Part shown: positions 1-64,000 of the stretch, one piece after another
Numbering within the stretch: position 1 is the first letter of the stretch
How the letters are laid out: every line of letters starts with the position of its first letter
NCBI GenBank assembly: GCA_018826515.1
Contig: JAHKAM010000021.1
Coordinates: 1 to 64,000 of the forward strand
Direction: 5' to 3'
DNA from: Alphaproteobacteria bacterium
GTDB taxonomy: Bacteria > Pseudomonadota > Alphaproteobacteria > Caulobacterales > Caulobacteraceae
Length of the DNA: 64,000 nt
Notes under the pieces: model-generated
What the model was told of the DNA's origin: nothing
The model's input: the letters and a program-made list of their open reading frames with translations, nothing else
The model's database searches: none
Translations under genes and position numbers: made by a program

Positions 1-1
1 C

Positions 2-439
2 AATATCGCCAGCCCGCCGCCTGTGGATGCAGCGCCGCCCGTCGCCTCCACAGCCGGGCTCGACTGGCCGGTGCGCGGCGACATCCTGCGGCGGTTCGGT
101 CCGGTGGGACTGGGCGAGCGCAACAACGGGGTCAATATCGGCGCGCCCCAGGGTGAGGAAGTCCGTGCGGCGGCGGCCGGACGGGTCGGCTATGTCGGCG
201 ACGACCTGGCCGGGCAGGGGCTGACGGTGCTGATCGTGCATCGCGACGGCTGGCGCTCGGTCTATGGCCACCTGGGCTCGGCGACGGTGCGGGACGGCGA
301 CGACATCCGCGCGGGACAGCAGATCGGCACGGTGGGGAACACCGCCGGCGACGGGCGACCCTCGATCCATTTCGAGACCTGGCGGATGCGCGGCGACCAG
401 CCGGTGGCCGTCGATCCACTGACCGTGTTGCCGCGATAG
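2..439 (+). CDS. NlpD-like M23 (LytM) domain protein, C-terminal part
   Basis: The frame is open from the window edge, so only the C-terminal ~145 residues are present. They form a complete LytM/M23 fold: a VRGDILRRFG entry strand, the NNGVNIGAPQGEEVRA region, GHLGS, and the final SIHFETW strand. In active M23 endopeptidases the first zinc site is HxxxD. Here that stretch reads NNGVN, so the H and D ligands appear lost, as in NlpD and EnvC, which activate amidases instead of cutting peptidoglycan. Lying directly before yajC-secD-secF is the usual place for the alphaproteobacterial nlpD-like gene of the surE-pcm-nlpD cluster. The envelope location and activator role are inferences from the family, because the N-terminal signal or LysM part is outside the window. 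Confidence 0.8.
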   Translation, partial: NIASPPPVDAAPPVASTAGLDWPVRGDILRRFGPVGLGERNNGVNIGAPQGEEVRAAAAGRVGYVGDDLAGQGLTVLIVHRDGWRSVYGHLGSATVRDGDDIRAGQQIGTVGNTAGDGRPSIHFETWRMRGDQPVAVDPLTVLPR

Positions 440-446
440 CGCTTCT

Positions 447-588
447 CCCTCCCCCGAAGTGGGGAGGGACAGCCAGAGCGGAGCGACGGCAGGGTGGGGG
501 AGGGCGAACCTGCCGCGGTCGGTGCTTGTGGCTGCAATGCCCCACCCCGATCGCTGCGCGATCGTCCCTCCCCATGAAGGGGAGGGGG
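447..588. repeat. Intergenic palindromic (REP-like) element
   Basis: The 240-bp gap between the M23 gene and yajC is mostly a composite of short perfect palindromes. CCCTCCCC/GGGGAGGG occurs at 447-468, CGATCG-type symmetry at about 548-564, and CCCTCCCC-ATGAA-GGGGAGGG at 565-586, with a GC-rich spacer between. Similar C-run/G-run palindromes recur at 34655, 37279, 37497 and 55621, so this looks like a dispersed intergenic repeat family. I see no ORF in it. It could also act as transcript-end structure for the upstream gene, but there is no T-run. Confidence 0.65.
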
Positions 589-680
589 AACGCGTTGCAT
601 TGTGACGCGGCGCACCCTAGTTTCCGCGCCTCATTTTCAAGGGCCGCATCTGGCGGCTCAAGACGTTTGCGGAGACTGTC

Positions 681-998
681 GTGGCGGAACTTATGGCGGG
701 GCCTTTCGGCACCCTGATCTTCTTTGTCCCCGTTATCATCCTGTTCTACTTCATGCTGATCCGCCCGCAGCAGAAGGCGATGAAGGCCCATCAGGCGCTG
801 GTCGCCGGCCTCAAGCGCGGCGACACCGTCGTGATGTCCAGCGGCATGATCGGCAAGGTGACCCGGGTCGAGAACGACGAGGCCATGGTCGAGATCGCCC
901 AGGGCGTGAACGTCCGCGTGGTCAAGCAGATGATCACCCAGGTGCGCGACCGCACCGGCGTGGCCGCCAACGACACCAAGACCATCGCCAAGTCCTGA
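681..998 (+). CDS. yajC: Preprotein translocase subunit YajC
   Basis: This 105-aa protein has one N-terminal transmembrane helix (about residues 8-27, LIFFVPVIILFYFMLIRPQQ). The family signature RPQQKAMKAHQ follows it, then a cytoplasmic domain ending in a basic stretch. YajC joins SecD and SecF in the holotranslocon that assists SecYEG-driven export. The GTG start at 681 follows a GGAG-like ribosome site. It lies 30 bp upstream of secD on the same strand, the standard yajC-secD-secF order. A later in-frame ATG at codon 5 is an alternative start, which would barely change the product. Confidence 0.95.
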   Translation: MAELMAGPFGTLIFFVPVIILFYFMLIRPQQKAMKAHQALVAGLKRGDTVVMSSGMIGKVTRVENDEAMVEIAQGVNVRVVKQMITQVRDRTGVAANDTKTIAKS

Positions 999-1028
999 CG
1001 CCGAACTGAAAGGTCAGGGAACGCTCCC

Positions 1029-2618
1029 ATGGTTCAGATGTCCCGCTGGAAGGTCATCCTTCTCGCCCTGTCGCTCGTGCTCGGGCTGTTGTTTTCCTAC
1101 GCCAACGCCCTGACGCCGGCGCAGCGGGACGCCCTGCCCGGATGGCTGCCCAAGCCGACCCTGAACCTCGGCCTCGACCTGCAGGGCGGATCGTATCTGC
1201 TGCTGCAGGTCGATGTCGCCGCCATGCGCGAGAAGCGGATCACCAACCTCAGCGAGGACGCGCGCCAGACGCTGGCGGAAGCCCAGATCGCCGTGGCCGG
1301 GATCGTCCGGGACGGCAACGGGGTGGTCGTCACCCTGAGCAATCCCGTCCAGATGGAGCCGGCCGTCACCGCCATGCGCAACCTGCTGGGCGGCGGCATG
1401 GCTGTGGCCTCCGACCGGACCGTGACCCGCCAGGGCGACAACCGCATCCGCTACGCCTTCACCGACGCCGCGGTCACCGCCATGGGCCCGACCGCCGTCG
1501 ACCAGTCGATCGAGGTGGTGCGCCGCCGGATCGACAGCCTCGGCACCCGTGAACCCTCGATCACCCGCCAGGGCGCAGAGCGGATCGTGGTCCAGGCGCC
1601 GGGCGAGAGCGACCCGACCGAACTGGAGCGGGTCATCGGCCAGACGGCCCAGCTGACCTTCCAGATGGTCGATGTCGACAACTCGATCCAGGAAGCCCTG
1701 GCCGGGGCGGTCCCGCCCGACGCCGAACTGCTGATGGGCGAGGACGGCACCCCCTATCTGGTCAAGCGCCGGGTCATCGTCTCGGGCGAGAACCTGGTCG
1801 ACGCCAACGTCACCACGGACCAGAGCAACCAGCCGGCGATCGGCTTCCGCTTCGACGGCCAGGGCGCGCGGCGCTTCGGCGAGACGACGGCGAACAACAT
1901 CGGCCGGCCCTTCGCCATCATCCTCGACGGCCGGGTGATCTCGGCCCCGCGGATCAACAGCGCCATCACCGGCGGCAGCGGCATCATTGAGGGCAGTTTC
2001 ACCATCGCCTCGGCCTCGGAGCTGGTGAACCTGCTGAACGGCGGCTCCCTGCCGGCGCCGCTGACGGTCGAGGAGCGCCGCAGCGTGACGGCGTCGCTGG
2101 GCGCCGACGCCGTGCGCGCCGGTCAGCTGGCCACGATGATCGCCTTCCTCGGCGTGCTGGTGTTCATGATCCTGTCCTACGGCGGTCTGTTCGGCGGAAT
2201 TTCGGTGATCGCCCTGCTGCTGAACGGGCTGCTGATCATCGCCGCCATGTCGATCACCGGCGCGACGCTGACGCTTCCCGGCATCGCGGGCCTGATCCTG
2301 ACCCTGGCCATGGCGGTGGACGCCAACGTCCTGATCTATGAGCGAATGCGCGACGAGGCCAACAGCGGACGGTCGCCGATCGCGGCGATGGACGCGGGCT
2401 TCAACCGGGCCATCGTGACCATCATCGACGCCAACCTGACCACCATCCTGGCGGCGCTGATCATGTTCAACTTCGGCGCCGGGCCGGTGCGCGGCTTCGC
2501 CTGGACCCTGTCGATCGGGGTGGTGACCTCGGTGTTCACCGCCGTGCTGGTCACCCAGGTCCTGCTCGTCGTCTGGTTCCGCCTGCGGCGGCCCAAAAAA
2601 CTGCCGATTGCCTGGTGA
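1029..2618 (+). CDS. secD: Protein translocase subunit SecD
   Basis: This 529-aa protein is of the RND-type SecD family. It has an N-terminal transmembrane helix (residues 8-25), the LGLDLQGGSYLLLQVD motif, and a large periplasmic region. A C-terminal bundle of helices follows, containing FRFDGQGARRF and the AMAVDANVLIYERMRDE signature of helix 4. SecD uses the proton motive force with SecF to pull proteins across the inner membrane after SecA has acted. Its length is slightly below the ~615 residues of E. coli SecD, as in many alphaproteobacteria. The stop codon overlaps the region just before secF, so translation is probably coupled. Confidence 0.97.
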   Translation: MVQMSRWKVILLALSLVLGLLFSYANALTPAQRDALPGWLPKPTLNLGLDLQGGSYLLLQVDVAAMREKRITNLSEDARQTLAEAQIAVAGIVRDGNGVVVTLSNPVQMEPAVTAMRNLLGGGMAVASDRTVTRQGDNRIRYAFTDAAVTAMGPTAVDQSIEVVRRRIDSLGTREPSITRQGAERIVVQAPGESDPTELERVIGQTAQLTFQMVDVDNSIQEALAGAVPPDAELLMGEDGTPYLVKRRVIVSGENLVDANVTTDQSNQPAIGFRFDGQGARRFGETTANNIGRPFAIILDGRVISAPRINSAITGGSGIIEGSFTIASASELVNLLNGGSLPAPLTVEERRSVTASLGADAVRAGQLATMIAFLGVLVFMILSYGGLFGGISVIALLLNGLLIIAAMSITGATLTLPGIAGLILTLAMAVDANVLIYERMRDEANSGRSPIAAMDAGFNRAIVTIIDANLTTILAALIMFNFGAGPVRGFAWTLSIGVVTSVFTAVLVTQVLLVVWFRLRRPKKLPIAW

Positions 2619-2626
2619 GGTCGCCC

Positions 2627-3631
2627 ATGTCGAAATTCTGGCCCCTCATCAAACTGTTGCCGACCCGGACGAATTTCAAATTCGTCAAGTACGCCCGACT
2701 GTTCGGCGCCCTTTCGGTCCTGCTGGTGATCGGATCGATCTTCTTCACCGTCTGGCCGGCCGACAACAAATGCGGCGGACTGACCTGCGGCGTCGACTTC
2801 CTCGGCGGCAATCTGATCGAGATGTCGACGGAGCCGGAGCCGGTCGATCTCGCCGAGATCCGCGCCAGCCTGAACGCCATGGGCGTGCCCGACGCCCAGG
2901 TGCAGAGCTATTCGGTTCCGGGCACCGACCCGACCGGCCGCTATCACGCCATGGCCAAGTTCGGGAACATCGAGGGCGTCAACGCCGCCGACACCATCAA
3001 CCAGGTCAAGGCCGGTCTGACCCGTGATCTGGGCCCGCAGGTCGAGTTCACCCGGACCGAGGCCGTCGGCGCCGCCGTGTCGAGCGAACTGCTGACCAAT
3101 GGCGTCATGGCCCTGGCCGTCGCGATCATCATGATGATGGTCTACATCTGGTTCCGCTTCGAATGGCAGTTCGGCCTCGGGGCGGTGATCGGCCTGTTCC
3201 ACGACGTGATCCTGACCTTCGGGCTGTTCGCCGTGACCGGGATGGAATTCAGCCTGACCGCGGTGGCCTCGGTCCTGACGGTGATCGGCTATTCGATGAA
3301 CGACACCGTCGTCGTCTACGACCGCATTCGTGAGAACCTGCGGAAGTACAAGAAGATGCCGCTGGGCGAGCTGATCGACCTGTCGCTCAACGAAACCCTG
3401 TCGCGGACGATCATGACCGGGGTCACGGCCCTGTTCGCCCTCGGCGTGCTGGCCTTCCTGGGCGGCGGGCCGCTGCAGCCGTTCGCCATCGCCCTGATCT
3501 TCGGCATCGTCGTCGGCACCTATTCCTCGGTCTATGTCGCCGCGCCGGTCCTGCTGCTGTGGGGCGTCAAGCGCGGGGCCAAGGACGAGGACGCCAAGCC
3601 GATCAAACTGGGGATGGCGTCGCGGCCGTAG
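2627..3631 (+). CDS. secF: Protein translocase subunit SecF
   Basis: This is a 334-aa protein when started at the ATG at 2627 (MSKFWPLIKLLP). The ORF track extends to a GTG at 2615, which overlaps the secD stop and is less likely. It has one N-terminal helix, a periplasmic domain with GVDFLGGNLIEMS, and five C-terminal helices carrying GYSMNDTVVVYDRIREN, the conserved helix-4 signature. It works with SecD and YajC in pmf-driven late-stage protein export. A heptamer repeat block begins five bases after its stop codon. Confidence 0.97.
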   Translation: MSKFWPLIKLLPTRTNFKFVKYARLFGALSVLLVIGSIFFTVWPADNKCGGLTCGVDFLGGNLIEMSTEPEPVDLAEIRASLNAMGVPDAQVQSYSVPGTDPTGRYHAMAKFGNIEGVNAADTINQVKAGLTRDLGPQVEFTRTEAVGAAVSSELLTNGVMALAVAIIMMMVYIWFRFEWQFGLGAVIGLFHDVILTFGLFAVTGMEFSLTAVASVLTVIGYSMNDTVVVYDRIRENLRKYKKMPLGELIDLSLNETLSRTIMTGVTALFALGVLAFLGGGPLQPFAIALIFGIVVGTYSSVYVAAPVLLLWGVKRGAKDEDAKPIKLGMASRP

Positions 3632-3636
3632 GCCGC

Positions 3637-3794
<158 letters not shown>

Positions 3795-3867
3795 CCGACC
3801 GTTGGCCGACGTCGCCGCCGCGTCTACAGTGCCGCTTCAACGAATCGCCCGGGGAGGGGCGGCTGCC

Positions 3868-4488
3868 ATGTTCGCCAAACTGCTCTCTAACTTTCGCACC
3901 ACCTTCCTGCTGAGCATCGTGCTCGCGGGGGTGATGATCCTCGCCTTCGGACAGGTGTCGGGCGGCTTCGGCGAGCTGTTCTGGCAGGCGGTCCTGCGCT
4001 GGGTCCACGTCGTGGCCGGCATCCTGTGGATCGGCCTGCTGTACTATTTCAACTTCGTCCAGATCCGGGTCATGCCGTCGATCCCGGCCGAGCTCAAGCC
4101 CGCCATCGGCAAACATATCGCGCCCGAGGCCCTGTTCTGGTTCCGCTGGTCGGCGCTGGTGACGGTGCTGGCGGGTCTCGGGGTCATGTTGGCGCGCGGG
4201 CACGCCTATTCGGCCGAGGTTCTGAGCTTCGGCCTGGCCCAGGGGCTGACCGAGGACCAGAAGGGCTTCACCCTGATGGGGATCGGCATCTGGCTGGCGA
4301 TCATCATGTTCCTCAATGTCTGGGGGATCATCTGGCCGAACCAGAAGCGGGCGCTGGGCATCGTGGTCGTGGACGACGCCGCCAAGGCGAAGGCCGCCCG
4401 GATCGCCATGCTGGGCAGCCGGACGAACCTGCTGCTGTCGCTGCCGATGCTGACCTCGATGGCGATGTACCAGACGCTGTTTGGCTGA
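3868..4488 (+). CDS. PuuD-like (DUF989) integral membrane protein
   Basis: This is a 206-aa hydrophobic protein with about four or five membrane helices. It includes WVHVVAGILWIGLLYYFNF, FWFRWSALVTVLAGLGVM, GIGIWLAIIMFLNVWGIIW and a final LLLSLPMLTSMAMY. The WxHxxAGxxWIG segment and the W-rich helices resemble the membrane domain of PuuD-type urate hydroxylase, which is usually fused to a cytochrome c domain. No CxxCH haem c motif is present here, so enzymatic urate oxidation is unproven. The ATG at 3868 was chosen over the track start at 3802 because a GGGGAGGGG ribosome site precedes it and the extra 22 residues lie close to the repeat. A DUF998 gene follows after 6 bp. Confidence 0.7.
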   Translation: MFAKLLSNFRTTFLLSIVLAGVMILAFGQVSGGFGELFWQAVLRWVHVVAGILWIGLLYYFNFVQIRVMPSIPAELKPAIGKHIAPEALFWFRWSALVTVLAGLGVMLARGHAYSAEVLSFGLAQGLTEDQKGFTLMGIGIWLAIIMFLNVWGIIWPNQKRALGIVVVDDAAKAKAARIAMLGSRTNLLLSLPMLTSMAMYQTLFG

Positions 4489-4494
4489 CAGAGG

Positions 4495-5130
4495 ATGCGC
4501 GTAGCCGACGCCGGCCTGAGTCGCCTCGCCTTCGGCGTGATCGTGCTCGGTTTGGCGGTCTTGCTCGCGGCCGTCGTTTGGGGCGGGTCTGTCTATCCGG
4601 GCTATGACCACTCGCGCCAGTTCATGAGCGAGTTGGGCGCGACCGGGGCCGTGACCGCGTCGAGCGTGAATACATGGGGCTATATCCCCAATGGGCTGTT
4701 CGTCGCCACCTTCTGCCTGCTGGCCACATGGATCCTGAGACGCAGCCCTCTCGCCGTCGTGGCCTGCCTGCTCCTGGCCGCAAACGGCGTCGGCATGGCG
4801 GGGGCCGGCGTCTATCCTTGTGACTTCGAGTGCAGCCGGTCAGACCCGTCGGCAGCCGCCGAACTGCACGACCTGTTCGGGGGGCTTGGCTATCTGTGCG
4901 CCATCCTCGGCGTGGGCCTGGCCAGCTTGTGGGCCCGGAAGAGCGACGCGCCGTGGCTGGCGCCGCTTGGCCTCGTTGTGCTGATCGTCAGCGTGATCGG
5001 TTTCTACGGCGTGGTCGCCGAGGTCGAACTGCGGGGCCTTTTCCAGCGCGCCATGGAGGCGGCTCTGGCTGTCTTCATGCTGGCCCTCGCCTGGGCGCTG
5101 ATGAAGGGCCTGCGAGCCAGCCGCCCGTGA
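4495..5130 (+). CDS. DUF998 family membrane protein
   Basis: This 211-aa protein has six predicted membrane helices. It carries the DUF998 hallmarks: a YPGYDHSRQFMSELGA stretch after the first helix, GAGVYPCDFECS in the middle, and ELHDLFGGLGYL before the later helices. The function of the family is not established. It sits 6 bp after the PuuD-like gene and overlaps the next GTG start by 4 bp. The three genes are therefore probably one transcript, though nothing here indicates a shared pathway. Confidence 0.8.
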   Translation: MRVADAGLSRLAFGVIVLGLAVLLAAVVWGGSVYPGYDHSRQFMSELGATGAVTASSVNTWGYIPNGLFVATFCLLATWILRRSPLAVVACLLLAANGVGMAGAGVYPCDFECSRSDPSAAAELHDLFGGLGYLCAILGVGLASLWARKSDAPWLAPLGLVVLIVSVIGFYGVVAEVELRGLFQRAMEAALAVFMLALAWALMKGLRASRP

Positions 5131-5756
5131 GCGAGGTCGATCTCGATCGCGACGTGCGGCAGGCCGATATCGACCGGTGGCTGTCCAGCCGGTTCGTGGC
5201 CGATGAGGGTCTGCGGGCGGACCTGATCGCCCTGTACGCCTTCGAGTCCGAGCTGATGGCCATTCCGGCGCGGGTGACCCAGCCCCTGCTGGCCGAGATG
5301 CGCTATGTCTGGTGGGGCGAGCAGATGGACGGGGTGTTCGCGGGCGTCGCGCGCACGGGCCATCCGGTGCTCGAGGCCCTGACCGATGTCGTCTCGCGCC
5401 ACGCTCTGCAGCGGGCCCCGTTCGACGCCTTGATCGAGGCCCACGTCGGCCGCGTGTATGGCGAGCCGCATGATCTGGACGCCTTCTATGTGGGACCGAT
5501 GCAGGCGGCGGTGAGGGTGCTGGCGGGGCCGGGACATGAGGCGGCGGTCGTCGAGGCGGGCCGGGTGCGGGGGCTGGCGCAGACGGGGCAAGCGGATCAG
5601 GCGAAGGCGCTGAAATCGGCGGCCAACCGTGCGCTGAAGGGGCTTCCCGTTGCGGCCTTCCCGGCGGTGGCGGCGGCGGCCCTGACCCGCCCGGACGCGC
5701 CGGAGTTCCTCAAGCGGCTGAGACTGGTGGCTGCTTCGCTGAGGGGGCGGATATAG
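5127..5756 (+). CDS. Squalene/phytoene synthase-like (NDUFAF6-type) protein
   Basis: This is a 209-aa protein when started at the GTG at 5127, which overlaps the preceding stop. The much longer track ORF from 4830 runs inside the DUF998 gene and is a shadow extension. The sequence ALYAFESELMAIP, then LLAEMRYVWWGEQMDGVFAG and HPVLEAL, follows the trans-isoprenyl diphosphate synthase fold. The two aspartate-rich DxxxD motifs needed for prenyl transfer are absent. It thus resembles the non-catalytic branch that includes the complex I assembly factor NDUFAF6. A role in respiratory-complex assembly is only an analogy. Confidence 0.75.
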   Translation: MSEVDLDRDVRQADIDRWLSSRFVADEGLRADLIALYAFESELMAIPARVTQPLLAEMRYVWWGEQMDGVFAGVARTGHPVLEALTDVVSRHALQRAPFDALIEAHVGRVYGEPHDLDAFYVGPMQAAVRVLAGPGHEAAVVEAGRVRGLAQTGQADQAKALKSAANRALKGLPVAAFPAVAAAALTRPDAPEFLKRLRLVAASLRGRI

Positions 5757-5817
5757 TTCCGCGAACTGAAATGGGCGGTCGTCACCTTGCCTCCAGGCCT
5801 TGCTGGCCGCCGCGGTT

Positions 5818-6750
5818 TCAGCCGCGCGGCCACGCCGTGACGGCGTCGGGCCAGACCTGGCGGTTGGGCGAGCCCTCATAGGCCCATTGCAGGGTCCGGG
5901 CGACGGAGCGGGCGAGGCCGCGGGCCAGGGGCCGGGGCAGGCCGCCCGGCTGATCGTGCATGGCGCGGGCCCAGTCCGGCAGAAGGTCCATGCCGGCCTG
6001 CATGATCACGCCGGCGGCGAGGTCGACGGCCGGCGAACCGATCGTCTGGCGCATGACCATGGCGGCGACCTCATGGGTGCGGGCGTCGACGCGCAGTCGC
6101 GGGCGGAAGCTCTGGATCAGCGCCTCGGCCTCCGCGCGGGTGCGGGGGACGGGATCAGCGTGCAGCGCCTCGCCGACAATCGCTGTTTCGGCGAAATAGG
6201 CGTCCTGGTCGGCGAGGGTCATGGCCGGCTCGGCGTAACGGATCCAGGCGTCGAGGAAGCTGATCGTCTCGGTGACATGGACCCAGGCCAGCAGGTCGGG
6301 GTCGGAGACGCGATAGGCCGTTCCGTCGGGCAGGGTCCCGCCCAGCTTGCGGTGGATGCGATTGACCCGGTCGATGGCGGCGCGTCCCGCCTCAGCGTGG
6401 TCATAGGTGGTGACGGCGATGAATTTGGCCGTCCGGCGCAGGCGGCCATGCATGTCGGCGCGGAAGTCGGAGTGGTCCCAGACCCCGGCCAGCACCGCCG
6501 GATGCAGCATCTGCAGCAGCAGGCCGGAGACGCCGCCGATCATCATGGTGACGATGTCGCCATTGACCCGCCAGGCCACGGAGTCCGGCGCGAACAGGGC
6601 GTCGGCGCGACGCAGGGCCGGCCGCTCGCCGCGCTCGGCGTCGTTGAAGATGTCGGTGATCCGGCGGCGGATGGCGACCTTGGCGGGCTCGAGAGGAGAC
6701 GGCATTCGGGTTCCGGCTGATCGGGCGGGGGACGTTCGAGCGGATACCAT
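5818..6750 (-). CDS. Oxygenase MpaB family / DUF2236 protein
   Basis: This 310-aa protein (295 if started at the second Met, 6705) carries the DUF2236 signature. The motifs are MMIGGVSGLLLQMLHPAVLAGVWDHS, RRTAKFIAVTTYDHAEAGRAAI, and WVHVTETISFLDAW with conserved histidines that bind haem b in the rubber oxygenase Lcp and MpaB relatives. The likely activity is a haem-dependent oxygenase or oxidase of unknown substrate. No signal peptide is evident. It is convergent with the phytoene-synthase-like gene and divergent from the cytochrome b561 gene across about 115 bp, so it is probably transcribed alone. Confidence 0.85.
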   Translation of the reverse strand: MVSARTSPARSAGTRMPSPLEPAKVAIRRRITDIFNDAERGERPALRRADALFAPDSVAWRVNGDIVTMMIGGVSGLLLQMLHPAVLAGVWDHSDFRADMHGRLRRTAKFIAVTTYDHAEAGRAAIDRVNRIHRKLGGTLPDGTAYRVSDPDLLAWVHVTETISFLDAWIRYAEPAMTLADQDAYFAETAIVGEALHADPVPRTRAEAEALIQSFRPRLRVDARTHEVAAMVMRQTIGSPAVDLAAGVIMQAGMDLLPDWARAMHDQPGGLPRPLARGLARSVARTLQWAYEGSPNRQVWPDAVTAWPRG

Positions 6751-6865
6751 GGATCTTCAGCCCCGGTACCCTCGCCGCGGTGCGGGGATGCCAGTCGGAT
6801 TGCGCTGGATCAACGACGGTTCCTGCGCAACCGTACAGCCTGATTCAATCCGGAGGAGTCCGCCC

Positions 6866-7408
6866 GTGAGCCTCGCCCCACCCAGCCCGTTGTCTCCGTC
6901 CTACAGCCGCCTGTCCGTCGCGCTGCACTGGCTGATGCTGTTCCTGCTGATCGCGGTCTATGCGGCGATCCTGCTGCGCGAGAACTATCCGCGCGGCAGC
7001 GAGATCCGCGAGGCGTTCAAGGCGTGGCATTTCAGCCTGGGGCTGATGGTGTTCGCCCTGGTCTGGGCGAGGTTGATCGCCCGCTGGACAGGCGGGACGC
7101 GCGCCCGACCTGTCGGGGGCGCGGCCTGGGCCGGCGCCCTGATGCATCTGGCGCTGTACGGATTCATGATCGCCATGCCCCTGCTTGGCTGGATCACCCT
7201 CAGCGCAGAGGGCGACCCCGTACGGCTGTTCGGTCTGGGCCTGCCGGCCCTGACCGGCCCCGACGAAATTCTCGCCGGGCGCACCGAGGAGATCCACGAG
7301 ACCCTGGGCACGGTCGGCTACTGGCTGGTGGGTCTGCACGCGGCGGCGGCCCTGTTCCACCACTATGTGCTGCGGGACGGGACGTTGCGGCGGATGATCA
7401 GGTGGTGA
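6866..7408 (+). CDS. Cytochrome b561 family protein
   Basis: This is a 180-aa protein when started at the GTG at 6866, which has a strong GGAGGAG ribosome site. The longer track ORF from 6407 is antisense to the DUF2236 gene. It has four membrane helices with haem-ligand histidines in SVALHWLMLFLLI, KAWHFSLGLMVF, EIHETLGTVGYWLVGLHAAAALFHHY and a GTLRRM tail, the YceJ/CybB pattern. Such proteins move electrons between quinol and superoxide or periplasmic partners. It ends directly against the convergent trmFO stop. A second b561 paralog lies at 48343-48891. Confidence 0.88.
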   Translation: MSLAPPSPLSPSYSRLSVALHWLMLFLLIAVYAAILLRENYPRGSEIREAFKAWHFSLGLMVFALVWARLIARWTGGTRARPVGGAAWAGALMHLALYGFMIAMPLLGWITLSAEGDPVRLFGLGLPALTGPDEILAGRTEEIHETLGTVGYWLVGLHAAAALFHHYVLRDGTLRRMIRW

Positions 7409-8815
7409 TCAGGCCGCCGTGTCGCGCCATGCCTTCAAGGCCTCCAGGGCCCGGACGCTCATCAGCCGCTTCTTGGCCCGGCCGCGTTCCTTCATCGGGA
7501 TCTTGACTCCGGCCTCGTCGACCTTGGGCGCTTCCAGCGGCGGCAGCAGGCCGTAGTTGATGTTCATCGGCTGGAATTTGGAGATGCCGCCGGGGCCATC
7601 GAGGTGGCCGCCGGTGATGTGCTCGACAAGGGCGCCCATGGCGGTGTGGACGGGCGGGGCCTCCAGCGGGCGGCCCAGCCGTTCGGCGGCGGCGAGGCGG
7701 CCGGTCAGCAGGCCCATGGCGGCGCTCTCGACATAGCCCTCGACGCCGGTGACCTGGCCGGCGAAGCGCAGGCGCGGCATGGCCCTCAGGCGCAGCTGGC
7801 GGTCCAGCAGTTTGGGGCTGTTGAGGAAGGTGTTGCGGTGCAGGCCGCCGAGACGGGCGAACTGGGCCTCGTGCAGGCCGGGGATCATGCGGAACACCTC
7901 GGCCTGGGCCCCGTGCTTCAGCTTGGTCTGGAAGCCGACCATGTTGAACAATGTGCCCAGGGCATTGTCCTGACGCAGCTGGACGATGGCGTGGGCCTTG
8001 ACCGTCGGATTGCGCGGATTGGTCAGGCCGACGGGCTTCATCGGGCCGTGGCGCAGGGTCTCGCGGCCGCGCTCGGCCATGACCTCGATGGGCAGGCAGC
8101 CGTCGAAATAGGGGACGTTCTCCCACTCCTTGAACTCGGCCTTGGGGCCGGACAGGAGCGCGTCGATGAAGGCCTCGTACTGGGCCTTGTTCATGGGACA
8201 GTTGACGTAGGCGGCGGCGTCGCCGCCCGGGCCTTCCTTGTCATAGCGCGACTGGCGCCAGGCGATGTCGAAATCGATGCTGTCGGCGTGGACGATGGGG
8301 GCGATGGCGTCGAAGAAGCTGAGGCTCTCCTCGCCGGTCAGGTCGAGGATGGCCGCGGCCAGGGCCGGGGAGGTCAGGGGGCCGGTGGCGACGATGACAT
8401 TGTCCCAGTCTTCGGGCGGCAGGCCGGCGATCTCCTCGCGGACGATGGAGACGAGAGGGTGGGCTTCCAGCTTCGCGGTCACCGCCTGGGAGAAGCCGTC
8501 GCGATCGACGGCCAGGGCGCCGCCGGCGGGCACCTGATGGGCGTCGCCGCAGGCCATGATGATGGAGTCGAGCGCCCGCATCTCGGCGTGCAGCAGGCCG
8601 ACGGCGTTGTGCTCCCAGTCGTCCGAACGGAAGGAGTTGGAACAGACCAGCTCGGCCAGACCGTCGGTGTGGTGGGCGTCGGTCTTCACGCCGGGCACGC
8701 CGCGCATTTCGTGCAGGATCACGGGCACACCGGCCTTGGCGATCTGCCAGGCGGCCTCGGAGCCGGCGAGGCCGCCGCCGATAACGTGGACGGGCTTGAT
8801 TTCAGGGGTGTTCAT
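7409..8815 (-). CDS. trmFO: Methylenetetrahydrofolate-tRNA (uracil-5-)-methyltransferase TrmFO
   Basis: This 468-aa flavoprotein forms ribothymidine-54 in the tRNA T-loop with methylenetetrahydrofolate as carbon source and FAD as reductant. The N-terminal dinucleotide-binding motif is [19 protein letters not shown]. The family motifs [42 protein letters not shown] and [20 protein letters not shown] all follow, and the end is typical. TrmFO takes the place of SAM-dependent TrmA in many Gram-positives and in alphaproteobacteria. The gene is convergent with the b561 gene and stands alone. Confidence 0.96.
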
Positions 8816-8920
8816 GGCGGCCTTCTAGCCACGTCCGGCCGCTTCGTCAGCATCCGATAGCGATCCCGGTATGGCGCAGCTTGCGGGTAGAGGTATGATC
8901 CCCCGGCTTGGGAGGGCGAG

Positions 8921-9874
8921 ATGAAGCGATTTTCGATCATGGACGCGGCCGTGGAGCCGTTCCGTCTTGTGGGGCGGCGGCCGCTGGCCACCGTCATCTG
9001 GGGGCTGGTGATGCTGGCGCCGAGCCTGCTGGTGATCGGGGCGATGATCCCCCTGCTCGGCGGCATCTTCGCGGGCGGACTGGATCCCGCCGCGTTCGAG
9101 CCCGGCGCCGATCCCGAGGAAATGCTGTTCGGCGAGGACATGGCGGCGATGATGCAGTTCCAGATCTGGTCCAACCTGGCCCAGTTGCTCGGATTGCTGA
9201 GCCTGCTGCTCGTGACGACGGCGATCATCCGCGGCGTCCTTGCGGGCCGCAAGGGCGACGGCGCCTTCTTCCTGCGGGTCGGCATGGCCGAGCTGCAGGT
9301 GGCGGTCGTGGGCGTGGCGATCTTCATCGGCGTGATCTTCCTCGCGATCCTTGCGAGCCTGCTGGCGGTCGGCATCGGCTTCGCGGCCTGGCAGCTGGGC
9401 GATCCCTGGCGCTGGCTGCTCATTGTCGCCCTCGGGGTTTCGGTGGTTCTGGGCCTGATGCTCTTGTGGGGCCGCCTGTCCCTGCTGGCTCCGGCCTGTA
9501 TCCACTACGGGACCTTCGCCTTCGAGGAGGGCTGGAAGCTGGGCCGGGGCAAGACCTGGAGCCTGTTTGGCCTCGGGATCATCCTGTTCCTGATCGCGAT
9601 CCTGGTCGGCATCGCCTTCATGATCCTGTTCCTGATCGTCATGCTGGCCGTGAGCGGCGGGGTTTCGGTCACGGATCCGGAGGCGATCGAAGCCTGGGTC
9701 GAGGGCTTGCCGCAGCAGCCCGCCATGCTGGTGGGCATGGGCCTGGTGCTGTTGATCCCCATGGCGTGGCTGCAGGGCTTCTCGCAGACGTTGTTCACCG
9801 CGCCCTATGCCCATGTGGTGCGCACGCTGGCGACCCGCGACGAAGCGCCGGCGGTCACCGAGGAATTGCACTGA
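8921..9874 (+). CDS. Multi-pass membrane protein, paralog of the next gene
   Basis: This 317-aa protein has about six membrane helices and an amphipathic start, MKRFSIMDAAVEPFRLVGRRPLATVIWGLVMLAP. The layout, and the tail with FSQTLFTAPYAHVVRTL, match the next gene (MGFSATEAAFEGFRVVRRKPMAVIFWALFYM...). The two are therefore tandem duplicates of one family. The fold resembles the membrane domain found with glycerophosphodiester phosphodiesterases, but I see no catalytic domain. Function unknown. It is divergent from trmFO, and 51 bp separate it from its paralog. Confidence 0.75.
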   Translation: MKRFSIMDAAVEPFRLVGRRPLATVIWGLVMLAPSLLVIGAMIPLLGGIFAGGLDPAAFEPGADPEEMLFGEDMAAMMQFQIWSNLAQLLGLLSLLLVTTAIIRGVLAGRKGDGAFFLRVGMAELQVAVVGVAIFIGVIFLAILASLLAVGIGFAAWQLGDPWRWLLIVALGVSVVLGLMLLWGRLSLLAPACIHYGTFAFEEGWKLGRGKTWSLFGLGIILFLIAILVGIAFMILFLIVMLAVSGGVSVTDPEAIEAWVEGLPQQPAMLVGMGLVLLIPMAWLQGFSQTLFTAPYAHVVRTLATRDEAPAVTEELH

Positions 9875-9925
9875 CAGAGGACCCGCCGCCGACTAGGCTG
9901 GCGCGAGATTCAAGGGGAGGGGACT

Positions 9926-10831
9926 ATGGGGTTTTCCGCGACTGAGGCGGCGTTCGAGGGGTTCAGGGTCGTTCGGCGCAAGCCGATGGCGGTGATCTTC
10001 TGGGCCCTGTTCTACATGCTGATCATGGTCGCGGCCCTCGCGCTGATCGGCGGCAGCCTGATCGGGCTGATGGGCATGGCCGAAGAGCTTGAAGCCACCA
10101 CCCCCACCTCGCCCGAAGCCTTCATGCCGATCCTCGCCAGCTATATGGCCATTCTGGCGGTCGTCCTGCCGGTGAGCCTGGTGGCGAGCGCCATGATCTA
10201 CGCCGCCGTGGCCCGGGCCGTCCTGCGGCCGGCGGAAAGCGCCTTCGGCTATCTGCGACTGGGCATGGACGAGGTCCGGGTGCTGGTGGTTTCACTCGTC
10301 CTGTTCGTCGTCTTCATGGCGTTGACCGCGCTCCTCGGTGGAATCGTCGGCGTCGCCATCGCCGTGACCGCCGCGGCCGAGGCGCCCGCGCTCTGGCTTC
10401 TGGTGGTGCTGCTGGTCCTCGCCGCCATCGCCGTCTGCATCTGGCTGGCCGTGCGGTTGAGCCTGGCGATTCCCATCACCATGGCCGAGCGGCGCATCGC
10501 CATCTTCGATTCCTTCGCCCTCACCAAGGGCCGGTTCTGGCCGCTTCTGGGCATGGCGCTGCTGGCCGGGGTGATGAGCATCGTCGTCAGCCTGCTGGGC
10601 TCGCTGGTCGGCATGCCGATCCAGCTGGCGACCGGCGGGCTGGAGGGCCTGGCCGGGCTGGAGGGCGAGAGCCTGCCGGTGATCATCCAGGCCGCCTGGC
10701 CGGCGATCACCGCCTGGATTGTGCTCAACGCCGTCATGTCGGCGCTGCAGGTCGCGGTCGTCTATGCCCCGTTCTCGGCGGCCTATCGCGACATCAAGGG
10801 CGTCGACGCCGGGGCGTCGACGGGGGGCTGA
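9926..10831 (+). CDS. Multi-pass membrane protein, paralog of the previous gene
   Basis: This 301-aa protein has about six helices. Its start ATEAAFEGFRVVRRKPMAVIFWALFYML and end AVVYAPFSAAYRDIKG line up with the preceding gene. The central FDSFALTKGRFWPLLGMALL corresponds to FEEGWKLGRGKTWSLFGLGIIL there. An AAGGGGAGGGG ribosome site lies just before the ATG. The pair is probably co-transcribed and may form a heteromer. No enzymatic motif is visible and I assign no function. It is convergent with uvrA. Confidence 0.75.
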   Translation: MGFSATEAAFEGFRVVRRKPMAVIFWALFYMLIMVAALALIGGSLIGLMGMAEELEATTPTSPEAFMPILASYMAILAVVLPVSLVASAMIYAAVARAVLRPAESAFGYLRLGMDEVRVLVVSLVLFVVFMALTALLGGIVGVAIAVTAAAEAPALWLLVVLLVLAAIAVCIWLAVRLSLAIPITMAERRIAIFDSFALTKGRFWPLLGMALLAGVMSIVVSLLGSLVGMPIQLATGGLEGLAGLEGESLPVIIQAAWPAITAWIVLNAVMSALQVAVVYAPFSAAYRDIKGVDAGASTGG

Positions 10832-10853
10832 AACAGCCTGGAGGCGGGCCGGA

Positions 10854-13805
<2,952 letters not shown>

Positions 13806-13900
13806 GGGGCCTGAAGGCTGGGGAGTCCGGGAACGCGGCGGGGCCCCGTAGGGTCCGGTGCGACGCCGCTATATGGGGATCAATTCGCGGGTTTCAGCAA

Positions 13901-13915
13901 GAACAATATAAGAAC
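13901..13915 (-). promoter_or_regulatory. LexA (SOS) box upstream of uvrA
   Basis: GAACAATATAAGAAC is a perfect GAAC-N7-GAAC, the reverse complement of the alphaproteobacterial LexA consensus GTTC-N7-GTTC. Read toward uvrA it is immediately followed by TTGCTG, a possible -35 element. LexA bound there would block the promoter. It lies 96 bp from the uvrA ATG and about 110 bp from the divergent lipoprotein gene, and could affect both. Confidence 0.85.
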
Positions 13916-14027
13916 ACGACGGCCGTGCCCGACGCTGCTGTCAGTAATTGTCAGCGGGGACGGCCGGAGAAGCGGCTACCGTCGCCGCGTCCGCCCGACA
14001 AGGCGTGGGATTTCAGCGGAGCCGATC

Positions 14028-14471
14028 ATGCAACGCAGGCAAGTCATCGGATTGTTGGCGGTGTTCGGACTGGCGGCCTGTTCGATGCCCGGTCTGGACG
14101 GGAATGACGAGCGCGCCGCCGAGGCGCGGGCCCTGTACGCCGATCTGGTGATGGGCCGGGACGATGCGCTGCTGGCGCGCATGGCGTCGATCAACGACCC
14201 GGACACGGTGAGGGCGCAGTTGCCGATGATGCGGCGGATCGCGCCCGCCGGACCGGCCCCAGAGCCAAGGTCGCTTGGATGGCGGGCGTTCTCCGGCACC
14301 AACGGTCAGCGCTATGCGATCGCGCATGAATATGAATACCCGGACCGGTTCGTGAACACCGACACCGTCTTCCTCAAGGAGGGGGAGGTGTGGAGGGTCG
14401 AGGGATTCAACGTCAACAGCCGGGCGAAGGCAGACGCGACGGCGACGGGAGAGCCCGTCGCACCGGCCTAG
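14028..14471 (+). CDS. Small lipoprotein of unknown function
   Basis: This 147-aa protein begins MQRRQVIGLLAVFGLAAC, a type II signal peptide with the lipobox LAAC, so it should be a lipid-anchored envelope protein. The mature part has alternating charged and hydrophobic stretches (RALYADLVMGRDDALLARM; YEYPDRFVNTDTVFLKEGEVWRVEGFNV) that resemble a small NTF2-like fold, which is a guess. It is divergent from uvrA. Its TAG stop lies in a CTAG palindrome that also supplies the stop of the convergent globin gene. Confidence 0.8.
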   Translation: MQRRQVIGLLAVFGLAACSMPGLDGNDERAAEARALYADLVMGRDDALLARMASINDPDTVRAQLPMMRRIAPAGPAPEPRSLGWRAFSGTNGQRYAIAHEYEYPDRFVNTDTVFLKEGEVWRVEGFNVNSRAKADATATGEPVAPA

Positions 14472-14968
14472 GTTTCCGGCGGCGTCCACGCCTCGGTCGG
14501 CCTGAGATATCGCTCGCCCTTGCGCAGCAACACGCCCTGGGCGCCGGCGATGCCCAGTTCCAGACTCTCCGCGATCCGGCGAGCCCTCTCGATGAAATGG
14601 GCGGCGGCGGCGGGCGGACAGACCTCGGCGGCGGTGGCCTCGAACAACGCCAGCCAGCGGTCGAAATGACGCGCATCGACGGGCAGGGGCAGGTGTTTGG
14701 GCATCGGCCGCCCGTGATAGACGCCGCTCATCAAGGCCACGGAAGACCAGAACAGACGCATCTGCTCCAGATGCGGGCCCCAGTCCCTGATCCGCCCGGC
14801 GAAGACCGGACCGATCAGGGGATCGGCGCGGACTCGATCGTAGAAGGCGTCGACCAGACGGGCGATCATCGGCTCGTCGATGCCGGTTTCGGCGCGGATC
14901 TGTTCGACGATCGCCTCGCGGCGCCGGGCGGGAGACTCGGGTTCGGAAGCGGAGACCATAGGTCCCAT
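14468..14968 (-). CDS. Group III truncated hemoglobin
   Basis: This 166-aa protein contains the group III truncated-globin pattern. Helix B-E residues VDAFYDRVRADPLIGPVFAGRIRDWGPHLEQMRLFWSSV lead into the proximal region YHGRPMPKHLPLPVDARHFDRWLALF, where the KHLPL...HFDRW histidines include the likely haem ligand. Such globins bind oxygen or nitric oxide, but their exact role is unclear in most bacteria. The first residues (MGPMVSASEPESPARR) may include a second start at Met4. It shares the CTAG stop palindrome with the convergent lipoprotein gene. Confidence 0.9.
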   Translation of the reverse strand: MGPMVSASEPESPARRREAIVEQIRAETGIDEPMIARLVDAFYDRVRADPLIGPVFAGRIRDWGPHLEQMRLFWSSVALMSGVYHGRPMPKHLPLPVDARHFDRWLALFEATAAEVCPPAAAAHFIERARRIAESLELGIAGAQGVLLRKGERYLRPTEAWTPPET

Positions 14969-15115
14969 CTAGGCTTTCGGGGGGACAGCCGCCATTCCGG
15001 GATACCCCGCGCACCCGCTCGCCTGCCGCGGGAGCGGGTCTGAAAAGGCTTGCGCGCCGGGCGCATCGGCATCATCTTCAAGCCTTCGAGTGAGAAGCAC
15101 TGGAGTTCGACGATC

Positions 15116-15253
15116 ATGATCAGCGCCCTGGAAACCGGTTTCGCCCTTTCCGCTCCGCTGCTCGTGCTCGCCTATGTCCTTTTCCAGCCTCGTCCCAAGC
15201 CCGTCCCCATCCGCACTCGTGACGCTCGATCGCGTCGCGGCCCGCACGGCTGA
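15116..15253 (+). CDS. Possible 45-aa leader or small membrane peptide before the ABC-F gene
   Basis: An ATG at 15116 with GGAG ten bases upstream opens a 45-codon frame, MISALETGFALSAPLLVLAYVL..., with one hydrophobic segment and then a basic Pro/Arg-rich tail. It overlaps the first 80 bases of the ABC-F gene in another frame. ABC-F resistance factors are often controlled by translated upstream leaders, so a regulatory peptide is possible. It may equally be a chance frame in GC-rich DNA. Confidence 0.35.
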   Translation: MISALETGFALSAPLLVLAYVLFQPRPKPVPIRTRDARSRRGPHG

Positions 15254-16790
15254 CGGCCCCACCCTATTCTCTGATCTGAGCCTCGCCTTCGGCCGCGAAC
15301 GCACGGGCGTCGTGGGCCGCAACGGCGTGGGCAAGACCACGCTGCTGCGCCTGATCGCGGGCCTGTCGGAGCCCGGTGACGGCACAGTCATGCGCGCGGG
15401 GCGGGTCGGCTTCCTTCAGCAGGCCGTCGGATCGCCGGCCGATGCCGCCGTCCCGGACGCGCTGGGCGTCGCCGGGGGGCTGCAGACCATCGCCCGGGTC
15501 CTGGCGGGGATGGGCACGGCCGATGACCTGGCCGAAGCCGACTGGACGCTGGAAGACCGGATCGCGGACGCGTTGGTCGAGGTCGGCCTGGCAGGACTTG
15601 ATCCCCGGAGATCGATCCGCTCGCTCAGCGGAGGCGAGCAGACGCGGTTGAGACTGGCGGCCCTGCTGCTGGACACGCCGGACCTGCTCGTGCTGGACGA
15701 ACCCACCAACCACCTTGACCGGGAAGGTCGGGCGATCGTCGCCGGCGTGCTGGAGCGGTGGAAGGGCGGGGCGGTCGTGGTCAGTCATGACCGGAGCCTG
15801 CTGCGGCGCATGGACCGGATCGTGGAGCTCTCGTCCCTCGGCGCGGCCGTCTATGGCGGAGGTTATGACCTCTATGCCGAGCGCAAGGCGGCGGAGCGGG
15901 CGGCGGCCGAACAGGGGCTGGAGTCGGCGGAGCGGGACGCCGGCCGTGTCGCGCGCGAGACCCGGAGCGCGGTCGAGAAGAAGGCGCGGCGGGACAAGGC
16001 CGGGCGCGCTTTCGCGGCCCGGAAATCCGAACCGAAGATCCTGCTCGGCGCGATGGCGGAGCGGGCGGAGAACAGCGGGGCCCGGGAGAACAGGCTGGCC
16101 CAGCGAAGGGCGGCGGAGGCCGAGGCCGTTCTGACCGGGGCGCGGGAGCGGGTCGAGCGGGTCAGGGCGCTGGACATCCCGCTGCCGCCGACAGGGCTGG
16201 CGTCGGGACGAGCCGTCGCTTCGCTCCTGGATGCGACATGGGACGCGCCGGACGGGCGGCGGATCGTCGGGCCGGTGTCGCTGAGGCTGACCGGACCCGA
16301 GCGGGTGGCGGTCGCCGGACCCAATGGAGCGGGCAAGACGACCTTGCTGCGCCTGTTGTCCGGCGATCTGACGCCGTCCTCGGGCCGGGTCGAGCGGACG
16401 GCGCAGGCCGCGCTGCTGGATCAGGAAGCGGCGCTGCTGCGGCCCGATGAAACGCTGATCGAGGCGTACCGGCGGCTCAATCCGGCGGCGACGGCGAACG
16501 CGGCTCAAGCGGCGCTCGCGCGGTTCCTGTTCCGCAATGCGGCGGCGCAACGCGTGGTCGGAACCCTGTCGGGCGGGGAACGACTCAGGGCCGGTCTGGC
16601 CTGCGTCATGACCGGGGAGCGGCCCCCGCAACTGCTGATCCTGGACGAACCGACCAACCATCTCGACCTGGAGTCGATCGCAGCGGTGGAGGCGGCGCTA
16701 TCGGCGTGGGACGGGGCGCTGGTGGTGGTCAGCCACGATGACGAGTTTCTGGCGGCGGTCGGCGTCGGCCGGACGCTGCGGCTGGTCTAG
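15174..16790 (+). CDS. ABC-F family ATPase
   Basis: This 538-aa soluble protein has two ABC cassettes and no membrane domain. Walker A motifs are GRNGVGKTTLL (about residue 49) and GPNGAGKTTLL (about residue 385). Signatures LSGGEQTRLRLA and LSGGERLRAGLA are each followed by Walker B LLVLDEPTNHLD or LLILDEPTNHLD. A charged helical linker with many Arg/Ala/Glu (about 225-335) separates the cassettes. ABC-F proteins act on the ribosome as translation factors or antibiotic-protection factors. The role of this subgroup is not known to me. The start is uncertain: ATG 15174 has a weak ribosome site and GTG 15219 is an alternative. Confidence 0.9.
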   Translation: MSFSSLVPSPSPSALVTLDRVAARTADGPTLFSDLSLAFGRERTGVVGRNGVGKTTLLRLIAGLSEPGDGTVMRAGRVGFLQQAVGSPADAAVPDALGVAGGLQTIARVLAGMGTADDLAEADWTLEDRIADALVEVGLAGLDPRRSIRSLSGGEQTRLRLAALLLDTPDLLVLDEPTNHLDREGRAIVAGVLERWKGGAVVVSHDRSLLRRMDRIVELSSLGAAVYGGGYDLYAERKAAERAAAEQGLESAERDAGRVARETRSAVEKKARRDKAGRAFAARKSEPKILLGAMAERAENSGARENRLAQRRAAEAEAVLTGARERVERVRALDIPLPPTGLASGRAVASLLDATWDAPDGRRIVGPVSLRLTGPERVAVAGPNGAGKTTLLRLLSGDLTPSSGRVERTAQAALLDQEAALLRPDETLIEAYRRLNPAATANAAQAALARFLFRNAAAQRVVGTLSGGERLRAGLACVMTGERPPQLLILDEPTNHLDLESIAAVEAALSAWDGALVVVSHDDEFLAAVGVGRTLRLV

Positions 16791-18367
16791 CCCCAGCCGG
16801 CTATGGCGCCCTGACGGCGCGCGGCCACCGGTTTGGGCGTGACGACCGTCGGCTCGGAGGCCGGGCGGCCGAACAGCCAGCCCTGGCCGTAGGTGACGCC
16901 GAGCGCCCGGATGGCCGCGGCCTGTTCCTCGGTCTCGATCATCTCGGCGATGGTGGACATCTTCAGGTCACCGCACATTTCGACCAGACGACCGACAAGG
17001 TCGCGGGCCCGCTGGTCCGTGCAGATGTCGCGCACGAAGCGGCCGTCGATCTTGACCGTGTCGGCCGGGAGACGATGCAGATAGTCCAGCGAGGCGGCTC
17101 CGACGCCGAAGTCGTCGAGGCAGACCCGGACGCCGGCCCGGCGAAGGGCGGTGAGACGGCGGGCGGCGGCGTCGATATCGGCCACGGCCGCGGTCTCGGT
17201 CACTTCGATCAGGATCCGGCCGCGGATCTCCGGCGAGGCGGCGGTGAGCCGCAGAAGACCATCGACATAGCCGTTTCCGCCAAGGGAGGCCCCGGAGACA
17301 TTGACCGCGATCCGGGTCAGGCCGAATCCGGGCCGTTTCAGCTGCTGCAGCGCCTTCTCCGCGACCGCGAGGTCGAAGCCTTCGATCAGCCCGAGCTCTT
17401 CGGCCAGCCGGATGGAGTCGGCCGGACCGCGTGAACCGAAACGCGCGAGGGCTTCGAAATGGTGCGTCACGCCGGTCGTGAGATCGACGATGGGCTGGTA
17501 TTCAAGCGCGAAGTCGCGCGACTTGACCATGGAACGGAAACGATCCGCCTCCTTCAGGGTCCGCTTCAGGCTTTCAGAGAAGGCGGCGCCAGCGCCGTCG
17601 ATGCCGCCGTCCCGGATGCAGGCCTCCAGCGCGAACCGCAGGGCCCGCACCGTGGATTCCGGCGGCGCGACGCCGGAAAGGGCGGCCTCCGTCGTCCGGA
17701 CCGCCAGGTCCAGTCCCTCGGCGGCGGCGGCGTCCCTGACTTCACTGGCGAGGTCGGTCTGGCTGTCGGCGGCGCGAACGAGGGCGAACCGCTCGGGGGC
17801 GAGGCGGGCGGCCGAGGCGCCGTCGACGGACGAGGCCTGCAGAACGGCCGCGACCCGCGCGGCGGCGCGCTGGTGCGCCTCGGACTCCGTCGCGAGCCCG
17901 GGGACGTCGACGAAGGCCACGGCGACGTCTCCATCGGCCTCACCCAGCGAACCGCGCACCCGGGACAGAAGGCCGTCGGCGCTGAGCAGATGCGGCGCCT
18001 CGGGAATGGCGAGGGTGAAGGGGGCGCCTTCGTAGGTGATGGCGCAGGAGACCGCGGGGGCCAGTTCAGGAAGCTGGAACAGGCGCAGTCGGGCGCGGCG
18101 GACATGGTCCGGGCTGCAGGTAACGAGGGCGTCGATCGGCGCGGGCCGCTCATTCGGCCGGATCGCGGCCAGGGCGTCGGCCAGCGGCTTCTGCCCCGCC
18201 TTGCCGACGAGGTCGGTCAACAGGGTCCCGGACCAGGTCTCGGCGACCAGTTCGCGCGGGCACGGGCCGGCGCCCAGCGCCATCTCGATGCGTCCATCGA
18301 CGTCGAGTTCCAGAAGGGTGTCGGCGGCGGCGAAGGCCATGCCGAGGAGACGCGATTTCATCATCAT
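16787..18367 (-). CDS. EAL-domain c-di-GMP phosphodiesterase
   Basis: This is a 526-aa protein. The C-terminal EAL domain (about 275-510) is complete: LEYQPIVDLTTG, FEALARFG, NVSG, EVTET, LDDFGVGAASLDYLHRLPADTVKIDG, AEMIETEEQ and GQGWLFGRP. Catalysis of c-di-GMP to pGpG is therefore plausible. The N-terminal ~270 residues look like a PAS-like segment followed by a degenerate GGDEF-like region without GGDEF (around LAPERFALVRA). It lies 57 bp downstream of flbY on the same strand, so it may be transcribed with the P-ring genes and link c-di-GMP level to motility. It is convergent with the ABC-F gene and shares a CTAG stop. Confidence 0.9.
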   Translation of the reverse strand: MMMKSRLLGMAFAAADTLLELDVDGRIEMALGAGPCPRELVAETWSGTLLTDLVGKAGQKPLADALAAIRPNERPAPIDALVTCSPDHVRRARLRLFQLPELAPAVSCAITYEGAPFTLAIPEAPHLLSADGLLSRVRGSLGEADGDVAVAFVDVPGLATESEAHQRAAARVAAVLQASSVDGASAARLAPERFALVRAADSQTDLASEVRDAAAAEGLDLAVRTTEAALSGVAPPESTVRALRFALEACIRDGGIDGAGAAFSESLKRTLKEADRFRSMVKSRDFALEYQPIVDLTTGVTHHFEALARFGSRGPADSIRLAEELGLIEGFDLAVAEKALQQLKRPGFGLTRIAVNVSGASLGGNGYVDGLLRLTAASPEIRGRILIEVTETAAVADIDAAARRLTALRRAGVRVCLDDFGVGAASLDYLHRLPADTVKIDGRFVRDICTDQRARDLVGRLVEMCGDLKMSTIAEMIETEEQAAAIRALGVTYGQGWLFGRPASEPTVVTPKPVAARRQGAIAGWG

Positions 18368-18423
18368 GTCTCCCGGTTACCTGATGGAAATGAATACCGC
18401 CTCGACGAAGAGGATTAACGGAT

Positions 18424-18867
18424 TCAGGCTTTTCGGTTGAACGCCACGGCGCGGCCGTCGCCAGCGGTGGCCTTGCCTGAGGCGCCATAGGCCGACGGGC
18501 TGCCACGCTGGCCGGCCATCTCGGCGGCGATGGTCCGGACCAGACCTTCGGAAACGATGCGAGCGGCCTCGACGGCGCGGCCATGGCGCGAGAGGACGGC
18601 TTCGAACGCTTCGGTGGCGCGGATCAGGGCGGCGCGGTCCGCAGGGGAGGCGGAGGCGACGGAAGCGGGATTGGCCTTCAGCTGGGCGGAGTCGCGGCGA
18701 TAGACGTTGGCCATCTCCTGGGTCGCGGCCATGGTGGCGGCGACGTCCTGCGGCCGGCGCGACTCGAACGCCTTCGATTCCTCGCTCAGCCGGGCGGTGA
18801 GGCGGGTGGTCAGGTCGAGGAGCTGGCGGACGCGCGCCGTGGCGTTAAGCGTGGCGGCTTCGTTCAC
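18424..18867 (-). CDS. flbY: FlbY-like flagellar protein
   Basis: This 147-aa, mostly helical protein begins MNEAATLNATARVRQLLDLTTRLTARLSEESKAFESRRP and has long heptad-like stretches resembling FlgN-type chaperones. In Caulobacter the small gene after flgI and cheL is flbY, and the order and 4-bp ATGA overlap with cheL match here. The symbol rests on position and size more than on a motif. It is probably a cytoplasmic chaperone or assembly factor for the hook-filament stage. Confidence 0.65.
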   Translation of the reverse strand: MNEAATLNATARVRQLLDLTTRLTARLSEESKAFESRRPQDVAATMAATQEMANVYRRDSAQLKANPASVASASPADRAALIRATEAFEAVLSRHGRAVEAARIVSEGLVRTIAAEMAGQRGSPSAYGASGKATAGDGRAVAFNRKA

Positions 18868-19169
18868 TGTTCCTGCTCCTGCATTTTCAACATCTGGGCG
18901 ACGACCTGGTCGGCGAGGCCAATCCCGCCCCCGCGGACGGCCTGTTTGGCCATGGCCTCGACGAGGAAGCCGCGCCAGGTTCCTTCCGCCTCGCCGCCGC
19001 CGAACGGCGCCTCTGTGGAGAGCCCCTCGAACATCGGCTTGAGCATCTGCGACAGGAAGGAGGCCTCGAACGCCTCGGCCGTTTCCCGCATCCGGGCGGT
19101 GGCGACGGCAGCGGGCGCGACCGCCTGCGGGGGGAGGGTGGTCGGGGCGAGGATCGGATCGCTCATCAC
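18864..19169 (-). CDS. cheL: Rod-binding protein CheL (FlgJ N-terminal type)
   Basis: This 101-aa protein carries the rod-binding domain ARMRETAEAFEASFLSQMLKPMFEGL...FGGGEAEGTWRGFLVEAMAKQAVRGGGIGLADQVVAQML. This is the FlgJ N-terminal module without the muramidase half, as usual in alphaproteobacteria. It helps rod assembly through the periplasm. It overlaps flgI by four bases (ATGA) and flbY by four bases, so the three are translationally coupled. Caulobacter calls this gene cheL. Confidence 0.85.
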   Translation of the reverse strand: MMSDPILAPTTLPPQAVAPAAVATARMRETAEAFEASFLSQMLKPMFEGLSTEAPFGGGEAEGTWRGFLVEAMAKQAVRGGGIGLADQVVAQMLKMQEQEQ

Positions 19170-20272
19170 ATCACCTCGATTTCTGCCTGGAGGGCGCCGG
19201 CGGCCTTGATCGCCTGCAGGATGCTGATCATGTCGCGCGGGCTGACCCCGAGAGCGTTGAGGCCGTTGACGAGGGTGGACAGGGAGCTTCCGCCGCCGAC
19301 GATCCGCATCTCGCGGCCCAGCTCCTCCTCGACGGCGACGTCGGTCTGGGGAAGGACAACGGTCTCGCCGCCGCGGCTGAAGGGCGTGGGCTGGCTGGCG
19401 TAGGGGGTCTCCTGGACCGAAATGGTCAGATTGCCCTGGGCGATGGCGACGGTGGAGACGCGGACGGCGTCGCCCATGACGATGACGCCATTGACCTCGT
19501 CGATGATGACGCGGGCCGGGGAGTCGACCATGACCTCGAGGTTCTCGACCCGGCTGATGAAGCCGGCCATGCCCATCTGGGCGGGCGCGCGCAGGGCGAT
19601 CACCGTGCCGTTCTCGGCCAGGGCGGTGCTCGGATAGACCTGGTTGATGGCGGCGGCGACGCGCTGGGCCGTGGTGAAGTCGGGATTGCGCAGGTTGAGG
19701 CGGACCTCGGTCATGTTCGCGAGATGGAAGCCGGTCTCCAGCTCGACCGTGGCGCCCGAGGCGATGCGGCCGGCGGTGGGGACGCCGCGGGTGACCGAGG
19801 AGCCCGAGGCGCCGCCGCCCGAGACCGCGCCGGTCTGGACCGAGCCCTGGGCCACCGCATAGACCTGACCGTCAGCGCCCTGGAGACTGGTCACGAGCAG
19901 GGTGCCGCCCAGCAGGCTCTTGGCGTCGCACATCGAGGCCACGCTGACGTCGATGCGGGAGCCCGGCGTGGCGAAGGGCGGCAGTTCGGCCGTCACCATG
20001 ATGGCGGCCATGTTCTTGGAGTTGGCGTTCGCCCCGCGGATATTGACGCCGAGGCGCTCGGTCATGCCTTCGAGGGACTGGCGGGTGAAGGGGCAGTTGC
20101 GCAGCGAGTCGCCGGTGCCGTTGAGGCCGACGACCAGGCCGTAGCCGACCAGCTGGTTGGAGCGGACGCCCTCGACCGCGGCGATGTCCTTGATCCGCGA
20201 CTGCGCCAGCGATGGCGAGGCGAATCCGGCCAGGGCGGCGGCGGTCAGGAGAGAGGCGAGCAGTTTCTGCAT
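19166..20272 (-). CDS. flgI: Flagellar basal-body P-ring protein FlgI
   Basis: This is a 368-aa protein when started at the Met at 20272 (MQKLLASLLTAAALAGFASPSLAQ), which gives a clean signal peptide. The track ORF adds 18 residues. Family motifs are SRIKDIAAVEGVRSNQLVGYGLVVGLNGTGDSL, QSLEGMTERLGVNIRG, KNMAAIMVTAELPPFATPGSRIDVSVAS, and the end STLVNGLNALGVSPRDMISILQAIKAAGALQAEIEVM. The product polymerises into the periplasmic P ring around the rod. It is divergent from fliX across about 185 bp that hold a TTAACC motif. Confidence 0.96.
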   Translation of the reverse strand: MQKLLASLLTAAALAGFASPSLAQSRIKDIAAVEGVRSNQLVGYGLVVGLNGTGDSLRNCPFTRQSLEGMTERLGVNIRGANANSKNMAAIMVTAELPPFATPGSRIDVSVASMCDAKSLLGGTLLVTSLQGADGQVYAVAQGSVQTGAVSGGGASGSSVTRGVPTAGRIASGATVELETGFHLANMTEVRLNLRNPDFTTAQRVAAAINQVYPSTALAENGTVIALRAPAQMGMAGFISRVENLEVMVDSPARVIIDEVNGVIVMGDAVRVSTVAIAQGNLTISVQETPYASQPTPFSRGGETVVLPQTDVAVEEELGREMRIVGGGSSLSTLVNGLNALGVSPRDMISILQAIKAAGALQAEIEVM

Positions 20273-20398
20273 AGGCAGGGTGTCCACATAACTGTTGCGC
20301 CGTCCGTCTTGCGAGCGCCGTGCCACGAAAAATGATCAGCAATATCAAGGCGACCGTTCGCCGCGACCGGGTCGGCGGCGGCAGAAAATGCCGGGCCG

Positions 20399-20404
20399 TT
20401 AACC
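20399..20404 (+). promoter_or_regulatory. Possible CtrA half-site between flgI and fliX
   Basis: TTAACC lies in the divergent flgI-fliX region (context GCCGTTAACCAAACGGTGAC). The CtrA consensus is TTAA-N7-TTAA, and the second half is not intact here. In Caulobacter both genes are early (class II) flagellar genes under CtrA, which is the only reason to favour function. Six-base matches occur by chance. Confidence 0.35.
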
Positions 20405-20456
20405 AAACGGTGACAGCCGCCGTCGATGGTCGGGCCATGTGCTGGAGTCCCAATCC

Positions 20457-20882
20457 ATGAAGGTCACAGGCCCGTCCCGACCGTCGTCGGCGCAAGGCCC
20501 GCGTCCGGCGCGCGCCGGCGGCGGCTTTTCCGTGTCATCCGCCGCCCCAGCGTCCACCGCCAGCGCCGCGACGTCCACATCCGCGCCGTCCGCGCTGGCT
20601 GACGTCTCGGCCCTCATGGCCTTGCAGGGCGTGGAGGACGTCACGGAACGGCGGCGGCGGGCGATCCGGCGCGGCGGCGGCCTTCTGGACCGGCTGGAGG
20701 AGCTGAAACTGGCGCTGCTCAGCGGCGAGGCCGGCGACGCCGCCCTGGAGCGGCTGACGCGGACGCTGCGCGAGGAACGCCCCGAGGACGCGGACGCCGG
20801 ACTGACCGCCCTGCTGGACCAGATCGATCTGAGGGCCGCGGTGGAGCTGGCCAAGGCGGATTTACGCCGCACTGCAGCATAA
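20457..20882 (+). CDS. fliX: Flagellar assembly regulator FliX
   Basis: This is a 141-aa protein when started at the ATG at 20457 (MKVTGPSRPSS), which has GGAG upstream. The track GTG at 20439 adds six residues. A low-complexity Ala/Ser/Pro N-terminus (1-45) precedes the conserved helical part ADVSALMALQGVEDVTERRRRAIRRGGGLLDRLEELKLALLSGEAGD and DQIDLRAAVELAKADLRR. FliX couples completion of the early basal body to FlbD/sigma-54-driven hook and filament genes. It is nearly restricted to Caulobacterales and relatives. Divergence from flgI and adjacency to dksA match Caulobacter. Confidence 0.9.
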   Translation: MKVTGPSRPSSAQGPRPARAGGGFSVSSAAPASTASAATSTSAPSALADVSALMALQGVEDVTERRRRAIRRGGGLLDRLEELKLALLSGEAGDAALERLTRTLREERPEDADAGLTALLDQIDLRAAVELAKADLRRTAA

Positions 20883-20991
20883 GTCTTCGTAATCCCTTGA
20901 TAAAGGGCGACGGACGGGCGCCGGGTGATGAAGAAATGTCACGCTCGCGTCAGGACTGTCGGCTTCACCGGTCACGCTCGCGCGAGCGTTG

Positions 20992-21019
20992 TTGCCGCGA
21001 CTCCCGGACCTCCCTATAG
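20992..21019 (+). promoter_or_regulatory. Candidate promoter for dksA
   Basis: TTGCCG (20992-20997) and CTATAG (21014-21019) are 16 bp apart, about 37 bp before the GTG start. An inverted repeat CGCTCGCGCGAGCG lies just upstream (about 20975-20988). This is a motif match only. Confidence 0.35.
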
Positions 21020-21055
21020 GCAGGGCTGCGCCACAGGGGGGCGCTGTTAAAGACC

Positions 21056-21499
21056 GTGAGTGCGACTATGACCGCATTGGCGTCTGTGATTGTCGAGCCG
21101 GCCGCGTACAGGCCGTCCGACAACGAGCCGTTCATGAACGAGCGGCAGCTGGCCTATTTCAAGGGCAAGCTGATGGACTGGAAGGATGACATCCTTCGCG
21201 AGTCCAAGGGGACTGTCGTCAACCTGAAGGCCGAGACGGAGAATCATCCGGACCTGGTCGATCGGGCGTCGTCGGAATCCGACCGGGCGCTGGAGCTTCG
21301 GACCCGCGACCGCCAGCGCAAGCTGATCGCCAAGATCGACGAGGCGTTGCGCCGGATCGAGGACGGCTCCTACGGCTATTGCGAGGAGACCGGCGAGCCG
21401 ATCAGCCTCGGACGGCTGGAGGCCCGCCCGACGGCGACGCTGTCGGTGGAGGCCCAGGAGCGGCACGAGCGCCGCGAACGGGTGCACCGGGACGACTGA
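21056..21499 (+). CDS. dksA: RNA polymerase-binding transcription factor DksA
   Basis: This 147-aa protein has the coiled-coil DksA body, FMNERQLAYFKGKLMDWKDDILRESKGTVVNLKAETENHPDLVDRASSESDRALELRTRDRQRKLIAKIDEALRRI. It includes the tip DxxDxA-like DLVDRAS that enters the polymerase secondary channel. The C-terminal finger reads YGYCEETGEPISLGRL...TLSVEAQERHE, so only one of the four zinc cysteines remains, a state known in alphaproteobacterial DksA. It works with ppGpp on rRNA and amino-acid promoters. The start may be GTG 21056 or ATG 21068. It lies 173 bp after fliX. Confidence 0.93.
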   Translation: MSATMTALASVIVEPAAYRPSDNEPFMNERQLAYFKGKLMDWKDDILRESKGTVVNLKAETENHPDLVDRASSESDRALELRTRDRQRKLIAKIDEALRRIEDGSYGYCEETGEPISLGRLEARPTATLSVEAQERHERRERVHRDD

Positions 21500-21568
21500 C
21501 GGCGCCGAGCCTTGACTTGAGAGGTGCGGAGCGCGACCTACGCGCCTCGCGTTTCCAAGGTTTTCCGC

Positions 21569-22903
21569 ATGTCCGTCAAGGTCCGTTTCGCCCCGTCGCC
21601 GACGGGTAAGCTGCACGTCGGCAATGTCCGCACCGCCCTGGTGAACTGGATGTTCGCGAAAGGGCAGGGCGGCAAGTTCGTCCTGCGCATCGACGACACC
21701 GACCTGGCGCGCTCCACCCCGGAGTTCGAACAGGGCATCGAGGACGACCTGACCTGGCTGGGGCTGGTCTGGGACGAGCGGTACAACCAGTCCAAACGGT
21801 TCGACCGCTATGAAGAGGCCGCCGCCCGGCTGAAGGCCTCGGGCCGGCTCTATCCCTGCTACGACACCTCCGAGGAACTGGACCGCCGCCGCAAGGTGCA
21901 GCTGTCACGCGGCCTGCCGCCGGTCTACGACCGGGCGGCGCTGGACCTGACCGGGGCGGAGAAGGCGGCCTTCGAGGCCGAGGGCCGCAAGCCGCACTGG
22001 CGCTTCAAACTGGACGGCAAGCGGGTCGCCTGGGAGGATCTGGCCCGCGGCCACGCCGAGGTGGACACGACGTCCATGTCGGATCCGGTGCTGATCCGCG
22101 AGGACGGCCTGTTCCTCTACACCCTGCCGTCCGTCGTCGATGACATCGACATGGCGATCACCCATGTCATTCGCGGCGAGGACCACGTCACCAATACCGG
22201 AGCCCAGATCGAGATCTTCGAGGCGCTGGGCGCGGCCGTGCCCGGCTTCGCCCATATGCCGTTGCTGGTCGGGGCCGACGGCCAGGCCCTGTCCAAGCGG
22301 CTGGGATCGCTGTCGATCGCCGAGATGCGCGAGCAGGGCTATGAGCCGATCGCCATCACCAGCCATCTCGGTCGGATCGGCACGTCTGATCCGCTGGAAG
22401 TCGGGACCTCGGTCGAGGCCCTCGGGGCCAGCTTCGCCTTCTCGAAGATGGGCCGGTCGCCGGCGCGCTATGACACGGCCGACCTGGACCGGCTGAACGC
22501 GCAGTCTCTTCATGTGATGGATTATGCGACGGCGCAGCCGCGACTGATCGCGCTGAATGCCGATCTCGGCGAAGCCTTCTGGAACGGGGTGCGGGGCAAC
22601 CTTCAGAAATTCACTGATGTCGTTGAAATGGCGGCTATTGTGAGAGGGCCGGTGACGCCGGTGATCGAGGATGCGACCTTCGCGGCGGCGGCGCTGGCGG
22701 TGCTGCCGGAGACCATCGACGAGACCCTGTGGCCGGTCTGGACGGTGGCGGTCAAGGAAGCCACCGGGGCCAAGGGCAAGGCCCTGTTCATGCCGCTGCG
22801 GATGATGATCACGGGCCAGCAGCATGGGCCGGACATGGCGACGCTGGCGCCGATGATCGGGCGCGAGCGGATCGTGCGTCGCCTCCGGGGCGAGACGGCC
22901 TGA
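21569..22903 (+). CDS. gltX: Glutamate-tRNA ligase
   Basis: This 444-aa class I aminoacyl-tRNA synthetase charges tRNA-Glu. VRFAPSPTGKLHVGN holds the HIGH-type motif (HVGN) near residue 15, and LSKRLGS is the KMSKS-type loop near residue 241. DDTDLARSTPEFEQGIEDDLTWLGL and the C-terminal anticodon-binding helices are normal. I started at the ATG at 21569 because the track start at 21524 adds a non-conserved leader. Alphaproteobacteria often carry two GltX copies, one for tRNA-Gln misacylation. I cannot tell which this is. A strong hairpin terminator follows. Confidence 0.96.
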   Translation: MSVKVRFAPSPTGKLHVGNVRTALVNWMFAKGQGGKFVLRIDDTDLARSTPEFEQGIEDDLTWLGLVWDERYNQSKRFDRYEEAAARLKASGRLYPCYDTSEELDRRRKVQLSRGLPPVYDRAALDLTGAEKAAFEAEGRKPHWRFKLDGKRVAWEDLARGHAEVDTTSMSDPVLIREDGLFLYTLPSVVDDIDMAITHVIRGEDHVTNTGAQIEIFEALGAAVPGFAHMPLLVGADGQALSKRLGSLSIAEMREQGYEPIAITSHLGRIGTSDPLEVGTSVEALGASFAFSKMGRSPARYDTADLDRLNAQSLHVMDYATAQPRLIALNADLGEAFWNGVRGNLQKFTDVVEMAAIVRGPVTPVIEDATFAAAALAVLPETIDETLWPVWTVAVKEATGAKGKALFMPLRMMITGQQHGPDMATLAPMIGRERIVRRLRGETA

Positions 22904-22938
22904 CCGGCTCCAGCCGGCCGACGGTCAATCGAACAGCG

Positions 22939-22971
22939 AAAAGGCCGCTCTCCGAAGAGGGCGGCCTTTTG
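22939..22971. terminator. Bidirectional rho-independent terminator after gltX
   Basis: AAAAGGCCGC and GCGGCCTTTT arms flank a short loop and end in T's, with the matching A's on the other side. It lies between gltX (+) and the convergent small secreted gene (-) and can serve both. Confidence 0.8.
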
Positions 22972-22994
22972 TCACTTCGGGCCTTCAGAAGGCT

Positions 22995-23285
22995 TCAGGC
23001 GTTGCAGGCGGCGATCTGTTCGGCCGTCAGGGCGACGCCCTTGTAGCTGAACGCCGACACCGCGCCGAAGCGGGCCACGACACGACGGCAGGCGCGGGTG
23101 GCGGGTTGGTTGGCGCCGCCGTTGGCGGTGCAGGTCGCGCCTTCGCAGGTCCAGGACGCGCCGTCGATGATGACGCGGGCGGCCGGGGCGCGCGCGGCGT
23201 CGGCGAGAACGGCGCTGGTGGCGGGGGTCTGGGCGAAGGCGGGGGCGGCGGCGAACAGGGCCGCGGCGATGAGCAGAGCACGCAT
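22995..23285 (-). CDS. Small secreted protein, CC_3452-type
   Basis: This 96-aa protein has a Sec signal peptide MRALLIAAALFAAAPAFAQ. A mature domain follows: ARVIIDGASWTCEGATCTANGG...ATRACRRVVARFGAVSAFSYKGVALTAEQIAACNA. Four cysteines (WTCEGATC, RACR, AACN) suggest two disulfides in the periplasm. The pattern fits a family common in Caulobacterales that I believe is labelled CC_3452. I cannot confirm the label here, and no function is known. It is convergent with gltX and shares its terminator. Confidence 0.75.
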   Translation of the reverse strand: MRALLIAAALFAAAPAFAQTPATSAVLADAARAPAARVIIDGASWTCEGATCTANGGANQPATRACRRVVARFGAVSAFSYKGVALTAEQIAACNA

Positions 23286-23412
23286 GGGGAGGTCTCCGGA
23301 TTGGCGGGCGCGGCCATCCGGCCCGCATCACCAGTGTCCGTTTTCATACGCAACTGTCAAGGTGCGTATCTAAAAGCAACGTACGGACGGCTGCTGACTG
23401 ACCAGTGATTAC

Positions 23413-24015
23413 TTATCGCTGATCATGTTGCAAGCTCGGCATGTCGTCCGCACCCTGCATGGCGGCGATCGACTCCTCGACCGTGTCGCAGACGACCCAC
23501 GCCTGGCGGAAGCTGGCGGGTGTCATGCCCTCGGCGATGCTGTGCTCCATCACGGCCAGGAGCGGCTCCCAGAAGCCGTTGAGATTCAGAAAGATGACGG
23601 GTTTGGAATGCAGGTCCAGCCGCTTCCACGACAGGACTTCGATGACCTCTTCCAGGGTGCCGACGCCGCCGGGGGCGACCACGAAGGCGTCGGACTGGTC
23701 ATACATGATGGTCTTGCGCTCGTGCATCGAGGGCACGATCAGGGTCTCGACGTCGTCGAAGAGGCGTTCCCGGCTGCGCAGGAAGCCCGGCATGACGCCC
23801 AGCACCCGGCCGCCGGCCTCGTGCGCCGCCCGGGCCGAGGCGCCCATCAGGCCAACGCCGCCGCCGCCATAGACCAGCCGCCAGCCGGCCCTGGCCGTCT
23901 GCTCCCCGAAGGCGCGCGCCGCGGCGGTGTAGGCCGGGTCGGACAGGTCCGACGAACCGCAGAAGAGGCAGACGGACTTGCCGTCGAAGGGCTGGATGGC
24001 GACAGGCGTAGACAT
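23413..24015 (-). CDS. LOG family (lysine decarboxylase-like) protein
   Basis: This is a 200-aa protein when started at the ATG at 24015 (MSTPVAIQPFDGKSVCLFCGSS). The track start adds 26 unlikely residues. It shows the Rossmann motifs LVYGGGGVGLMGASARAAHEAGGRVLGVMP and the diagnostic PGGVGTLEEVIEVLSWKRLDLHSKPV. LOG proteins release free-base cytokinin-like products from nucleotide monophosphates by phosphoribohydrolase activity. In bacteria the physiological substrate is usually unknown. MHERK, with R and E near the active site, is conserved. It is probably monocistronic. Confidence 0.9.
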   Translation of the reverse strand: MSTPVAIQPFDGKSVCLFCGSSDLSDPAYTAAARAFGEQTARAGWRLVYGGGGVGLMGASARAAHEAGGRVLGVMPGFLRSRERLFDDVETLIVPSMHERKTIMYDQSDAFVVAPGGVGTLEEVIEVLSWKRLDLHSKPVIFLNLNGFWEPLLAVMEHSIAEGMTPASFRQAWVVCDTVEESIAAMQGADDMPSLQHDQR

Positions 24016-24087
24016 GGGGCCTCGGGAACGGATGGGAGACAGCGGACGCCTCGGCGCGCTATCTGGGCGGATACTCCTAGCGGTCGG

Positions 24088-24852
24088 ATGCACGCGATGA
24101 AACGGGCCATGTTCGGCAGGACGACCACAGCGTTGCTGGCCTGTATCGCCAGCGCGGCCTGTTCACCGCCGGCGGCGCCGGAAGCGGACAAGGCGCAAAG
24201 CCCCGCCGCGGCCGCCGGCTGGACCCGGCCGCCCATGATTCGCTCGGTGCAGCGGACGACGGACGGCCTGATCTTCAGCGGCGAGGCGGAGCCCGGGGCG
24301 CGTGTCGTCCTGCGCAGCGAGTCCGGTCCGGCCCACGCCGCGGCGGCCGACGCGGACGGCCGGTTCGAGATTCGCATGACGTCCCCCGCGGGCGATCTGC
24401 TGCTGCGGCCGGAGACCCAGGTCGGGCAGGACGCCGCGCCTTCGCCAGACCGACTGTTGATCATCGCCGGCGGGCGCGGGCCGGTCGCGGTCCTGAGGGC
24501 GGGTGGGGCGACCCGCCGACTCGACGCGGCCCCGGCGCTGGGGGCGGTCGACAGCGACGGCCGGATGCGGCTGGTCTCGGGAGAGGGCGCGCCGGGGAGC
24601 GCGCCGATCGAGCTGCAGGCCGGCGGCGAGACGGGCCAGGTCACCCCGGACGCCGCCGGACGCTGGAGCCTGGTCCTGCCGCCGGCAGCCGGGCCGGACG
24701 CGATCCGGGTCGGCGGTCGCGATTTTGTGTGGCCAGGGGACGGGCCGGACGGCGCAGCGTTCAGCGTCGAGCGGGCGGGCACAGGCTGGCGGGTGAACTG
24801 GAGCGGCCCGGCAGGCGGCCGGCAGTCCACCTGGCTGCCCGACCCCGCGTGA
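24088..24852 (+). CDS. Putative lipoprotein with carboxypeptidase-regulatory-like repeats
   Basis: This is a 254-aa protein when started at the ATG at 24088 (24097 is an alternative). MHAMKRAMFGRTTTALLACIASAAC is a type II signal with lipobox ASAAC. The mature part contains two similar beta-rich stretches, IFSGEAEPGARVVLRSESG...DADGRFEIRM and PIELQAGGETGQVTPDAAGRWSLVLPP. These resemble Ig-like/CNA-B or bacterial carboxypeptidase-regulatory folds. The protein is Ala/Gly-rich and the function is unknown. It is divergent from the LOG gene. A CtrA-like motif begins five bases after its stop. Confidence 0.7.
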   Translation: MHAMKRAMFGRTTTALLACIASAACSPPAAPEADKAQSPAAAAGWTRPPMIRSVQRTTDGLIFSGEAEPGARVVLRSESGPAHAAAADADGRFEIRMTSPAGDLLLRPETQVGQDAAPSPDRLLIIAGGRGPVAVLRAGGATRRLDAAPALGAVDSDGRMRLVSGEGAPGSAPIELQAGGETGQVTPDAAGRWSLVLPPAAGPDAIRVGGRDFVWPGDGPDGAAFSVERAGTGWRVNWSGPAGGRQSTWLPDPA

Positions 24853-24856
24853 ACGG

Positions 24857-24873
24857 TTTACGGCTGATTAACC
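24857..24873 (+). promoter_or_regulatory. CtrA-like binding site
   Basis: TTTACGGCTGATTAACC matches the CtrA consensus TTAA-N7-TTAACC with one mismatch (TTTA) and the correct seven-base spacing. It sits after the lipoprotein stop and before a stretch ending in a strong terminator, with no coding gene on the plus strand until 25136. It could drive a short non-coding RNA. Confidence 0.5.
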
Positions 24874-24879
24874 AATTCA

Positions 24880-24965
24880 CGGCATCGGAAGGGTGTCTTC
24901 CATCTTCGAGGACACCCACCATCACCGAACTTCTTCAGCCCGGCGCTCGCGTCGGGCTTTTTTTC
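24880..24965 (+). ncRNA. Candidate small RNA with two stem-loops
   Basis: After the CtrA-like site the DNA can form GGGTGTC...GACACCC (24890-24917), then a pyrimidine-rich single strand, then an AGCCCG...CGGGCT hairpin followed by seven T's. No ORF is supported. The layout (regulatory site, hairpin, unpaired region, intrinsic terminator) is that of a trans-acting sRNA of roughly 85 nt. The simpler reading is the 3' UTR and terminator of the lipoprotein gene. Confidence 0.4.
24937..24965 (+). terminator. Rho-independent terminator
   Basis: AGCCCG-GCGCTCGCGT-CGGGCT is followed by TTTTTTT. It is oriented for plus-strand transcripts, either the lipoprotein mRNA or the candidate sRNA. It also insulates them from the minus-strand tRNA-Asn that follows. 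Confidence 0.85.
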
Positions 24966-24990
24966 GGTCTGACCCTGTGGGGGGAAAGAG

Positions 24991-25065
24991 TGGCTCCGCG
25001 GGTAGGATTCGAACCTACGACCAGCCGATTAACAGTCGGCTGCTCTACCACTGAGCTACCGCGGA
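24991..25065 (-). tRNA. tRNA-Asn (anticodon GTT)
   Basis: On the minus strand the acceptor TCCGCGG pairs with CCGCGGA. The D arm GCTCAGTGGTAGAGC, the anticodon stem-loop CCGACTGTTAATCGG with GTT, and the T arm with GGTTCGAATCC are all normal. CCA is encoded (plus-strand TGG at 24991-24993). Confidence 0.96.
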
Positions 25066-25135
25066 ACACTTCCTCTCGGGAAGGCGGGCGCTATAGCAGC
25101 GCGAGTCAGACTGACGCAACGGGAAATATCCGATC

Positions 25136-25939
25136 TTGGCCCTGATCCGCATCGACGACCCCGACGATCCACGCATCGCCGGCTTCCGCGACATCCGCGA
25201 GCGGGACCTCACGGGCAGGCAGGGGCTGTTCGTGGCCGAGGGCGAGGTGGTTCTGAACGTGCTGTTGTCGGACCGTTCGCTGTGCCGTCCGGTCGCGCTT
25301 TTACTGGACAGCAAGCGGGTCGAGGGGCTGGCGGCGGTGCTGGCGAGAGCCGCTTCGGACACGCCCGTCTATGTAGCGGAACAGTCTGTGCTTGATTCGA
25401 TCGCCGGTTTTCATCTGCATCGCGGCATTCTGGCCCTGGGGGAAAAGCCCCCGGCGCTGGCGTTGGAGACCTGTCTGGACGCCATGGGCCCGGACGCCGT
25501 GGTCGTGGCTGCCTGCGGAATCGGCAATCACGACAATATGGGTGGAATCTTCCGCAACGCCGCCGCCTTCGGCGCCGCGGCGGTCCTGCTGGATGGGCGC
25601 TGTTGCGATCCCTTCTACCGAAAGGCCATCCGGGTGTCGGTGGGCGCGGTGCTGAGGACGCCCATGGCGACCGGACTGGACGCCCTGGACATGATCGACG
25701 GCCTGGGGGCCGCGGGCTTCGAGGTTGCCGCGCTGACGCCGGGCGCATCCGATGCCCTGGAGTCCCTGCCCCGGGGCGGGCGGATCGCCGTGGTCCTGGG
25801 TCCCGAGGGGCCTGGACTGTCGGCGGCGGTGATCGGGCGATGCCGGCCGGTCGGGATTCCCATGTCAGGCGGCTTCGATTCGCTGAACGTTTCGGCCGCC
25901 AGTGGAATCGCACTGCACCATTTCACCCGTCGGGCGTAA
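25136..25939 (+). CDS. SpoU/TrmH family RNA 2'-O-methyltransferase
   Basis: This 267-aa protein starts at a TTG. Its N-terminal substrate-binding part is RDLTGRQGLFVAEGEVVLNVLL. The SPOUT knot motifs are all present: motif 1 GIGNHDNMGGIFRNAAAFGA, motif 2 VVLGPEGPGLS and motif 3 SLNVSAASGIALHHF. It should place a 2'-O-methyl group on rRNA or tRNA using S-adenosylmethionine, but the target site cannot be read from sequence. It is divergent from tRNA-Asn across about 70 bp. Confidence 0.9.
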   Translation: MALIRIDDPDDPRIAGFRDIRERDLTGRQGLFVAEGEVVLNVLLSDRSLCRPVALLLDSKRVEGLAAVLARAASDTPVYVAEQSVLDSIAGFHLHRGILALGEKPPALALETCLDAMGPDAVVVAACGIGNHDNMGGIFRNAAAFGAAAVLLDGRCCDPFYRKAIRVSVGAVLRTPMATGLDALDMIDGLGAAGFEVAALTPGASDALESLPRGGRIAVVLGPEGPGLSAAVIGRCRPVGIPMSGGFDSLNVSAASGIALHHFTRRA

Positions 25940-26029
25940 ATCGATCACGGAATTGCGATTAACGCTTTGTACACCTTGATGAACCGGCAAAGCTGTGTCG
26001 CTGTGTGAGGGTCCGGGGGGAGTTCAATC

Positions 26030-26152
26030 ATGTTTGGTGGCGTTTTTGTCTTCATTCACCGCAATGCGCGGGTCGCGCTGGCGGTGTGTATCGTCGCGGC
26101 GGGCGTGAGCGCCGCCAGCGTCATCGGCTGGATAACCGCGCCGGTCGCCTGA
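26030..26152 (+). CDS. Putative 40-aa membrane protein
   Basis: An ATG preceded by GGGGGGAG at an ideal distance opens MFGGVFVFIHRNARVALAVCIVAAGVSAASVIGWITAPVA. This is a single hydrophobic helix after a short basic segment. It is below the ORF-track cutoff. The ribosome site and the clean helix favour a real small protein. I do not recognise the family. It occupies the gap between the SpoU gene and the next minus-strand gene. Confidence 0.6.
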   Translation: MFGGVFVFIHRNARVALAVCIVAAGVSAASVIGWITAPVA

Positions 26153-26174
26153 CCGGACCTGCAGACCGCTACGC

Positions 26175-26609
26175 TCACTCCCTGCTGCCGGCGTCACCGA
26201 CGGCCGGCTCGGCGGCCTTGCGTTCCCGCCAGAAAATGCCGGCGATCAGCGCCAGCAGGACCGCATCGCCCCAGACATAGTAGGCCGTGACATAGGCCCA
26301 CTGCTCCAGTTCGTGGAAGCGGACGAAGGCCAGATGGTTGGCCATCAGTAGAAACTGGAAGGCGGTCGCCCAGATCGTCCACTGGCGCCTCGAATAGAGG
26401 GCCAGATAGAGCAGAAACAGCAGGGTCGCGCCGTCGAGCCCGATGGGCACCCAGGGCGGGTTCAGCGAGTCAAAGGGCGCGAGGGTCGTTCCGATCCAGA
26501 CGAGGACCAGAACGGCCGCCGTCGCGCGTTCCCACCTTCCGCCGCGCCAGGTCGCGAGCGCGGCGGACACGATGAGCAGGGCAAGGGAGACCGCATAGAT
26601 CGGCGACAT
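26175..26609 (-). CDS. Small integral membrane protein
   Basis: This 144-aa protein has four predicted helices: YAVSLALLIVSAALATW, TAAVLVLVWIGTTL, GATLLFLLYLALYS and AVLLALIAGIFWRE. A loop with NHLAFVRFHELEQWAYVTAYYVWGD lies between. No family motif is recognised. It lies 17 bp after the next gene upstream on the same strand, so the two may be co-transcribed. Confidence 0.65.
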   Translation of the reverse strand: MSPIYAVSLALLIVSAALATWRGGRWERATAAVLVLVWIGTTLAPFDSLNPPWVPIGLDGATLLFLLYLALYSRRQWTIWATAFQFLLMANHLAFVRFHELEQWAYVTAYYVWGDAVLLALIAGIFWRERKAAEPAVGDAGSRE

Positions 26610-26626
26610 CCCCCGGCATCGCCAAA

Positions 26627-26974
26627 TCAGGAGACGAGCGCAAGCCCCGTGGGACGCGGGAGCGGTTCGTCGGACTTCTCCAATCCGCCCATCTGAACGC
26701 TCCGCCAGGAGGTGTTCCGTTTCACATCGGCCAAGGCCTCGTGCAGTGCGACCATGGCGCGCTGAGCCCCGATCTGGGCGGCGACGGCGTCGGCCAGGGC
26801 GTCGAAGGCGGCCTGTCCGACGGTCGCGGAGAGACCGGCTTCCCGCCGGCTTCGGGTCAGGGACTGGGCCAGCCGACCGAGCTGGCTGACGGCTTCATCC
26901 TGGCTGGCCTCGGCCTGAAACAGGTCCGACGCCAGGCGCGCGACAACGGTCGCCGCATGTTCGCTGCGTTTCAT
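26627..26974 (-). CDS. Hypothetical helical protein
   Basis: This is a 115-aa protein when started at the ATG at 26974, which has an AGGTGAG ribosome site. The track start adds 28 residues overlapping the upstream gene. It is Ala-rich and almost entirely helical (VVARLASDLFQAEASQDEAVSQLGRLAQSLTRSRREAG and FDALADAVAAQIGAQRAMVALHEALADVKR), probably forming a coiled coil. Function unknown. Confidence 0.65.
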   Translation of the reverse strand: MKRSEHAATVVARLASDLFQAEASQDEAVSQLGRLAQSLTRSRREAGLSATVGQAAFDALADAVAAQIGAQRAMVALHEALADVKRNTSWRSVQMGGLEKSDEPLPRPTGLALVS

Positions 26975-27005
26975 TCGCTCACCTATCTTCGAGAAGCGGC
27001 GCGGA

Positions 27006-27635
27006 TCAGTTCCCGTAGCGGATGCCTTGCAGGACGAAGGCGAACCGCTCCGCGCCAATGACGCTCGTCAGGACCAGGGCGGCTACTGCCGCAATGGAGA
27101 AGACGAACAGGACGCGTCCGAGGACCTCATGTCCGATTCCAGGGGTTGGAAACCTGTATCCAGCAGGGCCGCCCCGATGTGCAGGATCTCCCTGAAGGTC
27201 GCTTCCGGAGAGAGGAAGGCCGCCTGTTTGCGGGTTCCCCCGACCAGATGGTTGACCATCATCTGCTTCACCGGCGTATCGGCCAGCGAGAGAAGCACGG
27301 TCTGAAGTTCCGCCCAGCTGATGCCGGGCACCTGTCCCTGTGTGTCGGTCATGGATGATCCCTTTCGCCGGACCAGAAGACCCGGCGGCGGGGTCGGCGG
27401 CGATTGGGATCGGTTCGGATACCGAGTCATCCGGAAGCTGCCCGGCCAGCAGGAGGAGGGCCGCGTCGACCCGTCCGGACGCCCTGAGCTTGCGCGCGGC
27501 GTTCTCGCAATGGCGATCGACCGTCGAGGGCTTGATGCCCAGGCGGCGCGCGATCTGTTTGGAGTTCATGTGAGCGTGCACGAGGCGCAGACATTCGCGC
27601 TCACGCTCGGTCAGTCGATCGCTACGGCTCGGCAT
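27006..27635 (-). CDS. LuxR-type HTH regulator with C-terminal membrane helix
   Basis: This 209-aa frame starts with a LuxR-type helix-turn-helix, LTERERECLRLVHAHMNSKQIARRLGIKPSTVDRHCENAARKLRASGR (residues 8-55). It ends with one membrane helix VLGRVLFVFSIAAVAALVLTSVIGAERFAF. Short LuxR-HTH proteins with a C-terminal anchor are common in Caulobacterales. The middle (about 95-165) reads as Gly/Arg/Asp-rich low complexity, while another frame over the same bases looks far more protein-like (see the next entry). The gene may therefore be intact with a linker, overlapped, or rearranged. Confidence 0.6.
   Translation of the reverse strand: MPSRSDRLTERERECLRLVHAHMNSKQIARRLGIKPSTVDRHCENAARKLRASGRVDAALLLLAGQLPDDSVSEPIPIAADPAAGSSGPAKGIIHDRHTGTGARHQLGGTSDRASLAGRYAGEADDGQPSGRGNPQTGGLPLSGSDLQGDPAHRGGPAGYRFPTPGIGHEVLGRVLFVFSIAAVAALVLTSVIGAERFAFVLQGIRYGN
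27083..27352 (-). CDS. Overlapping or displaced 89-aa reading frame inside the HTH gene
   Basis: Starting at an ATG with AAGGGA eight bases upstream, the frame encodes MTDTQGQVPGISWAELQTVL and continues with LADTPVKQMMVNHLVGGTRKQAAFLSPEATFREILHIGAALLDTGFQPLES. Composition and GC-rich third positions look like real coding, unlike the same stretch in the HTH frame. It then runs to a stop inside the membrane-helix part of the HTH frame. It could be a genuine overlapping gene, or one piece of a protein split by a frameshift. I recognise no domain. Confidence 0.5.
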   Translation of the reverse strand: MTDTQGQVPGISWAELQTVLLSLADTPVKQMMVNHLVGGTRKQAAFLSPEATFREILHIGAALLDTGFQPLESDMRSSDASCSSSPLRQ

Positions 27636-27760
27636 CGGCGCCCCCCGGCTCGAGGCGACTTAACCACGACTGGGCGGTCCCCGGAATGGGGAATTCCGCA
27701 CCCGAACGCCATCGACGCGGGACGGCGCGTATCCGGGGGGTTGAAAGGATGAAATCGCGA

Positions 27761-27834
27761 TGGAGGCCTGACCGAGAATCGAACTCGGGTGCAAGGATTT
27801 GCAGTCCTCTGCGTAACCACTCCGCCATCAGGCC
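27761..27834 (-). tRNA. tRNA-Cys (anticodon GCA)
   Basis: On the minus strand the acceptor GGCCTGA pairs with TCAGGCC. The anticodon loop has ACTGCAAAT with GCA. The T arm is CCGAGTTCGATTCTCGG. CCA is encoded (TGG at 27761-27763 on plus). Confidence 0.96.
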
Positions 27835-27889
27835 CTGGGCCGTTGAAAACGGCCACGCCATCGCGAGGGGCGTTCGCTATCAGATCGGA

Positions 27890-27917
27890 TTGTCCCCCGC
27901 AACGCACAGACCTATAA
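27890..27917 (+). promoter_or_regulatory. Candidate promoter for the Pcm-like/tolC operon
   Basis: TTGTCC (27890-27895) and CTATAA (27912-27917) are separated by 16 bp, about 55 bp before the ATG at 27972. This is a sigma-70-type match only. Confidence 0.4.
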
Positions 27918-27971
27918 GCGCGCGAGAATTCCCGGCCGTCGCCGGGCGCCCAAGCCGCAGGATCACCCGCC

Positions 27972-28601
27972 ATGGATTTCGCCGCCGCCCGCAAGGTCAT
28001 GGTCGACAGCCAGGTCCGCGTGAACGATGTCACCGACCGGGCGCTTCAGGCCGCGCTGCTGGCCGTGCCGCGCGAACGCTTCCTGCCGGAGGATCGGGCC
28101 TGGTCGGCCTATGCGGAGATCGAGCCCGAGATCGCCGGCGGGCGCCGGCTGATGCTGGCGCGCGACCTGTCGAAACTGCTGATGGCGCTGGACGCCCGGC
28201 CGGGCGAGTCGGCCCTGGCGCTGGCGGCCCCCTATGCCGCCGCGGTGCTGGCCCGACTGGGCCTGACGGCGACGGCGCAGGACTCGGAAGCCGCCGTGTT
28301 CGACGTCGCTGGCGCCGTGCTGGCGGAGGAGGGGGTTGAGACCGTCGTCGCGCCGCTGACCACGCCGGCCGGGGGCGGCTATGACATCATCATCTGCGAG
28401 GGCGCGATTCCCGGGCGGCCCGAAGCCTGGCTGAAGGCGCTGAACGTCGGCGGCCGAATGGCGGTCGTGGAACGGACCGGCCCGGCGGGCAAGGCGGTGC
28501 TGTATGTCCGGGGCGAGCAGGGGGTCTCCCGCCGCGAACTGTTCGACGCCGCGCCGCCGATGCTGGTCGAACTGTCGCCCGAACCGACCTTCGCGCTGTA
28601 G
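27972..28601 (+). CDS. Pcm-like (protein-L-isoaspartate methyltransferase fold) protein
   Basis: This 209-aa protein opens like Pcm (MDFAAARKVMVDSQVRVNDVTDRALQAALLAVPRERFLPE) and keeps the downstream YDIIICEGAI and NVGGRMAVVE strands. The SAM-binding glycine loop (GTGSGY in true Pcm) reads ALALAAPYAAAVLARLG, so methyl transfer is doubtful. This degenerate Pcm-like gene directly precedes tolC (130 bp), an arrangement I recall from Caulobacter. A role connected with the outer-membrane exporter is inferred from position only. Confidence 0.75.
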   Translation: MDFAAARKVMVDSQVRVNDVTDRALQAALLAVPRERFLPEDRAWSAYAEIEPEIAGGRRLMLARDLSKLLMALDARPGESALALAAPYAAAVLARLGLTATAQDSEAAVFDVAGAVLAEEGVETVVAPLTTPAGGGYDIIICEGAIPGRPEAWLKALNVGGRMAVVERTGPAGKAVLYVRGEQGVSRRELFDAAPPMLVELSPEPTFAL

Positions 28602-28730
28602 GATCACGCCGGTCGACGGACTTCGCTGGCGGACGCGTGAAAAAAACTTAACTGGCGCAGGCGCAAAGCGTCCCGCATCAGACCTATGAGATACGAAGGG
28701 CGCGCCTCCCCGCGCCAGGCAGGAACAGAC

Positions 28731-30224
28731 ATGCTGAAACGTACGCGCGCACTCGCCTCGGTCGCCGTCATCGCCGTCATCACGGGCATGAGCGCCCCGG
28801 CATGGGCCGAAACGCTGAGGGAGGCGCTGGCCCTGGCCTATCAGACCAATCCGTCGCTGCTGGCCCAACGGGCCAACCAGAGGGCGCTGGATGAAACCAT
28901 CGTCCAGGCGCGGGCCGGCCTGCGGCCGTCGCTGGATGTGACCGCCAGCGCGAGCTACAGCCGCACCAACTCGCCGGGCGCGCCGCCCCTGGGCGGCGTC
29001 AGCGAAAGCGACAGCGGCGGGGTCAGCATCGGCCTGTCCCAGACCCTCTGGTCCGGCGGACGGATCGGCCACGGCATTTCGGCGGCGGAAGCCAACATCC
29101 TGGCCGGCCGCGAGGATCTGCGCGACATCGAACAGACCGTCCTGACCTCGGTGATCCAGGCCTATGCCGATGTGATCCGCGACAGCGAAATCCTGGCCAT
29201 CCGGCAGTCCAACCTCGGCGTTTTGCAGCGTCAGCTGGAAGAAGCCTCGGCCCGGTTCGAGGTCGGCGAAATCACCCGCACGGACGTGGCGCAATCCGAA
29301 TCCCGCCTGGCCCAGTCCGAGGCCGATCTGGCCAACGCCCGGGCCCAGTTGTCGGTCTCGCGCGCGGCCTATGCCGCCGTCGTCGGCCAGGCGCCGGGCG
29401 ATCTGGCGCCGATGCCGGTGCTGCCGGGCATTCCGACCGATTTCGACAATGCGCTGGACGTCGCGCTCCTCGATAATCCGGCGATCCGGTCGGCCGCCTA
29501 CAGCCAGGCGGCGGCCGAGGCCAATGTGGCGGCCGCCAAGGCGGAATATATGCCGTCGGCGCGCCTGACCGGCTCCTACGGCGGCTCGACGACCGATCTG
29601 GGCGACCTTGGCGAGATCGCCGACCGCTCCGCCTTCCAGGCGGGCGTCACGGTCTCGGTGCCGCTGTTCACGGGCGGGCTCAACAGTTCGCGAGTCGCCC
29701 AGGCGCGCGAGCGCGCCAATGTGGCCCAGATCAATGTCGAAGGCGCCCGCCGCAACACCCTGCAGGCGGTCAGCTCGGCCTATGCCCAGTCGATCTCGTC
29801 GCGGGCCACGCTCCAGGCCGGCGAGGAAGCCGTCCGCGCCGCCACCGTCGCCGCCGAGGGTGTGCGGCAGGAGGCCCAGGTCGGCCTGCGCACCACCCTG
29901 GACGTGCTGAACCAGGAGCTGGAACTGCGCAACGCCCAGATCACCCTGGCCAGCGCCCGCCGCAACGAATACGTCGCCCAGGCCAATCTGCTGGCCGCCA
30001 TGGGTCGGCTGGAAGGCCAGGATCTGGACGCCGCCATGACCGTCTATGACCCCGCCGCCAACTATAACCGGGTCCGCAACCGCGGCGCCCTGCCGTGGGA
30101 CGGCATCGTCGAGGCCATCGACCGGATCGCCGCGCCGGGCGTCATGCCGGCCAACGACGCCGAGGACGCGCCGATCGACGCCCAGCTGAAGTCCGAGGTC
30201 GTTCAGACGGCCCCGCGGAGCTAG
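28731..30224 (+). CDS. tolC: TolC family outer membrane channel
   Basis: This is a 497-aa protein when started at the ATG at 28731 with AGGAAC upstream. The signal peptide is MLKRTRALASVAVIAVITGMSAPAWA. Two OEP repeats follow: ETLREALALAYQTNPSLLAQRANQRALDE... and IPTDFDNALDVALLDNPAIRSAAYSQAAAEANVAAAKAEYMPS... The conserved DVTASASYS and GLNSSRVAQARERANVA stretches are present, along with the long coiled-coil helices. The trimer forms the outer channel for type I secretion or RND efflux. In Caulobacter the homologous genes export the S-layer protein. No ABC or membrane-fusion partner is in the window. Confidence 0.93.
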   Translation: MLKRTRALASVAVIAVITGMSAPAWAETLREALALAYQTNPSLLAQRANQRALDETIVQARAGLRPSLDVTASASYSRTNSPGAPPLGGVSESDSGGVSIGLSQTLWSGGRIGHGISAAEANILAGREDLRDIEQTVLTSVIQAYADVIRDSEILAIRQSNLGVLQRQLEEASARFEVGEITRTDVAQSESRLAQSEADLANARAQLSVSRAAYAAVVGQAPGDLAPMPVLPGIPTDFDNALDVALLDNPAIRSAAYSQAAAEANVAAAKAEYMPSARLTGSYGGSTTDLGDLGEIADRSAFQAGVTVSVPLFTGGLNSSRVAQARERANVAQINVEGARRNTLQAVSSAYAQSISSRATLQAGEEAVRAATVAAEGVRQEAQVGLRTTLDVLNQELELRNAQITLASARRNEYVAQANLLAAMGRLEGQDLDAAMTVYDPAANYNRVRNRGALPWDGIVEAIDRIAAPGVMPANDAEDAPIDAQLKSEVVQTAPRS

Positions 30225-30397
30225 GTTCGTCCGGTCGCCCGGCGCGCGACTGTTGCGACGCGCGTTAACCTGTAAGGCGAAAAACGCCCGTTGATTCCAG
30301 CGGGCTGAGATGCGACGACAGGGCGTGGGAGGGGGCTCCTCTTCCTTGCCGCAATTCGACTTGATCGTGCGTTCGCCGCGCGCACCGGGGTTTCGAC

Positions 30398-31024
30398 ATG
30401 ACCGACCAGACCGCCCAGGAACCGACGATGGAGGAAATCCTGGCGTCGATCCGCCGGATTATTTCCGAAGATGATGCGCCGGCCGAAGCGCCGCCGGCCG
30501 CCGCCGCCGCTGCGCCCGAACCGGAAGCCGCGCCGGAACCCGAGCCGGTCGTCGCCTCGGCTCAGATGGACGAGGCTCCGCACGAGGAAGAGCCCGCCGT
30601 CGCCGAGGAGGACGTGCTGGAGCTGACCGACGCCTATGAGGCCCCCGCGGCCGAGAGCATCGGCGATCTCGACATTTTGGCCTCCGAGCCGTTCCCCGCC
30701 GCGCCTGTCGAGGAGTCGGTGTTCGAGGCCGAGCCGGTCGAGACCTATGCCCCCGCACCGGCGGCCACGCCGGCCCCGTCGCATGACAGCCTGGTCGGCG
30801 ACAGCGCCGCGGCCAGCGCGGCTTCGGCCTTCGCCGGTTTCGCCTCCTCGATCAGGAAGCCCGAGCCCGCGGAAGCGTCCATCGGAACCGGCCCGACCCT
30901 TGATGAACTGGCCCGCTCGCTGCTGCGGCCGATGCTGAAGGACTGGCTGGACGCCAATCTGCCGGCCATCGTCGAGGCCCAGGTACGCAAGGAAGTCGAA
31001 CGCATCGCCCGCTCCGCCGGCTGA
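30398..31024 (+). CDS. popZ: Polar organizing protein PopZ
   Basis: This 208-aa protein has the three-part PopZ layout. The N-terminal client-binding helix is [20 protein letters not shown] (8-27). A long Pro/Glu/Asp/Ala linker (28-~135) follows. The C-terminal oligomerisation helices are [16 protein letters not shown] and [42 protein letters not shown]. PopZ forms the polar hub that anchors the chromosome centromere through ParB and recruits cell-cycle kinases. Placement directly upstream of valS is conserved. The linker is longer than in the ~177-residue Caulobacter protein. A terminator follows. Confidence 0.95.
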
Positions 31025-31060
31025 CTTCACCCGCGACCCGATCAAGGCTAGATCATTTCG

Positions 31061-31090
31061 GGGCGGCTCCAGTCGGGGCCGCCCTTTCTC
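31061..31090 (+). terminator. Terminator after popZ
   Basis: GGGCGGC and GCCGCCC arms (31061-31084) are followed by TTTCTCTTT. It sits between popZ and valS, so the two are probably not fully co-transcribed. Confidence 0.7.
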
Positions 31091-31110
31091 TTTGTCCGAA
31101 GACCGTCCCC

Positions 31111-33843
31111 ATGCTCGACAAGACCTTTGACCCGACCGCCGCCGAACCCCGCCTGTACGCGATGTGGGAGGAGAGCGGCCTGTTCGCCCCGAAGACCGAC
31201 GGTGCAGCCGAAGCCTATTCGATCGTCATCCCGCCGCCGAATGTGACCGGCTCGCTGCACGTCGGCCATGCGCTGAACAACACCCTGCAGGACATCCTGG
31301 CGCGCTATCACCGGATGAAGGGCAAGGCGGTGCTGTGGCTGCCGGGCACCGACCACGCCGGCATCGCCACCCAGATGGTGGTCGAGCGCCAGCTGGCCGC
31401 CGCGGGAAACATCAGCCGCCGCGACATGGGACGCGACGCCTTCATCGCCAAGGTGTGGGAATGGAAGGCCGAGAGCGGCGGAACCATCGTCCAGCAGCTG
31501 CGCCGGCTTGGCGCTTCCTGCGACTGGAGCCGCGAACGGTTCACCCTCGACGAGGGGCTGAACGCGGCGGTACGCAAGGTCTTCGTCCGGCTGCACAAGG
31601 ACGGCCTGATCTATCGCGACAAGCGGCTGGTCAATTGGGATCCGCATTTCCAGACCGCCATCTCGGACCTCGAGGTCGAGCAGCGCGAGATGGACGGGTC
31701 CTACTGGCATTTTGCCTATCCGCTCGCGGACGGCGTCACCTATGAGCACCCGGTCGCCTTCGACGACGAGGGCCAGGCGACGGAATGGGAGACGCGCGAC
31801 TATATCGTAGTCGCCACGACCCGGCCCGAAACCATGCTGGGCGACACGGGCGTGGCGGTGCATCCCGAGGATCCGCGCTATCAGGGGCTGGTCGGGAAAT
31901 TCGTGACCCTGCCGATCGTCGGCCGTCGCGTGCCCATCGTCGCCGACGACTACGCCGACCCGACCAAGGGCTCGGGCGCGGTCAAGATCACGCCGGCGCA
32001 CGACTTCAACGACTTCCAGGTCGGCAAGCGGGCCGGGCTGGCAGCGCTCAACGTCATGGACGCCTTCGGCCGCATCACCGCCGCCGACACGCCCGACGTG
32101 CCCGCCGACTACGAAGGCATGGACCGCTTCGCGGCCCGCAAGGCCATCGTCGCCCGGGCGGAGGAAGAGGGCTGGCTGAAGGCGATCGAGAAGACCCGTC
32201 ACGTCATCCCGCACGGTGACCGTTCCGGCGTGGTCATCGAGCCGTGGCTGACGGACCAGTGGTACGTTGACGCCCACACGCTTGCGCAACCGGCGATCAG
32301 GGCGGTGGAGCAGGGCGATACGATCTTCGAGCCGAAGAGCTACGAGAAGATCTATTTCGAATGGCTGCGCAACATCGAGCCGTGGTGCATCTCGCGCCAG
32401 CTCTGGTGGGGCCACCGGATTCCGGCCTGGTACGGGCCCGACGGGACCATCTTCGTCGAGGAGAGCGAGGACGAGGCCCGCGCCGCCGCCCGCCATCACT
32501 ACGGCGCCGAGACGCCGCTGGCCCAGGACGAGGACGTCCTCGACACCTGGTTCAGTTCGGCCCTGTGGCCGTTCTCGACCATGGGCTGGCCGGAGAAGAC
32601 CGAGGACCTCGAACGCTTCTATCCGACCAGCGATCTGGTGACGGCCGCTGACATCATTTTCTTCTGGGTCGCCCGGATGATGATGATGGGACTTCATTTC
32701 ATGGATGAGGTTCCGTTCAAGCGGGTCATCATCAATGGCCTGGTCCGCGACGAGAAGGGCCAGAAGATGAGCAAGTCGAAGGGGAATGTGATCGACCCCC
32801 TGAGCATCATCGACGAGCTCGGGGCCGACCCGCTTCGCTTCACCATGGCCATTCTGTCGGGCACACGCGACATCAAGTTGTCGCGCCAGCGGATTGAAGG
32901 CTATCGCAATTTCGGCACCAAGCTGTGGAACGCCGCCCGCTTCGCCCAGATGAACGAGGCGCGGCGCGTCGAGGGCTTCGACCCGGCCACGGTCGAGCAG
33001 ACGCTGAACCGCTGGGTCCGGGACGAACTGGTGAAGGCCGAGCGCGAGGTGGCCTCGGCCATCGAGGGCGGCCGTTTCGACGACGCCGCCTCGGCGCTCT
33101 ACCGCTTTGTCTGGAACGTCTTCTGCGACTGGTATCTTGAGCTGGCCAAGCCGGTGTTCACCGGCGCCGACGAGGCGGCGAAAGCCGAGACCCGGGCGAT
33201 GACGGCGTGGACGCTGGACCAGACCCTGAAGCTGATGCACCCGATCACGCCCTTCATCACCGAGGAGCTGTGGGACAAGCTGGCGGCGGAGGGCGCGCCC
33301 CGGACCGAGGCGACGCTGATCGGCGCGGCCTGGCCCGATCTGCCCGACGCCTGGCTCGACGCCGCGGCCTCCGAGGAGATCAACTGGCTGATCCAGGCGG
33401 TCACCCAGATCCGCTCCAGCCGCGCCGAGATCGGCGTGCCGCCGGGGGCCCGGCTGACCCTGGCGCTGTACAACCCGACGCCGGATGTGGCGGCGCGGTT
33501 CGAGCGGCACGGCGACCTGGTTCGCGGCCTGGCCCGGCTGGAGGCGATCACCACGGTGGACGTCCAGCCCGAGGGCTCGATCTCGATCCTGACCGGCGGC
33601 GCCTCCGCCTTCCTGCCGCTGGCGGGGCTGGTCGACATCGGGGCCGAACGCACGCGCCTGACGCGGGAGATCGCCGCCTTCGACAGCGACATCGACCATG
33701 TGAACAAGAAGCTGCGCAATCCCAATTTCGTCGGCCGCGCCGCACCCGAGGTGGTCGAGGAACAGCGCGAGAAGCTGGCCGAGGCCGAGGCCGGCCGGGC
33801 CAAGCTTCAGGCGGCGCTGGCCCGGCTGGACGCGGTGGGGTGA
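31111..33843 (+). CDS. valS: Valine-tRNA ligase
   Basis: This 910-aa class I synthetase carries HVGHAL near residue 50 (HIGH), the CP1 editing domain with [15 protein letters not shown], and [12 protein letters not shown] near residue 552. The anticodon-binding domain and a C-terminal coiled-coil arm ([50 protein letters not shown]) follow. It charges tRNA-Val and hydrolyses mischarged Thr-tRNA. The order popZ-valS-tlyA, with a 4-bp overlap into tlyA, is intact. Its length is normal for the family. Confidence 0.98.
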
Positions 33844-34577
33844 ACAGGACCCGGCTCGACCAGTTGCTGGTCGCGCGCGGACTGGCGGAAAGCCGGGCGA
33901 AGGCCAAGGCGGCCATCGCGGCCGGGGGGGTCGCCGTCGATGGCGCGCCCGCGCGGGCGGCGTCCCAGTCCGTGGCCGAGGACGCGGTCATCGCCTATGC
34001 CGACGCCCACCGGTGGGTGGGGCGAGGCGCGCTGAAGCTGGAGCACGCCCTGACCCTGTGGACGGTCCCGGTGGAAGGGCGCTGCGTTCTGGACGTCGGC
34101 GCCTCGACCGGCGGCTTCACCGAGGTCTGTCTGGCGCACGGCGCGGCGCGGGTGTTCGCGGTCGATGTCGGCACGGACCAGATGCACCCGCGGGTGGCGG
34201 CGGACCCGCGCGTCGTCAATCTGGAGCAGACCGACGCGCGCGATCTCACCCCGGCCCTGATCCCCCGGGCGCCGGAGCTGATCGTCTGTGACGCCAGTTT
34301 CATCGGCCTCGCCAAGGTGCTGCCGGCCGCCCTGTCCCTGGCCGCGCCGGGCGCTGATCTGGTCACCCTCGTCAAGCCGCAGTTCGAGGGCACGGGGCCG
34401 GGCGGAACGAAGAAGGGCGTGGTCCGGGATCGGGCCGCGCAGGAGGCGGCGCTGACGGCGGTGTCGGACTGGCTGGAAGGGGAGGGCTGGGCCGTGCAGG
34501 CGACGGCGGAAAGCCCGATCACCGGCGGGGACGGGAATGTGGAATTCCTGCTGTGGGCGAGGCGCGGCGGAGCCTGA
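33840..34577 (+). CDS. tlyA: TlyA family rRNA 2'-O-methyltransferase
   Basis: This 245-aa protein starts at a GTG that overlaps the valS stop. The N-terminal S4 RNA-binding domain is [31 protein letters not shown] (4-35). The FtsJ-like methyltransferase domain that follows has [35 protein letters not shown] and GNVEFLLW, giving the K-D-K-E catalytic set. TlyA methylates 16S and 23S rRNA in mycobacteria, where its loss gives capreomycin resistance. The substrate in this branch is not settled. Confidence 0.92.
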
Positions 34578-34618
34578 GGGCCGTCGCCTGATCGCATGCG
34601 CTCAGGCTCACCCCTCCA

Positions 34619-34675
34619 CCATCCTTCGCCTCAGTGAGGCTTCGGATGGTCCCCCTCCCCATTGCATGGGGAGGA
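34619..34675. repeat. Palindromic intergenic repeat
   Basis: Two hairpins lie side by side. ACCATCC...GGATGGT encloses GCCTC/GAGGC (34619-34651). A perfect 9-bp palindrome CCTCCCCAT-TGC-ATGGGGAGG lies at 34655-34675. The latter matches the C-run/G-run family seen at 447, 37279 and 55621. It lies between tlyA and the convergent glycine-zipper gene. Confidence 0.6.
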
Positions 34676-34712
34676 GACGGCAGGCGCTCAAGCAGCGAGC
34701 GACCCCAAAAGG

Positions 34713-34743
34713 AAAAACCCCCGGTGGATCGCTCCACCGGGGG
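34713..34743 (-). terminator. Strong terminator of the glycine-zipper gene
   Basis: This is an 11-bp perfect stem CCCCCGGTGGA/TCCACCGGGGG with a TCGC loop. Read on the minus strand it ends in a five-T run. It ends the minus-strand transcript that stops coding at 34802. Confidence 0.85.
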
Positions 34744-34801
34744 TCTCCGTCACGCCGCCGATCGACAGGGGGGCTGAAAAATAATCGGCGGCGCAATTCT
34801 G

Positions 34802-35479
34802 TCAGCAGCTCTGCTGGTAACGGGTGACCGTGCGGCCGTACCGGTCGCGGCTCTGGACGGAGACCGTGCGGCAATCCCGCCCGTACCGGTCATCCTGCTG
34901 GTACCGGTAATCGCGGTCATCGTAGCGGCTGTCGTAGCCGTAGGGCTGGCTGCTGTAGCCGCGATCGCCATAGCCGTACTGCTGGCTGCCGTAGCCGCGG
35001 TCGTCATAGCCGTAGCGCGGCTGCTCGCCGTAGCCGCGGTCGTCGTACCGGACGTGGCCGCCGTAGCTGCTGTCGCAGTTGTTGCGCGACGAATCGTTGC
35101 CGACCGCGGCCCCCAGGGCGCCGCCGATCACGGCGCCGAGAACGCTGCCTTCGGTGCGGCGGCCGCGGGCGCCGAGCTGCGAGCCCACGACGGCGCCGAA
35201 GGTGGCGCCGACGGCGGCGCCGGTTCCCTGACGCTGACGACGGTCGCTGCGGCAGTCGTCACGGGACTGGCCGTAGGACTGGTCGTAGCGGTAGTCCCGC
35301 TGGCCGTAGCCGTAGTCGCGGCCCTGGTCATAACCGTAGGAGCCGTAGGCCTGGGGCGCGCCCTGGTAGCTGTAGGCCTGGGCCGAGGCGACGGCCGGGG
35401 TCATCATCAGGCCGGCCGCGGCGAGGGCGGCGGCGCCGAGGGCGGTCTTGAGGGGCAGACGGGCGAACATCGGCATCAT
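34802..35479 (-). CDS. Secreted glycine-zipper protein with Tyr/Arg/Asp repeats
   Basis: This 225-aa protein has a signal peptide (MFARLPLKTALGAAALAAAGLMMTPAVASA, from Met4). A glycine-zipper 2TM-like core follows, TGAAVGATFGAVVGSQLGARGRRTEGSVLGAVIGGALGAAVGN (86-128). Tyr-Gly-rich, charged repeats (YGYDDRGYGSQQ, RYDDRDYRYQQDDRYGRD) lie on both sides. The core is like 17-kDa surface antigen/SlyB outer-membrane proteins. The repeats look disordered and may bind metal or peptidoglycan. CRTVSVQSRDRYGRTVTRYQQSC at the end matches the usual family tail. It stands alone. Confidence 0.8.
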   Translation of the reverse strand: MMPMFARLPLKTALGAAALAAAGLMMTPAVASAQAYSYQGAPQAYGSYGYDQGRDYGYGQRDYRYDQSYGQSRDDCRSDRRQRQGTGAAVGATFGAVVGSQLGARGRRTEGSVLGAVIGGALGAAVGNDSSRNNCDSSYGGHVRYDDRGYGEQPRYGYDDRGYGSQQYGYGDRGYSSQPYGYDSRYDDRDYRYQQDDRYGRDCRTVSVQSRDRYGRTVTRYQQSC

Positions 35480-35550
35480 CCTGGCTGAAGGGCGGGTGCG
35501 CCGGACATCGGCGCCTGTGTTTGTGGGGCCATGGATAGGCTGGTGAAACT

Positions 35551-35576
35551 GAACGGCCTTTGATCAGGCCGTTCAT
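35551..35576. repeat. Perfect inverted repeat in a divergent promoter region
   Basis: TGAACGGCC-TTTGATCA-GGCCGTTCA is a 9-bp perfect palindrome in the 143 bp between the divergent glycine-zipper gene (-) and RNA methyltransferase gene (+). It could be a regulator site or a 5'-UTR hairpin of the minus-strand gene. There is no T-run for a terminator toward either gene. Confidence 0.55.
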
Positions 35577-35622
35577 CTTCGTTCAGGTTTCGCCGACCGC
35601 GTGGACAGCCTAGAAGCGGCCG

Positions 35623-36867
35623 ATGACGGAGACGCTGACCATCAGCCGCATGGGCGGGCAGGGCGACGGGATCGCCGAGACGGCGTCCGGGCCTGTGTTC
35701 GCGCCCCTGACCCTGCCCGGCGAGACGGTGCGGGGCGAGGTGCGCGACGGACGGCTGGAGCGAGCCGAGATCCTGACGGCCAGCCCCGCGCGAATCGCCC
35801 CGGTCTCGCCCCACTACGGCGACTGCGGCGGCTGTTCCCTGCAACACTGGGCCGCGGAGCCCTATCTGGACTGGAAGCGGGAGCAGGTGCGACTGGCCCT
35901 GGCGCGCGAGGGGATTGAAACCGAGATCGAGGCGACGGTGGCCGTGCCGCCGGGGACGCGACGGCGACTGGCCCTGCACGCGCGACGCGGCGAGGACGGG
36001 CGGGTGCAGTTGGGGTTCAAGGCGCGCAAGAGCTGGCGGCTGGTCGAGGTGACCGCCTGTCCGGTGGCCGATCCACGGCTGGTCGCAGCCTTTCCGGCCC
36101 TGGCGCGGGTGGCCGGGGCCTTTCTGGAACACCCGAAGTCCGCCCCGACCCTGCATGTGACGGCGACCCTCACGGGGCTGGACGTCGATGTCACGGGGGT
36201 CGAGCGACGCTCGGGCGGGCTTTCCGCAGACGCCCGGATGCGGGCGGTCGCCGCGGCCGCCGAGGCGAACCTGGCGCGGCTGAGCCTCGCCGGGGATGTC
36301 CTGATGATGGAGCGCCAGCCGACGGTGGCGTTCGGCCCGGCGACCGTGCCCCTGCCGGCCGGCGGCTTCCTGCAGGCCGTGCCGGAAGCCGAGGCGGCCA
36401 TGGTCGCCCGCGCGGTCGAGGCGGTGCGCGGGGCGAAGAAGATCGCCGACCTGTTCTGCGGCGCCGGGACCTTCACCTTTCCGCTGGCGACGGTCGCGCC
36501 GGTGCTGGCCGCCGACGGCTCGGCGGCCGGGATCGCGGCGCTGAAGTCCGGAATCGGCTCGGGCGGGGGGATGAAGACGATCACGGCGGAGGCGCGCGAT
36601 CTGTTCCGCCGTCCGCTGGCCCCCTATGACCTGCGCGGTTGCGACGCCGTGGTGCTGGACCCGCCGCGGGCGGGCGCGCTGGAGCAGACGCGGCAACTGC
36701 CGGGTACGAAGGCCGGCGTCGTGGTCGGGGTTTCGTGCAACCCGGTGACCTTCGCCCGCGACGCGCGGGTGCTGATCGATGCGGGATTCAGTCTGGAGCG
36801 GGTGACGCCCGTGGACCAGTTCCTGTGGTCGGCGCATGTGGAGCTGGTGGGGGTTTTCCGGCGATGA
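35623..36867 (+). CDS. RumA/TrmA-type RNA (uracil-5) methyltransferase
   Basis: This is a 414-aa protein with an N-terminal TRAM-like stretch (SRMGGQGDGIAET...APLTLPGETVRGEVRDGRLERAEI). A cysteine cluster (YGDCGGCSLQHW, TACPVADP) precedes a class I methyltransferase domain with DLFCGAGTFTFPLA, DPPRAG and the catalytic VSCNPVTFARDA. It methylates uracil-5 in rRNA or tRNA (RlmD/RlmC/TrmA group; the target is uncertain, and TrmFO already covers U54). The first cysteine of the usual CxxxxxCGGC iron-sulfur motif is serine here. It overlaps the next gene by 4 bp. Confidence 0.88.
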   Translation: MTETLTISRMGGQGDGIAETASGPVFAPLTLPGETVRGEVRDGRLERAEILTASPARIAPVSPHYGDCGGCSLQHWAAEPYLDWKREQVRLALAREGIETEIEATVAVPPGTRRRLALHARRGEDGRVQLGFKARKSWRLVEVTACPVADPRLVAAFPALARVAGAFLEHPKSAPTLHVTATLTGLDVDVTGVERRSGGLSADARMRAVAAAAEANLARLSLAGDVLMMERQPTVAFGPATVPLPAGGFLQAVPEAEAAMVARAVEAVRGAKKIADLFCGAGTFTFPLATVAPVLAADGSAAGIAALKSGIGSGGGMKTITAEARDLFRRPLAPYDLRGCDAVVLDPPRAGALEQTRQLPGTKAGVVVGVSCNPVTFARDARVLIDAGFSLERVTPVDQFLWSAHVELVGVFRR

Positions 36868-37268
36868 GCATGAATGACAACCTGCCCGCCGAGGACGGCG
36901 GCGGTTTCGACGCCGATGACTGGACCCGGCTGACGCCCTTCGCCGGGGCGGTGGCGACGCTGGACGACGTGCAGGCGCGACGAGCCGTCTTCGCCCTCGC
37001 CGACACCGACGATCCGCGTCCGATCGCCATGGATCTGCCCCAGCCGGTGATCTGGTGGGACGAGGCCGGGGAGCAGGCGGCCGTGGCCGTACAGGCCGAG
37101 ACCCATCTGAACGCCGAAGGCGAGGAGATGGAGGTGCTGGGCCTGATCCTTCCCGACGGCGGCGGCGCAGTGGCGCTGATGGAGGACGTCGATCTGGTCG
37201 ATGCGACCGACCCGACCTGGCGCGAGCTGGTCACCAACGCGATCGATCCGTCGGCGGCGGAGGACTAG
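36864..37268 (+). CDS. Hypothetical acidic protein
   Basis: This is a 134-aa protein when started at the ATG at 36864, which overlaps the methyltransferase stop (ATGA). The track ORF from 36639 runs through the upstream gene in another frame. It is strongly acidic (MSMNDNLPAEDGGGFDADDWTRLTPFAGAVATLDD...) with no recognised domain. The overlap implies translational coupling with the methyltransferase. A repeat begins 11 bp after its stop. Confidence 0.7.
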   Translation: MSMNDNLPAEDGGGFDADDWTRLTPFAGAVATLDDVQARRAVFALADTDDPRPIAMDLPQPVIWWDEAGEQAAVAVQAETHLNAEGEEMEVLGLILPDGGGAVALMEDVDLVDATDPTWRELVTNAIDPSAAED

Positions 37269-37278
37269 ATTCGTCTTC

Positions 37279-37519
37279 CTTCCCCCATTTCAGGGGAAGG
37301 TGTCAGGCGAAATCGAACACAAGGAAGTCGATCGGGACCTGCCGTCGGAAGCGAAGACCATCGAGCGCCTTGTCGCGAACCAGCGACCAGAAGAATTCCT
37401 CCGCCCGGGTCGGCTTCTTGCGCAGACGACGGGCGCGTCTGATCGCCTGTTCAGGCCGCATCCGGCAGGCCCCCATCCGTCTCGCTCCGCGAGCCACCTT
37501 CCCCCGAAATGGGGGAAGG
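37279..37519. mobile_element. Palindrome-bounded unit carrying a DUF559 remnant
   Basis: Two near-identical 23-bp palindromes (CCTTCCCCC-ATTTCA-GGGGAAGG type at 37279-37301 and CCTTCCCCC-GAAAT-GGGGGAAGG at 37497-37519) enclose about 195 bp. That interior is filled by a truncated DUF559 frame. The boundaries of the frame abut both palindromes. This suggests a small mobile or formerly mobile cassette of the REP-associated kind. No target-site duplication could be verified by eye. Confidence 0.5.
37303..37497 (-). pseudogene. Truncated DUF559 (Vsr-like endonuclease domain) gene
   Basis: The 64-aa frame contains RPEQAIRRARRLRKKPTRAEEFFWSLVRDKALDGLRFRRQVPIDFLVFDFA. This is the first half of the ~110-residue DUF559 fold, with its R-x-R-R-x-P-T-xAE, LW..LR and FRRQ-P motifs. 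It stops right after VFDFA, before the conserved acidic E-x-DG-x-xH residues of the active site, so it cannot be an active nuclease. It overlaps the C-terminal codons of the radical SAM gene on the same strand, in another frame. Confidence 0.75.
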
Positions 37520-38587
37520 GAGATCGAAGAGGTCCATCTGCGTCTTCATGTCCGCCGGCGCCTTGAACTGCGTCTCGTCCAGCGGCATCCGGGGGGCGTC
37601 CAGCCGGTAGCGCTTCATCGCCGCCCTGAACCGGGCGGCGATCAGATCGGCGACCGGCCCGGTCCCCTTCATCCGCTGGCTCCAGTCGGCGTCATAGTCC
37701 TTGCCGCCGCGGGTCTGGCGGATCAGGGACATGACCCGGGCGGCGCGGTCGGGGCGGGCGTCGGCCAGCCATTCGCGGAACAGGTCCTTGATCTCGAGCG
37801 GCAGGCGAAGGGTCACATACATGGCCGAGGTCGCGCCCGCCTTTGACGCTGCTTCCAGCACCGACTCCAGCTCGTGATCGTTGAGGCCGGGAATGACGGG
37901 GGCGAAGCCGACCGTGACCGGGCAGCCAGCCTCGGCCAGCCGGGAGATGGCTTCCAGACGCTTCGCCGGCGTCGAGGCGCGCGGCTCCATGGCGCGGGCC
38001 AGGCCCCTGTCGAGGGTGGTGATGGAGACGCACGCCGAGGCCAGCCCGACCTGTCCCATCGGTCCGAGGATGTCGGCGTCCCGGGCGATCAGCACGGATT
38101 TGGTGATGATGCTGAAGGGGTGCCGGAACCGCTGCATCACCTCGAGGATCGAGCGGGTTGAGTTCAGCTCGCGCTCGACCGGCTGATAGGGATCGGTGTT
38201 GCCGCCTATGTGGATGCGTTTGCAAACATAGCGGGGTTTCGTGAATTCCCGCTCCAGCAGACGCGCGGCCTCGGGCTTGAAGAAGAGTCGGCTCTCGAAA
38301 TCCAGGCCCGGGGATAGGCCCATGAAGGCATGGGACGGACGGGCGTAGCAGTAGATGCAGCCATGTTCGCAGCCCTTGTAGGGGTTGATGGATCGGTCGA
38401 AACCGATGTCCGGACTGGTGTTCCGCGCGATGATGGTCCGGGCGTGCTCGGGGGTCAGGGTCGTGCGCAGGGGTGCGGTTTCGACATCGTCGCCTGTCCA
38501 GCCGTCATCGAAGGCCTCGACGGTTTCCGGTTCGAACCGCCCGCTCGCATTCGATCGAGCGCCCCGTCCCTTCGCCGCTTCAGCCAT
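37451..38587 (-). CDS. PA0069 family radical SAM protein
   Basis: This is a 378-aa protein when started at the ATG at 38587. The track start adds 21 residues that read through the LexA box. The radical SAM cluster motif CEHGCIYCYARPSH binds the 4Fe-4S cluster. SINPYKGCEHGC, HIGGNTDPYQPVERELNSTRSILEV and SITTLDRGLARAMEPRASTPAKRLEAI are diagnostic of this SplB-related family. The biochemical target is unknown. A perfect LexA box 24 bp upstream implies SOS induction. The last ~22 residues (LPSPISGEGGSRSETDGGLPDAA) are encoded by the palindromic repeat. Confidence 0.9.
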   Translation of the reverse strand: MAEAAKGRGARSNASGRFEPETVEAFDDGWTGDDVETAPLRTTLTPEHARTIIARNTSPDIGFDRSINPYKGCEHGCIYCYARPSHAFMGLSPGLDFESRLFFKPEAARLLEREFTKPRYVCKRIHIGGNTDPYQPVERELNSTRSILEVMQRFRHPFSIITKSVLIARDADILGPMGQVGLASACVSITTLDRGLARAMEPRASTPAKRLEAISRLAEAGCPVTVGFAPVIPGLNDHELESVLEAASKAGATSAMYVTLRLPLEIKDLFREWLADARPDRAARVMSLIRQTRGGKDYDADWSQRMKGTGPVADLIAARFRAAMKRYRLDAPRMPLDETQFKAPADMKTQMDLFDLPSPISGEGGSRSETDGGLPDAA

Positions 38588-38610
38588 AAGGGCAGGATAG
38601 CTGAGAAATA

Positions 38611-38625
38611 GAACAAAGCAAGAAC
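38611..38625 (-). promoter_or_regulatory. LexA (SOS) box upstream of the radical SAM gene
   Basis: GAACAAAGCAAGAAC is a perfect GAAC-N7-GAAC, 24 bp from the start of the PA0069-type gene. The position is that of an operator overlapping the transcription start. The nearest other gene, tRNA-Leu, is transcribed away from behind it and would not use it. Confidence 0.8.
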
Positions 38626-38674
38626 TCTTGTGCCGACGGCCAGGGGGCAAGGGGCGGGGGAGATCCGGGGACAG

Positions 38675-38764
38675 CCCTGCTTCGCCAAGGCTTCGCAGGG
38701 CATCCCGCTTCGCCCGGCGGCCGTTGGCGGGACCGGTCCTGCGAAGCCCGGAGGGCGAAGCAGG
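38675..38764. repeat. Inverted repeat between tRNA-Leu and the radical SAM gene
   Basis: CCTGCTTCGCC at about 38676 and GGCGAAGCAGG at about 38754 form outer arms. An inner CCCTGC/GCAGGG hairpin lies at about 38675-38700. The element lies immediately 3' of the minus-strand tRNA-Leu and may help transcript end processing, or be another dispersed repeat. No T-run and no ORF are supported. Confidence 0.55.
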
Positions 38765-38765
38765 A

Positions 38766-38850
38766 TGGTGCGGATGAGAGGACTCGAACCTCCACGCCTC
38801 GCGGCGCTGGAACCTAAATCCAGTGCGTCTACCAGTTCCGCCACATCCGC
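38766..38850 (-). tRNA. tRNA-Leu (anticodon TAG)
   Basis: The minus-strand acceptor GCGGATG pairs with CATCCGC. The anticodon stem CTGGA-TTTAGGT-TCCAG holds TAG. A long variable arm (GCGCCGCGAGGCGT region) is typical of class II tRNAs. The T arm is GGAGGTTCGAGTCCTCT. CCA is encoded (TGG at 38766-38768 on plus). Confidence 0.95.
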
Positions 38851-38916
38851 AGGTCCGTCCGCCTCCTAGGCGGCGATCAACCCGGGAGCAAGGCCAGAAC
38901 CGCGTTCAGGCGATCC

Positions 38917-40620
38917 TCAACGCGCTTCCATCGTCGGCGCGGGGGCCGGCGCGCTCACCGTGAAGGCGTGGGTGGGCAGGGTGAGCGTGCGCGGCGCCGC
39001 CCCCTCCACGCCCACGACCAACAGGCCGCCCAGCCCGCAGCTCGCCACGGCTTCGTCCGGTCCGAAGATCGACCCCCGGGGGATCCGCGCCGTCAGGGTG
39101 ATGCGGCCTTCGCCGTTCGACCGGCCGAACGTGATGTCCTGGGGGCCGAGCGGGACGCTCTGGGGCTGGGCTTGGCCACAGGAGACCTCGAGGATCGCCG
39201 AGCCGGAGATCACCTCGGTGGCCCGACGACCGTCCTTCTCCCTGACGATATAGGTCAGCGGCACGGACAGCGGCGAACCGTTCGGCTCGGCGTTCAGGGT
39301 GTAGGCCAGGTCTCCCTGTGGATTCGCTAGGCTGATGCTGGCCCGATAGTCGGCGATGTCGGTCGAGGCCAGGGGGATGGTCAGGGGCGGCGCCACGTCG
39401 GCGCCGACGCCCGGAATGGAAGTGCTCACGCTGAAGGCCAACCTCGCGACGTTCGAGGTGGCGTTGGCGGTCGGGGTCGCGCGAACGGTGAAGCGGCAGA
39501 CGCGCGCGCCCTCGGGCGCCGGCTGAACGGTGAAATTCGAATAGTCGAACGTGTTCGCCCGGTTGGGCGCGGCCGCCAGCTGCCAGAAAATCCTGTCGCA
39601 ATAGGCGGTGGGAACCCCCGAGAGATCCGCCGACCATTGAATGGGCTGGGCGCCGTCTATGGACGTCGGATTGGTCGCCACGGGGGTGACGTTGGCCAGC
39701 AGCGGGGCGTCGACGGACAGCCGAACCGCGCCCGGGAAGGTCGCGCCCGGATGCCGGTTCAGGACCGCGACTCCGAAGCCGGCGGTGTTCTGCCTGATGC
39801 TCGCATTGCCCGATCCCGACGCCTCGGCAGAGGCGCTGACAAACGGAATCGCGGCGCCGATCCGGGCATTGCCCGACATCAGAACCGCCTGGGTCAGACC
39901 GGTCATCCGGTAGGCCGCCGCGCCATCGATCACACGGGTGATCTCGAGGCGCGCCTGGTTGCCCGGTTCAACCATCGAGGGATGCAGACGGTACCAGTTC
40001 CATGCGGCCAGATAGACGCTGAAGCGGTCCACATTGGGCCGGCGATCGACCTCGGTCGACGCCAGTCCCAGCGCCGCGGCCACCGGCGAGACGATCCGGC
40101 CGCTGTAGAGGTAGATGGACTGGCTTCGACTTTCCGTGACGCTCGTGTTGATGGCCGCGCGAAACACATTGGCCGACAGCGGTATGTTGATGTCTCCGGA
40201 CGCCGACAACATGGTCGAGCAATTGTGCTGCCGGATCCCGCTGGCGGTCCGGCTGTAGAGCGCGGTCGCCTCGTTCTCGGCGTAGGTCACACCGAGCGGC
40301 TGCATGCCGTTCCGCGACAGGCTCCCGTTGTCACCGCGCAGATAGATGTTGGAGAAATAGGATCCGAGCGAGTCCAGCGAATAGATCGGAACGTTCTGCT
40401 CAAGTCGGTTGGCGAAAGTGTCCCAGGACCGGACGTCCGCCGGAATGTAGCGCTCGGGCGCCAGATTGGTGGACGAGGCCGGCAGACAGGTGCGGGCGAC
40501 CGTCAGAAACTGCTCGCCCAGCCATCGGTTGAGAGGGCGGGACTCCTGCGCGGCGGCGGCGGTCGGCCACCCCACCGCCATTGCGATCGGCAAGGCCACG
40601 GCCAGTGCTCTTGTAATCAC
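38917..40620 (-). CDS. Large secreted protein of unknown function
   Basis: This 567-aa protein has a Sec signal peptide MITRALAVALPIAMAVGWPTAAAAQ. The mature N-terminal half is mixed helical (NRWLGEQFLTVARTCLPASSTNLAPERY). The C-terminal half looks like tandem beta-sandwich domains (PIQWSADLSGVPTAYCDRIFWQLAAA; CRFTVRATPTANATSNVARLAFSVS; FGRSNGEGRITLTARIPRGSIFGPDEAVASCGLGG). Paired cysteines suggest periplasmic or surface disulfides. No catalytic motif or known family is recognised. Ser/Asn/Thr are richer than in neighbours. It stands alone, divergent from the AGCS transporter gene. Confidence 0.75.
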   Translation of the reverse strand: MITRALAVALPIAMAVGWPTAAAAQESRPLNRWLGEQFLTVARTCLPASSTNLAPERYIPADVRSWDTFANRLEQNVPIYSLDSLGSYFSNIYLRGDNGSLSRNGMQPLGVTYAENEATALYSRTASGIRQHNCSTMLSASGDINIPLSANVFRAAINTSVTESRSQSIYLYSGRIVSPVAAALGLASTEVDRRPNVDRFSVYLAAWNWYRLHPSMVEPGNQARLEITRVIDGAAAYRMTGLTQAVLMSGNARIGAAIPFVSASAEASGSGNASIRQNTAGFGVAVLNRHPGATFPGAVRLSVDAPLLANVTPVATNPTSIDGAQPIQWSADLSGVPTAYCDRIFWQLAAAPNRANTFDYSNFTVQPAPEGARVCRFTVRATPTANATSNVARLAFSVSTSIPGVGADVAPPLTIPLASTDIADYRASISLANPQGDLAYTLNAEPNGSPLSVPLTYIVREKDGRRATEVISGSAILEVSCGQAQPQSVPLGPQDITFGRSNGEGRITLTARIPRGSIFGPDEAVASCGLGGLLVVGVEGAAPRTLTLPTHAFTVSAPAPAPTMEAR

Positions 40621-40775
40621 GATGCTCTCTCCAGAAGCGAATGCCCGTCAAACGGGTATCACAACGAACGTCGGTTGGCGAGTCCGGGCCGGTAAGCCGG
40701 GCCCGCGACGCCGAGGCCGTCCGCCTGTGGGAGCCCGTGTCCCGACACACCCGCTTTCGCAGGGTCCGGAACGGC

Positions 40776-40800
40776 GCGGCCGCGCAAAGGGCGCGGCCGC
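40776..40800. repeat. GC-rich hairpin upstream of the AGCS gene
   Basis: GCGGCCGCGC-AAAGG-GCGCGGCCGC is a 10-bp perfect stem in the 267-bp divergent gap between the secreted-protein gene and the alanine symporter gene. I checked the rest of this gap for a glycine riboswitch and saw none. A possible 5'-UTR structure of the transporter mRNA is the only suggestion. Confidence 0.45.
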
Positions 40801-40887
40801 CGAACGCCAGAATCCCGAATTCCGGCTGGCCAATCCGTTCACCATGTGGATAGTTGCGCGGCTCAAAAGGGGTTGAGGGGAATCCGA

Positions 40888-42363
40888 ATGGCCAACAGTC
40901 CAGGTCCGATGCAGGGCTTCTACGACGGCGTGACCAACGTCAGCGACTTCATCTGGGGCGGAACCTGGCATGGCGAGCAGGTCCTGCTGTTTCCGCCGAT
41001 GGTCGTCATTCTGCTCGGCGTCGGCATCTGGATCATGATCGGTCTGCGCTTCTATCCGATCACCCATCTGGGCATGGCCTTCGCCGGCCTGTTCAAGAAA
41101 AACGACGAAAAGGGAAAGGGCGAGATCTCGCCGTTCGCCGCCCTGTCGACGGCGCTGTCGGGCCAGGTCGGCACCGGCAACCTCGCCGGCGTCGCCACCG
41201 CCATCACCCTGGGCGGACCGGGCGCCCTGTTCTGGATGTGGATCACGGCCCTGATCGGCATGTCCCTGGCCTTCGCCGAGGGCTCGCTGGCCATCCGCTA
41301 CCGCGAGAAAGGGCCTGACGGCCATTTCCGCGGCGGCCCGATGAACTACATCCGCAACGGTCTCGGAAAGAAATGGGGCTGGCTGGCCGTGGTCTTCTGC
41401 ATCGGCCTGCTGTTCTCGTCGATCGCCACAGGCAACATGATCCAGGCGAACTCGTTCGCGGACTCCTTCAGCGGCCTCACCGGGTTGCCGGAGTGGGGCT
41501 CCGGGATTGTCGTCGCCGTGGCCGTCTTCGCCGTCATCATCGGCGGCATCAAGTCGATCGGCGCCATCGCCGAGAAGGTCGTTCCCTTCATGGCTCTGGT
41601 CTACCTGCTGATGGCCGGCATCGCCCTGGCGATGAATTTCACCGCCATTCCGGGGGCCTTCGCCACCATCTTCGAGAGCGCCTTCACCGGCCATGCGGCG
41701 GCCGGCGGCTTCGTCGGGGCCGGCATGATCCTGGCGATCCGCTCCGGCGTGGCCCGCGGTCTGTTCTCCAACGAGGCGGGACAGGGCTCGACCCCCATCG
41801 CCCACGCCGTGGCCCAGACCGACGACCCCGCCAAGCAGGGCCGGTTCGCCATGATGGGGACCTTCATCGACACCATCATCATCTGTACGGCGACCGGCCT
41901 GGTCATGCTGGCGGTCCAGGGCGCCTTCCCGCACACCGGCGCGGACGGCGCCGTGGTGATGCAGAACACCGTCTGGACCTCCGACCTGCGCGGCTTCGCC
42001 ATGACCGAGGCGGCCTATGCGACAGCCTTCCCATGGCCGGTTTTCGGCAATGTCACCATCGGCGGGCTGATCGCCTCGATCGCCCTGATCCTGTTCGTGT
42101 TCACGACCCTGATCACCTGGGGCTACTACGGCGAGCGGGCCGCGACCTATCTGTTCGGCATGAAGCTGGCCATTCCGTTCCGGCTCTTCTGGGTGGTGAT
42201 GATCTTCATCGGCTCCTTCCAGGAGATCGAACTGGTCTGGCGTCTCGGCGATATCGCCAACGCCGCCATGGCCCTGCCCAACCTGATCGCCCTGGCCCTC
42301 CTGTCCGGGGTCGTCTTCGCCCTCGCCAAGGGAAACAAGACCGCCGGCAAGGATCACGAATAG
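40888..42363 (+). CDS. Sodium:alanine symporter family (AGCS) protein
   Basis: This is a 491-aa protein when started at the ATG at 40888. The track start at 40846 adds 14 residues. It has about ten membrane helices with the AGCS signatures GQVGTGNLAGVATAITLGGPGALFWMW, SLAIRYREKGPDGHFRGGPMNYI, and GVARGLFSNEAGQGSTPIAHA. It should import alanine or glycine with sodium. It is the first of three amino-acid transporters in a row, and a 13-bp hairpin separates it from the next. Confidence 0.93.
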   Translation: MANSPGPMQGFYDGVTNVSDFIWGGTWHGEQVLLFPPMVVILLGVGIWIMIGLRFYPITHLGMAFAGLFKKNDEKGKGEISPFAALSTALSGQVGTGNLAGVATAITLGGPGALFWMWITALIGMSLAFAEGSLAIRYREKGPDGHFRGGPMNYIRNGLGKKWGWLAVVFCIGLLFSSIATGNMIQANSFADSFSGLTGLPEWGSGIVVAVAVFAVIIGGIKSIGAIAEKVVPFMALVYLLMAGIALAMNFTAIPGAFATIFESAFTGHAAAGGFVGAGMILAIRSGVARGLFSNEAGQGSTPIAHAVAQTDDPAKQGRFAMMGTFIDTIIICTATGLVMLAVQGAFPHTGADGAVVMQNTVWTSDLRGFAMTEAAYATAFPWPVFGNVTIGGLIASIALILFVFTTLITWGYYGERAATYLFGMKLAIPFRLFWVVMIFIGSFQEIELVWRLGDIANAAMALPNLIALALLSGVVFALAKGNKTAGKDHE

Positions 42364-42370
42364 CGAGCCT

Positions 42371-42401
42371 TCAAGGCCCGGGTGAACCGCCCGGGCCTTG
42401 A
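42371..42401. terminator. Hairpin between the AGCS and NSS genes
   Basis: TCAAGGCCCGGGC...GCCCGGGCCTTGA forms a long perfect stem just after the AGCS stop. No T-run follows (AACAATT), so it may attenuate transcription or protect the mRNA 3' end rather than terminate fully. Confidence 0.55.
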
Positions 42402-42485
42402 ACAATTCACGGTCGCCCGCAGGGTCGGCCGCAACATGAGGGCGCGGCCGGATCGGAACCGCGTCACGAGTTCGGGAGTAGTCAA

Positions 42486-43919
42486 TTGGCAGGAAACACA
42501 GCGGCGCCGGGTCAGGCGCGATGGTCCTCGAAGGCCGCCTTCGTGCTCGCGGCCACCGGGTCGGCGGTCGGTCTCGGCAATCTCTGGCGCTTTCCCACCG
42601 AGGCGGGCAGCAACGGCGGCGGGGCCTTCGTTCTGCTCTATATCCTTTGCGTGGTCCTGATCGCCCTGCCGCTGCTGCTGGCTGAAAGCCTGATCGGCCG
42701 TCACGGGCAGCGCTCGACCATCGCCAGCACGGCCTATCTGGCGCGGCAGTCCGGGGCCAGTTCCGCCTGGAGCCTGCTGGCCGTGATCGGCCTGATCGCC
42801 AATACCGCCATCCTGACCTTCTACTGCGTCGTCGCCGGCTGGGTGGTCTATTTCATCGGCACGAGCGCGGTCGATCTGATCGGCGCCGTCGGGGCCGGCG
42901 AGCCGCTGCGGGGCGCCTATGGCGAGCAGTCGGTCGACCAGATCCAGCAGATGATGCCGACCCTGTTCGCCAATCCGGTCCTGCTGGTCGGTCTGCAACT
43001 CGCCTTCGTGGTGGTGACGGTCTGGATCGTCGCCCGCGGGGTCAAGGGCGGTATCGAGATGGCGGCGACCTGGCTGATGCCGGCCTTCTTCTTCCTTCTG
43101 ATCGGGATCACCATCTACGCCGCGATCATCGGCGACTTCGCCGCGGCGGTGGCCTTCCTGTTCACGCCGGACTTCGAACGCGCCCTGCAGCCGGGCGTGC
43201 TGAGCTCCGCGCTGGGCCAGGCCTTCTTCTCACTGAGCCTTGGGGGCGGGGCCATGATCGCCTACGGCGCCTATGCCTCGCGCGAGACCAACCTGGGCCA
43301 GACCTCGGGCATGATCGCCTTCGCCGACACGGGCGTGGCCATCATCGCCGGCCTGGCCATCTTCCCGATCGTGTTCAGCGTCGGGATGGAGCCGAACGCC
43401 GGCCCGACCCTGATGTTCCAGACCCTGCCGGCGGCCTTCCACGCCATGCCCGGCGGCGCCATCGTCGGCCTGCTGTTCTTCGTCCTGGCCCTGTTCGCGG
43501 CCCTGACCTCTTCGGTGTCGCTGCTCGAGATTTCGGTGGGCTGGGTGACCGAGAAGTTCGGCGTGTCGCGGGTGAAGGCCTCGTTCTGGATCGGCGTGCT
43601 GGTGTTCCTGATCGGCCTGTTGTCGGCCTTGTCCTTCAATGTGCTGGCCGACCAGCGACCGCTCGCCTTCGTCCAGGGCTTCGAGAACGCGACCTGGTTC
43701 GACGCCATCGACGGGGTCACCGGACGGTTGCTGCTGCCGCTGTCGGGCCTGATCACGGCCATCTTCATCGGCTGGGTCGCCGATCGCAAACTGGTCAACG
43801 CCGAGACCGGGCTCACGGGCGGCGGTCTGACGGCCTGGCGGTTCCTGGTCGCCTGGCTGTGCCCGCTGGCGGTGGCGGCCATTCTCGTGATCGGCCTGTT
43901 CCCGCAGCTGCTGGGCTAG
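42486..43919 (+). CDS. Sodium-dependent transporter, NSS/SNF family
   Basis: This 477-aa protein starts at a TTG with GGGAGTA upstream. It has about twelve helices. The first holds the NSS sodium/substrate site ATGSAVGLGNLWRFPTEAGSNGGGAF. LSLGGGAMIAYGAYASRETNLGQ and ALFAALTSSVSLLEISVGW are the other site regions. Bacterial NSS members such as LeuT and TnaT carry hydrophobic amino acids. The substrate cannot be read here. It is downstream of AGCS and ends in a strong terminator. Confidence 0.93.
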   Translation: MAGNTAAPGQARWSSKAAFVLAATGSAVGLGNLWRFPTEAGSNGGGAFVLLYILCVVLIALPLLLAESLIGRHGQRSTIASTAYLARQSGASSAWSLLAVIGLIANTAILTFYCVVAGWVVYFIGTSAVDLIGAVGAGEPLRGAYGEQSVDQIQQMMPTLFANPVLLVGLQLAFVVVTVWIVARGVKGGIEMAATWLMPAFFFLLIGITIYAAIIGDFAAAVAFLFTPDFERALQPGVLSSALGQAFFSLSLGGGAMIAYGAYASRETNLGQTSGMIAFADTGVAIIAGLAIFPIVFSVGMEPNAGPTLMFQTLPAAFHAMPGGAIVGLLFFVLALFAALTSSVSLLEISVGWVTEKFGVSRVKASFWIGVLVFLIGLLSALSFNVLADQRPLAFVQGFENATWFDAIDGVTGRLLLPLSGLITAIFIGWVADRKLVNAETGLTGGGLTAWRFLVAWLCPLAVAAILVIGLFPQLLG

Positions 43920-43940
43920 GACCCGGTTCATCCGACAGGA

Positions 43941-43970
43941 AGCGGCCCGGGCCAGGTCCGGGCCGCTTTT
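43941..43970 (+). terminator. Terminator after the NSS gene
   Basis: AGCGGCCCGG and CCGGGCCGCT arms, then TTTT, directly downstream of the NSS stop. Confidence 0.85.
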
Positions 43971-44032
43971 CCTTGCGCCCAGGGCTGTTCGGGGGGCGGG
44001 CCCATGGCCGTCGAGGCGGTCCCTGAATCGAG

Positions 44033-44060
44033 AAAGGCCCGGGCTCACGCCCGGGCCTTT
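44033..44060. terminator. Bidirectional terminator after the APC permease gene
   Basis: A 12-bp perfect stem AAAGGCCCGGGC-TCAC-GCCCGGGCCTTT has A's on one side and T's on the other. It separates the plus-strand NSS gene from the minus-strand permease and can end both. Confidence 0.85.
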
Positions 44061-44085
44061 CCTGTTTTGCAGACGCCTGGGAGGA

Positions 44086-45750
44086 TCAGTCGTCCTTGAC
44101 GTTGTCGACATCGCCGCCGAGGGCCGCGACCGGGCTCGACATCGTGGTCTCCTCGGTGATGTCGATGCCCTTGGCCAGCTTCGAGTGCCAGAAGCCGTAG
44201 GCGGCGTAGATCACCGCCCCGACCACGGCGTAGCAGCCGAGAATGGTCAGCGGCAGCGGATTGCCGTCCATCGCGTGCTGGATCATGGGCCAGAAGTTGA
44301 AGGCCGCCAGCGAAAGGCAGGCGAGGATGCCCGCGACGGCCGTGGCGATGCCGCCCGGCACCTTGAACGGGCGCTCCATCTCCGGATGCTTGATGCGCAG
44401 GAAGATCACGCTCAGGCAGACGATCGAGAAGGCCACGGCCGTCCCGAGGGAGACCAGGTCGCCGAGGATGGAGATGGGCAGGAAGGACGCCGCGACGGCG
44501 ATCAGCACGCCCAGCAGGATGGTGCCGATCCAAGGGGTGCGGAACTTCGGGTGGATGACGGCGAAGGCGCGCGGCAGCAGGCCGTCACGCGCCATGGTGT
44601 AGAAGATGCGCGTCTGGCCGTAGCACAGCACCAGCATGACCGAGGACAGGCCGGTGATGGCGCCGATCTTGATCAGGAAGCTGATCAGGTTCAGCTCGCC
44701 GCCCGGGGCCGCGGCCATCGGGATGTCGGCCCATTCCAGACCCATGCGGTCGATGGCCACGGCCACCGGCGCCGGGCTGGCCAGCTCGAGATAGGGCACC
44801 ACGCCCGTCATGACCGCCGCAACGGCCATATAGATGAGGGTGCAGACGATCAGGGCGCCCAGGATGCCGACGGGGACGTCCTTGGACGGATTCTTGGCCT
44901 CGGCCGCCGCGGTCGAGACCGCTTCGAAGCCGACATAGGCGAAGAAGATGATGGAGGCGCCGCGCAGGATGCCCGTGGCCCCGTACTCGCCGAACTTGCC
45001 GGTCGTGTTCTCGGGGATGAAGGGCGTCCAGTTGGCTGGGTTGATGTACTGGATCCCCACGGCGATGAAGGTCAGCAGCACCACGATCTTGATCATCACG
45101 ATGATGTTGTTGATCGAGGCCGACTCGCTGACGCCGAGGACCAGCAGGCTGCAGACGGCGGCGATGCCGATGGCGGCGACCAGGTTGAAGGTGCCGGTCA
45201 GCGGGAAGCTGGCGACGCCCGTGTCCGAGGTCACGGCCTGGATCAGCGGCGTGGCCCACGACGGGCCTTCGCCGCCCGCATACTGGATCATGGGGAACAG
45301 ACCGCCGGCCACGCCGAAGTCGCCAAGGATCGAGACGACATAGCCTGACCAGCCGACCGCGACGGTCGAGGCGGCGACGCCGTATTCAAGCACCAGGAGC
45401 CAGCCCATGATCCAGGCGAAAACCTCGCCCAGGGTGCCATAGGCATAGGTGTAGGCCGAGCCGGAGACCGGCATGGTCGAGGCCAGTTCGGCGTAGCACA
45501 GACCCGCCAGACCGCAGGCAATGCCGGCGACGACGAAGCTGAGCATGATGGCCGGACCCGCGTGGGCCGCGGCGACCTGGCCGGTGAGAACGAAGATGCC
45601 GGCGCCGATGATGGCGCCGATGCCCAGACTCATCAGATTGATGGGGCCCAGCGAGCGCTTCAGCTCGCTCTTGGCCGCTTCTTTCTGGATCTGGACGACG
45701 GATTTTTTGAGAAATAGCCGGTTCCCCGGCGGGCGTCCTGCGACGGCCAT
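44086..45750 (-). CDS. APC family amino acid permease
   Basis: This is a 554-aa protein when started at the ATG at 45750 (MAVAGRPPGNRLFLKKSVVQIQKEAAKSELKRSLGPINL). The track start adds 28 unsupported residues. It has twelve or more helices. The first is the APC signature LMSLGIGAIIGAGIFVLTGQVAAAHAGPAIMLSFV, followed by CYAELASTMPVSGSAYTYAYGTLGEVFAWIMGWLLVLEYGVAAS. The cationic-amino-acid/YhdG-like type is likely, but the substrate is unknown. It is divergent from hrpB. Confidence 0.92.
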   Translation of the reverse strand: MAVAGRPPGNRLFLKKSVVQIQKEAAKSELKRSLGPINLMSLGIGAIIGAGIFVLTGQVAAAHAGPAIMLSFVVAGIACGLAGLCYAELASTMPVSGSAYTYAYGTLGEVFAWIMGWLLVLEYGVAASTVAVGWSGYVVSILGDFGVAGGLFPMIQYAGGEGPSWATPLIQAVTSDTGVASFPLTGTFNLVAAIGIAAVCSLLVLGVSESASINNIIVMIKIVVLLTFIAVGIQYINPANWTPFIPENTTGKFGEYGATGILRGASIIFFAYVGFEAVSTAAAEAKNPSKDVPVGILGALIVCTLIYMAVAAVMTGVVPYLELASPAPVAVAIDRMGLEWADIPMAAAPGGELNLISFLIKIGAITGLSSVMLVLCYGQTRIFYTMARDGLLPRAFAVIHPKFRTPWIGTILLGVLIAVAASFLPISILGDLVSLGTAVAFSIVCLSVIFLRIKHPEMERPFKVPGGIATAVAGILACLSLAAFNFWPMIQHAMDGNPLPLTILGCYAVVGAVIYAAYGFWHSKLAKGIDITEETTMSSPVAALGGDVDNVKDD

Positions 45751-45905
45751 GAGTTCTTGTCCAACCGTGCGCCCCTCCCTTGAGTCGGCCGACCACGACA
45801 GCGCGACGTTTAGGCGCACCGGTTGGACTGTCAACGGAGCAAAAGCGGGGCGGGATCCCGTTCATTCGCTTCCCCATATCGGCGGCGCCGGATAGACCGC
45901 AGGCG

Positions 45906-48329
45906 ATGCTTCCGATCCATGCCGTTCTCGGGCCTCTCAGGGCCGCTCTGGCCGCAGGCAACACCGCTGTCCTGGCTGCGCCGCCGGGCGCCGGCAAGAC
46001 GACCGTCGTACCGCTCGCGCTGCTGGAAGAGCCGTGGCTCGACGGCGGAAAGCTGTTGGTTCTGGAGCCCCGAAGGCTGGCGGCGCGGGCGGCGGCGGAG
46101 CGCATGGCGGCGACTTTGGGCGAGCAGACGGGCGACACGGTCGGCTACCGCACACGTCTTCAGAGCCGGATCGGACCCCGCACGCGGATCGAGGTCATCA
46201 CGGAGGGCGTCTTCACCCGCATGATCCTGGACGATCCGGGGCTGGATGGCGTCGGGGCGGTGCTGTTCGACGAGTTCCATGAGCGTTCGCTGGACGCCGA
46301 CCTCGGGCTGGCGCTGGCCTGCGAGACGCAGGGTCTGCTGCGCGAGGACCTGCGCCTGCTGGTGATGTCCGCGACGCTGGATATCGGCGGCGTCTCCCGC
46401 CTGCTGGACGGCGCGCCGGTGATCGAGGCCGAGGGGCGGATGTTCCCGGTCGAGACCCGCCATCTCGAGCGCAACCCGGTCGAGCGGATCGAGGACGCCG
46501 CGGCCCGGGCCGTGATGCAGGCGCTGGGCGAGGAGACGGGATCGGTACTGGTCTTCCTGCCGGGGCAGGGAGAGATTCACCGCACGGCGCAGCGGCTGCT
46601 GGACCGTCTGCGCGACCCGACGGTGGATGTGGTTCCGCTTTACGGCGCCCTGGACCGGGAAACGCAGGACCGGGCCATCGAGCCGGCGCCGACCGGGCGG
46701 CGCAAGGTGGTGCTGGCGACGTCGGTGGCCGAAACCAGTCTGACCATCGAAGGCGTACGGGTGGTCATCGACGGCGGCCTGTCGCGCGTGCCGCGGTTCG
46801 AACCTTCCAGCGGTCTGACGCGGCTGGCGACGGTGAAGGTCAGCCGGTCCTCGGCGGAGCAGAGGCGCGGCCGGGCCGGGCGCACCGAACCGGGGGTCTG
46901 CTACCGGCTGTGGGACGAGGCGGCGACGCGTGGGCTGGTCCCGCACCAGCGGCCGGAAATCCTCGAGGCGGACCTGACCGGCTTCGCCCTCGACCTGGCG
47001 CGCTGGGGGGCGCGGTCGACCGAGGCCCTGGCGCTGCTGGATCAGCCGCCGGCGGGGGCCTTCGCCGAGGCGCGCAAGGTGCTGGCGCGACTGGGCGCGC
47101 TGGACGAGGCCGGCGGCCTGACCGCCCACGGCCGGCGTCTGACGCGCATCCCCCTGCCGCCGCGGCTGGCGCACATGGTCGCCGCGGCCGCCGACGCCGG
47201 CGACGCGATGCTGGGCGCACGGATCGCGGCGGTTCTGAGCGAACCGGGCCTCGGCGGGACGGATTCAGACCTGAGAGACCGGCTGCGCAGTCTGGACCGC
47301 GACCGCTCGCCGAGGGTGCGCGATGCGATGAAGCTGGCCGAGCGCTGGGCGCGGGCCGCGGGCGGCGGGCAGGGGGGCGAAGCCGATGTCGGCGCCCTGC
47401 TGGCCGAGGCTTTCCCTGAACGGGTCGCCAAGGCGCGCGGGAAGCCGGGCGAGGTGCTGCTGGCCTCGGGACGGGGGGCATTTGTTGAGCCCGCGGACGC
47501 CCTCGCGCGCGAACCCTGGCTGGCGGTCGCCGAACTGGGCGGCGGCGATGCGCGCGACCGTATCCGTTTGGCGGCTCCCGTCGATCCGGCGGCGCTGGGC
47601 GGGCGGATCGAGGTTGAGGACCGGCTGACGCGCGAGCCGTCGGGACGGATGACCCTGCGCCGGATACGCCGCATCGGCGCGATCACGGTCGATGACAAGA
47701 TTGTCGGGGCGCCGGACCGGGGCATGGTCACCGCCGCGCTGAAGGCCGAGGTAGAACGGGATGGGCTGGCCGCGCTGCGCTGGGGCGAACGGGCGTCGGG
47801 GCTGCGGGCGCGGCTGATGTTCGTGGCCGGGCTGGAGGATGGCTGGCCTGATGTTTCCGACGCGGGTCTGTCTGCGACGCGAGAGACCTGGCTGTGGCCG
47901 CTGCTTGAGACGGTGCAGGGCCTCGACCGGATCGAGGACGGCGCGCTGGAAGCGGGGCTGCGAACCTTGGTTCCATGGGACCGACAGCGGGCGCTGGACA
48001 CGCTGGCGCCCGCGCGGCTGGCGACCCCGCTCGGCTCGGCGGCCATCGACTATGCGGCAGAGGGCGGGCCGAGGGTCGATATCCGCGTGCAGGAGTTGTT
48101 CGGAACGACGGATCATCCGACCGTCGGCGGCGGGCGGGCGCCCCTGACGCTCGCCCTGCTGTCGCCGGCGCGGCGGCCGGTTCAGGTGACCAGGGACCTG
48201 CCCGGGTTCTGGGCCGGCAGCTGGGCGGCCGTGCGCAGCGAAATGCGCGGTCGCTATCCGCGCCATCCCTGGCCGGAAGATCCGACGAAAGCCGAGGCCA
48301 CCAGCCGGGCCAAGCCGCGCGGGACGTAA
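45906..48329 (+). CDS. hrpB: ATP-dependent helicase HrpB
   Basis: This is an 807-aa DEAH/RHA helicase when started at the ATG at 45906. The track ORF begins inside the divergent promoter. Motifs are Walker A AAPPGAGKTTVVPLALL, DEFHERS near residue 121, MSATLDI, FLPGQGEIHRTAQRLLD, and QRRGRAGRTEPGVCYRLWDEA. The HA2/OB-like C-terminal region follows, including WPEDPTKA near the end. HrpB is a DNA or RNA helicase whose bacterial role is poorly defined. No neighbour suggests a partner. Confidence 0.95.
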   Translation: MLPIHAVLGPLRAALAAGNTAVLAAPPGAGKTTVVPLALLEEPWLDGGKLLVLEPRRLAARAAAERMAATLGEQTGDTVGYRTRLQSRIGPRTRIEVITEGVFTRMILDDPGLDGVGAVLFDEFHERSLDADLGLALACETQGLLREDLRLLVMSATLDIGGVSRLLDGAPVIEAEGRMFPVETRHLERNPVERIEDAAARAVMQALGEETGSVLVFLPGQGEIHRTAQRLLDRLRDPTVDVVPLYGALDRETQDRAIEPAPTGRRKVVLATSVAETSLTIEGVRVVIDGGLSRVPRFEPSSGLTRLATVKVSRSSAEQRRGRAGRTEPGVCYRLWDEAATRGLVPHQRPEILEADLTGFALDLARWGARSTEALALLDQPPAGAFAEARKVLARLGALDEAGGLTAHGRRLTRIPLPPRLAHMVAAAADAGDAMLGARIAAVLSEPGLGGTDSDLRDRLRSLDRDRSPRVRDAMKLAERWARAAGGGQGGEADVGALLAEAFPERVAKARGKPGEVLLASGRGAFVEPADALAREPWLAVAELGGGDARDRIRLAAPVDPAALGGRIEVEDRLTREPSGRMTLRRIRRIGAITVDDKIVGAPDRGMVTAALKAEVERDGLAALRWGERASGLRARLMFVAGLEDGWPDVSDAGLSATRETWLWPLLETVQGLDRIEDGALEAGLRTLVPWDRQRALDTLAPARLATPLGSAAIDYAAEGGPRVDIRVQELFGTTDHPTVGGGRAPLTLALLSPARRPVQVTRDLPGFWAGSWAAVRSEMRGRYPRHPWPEDPTKAEATSRAKPRGT

Positions 48330-48342
48330 CCGGCGACGGTCC

Positions 48343-48891
48343 CTATCCCGCCATGCGGCGGATCAGTCCGTCCCGCAGGACCATCTGGTGGTACAGGGCG
48401 GCGCTGATATGCAGGCCGACCAGCCCCGCCAGGGCCCAGCCGGCGAAATAGTGGACATACCATGCGCCAGCCCAGAGGCGTTCGTCCTCGACCGACGGTG
48501 TGAACAGCGTCGGAACCGTGAACAGGCCGATCACGGACATATCGACCTTCATGTGGACGAGGACGATATAGCCCGACACCGGCAGAATGATCAGCAGGAC
48601 ATAGATCAGGCCGTGAACCACCTGCGCCGCCCGTTCGCGCCAGGGCGGTTCGCCGGTCAGCGGTTGCGGCGGCCGATACGAAAGGCGCCACAGGACCCGC
48701 ATCAGGATGAAACCGGTCAGGATGACGCCGAACTGGAAATGGTTGCGGATCAGGATCAGGCTGACGTCACGGCGACTCTCGTTCTCGGCCAGCCAGCCCG
48801 ACAAGAACTGGCCCACGATCATCACCGCGACAGTCCAGTGCAGCACGCGGGCGACGAGGCCCCAGGACCGGCTGGAATTCCGCAGGCGCAT
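48343..48891 (-). CDS. Cytochrome b561 family protein (second copy)
   Basis: This is a 182-aa protein when started at the ATG at 48891 (MRLRNSSRSWGLVARVLHWTVAVMIV). The track ORF adds 50 residues. It has four helices with haem histidines in RVLHWTV, RNHFQFGVILTGF, WYVHYFAGWALAGLVGLHISAALYHQMVLRDGLIRRM. It is paralogous to the gene at 6866-7408. It is convergent with hrpB and 13 bp away from its stop. Confidence 0.88.
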   Translation of the reverse strand: MRLRNSSRSWGLVARVLHWTVAVMIVGQFLSGWLAENESRRDVSLILIRNHFQFGVILTGFILMRVLWRLSYRPPQPLTGEPPWRERAAQVVHGLIYVLLIILPVSGYIVLVHMKVDMSVIGLFTVPTLFTPSVEDERLWAGAWYVHYFAGWALAGLVGLHISAALYHQMVLRDGLIRRMAG

Positions 48892-49051
48892 GAACACTCC
48901 TCTGGCGAAAGGCAGGCCCAGCCTAGCCTTGATCGTGCCCGGTGGAACCCGGAGCGTGTTCAGCAGCATGTACCGGTACACAACAGTCTGCAGGTCAGCT
49001 TTGCCCGAACGGCGCGCCGCTTCTATTCTCTGCCTGATCAAGGAGCCGCCG

Positions 49052-49705
49052 ATGCCGAGGGTGAACAGACGTTCGACGCTGTTTGGACTGACTACACTGG
49101 CGGCCAGCGGCCTTGGGACCGGCTGCTCCCGCGCGGAGCAAACGCAATCCCCGGAGCGGCCCAGAAGCGACCTTTACGCCTGCGAAGGCTGCGAGGCGAT
49201 CGATGAGCGGAATCCGCTCGAACTGTCGCCTTCAGCGACCCTGGCGGGTCCGGATGAACCGGGTCAGCGGATGCGTTTGTCGGGTCGGGTCTATGCGGTC
49301 GATGGCGTCACCCCCGTGGAGGGCGTCGTCATCTATGCCCACCACACGAATGTGGAGGGGCTTTATGCGAACGGCACGCCCGACTCCGAATGGAGCCGTC
49401 GTAATGGCCGACTGCGAGGCTGGGTCAGGACTGATGTCGATGGACAATATGCCTTCGACACCATCAAGCCGGCGCCCTATCCTGACATGACGATGCCGGC
49501 TCACGTCCATCTGTATGTGAAGGAGCCGGGACGCAGAACCTATTATGTCGACGACGTCGTCTTCGACGGCGAGTTCAAGGTGGATGCCGCCTATCGCGCC
49601 GCCCAGGAATTGAGAGGCGGCAGCGGAATTGTTCGTCTCGGCGCCGGTAGTGATGGCGTTCTGACTGCGGTGCGGGACATCCGCCTGGAGCCCCATCCCG
49701 GCTGA
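49052..49705 (+). CDS. Intradiol ring-cleavage dioxygenase-like secreted protein
   Basis: This is a 217-aa protein when started at the ATG at 49052 with AGGAG upstream. The N-terminus NRRSTLFGLTTLAASGLGTGC combines a twin-arginine-like pair with a lipobox-like cysteine, so a Tat-exported lipoprotein is possible. The mature domain has the intradiol beta-sandwich: RLSGRVYAVDGVTPVEGVVIYAHHTNVEGLY, RGWVRTDVDGQYAFDTIKPAPYP, and MPAHVHLYVKEPGRRTYY. These give Tyr and HxH candidates for iron. An aromatic substrate is unproven. Confidence 0.8.
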   Translation: MPRVNRRSTLFGLTTLAASGLGTGCSRAEQTQSPERPRSDLYACEGCEAIDERNPLELSPSATLAGPDEPGQRMRLSGRVYAVDGVTPVEGVVIYAHHTNVEGLYANGTPDSEWSRRNGRLRGWVRTDVDGQYAFDTIKPAPYPDMTMPAHVHLYVKEPGRRTYYVDDVVFDGEFKVDAAYRAAQELRGGSGIVRLGAGSDGVLTAVRDIRLEPHPG

Positions 49706-49720
49706 AGGCGGCGTCGCCGC

Positions 49721-49750
49721 TTGCCTTTTGCCCCCAACCCGCCTAGAAGC
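49721..49750 (+). promoter_or_regulatory. Candidate promoter for rpsB-tsf
   Basis: TTGCCT (49721-49726) and a CCTAGAAGC-like -10 (49742-49750) lie about 120 bp before rpsB. An ACGGG/CCCGT hairpin follows at 49781-49797 in the leader, as often seen in autogenously regulated ribosomal protein mRNAs. Support is motif-level only. Confidence 0.35.
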
Positions 49751-49866
49751 CCGCCCACTTCACACGCAGGCGTGGCGCTGACGGGGAGAAATCCCGTTTG
49801 CTCCGTTCCGAGGGCCCATCGGCCTTTACCCGTCTGCGGCGGATCAATCGGATAAAGGACTACACC

Positions 49867-50808
49867 ATGGCTCTGCCAGAATTCTCCATGCGTTCGCTGC
49901 TCGAAGCCGGCGCGCACTTCGGCCACCAGACGCACCGGTGGAACCCGAAGATGGAGCGCTACATCTTCGGATCGCGCTCGAACATCCACATCATCGACCT
50001 GTCGCAGTCGATCCCGCTGCTGCACCAGGCGCTGGTCGCCGTGCGCGACGTCGCCGCCAAGGGCGGTCGCGTCCTGTTCGTCGGCACCAAGCGCCAGGCC
50101 GCGGATCCGGTGGCCGAGGCCGCCAAGCGCTGCGCCCAGTACTATATGAACAACCGCTGGCTCGGCGGCACCCTGACCAACTGGCGCACCGTGTCGGGCT
50201 CGATCGCCCGCCTGCGCGAGCTGGAAGGCCTGCTGGAAGGCGGTGGCGAGGGCCGGGTCAAGAAGGAACTGCTGAACCTGCAGCGCGAGCGCGACAAGCT
50301 CGAGCTGTCGCTGGGCGGCATCAAGGACATGGGTTCGATTCCGGACATCATCTTCGTGATCGACACCAACAAGGAAGCGATCGCGATCCTCGAAGCCCGC
50401 AAGCTGAACATCCCGATCATCGCCATCCTCGACACCAACTCGGATCCGGACGGCATCACCTATCCGATCCCGGGCAATGATGACGCCGCCCGCGCCATCC
50501 AGACCTATTGCGACCTGATCGCCGACGCCGTCCTCGACGGTCTGGCCGCCGGCCAGGCGTCGCAAGGCGTCGACCTGGGCGCCGCGGTCAACCCGGACGA
50601 GCCGATGCTGCGCGAAGCCAAGGCCCCCAAGGCCAAGGTTGAAGACGCCGCCCCGGCCGGCACGGAAGCCGTCGCCGAGGAAATGATCGCCGCCGCCGAA
50701 CCGGCCGCCGAGGAAGCCACGGCCGAACCGGCCGTCGCCGACGAAGCCGCCCAGGCCGCGACCTCGGAAGCCAACGACGCCGTCGAAACCGAGAAGGCCG
50801 CGGTCTAA
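49867..50808 (+). CDS. rpsB: 30S ribosomal protein S2
   Basis: This is a 313-aa protein when started at the ATG at 49867 ([48 protein letters not shown]). All core motifs are present, such as [45 protein letters not shown] and [12 protein letters not shown]. After about residue 243 comes a 70-residue Ala/Glu/Pro tail ([28 protein letters not shown]...), an extension that E. coli S2 (241 aa) lacks. A hairpin and 92 bp separate it from tsf. Confidence 0.97.
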
Positions 50809-50844
50809 GCGACCCCGACTTTCTACCGACGGCGAAACTGACAT

Positions 50845-50869
50845 ACGGCCGGGCTAAACGCCCGGCCGT
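50845..50869. terminator. Hairpin between rpsB and tsf
   Basis: ACGGCCGGGC-TAAAC-GCCCGGCCGT, a 10-bp perfect stem, lies in the rpsB-tsf gap without a T-run. It probably tunes the ratio of the two products by attenuation or mRNA stability. It is not a full terminator by sequence. Confidence 0.5.
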
Positions 50870-50900
50870 TCCCGCATACGAATACCAAGGAGATACCCCC

Positions 50901-51842
50901 ATGGCCGAGATCACAGCCGCCCTCGTGATGGAACTGCGCGCCAAGTCCGGCGTCGGCATGATGGACTGCAAGAAGGCCCTGCAAGAGACCGACGGCGACA
51001 TCAACGCCGCGATCGACTGGCTGCGCGCCAAGGGCCTGTCCAAGGCCGCCAAGAAGGCCGACCGCGTCGCCGCCGAAGGCCTGGTCGCCGTGGCCTCGAA
51101 GGAAGTCGGAGCCGGTGAAGTCGGCGCCGCCATCGAGTTCAACGCCGAGACCGACTTCGTCGCCCGCAACGACCTGTTCCAGAACGCCGCCAAGGCCTTC
51201 GCCCAGCTGGGTCTCGAGCACGCCACGGTCGAGGGTCTGCACGGCGCCGAACTGGAAGCCGGCAAGACGGTCCAGGACGAGGTCACCAACCTGATCGCCA
51301 CCGTCGGCGAGAACATGCAGCTGCGCCGCGCCGCCCGCCTGTCGGTCGACGAGGGCGTCGTCGCCTCCTACGTCCACAATGCGGTGTCGCCGGGCCTCGG
51401 CCGCATCGGCGTGCTGGTCGCCCTGCACGGCGGCGGCGACAAGACCGCCCTGCGCGAACTGGGCCGCAAGATCGCCATGCACGTGGCCGCCACGGCTCCG
51501 CTGTCGCTGAACACGGACGATCTGGACCCCGCCGCCATCGAGAAGGAACGCCAGGTCCTGACCGACAAGGCGAAGGAAGAAGGCAAGCCCGAGAACATGA
51601 TCGCCAAGATCGTGGAAGGCCAGATCAACAAGTTCCAGAAAGACGTCGTGCTGATCAAACAGCCCTTCGTCATGAACCCCGACGTGACCATCGAACAGCT
51701 GGTCGCCGACGCGGGCAAGGAACTGGGCCATCCCGGCCTGCACCTCGCCGGCTTCGTCCGCCTCGCGCTCGGCGAGGGCGTCGAAAAGGTCGAGGGCCCG
51801 GACTTCGCCACGGAAGTCGCCCAGATGACCAGCGGCCAGTAA
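50901..51842 (+). CDS. tsf: Elongation factor Ts
   Basis: This 313-aa guanine-nucleotide exchange factor for EF-Tu has the N-terminal UBA-like [55 protein letters not shown]. The core [11 protein letters not shown] follows, with the subdomain containing [11 protein letters not shown] and [13 protein letters not shown], and [24 protein letters not shown] lies seven bases before the ATG. A strong terminator follows. pyrH and frr, the usual next genes, are absent. Confidence 0.97.
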
Positions 51843-51862
51843 GGTCCGAAGAACGACTGACG

Positions 51863-51895
51863 AAGGGGCCGGCGAGCGATCGCCGGCCCCTTTTT
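51863..51895 (+). terminator. Terminator after tsf
   Basis: A 13-bp perfect stem AAGGGGCCGGCGA/TCGCCGGCCCCTT with a GCGA loop, followed by T's. Confidence 0.9.
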
Positions 51896-51962
51896 CGTTT
51901 CGGCATTTGCGGATGCGGGCGTCTCGGGTCAAATGGCCACGATTGATTCAAGGGGTCTGTTC

Positions 51963-53567
51963 ATGAAGCGTCTGCTCGTCGCGGTTTCCGCGCTCGCCAT
52001 TCTCGCCGCCGGTCCGGTGACCGCACAGGAGGTTGATCGGGTCGCCATCAACGGCATCATCGACCAGGGGCTGAACCACAGCGAGGTGATGCAGACCGCC
52101 GCCTGGCTGACCGACCGTATCGGCGGGCGGATGACCAACTCGCCCCAGATGCGCCAGGCGGAAACCTGGACGGCGCAGCAGTTCCGCGACTGGGGCCTGA
52201 CCAATGTCCGGGCCGATCCGTTCGAGTTCGGCCGGGGCTGGTCGATCGTGCGTTCCAGCGCGCGCATGACGGCGCCGCGCCCGCTCGATCTGCGCGCCAT
52301 CCCGATCGCCTGGACCCCGTCCACGCCCGGCGTCATCAGCGGCGAGGTCGTGGTCGCCCCCATGGCCAACGCCGGGGATTTCGCGAAATGGCGCGGCAAG
52401 CTGGCGGGCAAGATCGTGCTGGTCTCGCGCCCGACCGCGGTCACCGATCCGACCCAGCCCGCCTTCCGGCGCCTGACCGATGAGGACCTGCGCAACAGCG
52501 CCAACACCTACAACATGCCGAACCACGCGGCGCCCTCGACCGACGGCCTGCGCGGCCCGGACTTCGCGCGCCAGATGGACGCCTTCCTGCAGGAGGAGGG
52601 AGCCCTCGCCTGGGTGCGGATGTCCCAGCGCGATGGCGGCCTGCTGCACGGCACCGGATCCGGCTACCGCATGGACGATCAGCGTCTGACCCCCGGCATG
52701 GAGCTGGCCGCCGAGGACTATCGCCGCCTGGCCCGCCTCGCCCTGACCGAGGACGCGAAGCCGACGCTCGAGCTGATGAGCGAGGTCCGGTTCCACGAGG
52801 AGGACGTCAACGCCTACAACATCCTGGCCGATATCCCGGGCACGGGCCGGTCGGGCGAATATGTGATGGCCGGCGCCCATCTCGACAGCTGGGTGGCCTC
52901 TGACGGCGCGGTGGACAACGCCGCCGGCACCGCCGTGGTCATGGAGGCCGCGCGAATCCTGAGGGCGCTGGGCGTGCGGCCCAAGCGCACCATCCGCTTC
53001 GCCCTGTGGAACGGCGAGGAACAGGGGCTGTGGGGCTCGCTGGCCTATGTCGACCGCTATCTGGCGACCCGCGCGCCGACGGGCGACGCCCAGCTGGACG
53101 GCCTGCCGAACAACCGCACCTGGCGTCAGCGCTGGCCGATCCAGCCGCGCGAGGGCTATGGCGATCTGGTCGCCTATTTCAATCTCGACAACGGCTCGGG
53201 AAAGATCCGGGGCATCAACGCCGAGGGCAATGTCGCCGCCGCCCCGATCTTCGAGGACTGGCTCGAGCCGTTCAACGCCATGGGGGCGACGACGGTATCG
53301 ATGCGGACCGCCGGCGGGACCGACCACGTCTATCTGCAGACCGTGGGCGTGCCGGGTTTCCAGTTCATCCAGGACCCGCTCGACTACAGCGCGAGGCTGC
53401 ACCACACCTCGATCGACAGCTATGATCACCTGCGGGCCGAGGACCTGCGTCAGGCGGCCATCATCCTGGCCAGCTTCCTGCTCAACGCCGCCAACAGCGA
53501 CGAGCCCCTGCCGCGCATGCCGACGCCGACCCGGCCCACGCCGACGAATCCGTTCCCGCTGCAGTAA
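51963..53567 (+). CDS. M28 family metallopeptidase
   Basis: This is a 534-aa protein when started at the ATG at 51963, with signal peptide MKRLLVAVSALAILAAGPVTAQ. It has the PGCP/glutamate carboxypeptidase-like layout: a PA-type insert (GVISGEVVVAPMANAGDFAKWRGKLAGKIVLV), then the di-zinc site AGAHLDSWVASDGAVDNAAGTAVVMEAARIL (about 303), WNGEEQGLWGS (about 350), FNLDNGSG and HHTSIDSYDHL (about 480). It is a probable periplasmic aminopeptidase or carboxypeptidase for peptide recycling. It stands alone after the tsf terminator. Confidence 0.93.
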   Translation: MKRLLVAVSALAILAAGPVTAQEVDRVAINGIIDQGLNHSEVMQTAAWLTDRIGGRMTNSPQMRQAETWTAQQFRDWGLTNVRADPFEFGRGWSIVRSSARMTAPRPLDLRAIPIAWTPSTPGVISGEVVVAPMANAGDFAKWRGKLAGKIVLVSRPTAVTDPTQPAFRRLTDEDLRNSANTYNMPNHAAPSTDGLRGPDFARQMDAFLQEEGALAWVRMSQRDGGLLHGTGSGYRMDDQRLTPGMELAAEDYRRLARLALTEDAKPTLELMSEVRFHEEDVNAYNILADIPGTGRSGEYVMAGAHLDSWVASDGAVDNAAGTAVVMEAARILRALGVRPKRTIRFALWNGEEQGLWGSLAYVDRYLATRAPTGDAQLDGLPNNRTWRQRWPIQPREGYGDLVAYFNLDNGSGKIRGINAEGNVAAAPIFEDWLEPFNAMGATTVSMRTAGGTDHVYLQTVGVPGFQFIQDPLDYSARLHHTSIDSYDHLRAEDLRQAAIILASFLLNAANSDEPLPRMPTPTRPTPTNPFPLQ

Positions 53568-53610
53568 CAGAGGTCGCGGCGCCCATCGCAATGGGCGCCG
53601 CCCTCATTCC

Positions 53611-54423
53611 CTATTCGACCTCGATAACCCGATCCTCGTTCCTGAAGCGGATCGCAAAGGTGGCGCGCGCTTCGACGGGCTGTCCGTCGATGGTCCGGGG
53701 GTGGAAGCGGTAGACGCCCTCGGCGGCCAGCGCGGCTTCGCCCAAACCCATGCCTTCAACGGATTCCCGCAGCAGTTGGCATGCTCTCGCCCGGCCCTCG
53801 ACGGTGACGATGCATTCGATATGGGCTGAGCCCTCCCTGATCAGGTTCCGCGCGGCCGCCGGCATGGCCAGCCGGGGCGTCTCGGCCCAGGTCGGAGGCC
53901 GGGAAACCGAATTCGGCCTCATCAGCCGTTCCGGCGCGGCTGGTGTCCTGAGCGGTTCAATGGTGCGTGGAGGTCTGCCCGGTGCGCGGGCGCTGGCCGG
54001 GATAAAGGAGGACCAGACTCTCTCCGAAACGGGCGGCATGTCCGCTTCCACAACGGGAACCAGAGGTTCGGCATCGACCACCATCGCGCCGGCGTCGGCC
54101 ACCATAACCGCGCAACGATCCCCGCGGATCGTCCGGACGTCGGCGCCCTGCGCGCCCTGCTGATAGGATATGGAAAAAACCTGATCGAGGATCGCCTGAC
54201 CGCCGGGTTGGCCTTCCGGAGGGTTGGCAGGCCTGTGCGCCTCGAAAGCCGCGACCTGATCAGCCGGCATATGACGCCGGCAGCGTCCCACGCTGGAGCC
54301 GAACCGCGCCACGGCCTCGAAGACCCTTTGCTGGTCAGCCGTCAGCTCGATGCGTTCTTCGCGCGTCACCTCGACCAGCGGCTCCTGCTGGAACGCCGCG
54401 ACAGCCAACGACAATAAGATCAT
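53611..54423 (-). CDS. TonB C-terminal-like secreted protein
   Basis: This is a 270-aa protein when started at the ATG at 54423 (MILLSLAVAAFQQEPLVEV). The track ORF to 55005 runs antisense through mce. A short hydrophobic start, a Pro/Arg-rich middle, and a C-terminal MPAAARNLIREGSAHIECIVTVEGRARACQLLRESVEGMGLGEAALAAEGVYRFHPRTIDGQPVEARATFAIRF resemble the TonB C-terminal fold. A canonical N-terminal TonB transmembrane anchor is not obvious. Energy-transducer function is therefore unproven. Confidence 0.7.
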   Translation of the reverse strand: MILLSLAVAAFQQEPLVEVTREERIELTADQQRVFEAVARFGSSVGRCRRHMPADQVAAFEAHRPANPPEGQPGGQAILDQVFSISYQQGAQGADVRTIRGDRCAVMVADAGAMVVDAEPLVPVVEADMPPVSERVWSSFIPASARAPGRPPRTIEPLRTPAAPERLMRPNSVSRPPTWAETPRLAMPAAARNLIREGSAHIECIVTVEGRARACQLLRESVEGMGLGEAALAAEGVYRFHPRTIDGQPVEARATFAIRFRNEDRVIEVE

Positions 54424-54582
54424 TCCAGATTTTTCCGGTTCGGGAGGGCCGCGCCGAACGGCCGCCGATCGGTCGCCGATCGGTCGCCAGAGCGGACAGG
54501 GTAATTCAGCGGGCGTCAATCGCCTCCGGCGCGGCGAACGGTCCGCCTTCTCCCCGGCCCCGACACCGTCTAAAGCACCTTC

Positions 54583-55008
54583 ATGATCGGAAGATTGAAC
54601 CACGTCGGGGTCGCGACCCCCTCCATCGCGGCGAGCGTCGCCCTGTATCGCGACCTGCTCGGCGCGACCAGGGCGCATGCGCCGTTCGACCTGCCGGCGC
54701 AGGGGGTGCGGGTCTGTTTCATCGACCTGCCCAACAGCCAGATCGAGCTGATCGAACCGCTGGGCGACGACAGCCCGATTCACGGCTTTCTGGCCAAAAA
54801 CCCCAAGGGCGGGCAGCACCACGTCTGTTTCGAGGTCGAGGACATCCTCGCCGCGCGCGACGCCCTGCGGGCGAAGGGCGCCACCATTCTGGGCACGGGC
54901 GAGCCGCGGATCGGGGCGCATGGCACGCCGATCCTGTTCGTCCATCCCAAGGACATGGGCGGGGTGCTGGTCGAACTGATGGAAACGCCGAAAGACGGAG
55001 CGCACTGA
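54583..55008 (+). CDS. mce: Methylmalonyl-CoA epimerase
   Basis: This 141-aa member of the vicinal-oxygen-chelate family has two beta-alpha-beta modules. Metal ligands are in MIGRLNHVGVATPSI, SQIELIEPLG, GGQHHVCFEVEDI and GGVLVELME. It interconverts D- and L-methylmalonyl-CoA in propionate and branched-chain amino acid breakdown. The mutase genes are not in the window. The stop overlaps the ATG of the DUF1467 gene, a pairing common in alphaproteobacteria. Confidence 0.93.
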   Translation: MIGRLNHVGVATPSIAASVALYRDLLGATRAHAPFDLPAQGVRVCFIDLPNSQIELIEPLGDDSPIHGFLAKNPKGGQHHVCFEVEDILAARDALRAKGATILGTGEPRIGAHGTPILFVHPKDMGGVLVELMETPKDGAH

Positions 55009-55271
55009 TGCCGATCGGTTGGGTCACCATGCTGGGCGTCTACATCATCTGCTGGTGGACGGTGCTGTTCACCGTCCTGCCGCTGGGGACGTCCCGGGAG
55101 CGCCACGAGCCGCCGACCGACGGCGCCCAGTGGGGAGCCCCGGACACGCCGGACCTGAAGCGCAAATTCATCACCACCACCTGGGTTTCGGCCTTGCTGT
55201 GGCTGCTCGTGATGGTGCTGGTCTATATCGGCTGGATGCCCTTGCCCGACCTGACGCCGCCGGTTCCGTGA
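55008..55271 (+). CDS. DUF1467 family membrane protein
   Basis: This 87-aa protein has two helices (WVTMLGVYIICWWTVLFTVLPLG and FITTTWVSALLWLLVMVLVYI). The conserved WWTVLFTVLPLGTSRERHEPPTDGAQWGAPDTPDLKRKFITTT loop is the DUF1467 hallmark. It overlaps mce by one base. Function unknown, though co-occurrence with mce and proS is widespread in the class. Confidence 0.9.
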   Translation: MPIGWVTMLGVYIICWWTVLFTVLPLGTSRERHEPPTDGAQWGAPDTPDLKRKFITTTWVSALLWLLVMVLVYIGWMPLPDLTPPVP

Positions 55272-55278
55272 GGCCTGC

Positions 55279-55617
55279 ATGACCGACCGGCTGCTGCTGC
55301 TGAATCCCGGCTGGACCGACGACGAGGGCGGACCCTGGTACTGCCCTGCGGGGGCGGTGCTCGAGGGCGTGCTGGCCTTCCATCCGGCGCTCAAGGACCA
55401 GCTGGAGATCACCCGACTCGACCATCCTCGCCCACGCCCGGCGGTGATCGACCTGGTCGGCGAGGATCACCAGAGCTGTCCGATCCTGGTTCTCGACGAA
55501 GCCTTCGACTGGCCCGATGCGCAGACCAGCGACGCCACCGGCCGCCGCTTCCTGCAGGACGCGGCAATTATTCCCTATCTGGCGGCCCGGTACGGCATCG
55601 CGCGGCCGCATCCGTAA
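55279..55617 (+). CDS. DUF3088 family protein
   Basis: This is a 112-aa protein with LLLLNPGWTDDEGGPWYCPAGAVLEGVLAFHP and SCPILVLDEAF, the DUF3088 pattern. The WYCPAGA cysteine and C-terminal DAAIIPYLAARYG recall a thioredoxin-like or GST-N fold, but no function is known. It lies 7 bp after the DUF1467 gene, so it is probably in the same operon as mce. Confidence 0.85.
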   Translation: MTDRLLLLNPGWTDDEGGPWYCPAGAVLEGVLAFHPALKDQLEITRLDHPRPRPAVIDLVGEDHQSCPILVLDEAFDWPDAQTSDATGRRFLQDAAIIPYLAARYGIARPHP

Positions 55618-55620
55618 ATT

Positions 55621-55643
55621 CCTTCTCCCCTTGCGGGAGAAGG
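55621..55643. repeat. REP-like palindrome before proS
   Basis: CCTTCTCCC...GGGAGAAGG is a near-perfect 23-bp palindrome three bases after the DUF3088 stop. It is similar to the 447, 34655 and 37279 palindromes. It could also end the mce operon transcript. Confidence 0.55.
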
Positions 55644-55723
55644 ACGTCCGTTCTCGGCCTAGCTTTCGCCCCGGTCCCCCGGCTAAAGCTTGAGCCCCAT
55701 GTCCTTGCCGAGATTCTGACCCC

Positions 55724-57040
55724 ATGCGCCTGTCGCGCTATTTTCTGCCCACGCTCAAAGAAGCGCCCTCGGACGCCCAGATCGTTTCGCACCAGCTGAT
55801 GCTGCGCGCCGGCCTGATCAAGCAGGAGGCCGCGGGCATCTACGCCTGGCTGCCGCTGGGCCTGCGGGTGCTGAACCGGATCGAGCAGATCGTGCGCGAG
55901 GAGCAGGAGCGGGCCGGGGCCGTCGAGCTTTTGATGCCCACACTGCAGCTGGCTGACCTGTGGCGCGAGAGCGGCCGCTATGACGCCTATGGCCCCGAGA
56001 TGCTGCGCATCACCGACCGGCATGAACGCGAGCTGCTGTACGGGCCCACCAATGAGGAGATGATCACCGACATCTTCCGCAGCTTCGTGAAGAGCTACAA
56101 GGCGCTGCCGCTGAACCTGTTTCACATCCAGTGGAAATTCCGCGACGAGCGCCGGCCGCGGTTCGGCGTCATGCGCGGCCGCGAATTCCTGATGAAGGAC
56201 GCCTATTCCTTCGACATCGACGAGGCCGCCGCGCGCAAGGCCTACAACCGCATGTTCGTCGCCTATCTGAACACCTTCGCCCGGATGGGTCTGAAGTCCG
56301 TGCCGATGCGCGCCGACACGGGGCCGATCGGCGGCGATCTGAGCCATGAGTTCATCGTCCTGGCCGACACCGGCGAAAGCCAGGTCTTCTGCGACCGCAA
56401 ACTGGTCGAGATGGGCGCGCCGGGCGCGGACGTCGATTGGGACGACCTGCAGTCAATCGTTGATCAACGAACGGCGATGTACGCCGCCACCGAGGAGATG
56501 CACGACGCCGCCCGGTTCGAGACCGAGACGGCCGAACCTGATCGCCTGACCGCCCGCGGCATCGAGGTCGGCCACATCTTCTATTTCGGGACCAAATACT
56601 CCGCGCCGATGAAGGCGCGGGTCGCCGGACCGGACGGCAAGGACACCGAAGTGCATATGGGCAGCTACGGCGTCGGCGTGTCGCGCCTGCTGGGCGCCAT
56701 CATCGAGGCCAGCCACGACGAGGGCGGGATCATATGGCCCGACTCCGTGGCCCCGTTCGACGTGGTGGTCATCAATCTGCGCGTCAATGACGAGGCCGTC
56801 TGCACCGCCTGCGAAGAAGCCGTGGCCAGGCTGGAAGCCCTCGGCAAGGACGTGCTCTACGACGACACCGACGAGCGCCCGGGCGGCAAATTCGCCACCG
56901 CCGACCTGATCGGCATCCCGTGGCAATTGACCATCGGGCCCAAGGGGGTGGCCGAGGGTCTGGTCGAGCTGAAACGCCGGGCGACCGGCGAAAAGGTCTC
57001 GATCCCGCTGGATGAGGCCCTCGACAGGGTGGCAGGATGA
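55724..57040 (+). CDS. proS: Proline-tRNA ligase (alphaproteobacterial short form)
   Basis: This 438-aa class II synthetase has the motifs [114 protein letters not shown] (motif 2), and [14 protein letters not shown] (motif 3). It lacks the large INS editing domain of the ~570-aa E. coli enzyme, the normal state in alphaproteobacteria. It overlaps lolC by 4 bp. Confidence 0.96.
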
Positions 57041-58341
57041 CGGATGTCGCGGCGGGCCTGAAGCCCACCAAACCCGCCGGGCCGTTCTCGGCCTGGGAGT
57101 TCGAACTGGCGCTGCGATATCTGCGCGCCCGGCGGCGTGAGGGCGGCATCGCCCTGATCGCCATCATCTCCTATGTCGCCATCGCCCTGGCGGTCATGGC
57201 CCTGATCATCGTCATGAGCATCATGGCCGGGTTCCGGAACGAACTGCTGGACCGGATGCTGTCGTTCAACGGCCATATGTACGTCCAGGGGCAGGTTCTC
57301 GGGGATCCGGACCGGGAGGCCGCCGTGGCCCGCATCGCCGCTGTTCCCGGCGTGGTCAGCGTCTCGCCCCTGACCGAGAACCAGGCCCTGGTCCGGGCCG
57401 CCGGCCAGACGACCGGCGCCGTGGTGCGCGGTCTGCGTCCGCAGGACCTGGACTCCATGTCCTACGTCTTCGACAGCCTGACGCCCGAGGCGCGCGCCGC
57501 CTTTGGCCAGGGCGCGTACGGCGGCGACGACATCCTGATCGGCAAGGCCCTCGCCGAGGGCATGGGGCTGCGCATCGGCGATCCCATCACCCTGTATTCC
57601 CCGACCGGCGCCGACAGCGCCTTCGGCAATCTGGGCGGCCTCGAGAAGACCTATCGCGTGGGCGGGGTGTTCACCTCGGGCACCGCCGATTTCGATCGCG
57701 CCTTCATCTTCATGCCGCTGGAGCAGGCCCAGCTCTTCTTCGGCAAGGAAGGCGTCTGGGACGTCATCGAGATGAAGGTCGCCGAGCCGGATCGCGTCGG
57801 CGAACTGACCGAGGCGGTGCGCGCCGCCGCGGGGCCGAGCGCCATCGTCAGCGACTGGCGTGACCGCCTGGCCGCCTTCTGGGGTGCGCTGAAGGTCGAG
57901 CGGGTGGCCATGAGCATCATCCTCGGCCTGGTGGTCGCCATCGCCGCGCTGAACATCATCTCGGGCATCGTCATGCTGGTTAAGAACAAGACCCGCGACA
58001 TCGCCATCCTGCGCACCGTCGGGGCCAGCCAGATGTCGATGCTGCGCATCTTCTTCATCTCCGGCGCGGCCATCGGCGTCGCGGGCACGATCACCGGCCT
58101 GGTGCTGGGGCTGGTCTTCTGTCTCAACATCGGCGCGATCCAGGGTTTCCTGGAGTGGGCGCTGGGCGTCCAGCTGTTCAACGCCGACGTCTATATGCTC
58201 GAGTCCATCCCGGCCGAGGTCGATACGATGGACGTGATCTGGGTGACCCTGTGGTCCGTCTTCATGTCGTGCGTGGCGTCGCTGCTGCCGTCGTGGCGGG
58301 CTGCGAAAATGGATCCGGTCGAGGCGCTGCGTTATGAGTAA
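57037..58341 (+). CDS. lolC: Lipoprotein-releasing ABC transporter permease LolC/LolE
   Basis: This 434-aa FtsX-like permease has one N-terminal helix ([33 protein letters not shown]), a large periplasmic domain, and three C-terminal helices around [41 protein letters not shown]. It extracts lipoproteins from the inner membrane and hands them to LolA. Alphaproteobacteria often have a single LolC/E-type gene, so the symbol is approximate. It overlaps proS and lolD. Confidence 0.92.
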
Positions 58342-59035
58342 GCCCGTTCTGTCCGTGCGCGGCGTCACGCGCACCTATGAGACCGCCTCGGGCGGCCTGA
58401 CCGTGCTGAAGGGCGTCGACCTCGACGTCATGCCCGGCGAGGTCGTCGGCCTGATCGGTCCTTCGGGCTCGGGCAAGTCCAGCCTGCTGCACGCCGCCGG
58501 CCTGCTCGAACGGCCGACCTCGGGCGAGATCCGCATCGACGGCGTCGACGTCGGCGGACTCGACGAGCGGGCCCGGACCCATATCCGCCTCGCCAGCATC
58601 GGCTTCGTCTATCAGTTCCATCATCTGCTGGCCGAGTTCGACGCGCGCGACAACGTCGCCCTGCCGCTGCGCATCGCCGGGGTCGGCACGACCCAGGCCC
58701 GTGGACGGGCATCCGAGGTGCTGACCGCCCTGGGCCTCGGCGAACGCCTGACCCACCAGCCGGCGCAAATGTCGGGCGGGGAGCAGCAGCGCGTCGCCGT
58801 CGCCCGCGCCCTGGCCAATCGCCCGCGCCTGCTGCTGGCCGACGAGCCGACCGGCAATCTCGACCCCGCCACCAGCCAGACCGTGTTCGAGGCCCTTCAC
58901 CGCCTGGTCAAGGACACCGGCGTCGCCGCCCTGATCGCCACCCACAACATGGAGCTGGCCGGGCATATGGACCGCGTCTTCGCGCTCAAGGACGGCCATC
59001 TGGAAGAACGTCCGGCGGAGAGTCACGCCTATTAG
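58334..59035 (+). CDS. lolD: Lipoprotein-releasing ABC transporter ATPase LolD
   Basis: This 233-aa ABC ATPase has Walker [10 protein letters not shown] (about residue 42), a Q-loop in [17 protein letters not shown], signature [15 protein letters not shown] (about 147) and Walker [22 protein letters not shown] is typical of LolD. It partners the LolC-type permease upstream, which it overlaps by 8 bp. The proS-lolC-lolD run is followed by an inverted repeat rather than a classic terminator. Confidence 0.95.
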
Positions 59036-59044
59036 GCGCCCCCG

Positions 59045-59184
59045 ATTCCGCTCATCCCGGCGAAAGCCGGGACCCCGTTCCCTGGGTGATGCAGCACGGC
59101 CGCTGAGCCGCGCCCGGTTGTCCTGAAACGCCAGCGTCAAGCTGGACAGCACCGGGTCCCGGCTTTCGCCGGGATGAGCGGAAT
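59045..59184. repeat. 140-bp element with 31-bp perfect inverted ends
   Basis: The bases 59045-59075 are the exact reverse complement of 59154-59184. Each arm itself contains the palindrome CCCGGCGAAAGCCGGG. The ~78-bp interior has no ORF. Arms of this type are very common in alphaproteobacterial intergenic DNA. The length and perfection suggest a recent copy or two fused copies, and it may fold as a large transcript-end structure for lolD. Confidence 0.85.
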
Positions 59185-59194
59185 GTGGGAATTC

Positions 59195-59311
59195 CTATTT
59201 CTTCCCCGGCGGCGTGGTGAAGGGCGAGCTTCCGACCGAGACGGCCGGCTTCGGCTTCTCGGCCTTGGGTTTGCGGACTTCCTTGTTGCTCTTGACTTGA
59301 CCCTTGGCCAT
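59195..59311 (-). CDS. Small basic conserved protein (MAKGQ type)
   Basis: This 38-aa frame MAKGQVKSNKEVRKPKAEKPKPAVSVGSSPFTTPPGKK is too short for the ORF track. The opening MAKGQ-V-x-S-N-(K/R)-E-x-(K/R)-KPK is one I recall from small proteins annotated across alphaproteobacteria. It is lysine-rich and probably disordered. Function unknown. It ends 11 bp from the large inverted repeat. Confidence 0.65.
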   Translation of the reverse strand: MAKGQVKSNKEVRKPKAEKPKPAVSVGSSPFTTPPGKK

Positions 59312-59426
59312 GACCGTCATCCTGCGACGCCCGCCGTCCGGAGGGGCGGCGAGGGGGCGTCGCTTTCAGCGTGAGCCATTCCGGCGCAGGGCCCAAGCGG
59401 AATCGCGCGGCCTGCGCCGAGACAGA

Positions 59427-59885
59427 TCAGGCGTTGCTGATCGTCCGCATCAGGGTGGCCGCGTTGATCTGGAAGGCGACCACGGTCTGGGCCACATTGA
59501 TCAGCATCAGCAGCACGAATTCGGTGTTGGCGAACATGCTGAACCCGGCCACGCCGGCGGCGCCGAGGGTGAACAGCACGATCTGGACCACGGCCACCAG
59601 GCCGATGAGCAGGGCCTCATTGATCTGGTTCACGCCCGGCTTGGACACCTTGAGCTGCTCGGCCATGGCCACGATGGCGGCGGCGAGCAGCAGGACCTCG
59701 ACCCAGGCGAGGCGATAGCCGTTGATGTCGAACAGGGTCTTGCGCGGATCGTCGAAGACCAGCTGGCCGGCGATGAACAGGATCAGGATGAGGACAAAGC
59801 CGGGCACGTAGCGAAGGAATCCGCCGCCTGAACCCCTGGCCCGGTCGTTCTGCCCGACGACGGCGGCCTCGACGACCTCGTTCAT
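59427..59885 (-). CDS. Four-helix membrane protein
   Basis: This 152-aa protein has four predicted helices: YVPGFVLILILFIAGQLVF, WVEVLLLAAAIVAMAEQL, ALLIGLVAVVQIVLFTLGAAGVAGF and FVLLMLINVAQTVVAFQI. A polar N-terminus (MNEVVEAAVVGQNDRARGSGGGF) precedes them. No family motif is recognised. It is divergent from the sidA candidate, with the LexA box about 115 bp from its start. Confidence 0.75.
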   Translation of the reverse strand: MNEVVEAAVVGQNDRARGSGGGFLRYVPGFVLILILFIAGQLVFDDPRKTLFDINGYRLAWVEVLLLAAAIVAMAEQLKVSKPGVNQINEALLIGLVAVVQIVLFTLGAAGVAGFSMFANTEFVLLMLINVAQTVVAFQINAATLMRTISNA

Positions 59886-59999
59886 GGCTCATCCTCCCGA
59901 TGGTTAACGCCGAAGCTTCGCGGTTTAAGCGCCGGGGCGCAAGGTCGGTTGCGCTAACGGCGTCATCGACGGGCTTGACGGGAACAAACCCGCAACATA

Positions 60000-60014
60000 G
60001 AACAATACCGGAAC
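60000..60014 (+). promoter_or_regulatory. LexA (SOS) box upstream of the sidA candidate
   Basis: GAACAATACCGGAAC is a perfect GAAC-N7-GAAC, 20 bp before the ATG at 60035. TTGACG (59975-59980) and ACATAGA near 59995 could be the -35 and -10. LexA would then cover the transcription start. A third GAAC lies at 59982. Confidence 0.85.
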
Positions 60015-60034
60015 ACGCAAACCGGAGATCGATC

Positions 60035-60130
60035 ATGGCGCGTTGGGTGAGGGATACATTGTCGCTGGCGTCCTGCGGCGGCTTCGTCTGGGTCATCTGG
60101 CAGGCGGCGCTGATGACCACGGCGATCTGA
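60035..60130 (+). CDS. sidA: Probable SOS-induced cell division inhibitor SidA (31 aa)
   Basis: The ATG at 60035 has GGAG nine bases upstream and encodes [20 protein letters not shown] followed by [11 protein letters not shown]: a short amphipathic start and one transmembrane helix. SidA of Caulobacter is a 29-aa single-helix inner-membrane peptide that is SOS-induced and stalls division by binding the FtsW-FtsN apparatus. Size, topology, the LexA box directly in front and the position beside dnaE fit. I cannot align the two sequences here. The ORF track shows only a longer frame from 59900 that reads through the promoter. Confidence 0.75.
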
Positions 60131-60270
60131 CGCCGCCCGGCGACCTCCCGGACCTGTCCACAAGCCGTGTGGGCGCATCGGTCCTCCTCGCTGCTTTCCG
60201 GTGTTCCGGTCGCCCGCGATGTGAGACTCGGTCCAGAACAGGCGCATCCATCAGGAGGGACGGGACCGGT

Positions 60271-63725
<3,455 letters not shown>

Positions 63726-63726
<1 letters not shown>

Positions 63727-64000
63727 TGGCGGATGTGAAAACCCATGCCGGCTCCTGCCACTGCGGGGCCGTGGCCTATGAGGTCGAGACCGACCTTGAG
63801 GGGCTGATCGAGTGCAACTGCTCTCACTGCCATCGCAAGGGTTTCGTCCTGGCCTTTGTGGCGCCGGACGCCTTTCGCGAGACCCGGTCCGGCCCCCAGA
63901 CCGAGTACCGGTTCAACAGCCACAAGATCGGGCATCGGTTTTGTGAAACCTGCGGCGTCCAGACTTTCGCCCGGGGCGAGGGTCCCGGCGGCACGCCCAT
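63726..64000 (+). CDS. GFA family (glutathione-dependent formaldehyde-activating-like) protein, partial
   Basis: The first ~91 residues are visible before the window ends. GSCHCGAVAYEVE, ECNCSHCHRKG and FCETCGVQTFARG provide the zinc-binding cysteines of the GFA/CENP-V fold. The name comes from one characterised member that condenses glutathione with formaldehyde. Most relatives have no proven reaction. The ATG at 63726 overlaps the dnaE stop (ATGA-type), so the genes are probably co-transcribed. Confidence 0.9.

Follow-up and report, generated by a model that had tools for sequence, protein, structure and literature searches.

The analysed window, a stretch of 64,000 nucleotides from a member of the Caulobacteraceae (a Brevundimonas, to judge by its named relatives), carries on its minus strand (37451–38587) a gene for a radical SAM protein of 378 residues (P0001), whose ATG start codon lies at 38587–38585. 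The assignment of this gene to the PA0069 family, proposed in the preliminary description from the letters and translations, is borne out by the family model NF033668 (504.5 bits against a cut-off of 360, aligned over positions 1–348 of its 348) and by Pfam, in which Radical_SAM (PF04055) is the sole domain above cut-off. Upstream of the gene, the forward-strand letters GAACAAAGCAAGAAC at 38611–38625, reading GTTCTTGCTTTGTTC on the coding strand, form an exact alpha-type LexA (SOS) box, assigned on this match and on its conservation among orthologues; the perfect box claimed earlier is indeed there and does precede the start codon, at a distance of 23 nt and not of the 24 bp then given. The [4Fe-4S] cluster motif, C73-x3-C77-x2-C80, is encoded at 38348–38371 (minus strand); the translation reads CEHGCIYC, which is the CxxxCxxC already recognised, and the three cysteines are invariant in the aligned orthologues. 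Overlapping this stretch, the codons for GCEHGC (38357–38374, minus strand), at which serine-recombinase islands and prophages attach in sister genomes, are uninterrupted in the window copy, and the gene is intact. It appears to stand alone; a tRNA-Leu (38766–38850) lies 140 bases upstream.

Exact GAACN7GAAC sites number six in the window against 1.03 expected, and 105 in the whole genome, where the reversed pattern occurs 27 times; by itself, therefore, a single box proves little. Three of the six sites precede recognisable genes, namely the PA0069 gene, uvrA (10854–13805, minus strand), with a box at 13901–13915, 95 bp before it, and dnaE (60043–63726 by open reading frame, plus strand, its true start being uncertain), with a box at 60000–60014; uvrA and dnaE are plausible SOS genes, and their boxes serve as internal positive controls. 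The remaining exact sites (11133–11147, 46274–46288, and 48502–48516), the interiors of which are mostly GC-richer, stand before no recognised SOS gene and are probably chance matches. The LexA repressor is encoded in the same genome (C12:126173; TIGR00498, 186.7 bits), and its gene is directly preceded by two exact boxes, at C12:126092 and 126129.

A search for LexA boxes upstream of PA0069-type genes had been suggested in the preliminary description, together with the view that boxless orthologous promoters would speak against SOS control. Upstream regions were sampled at the level of genus, class, and phylum, amounting to 164 unique promoters, gammaproteobacterial ones included; the alpha set consists of 132 promoters (30 from Brevundimonas and 102 unique ones from other alphaproteobacteria), the beta/gamma set of 32, and the span searched was about 330 bp upstream of the orthologue start. 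An exact GTTCN7GTTC is present upstream in 30/30 Brevundimonas orthologues and in 91/102 of the other alphaproteobacterial ones, that is, in 121 of the 132 alpha promoters (about 92%), while nine of the 102 are counted as lacking an exact box, one of these having too little upstream sequence to judge. Control searches were nearly empty: the reversed pattern was met in 1/30 genus and 3/102 other alpha promoters, spacers of N6, N8, or N9 gave 0–2 matches, and shuffled upstream regions gave a mean of 0.58 per 132, with a maximum of 4. In the beta/gamma promoters the alpha pattern is absent (0/32), and the other LexA palindrome, an exact CTGTN8ACAG, is found in 23/32, at most some 80 bp from the start, the other nine being without it; the latter motif occurs in none of the alpha orthologue promoters. 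Among the 80 loci that were named individually, 67 carry the alpha box, and several of the boxless ones are labelled as gammaproteobacterial or otherwise non-alpha. It is very improbable that the box is a random match, one of the roughly 100 sites of its kind that the genome holds, a reading suggested by the excess of exact sites in the window and by the three that precede no recognised SOS gene, since the box is conserved across alpha orthologues at a fixed distance with controls near zero and the motif is exchanged for another in beta/gamma ones; for the PA0069 family as a whole, the alpha conservation refutes it. To judge from promoter sequence, the gene very likely belongs to the LexA/SOS regulon.

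The anatomy of the aligned promoters suggests how the box may act. The interior of the 121 aligned boxes reads TTGNTTT, so that a predicted -35 element, TTGCTT in the window (38616–38621, minus strand), falls inside the LexA box, its TTGNTT pattern being conserved, and lies 16 bp from a predicted -10 element, TATCCT (38594–38599, minus strand). The position of the latter is conserved as well: TAnnnT stands at an offset of 26–28 from the start of the box in 60 of the 121 promoters, compared to 0–8 at each of the remaining offsets between 15 and 44, and is separated from TTGNTT by a spacer of 16–18 bp. A strict sigma-70 scan flags no promoter at 38594–38621, and the assignment of the two elements thus rests on conservation and not on consensus. 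The first in-frame ATG follows the box at 23–25 bp in 83/121 promoters, and Shine-Dalgarno-like motifs accompany only 10 of these 83. Given a -35 inside the box and a spacer of 16–18 bp, the transcript is expected to begin at the ATG itself; transcription is accordingly predicted to start near 38587 and to produce a leaderless mRNA.

As to the enzyme, the Pfam scan of the PA0069 protein revealed neither photolyase nor FAD-binding domains, Radical_SAM alone exceeding the cut-off, which speaks against a light-driven FAD DNA photolyase. Direct sequence search of solved structures returned only weak fragments of NifB and SkfB and unrelated proteins, and the relation to spore photoproduct lyase (SPL) was therefore reached through the fold: the six best PDB matches found by Foldseek for an AlphaFold2 model built on 29 orthologues (pLDDT 82) are all SPL structures (E 4e-8 to 4e-7, TM 0.52–0.61, rmsd 5–7 Å), with 4k9r, 4fhf, and 4fhc at the top (E 4e-8 to 7e-8), the similarity being moderate. 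A profile comparison with SPL, for which the query sequence was validated by its near-identity to PDB 4FHC, aligns a TK...EPR...RL...AG...AP block. The earlier description of the gene as SplB-related thus holds at the level of the fold, where SPL is the best match, and fails at the level of the SPL family: the family model TIGR03886 gives 11.5 bits against a cut-off of 437.55, and the hydrogen-donating cysteine of SPL has no counterpart. TIGR03886 has no members in the 58 alphaproteobacteria searched.

In SPL, Cys141 is the essential H-donor (PMC3742179). Its site, ACTSD in SPL, aligns with G/T129 at the head of the G/T-N-T-D stretch of the family motif GxNTDPYQPxE, of which T131-D-x-Y-Q-P-x-E138 is encoded at 38174–38197 (minus strand); the equivalence is drawn from equal spacing, D to K being 31 residues in both proteins, by way of the aligned TK. 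The orthologues aligned share no conserved cysteine beyond the three of the cluster. Two tyrosines of the radical transfer chain of SPL have different fates, since the equivalent of Y97, Y79, is invariant in the aligned orthologues, whereas that of Y99 is Tyr in Brevundimonas and Phe in over half of 168 orthologues. It is improbable, then, that the gene encodes a true SPL repairing 5-thyminyl-5,6-dihydrothymine in vegetative alphaproteobacteria, in spite of the top fold match, the Tyr kept at the Y97 site, and the name splB borne by such a gene in the literature (PMC3323433); the score under the SPL model, the Gly/Thr-Asn-Thr-Asp at the Cys141 place, and the Phe so common at the Y99 site all stand against it. 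Compared with B. subtilis SplB (PDB 4FHC, 4K9R), the PA0069 protein has in common the cluster motif, the invariant Tyr before the third cysteine, the TK/EPG/RL/AGY/AP block, and the best fold match, and it differs in the Cys141 H-donor that it lacks, in the residue mostly found at the Y99 site, in scoring far under the SPL model, and in having no sporulation context. As it fails the SPL-family model and is without the essential fourth cysteine, the protein is, on its sequence and modelled fold, a relative of SPL with different hydrogen handling and not an SPL. The closest other curated family is that of Rv2578c (NF038135; 194.5 bits), which shows the same motif region and is likewise interrupted by inserted elements (inteins in some members, NF038136); the PA0069 protein scores under the 430-bit cut-off of that family.

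The DNA-damage role put forward in the preliminary description is supported by the promoters, and the conservation of the box in some 92% of the 132 alpha promoters, with a clade-specific equivalent in 23/32 beta/gamma ones, makes it the best reading of the data; on this basis a function in the DNA-damage response is likely. More specifically, we consider it quite probable, from sequence and structural model, that the PA0069 gene is SOS-inducible and LexA-repressed and that its product acts on damaged or abnormal nucleic acid according to an SPL-like radical plan; the box with its deep conservation, the family, the fold relation, and the absence of the SPL cysteine are observed, and we infer from them that LexA binds, that damage induces the gene, where transcription begins, and that the substrate is a nucleic acid. 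LexA would occupy the box containing the -35 element and bar RNA polymerase; RecA filaments on damaged DNA would bring about LexA self-cleavage and allow transcription from or beside the ATG; the induced leaderless mRNA would give the radical SAM enzyme, in which the [4Fe-4S] cluster and S-adenosylmethionine would generate a 5'-deoxyadenosyl radical able to attack the damaged or abnormal nucleic-acid substrate, the chemistry following the general plan of SPL minus the cysteine-based hydrogen return.

A different substrate has also to be weighed, namely that the enzyme is SOS-induced but serves in dNTP or RNA modification, or works with RNase HII in removing ribonucleotides. In some alphaproteobacteria, the PA0069 gene is followed by rnhB on the same strand (L207, L228, and 20 or more further named loci), often along with a CcrM-type methylase; motif searches put codirectional rnhB downstream in at least 22 of the 80 named loci and the methylase signature in 18 of them, and where rnhB trails the PA0069 gene in this way RNase HII is possibly co-induced by SOS. 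NF033668, moreover, is typed only as a 'hypoth_equivalog'. In Brevundimonas, however, no rnhB neighbourhood was seen and the gene is apparently alone, the fold is related to that of a DNA-repair enzyme, and SOS control is strict, so that a substrate other than damaged DNA is conceivable but rather unlikely, and action on damaged or abnormal nucleic acid is the reading that we retain.

The idea of SOS control for this gene is sound and not new in kind, and PA0069 itself presumably belongs to the LexA regulon of P. aeruginosa. For alpha- and betaproteobacteria alike, Sanchez-Alberola et al. (2012, PMC3323433) predicted that 'splB' is controlled by LexA, and the 'splB' of that paper would correspond to the PA0069 family. 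Both systems present a SplB-like gene placed under two divergent LexA motifs across alpha and beta; in that work the gene is read as photoreactivation by an SPL homologue and attention is centred on multi-chromosome bacteria, whereas here the family is named (NF033668), 164 unique promoters are tested, and SPL identity is tested and does not hold. SplB-like radical SAM proteins have further been tied to ImuB-C (PMC3765255), and COG1533 SplB has been called SOS-regulated in several species (PMC8565304); in Streptomyces venezuelae the radical SAM gene vnz_31145, which may belong to another family, is bound by LexA and induced 20-fold by mitomycin C (PMC9380542). The literature search returned no paper reporting LexA binding or induction for a PA0069 gene by name, and nothing linking the Rv2578c family with LexA; the main text of a recent Caulobacter LexA study does not name the gene. 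What is new concerns the scale of the promoter test, the anatomy of the promoter, the failed SPL membership, the use of the CxxxC codons as an attachment site, and the replacement islands.

The PA0069 gene is present in 123/131 Brevundimonas genomes and is split in several of them at the codons GCEHG/C; indeed, junctions in five sister genomes (G039, G033, G555, G557, and G040) identify the CxxxC codons as the attachment site of serine-recombinase elements. In the complete genome G039, a prophage of 49.8 kb lies within the gene (C1:1501241-1552084; L251-L253), with a terminase domain detected by Pfam and a 587-aa large serine recombinase. The latter is encoded on the strand of the host gene, beginning 27 nt beyond the junction, and has the host box and the broken N-terminal piece upstream of it. 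In G033 (C1/C17; L256, L257), a related recombinase, 87% identical, starts 39 nt past the junction. Because 27–39 nt leaves little space for a separate promoter, the prophage integrase is probably transcribed from the SOS promoter of the host, as far as can be told from this arrangement. At their far end, both prophages have an exact GTTCN7GTTC of their own, about 97 nt from the core. Resolvase, Recombinase, and Zn-ribbon domains are found by Pfam in the recombinases of G039, G555, and the IMG/VR contig L265, beside the split target gene. The position of the integrase behind the host promoter is not general, since in other elements (IMG/VR L265, L273, L274, L278) the recombinase adjoins the C-terminal piece, from which it points away. 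No close phage copy of PA0069 was found in the phage and plasmid collections, and the viral contigs scanned with the prophage integrase gave no match.

In a second type of element, the gene is replaced. A single contig of G555 (C8:900-17116, L296) contains, in order, the box, the host N-terminal piece, a complete PA0069 copy, some 12 kb of cargo, a serine recombinase on the opposite strand, and the host C-terminal piece; the islands of G557 (C134/C112; L297, L298) and G040 (C286/C216; L255, L258) start in the same way, and in all three genomes the distance from the core to the ATG of the island copy is exactly 24 nt, with the host LexA box upstream. Only in G555 and G557 was the recombinase of the replacement islands itself observed. 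A tree groups four island copies in a single clade (100/97), separate from 31 host genes that include the host piece of G555. All four have the attachment codons rewritten, from GGCTGCGAACATGGCTGC in the host to GGTTGCTCCCATGGATGT, GGTTGCGCCCATGGTTGT, and GGTTGCAGCCATGGATGT in the islands, and the recoding changes Glu74 to Ser or Ala (GCEHGC to GC[S/A]HGC), at a position where Glu is kept in 168/168 orthologues examined. The literature search, of partial coverage, met no account of a site-rewritten replacement copy behind an SOS promoter.

Some further arrangements were observed at the same site. G541 (C6:836789-838149, L299; C4:25-2718, L300) has two N-terminal pieces and, after them, a third copy that is incomplete, a stacking that suggests repeated insertion at one site. 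The island of G040 carries, directly behind its PA0069 copy (L258:1681-5304), TRIP13, a CD-NTase cyclase, and a 4TM effector, a CBASS-like set. The non-alpha genome G355 (C1:77869-97961; L259, L260) harbours a similar, independent island at the same codons, with its own full PA0069 copy, synonymous changes at the site, and, on sequence inspection, cargo of the arsenic/metal type.

The nearest parallel that we found is that of the Streptomyces serine-integrase phages Samy, PhiJoe, PhiOZJ, and PhiWTR, whose attB sites lie in radical SAM genes (PMC12924846): large serine integrases and a radical SAM attB are common to both, and the Samy target is sometimes annotated SplB-like, whereas the Streptomyces hosts belong to another phylum, and the accessible part of that report describes neither a replacement copy nor recoding nor a host LexA box.

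An SOS-controlled PA0069 gene may be an integration platform, in which cargo inserted past the junction falls under the host LexA promoter, the islands adding a recoded copy and the prophages an integrase; for this proposal we judge the case to be evenly balanced. Serine-recombinase elements would enter the codons of the iron-sulfur motif, and the genes just past the junction would gain the host LexA promoter; the rewritten replacement copy of an island would keep the enzyme SOS-inducible and at the same time guard against re-insertion, and with a prophage integrase behind the host LexA box, damage to the host DNA would itself trigger excision.

PA0069 proteins are widespread. A predicted LexA switch is kept at the PA0069 relatives in most of the sampled Proteobacteria that have the gene, and its near-universal presence in the alpha set, along with a clade-specific motif in beta/gamma, argues for looking for a lesion or a by-product of DNA damage as the substrate. 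With the SPL cysteine missing, the chemistry must differ from that of the one known relative. The islands, which replace the PA0069 gene and do not simply break it, suggest that its loss is costly, and their E74S and E74A copies offer natural variants for testing a glutamate that is otherwise invariant.
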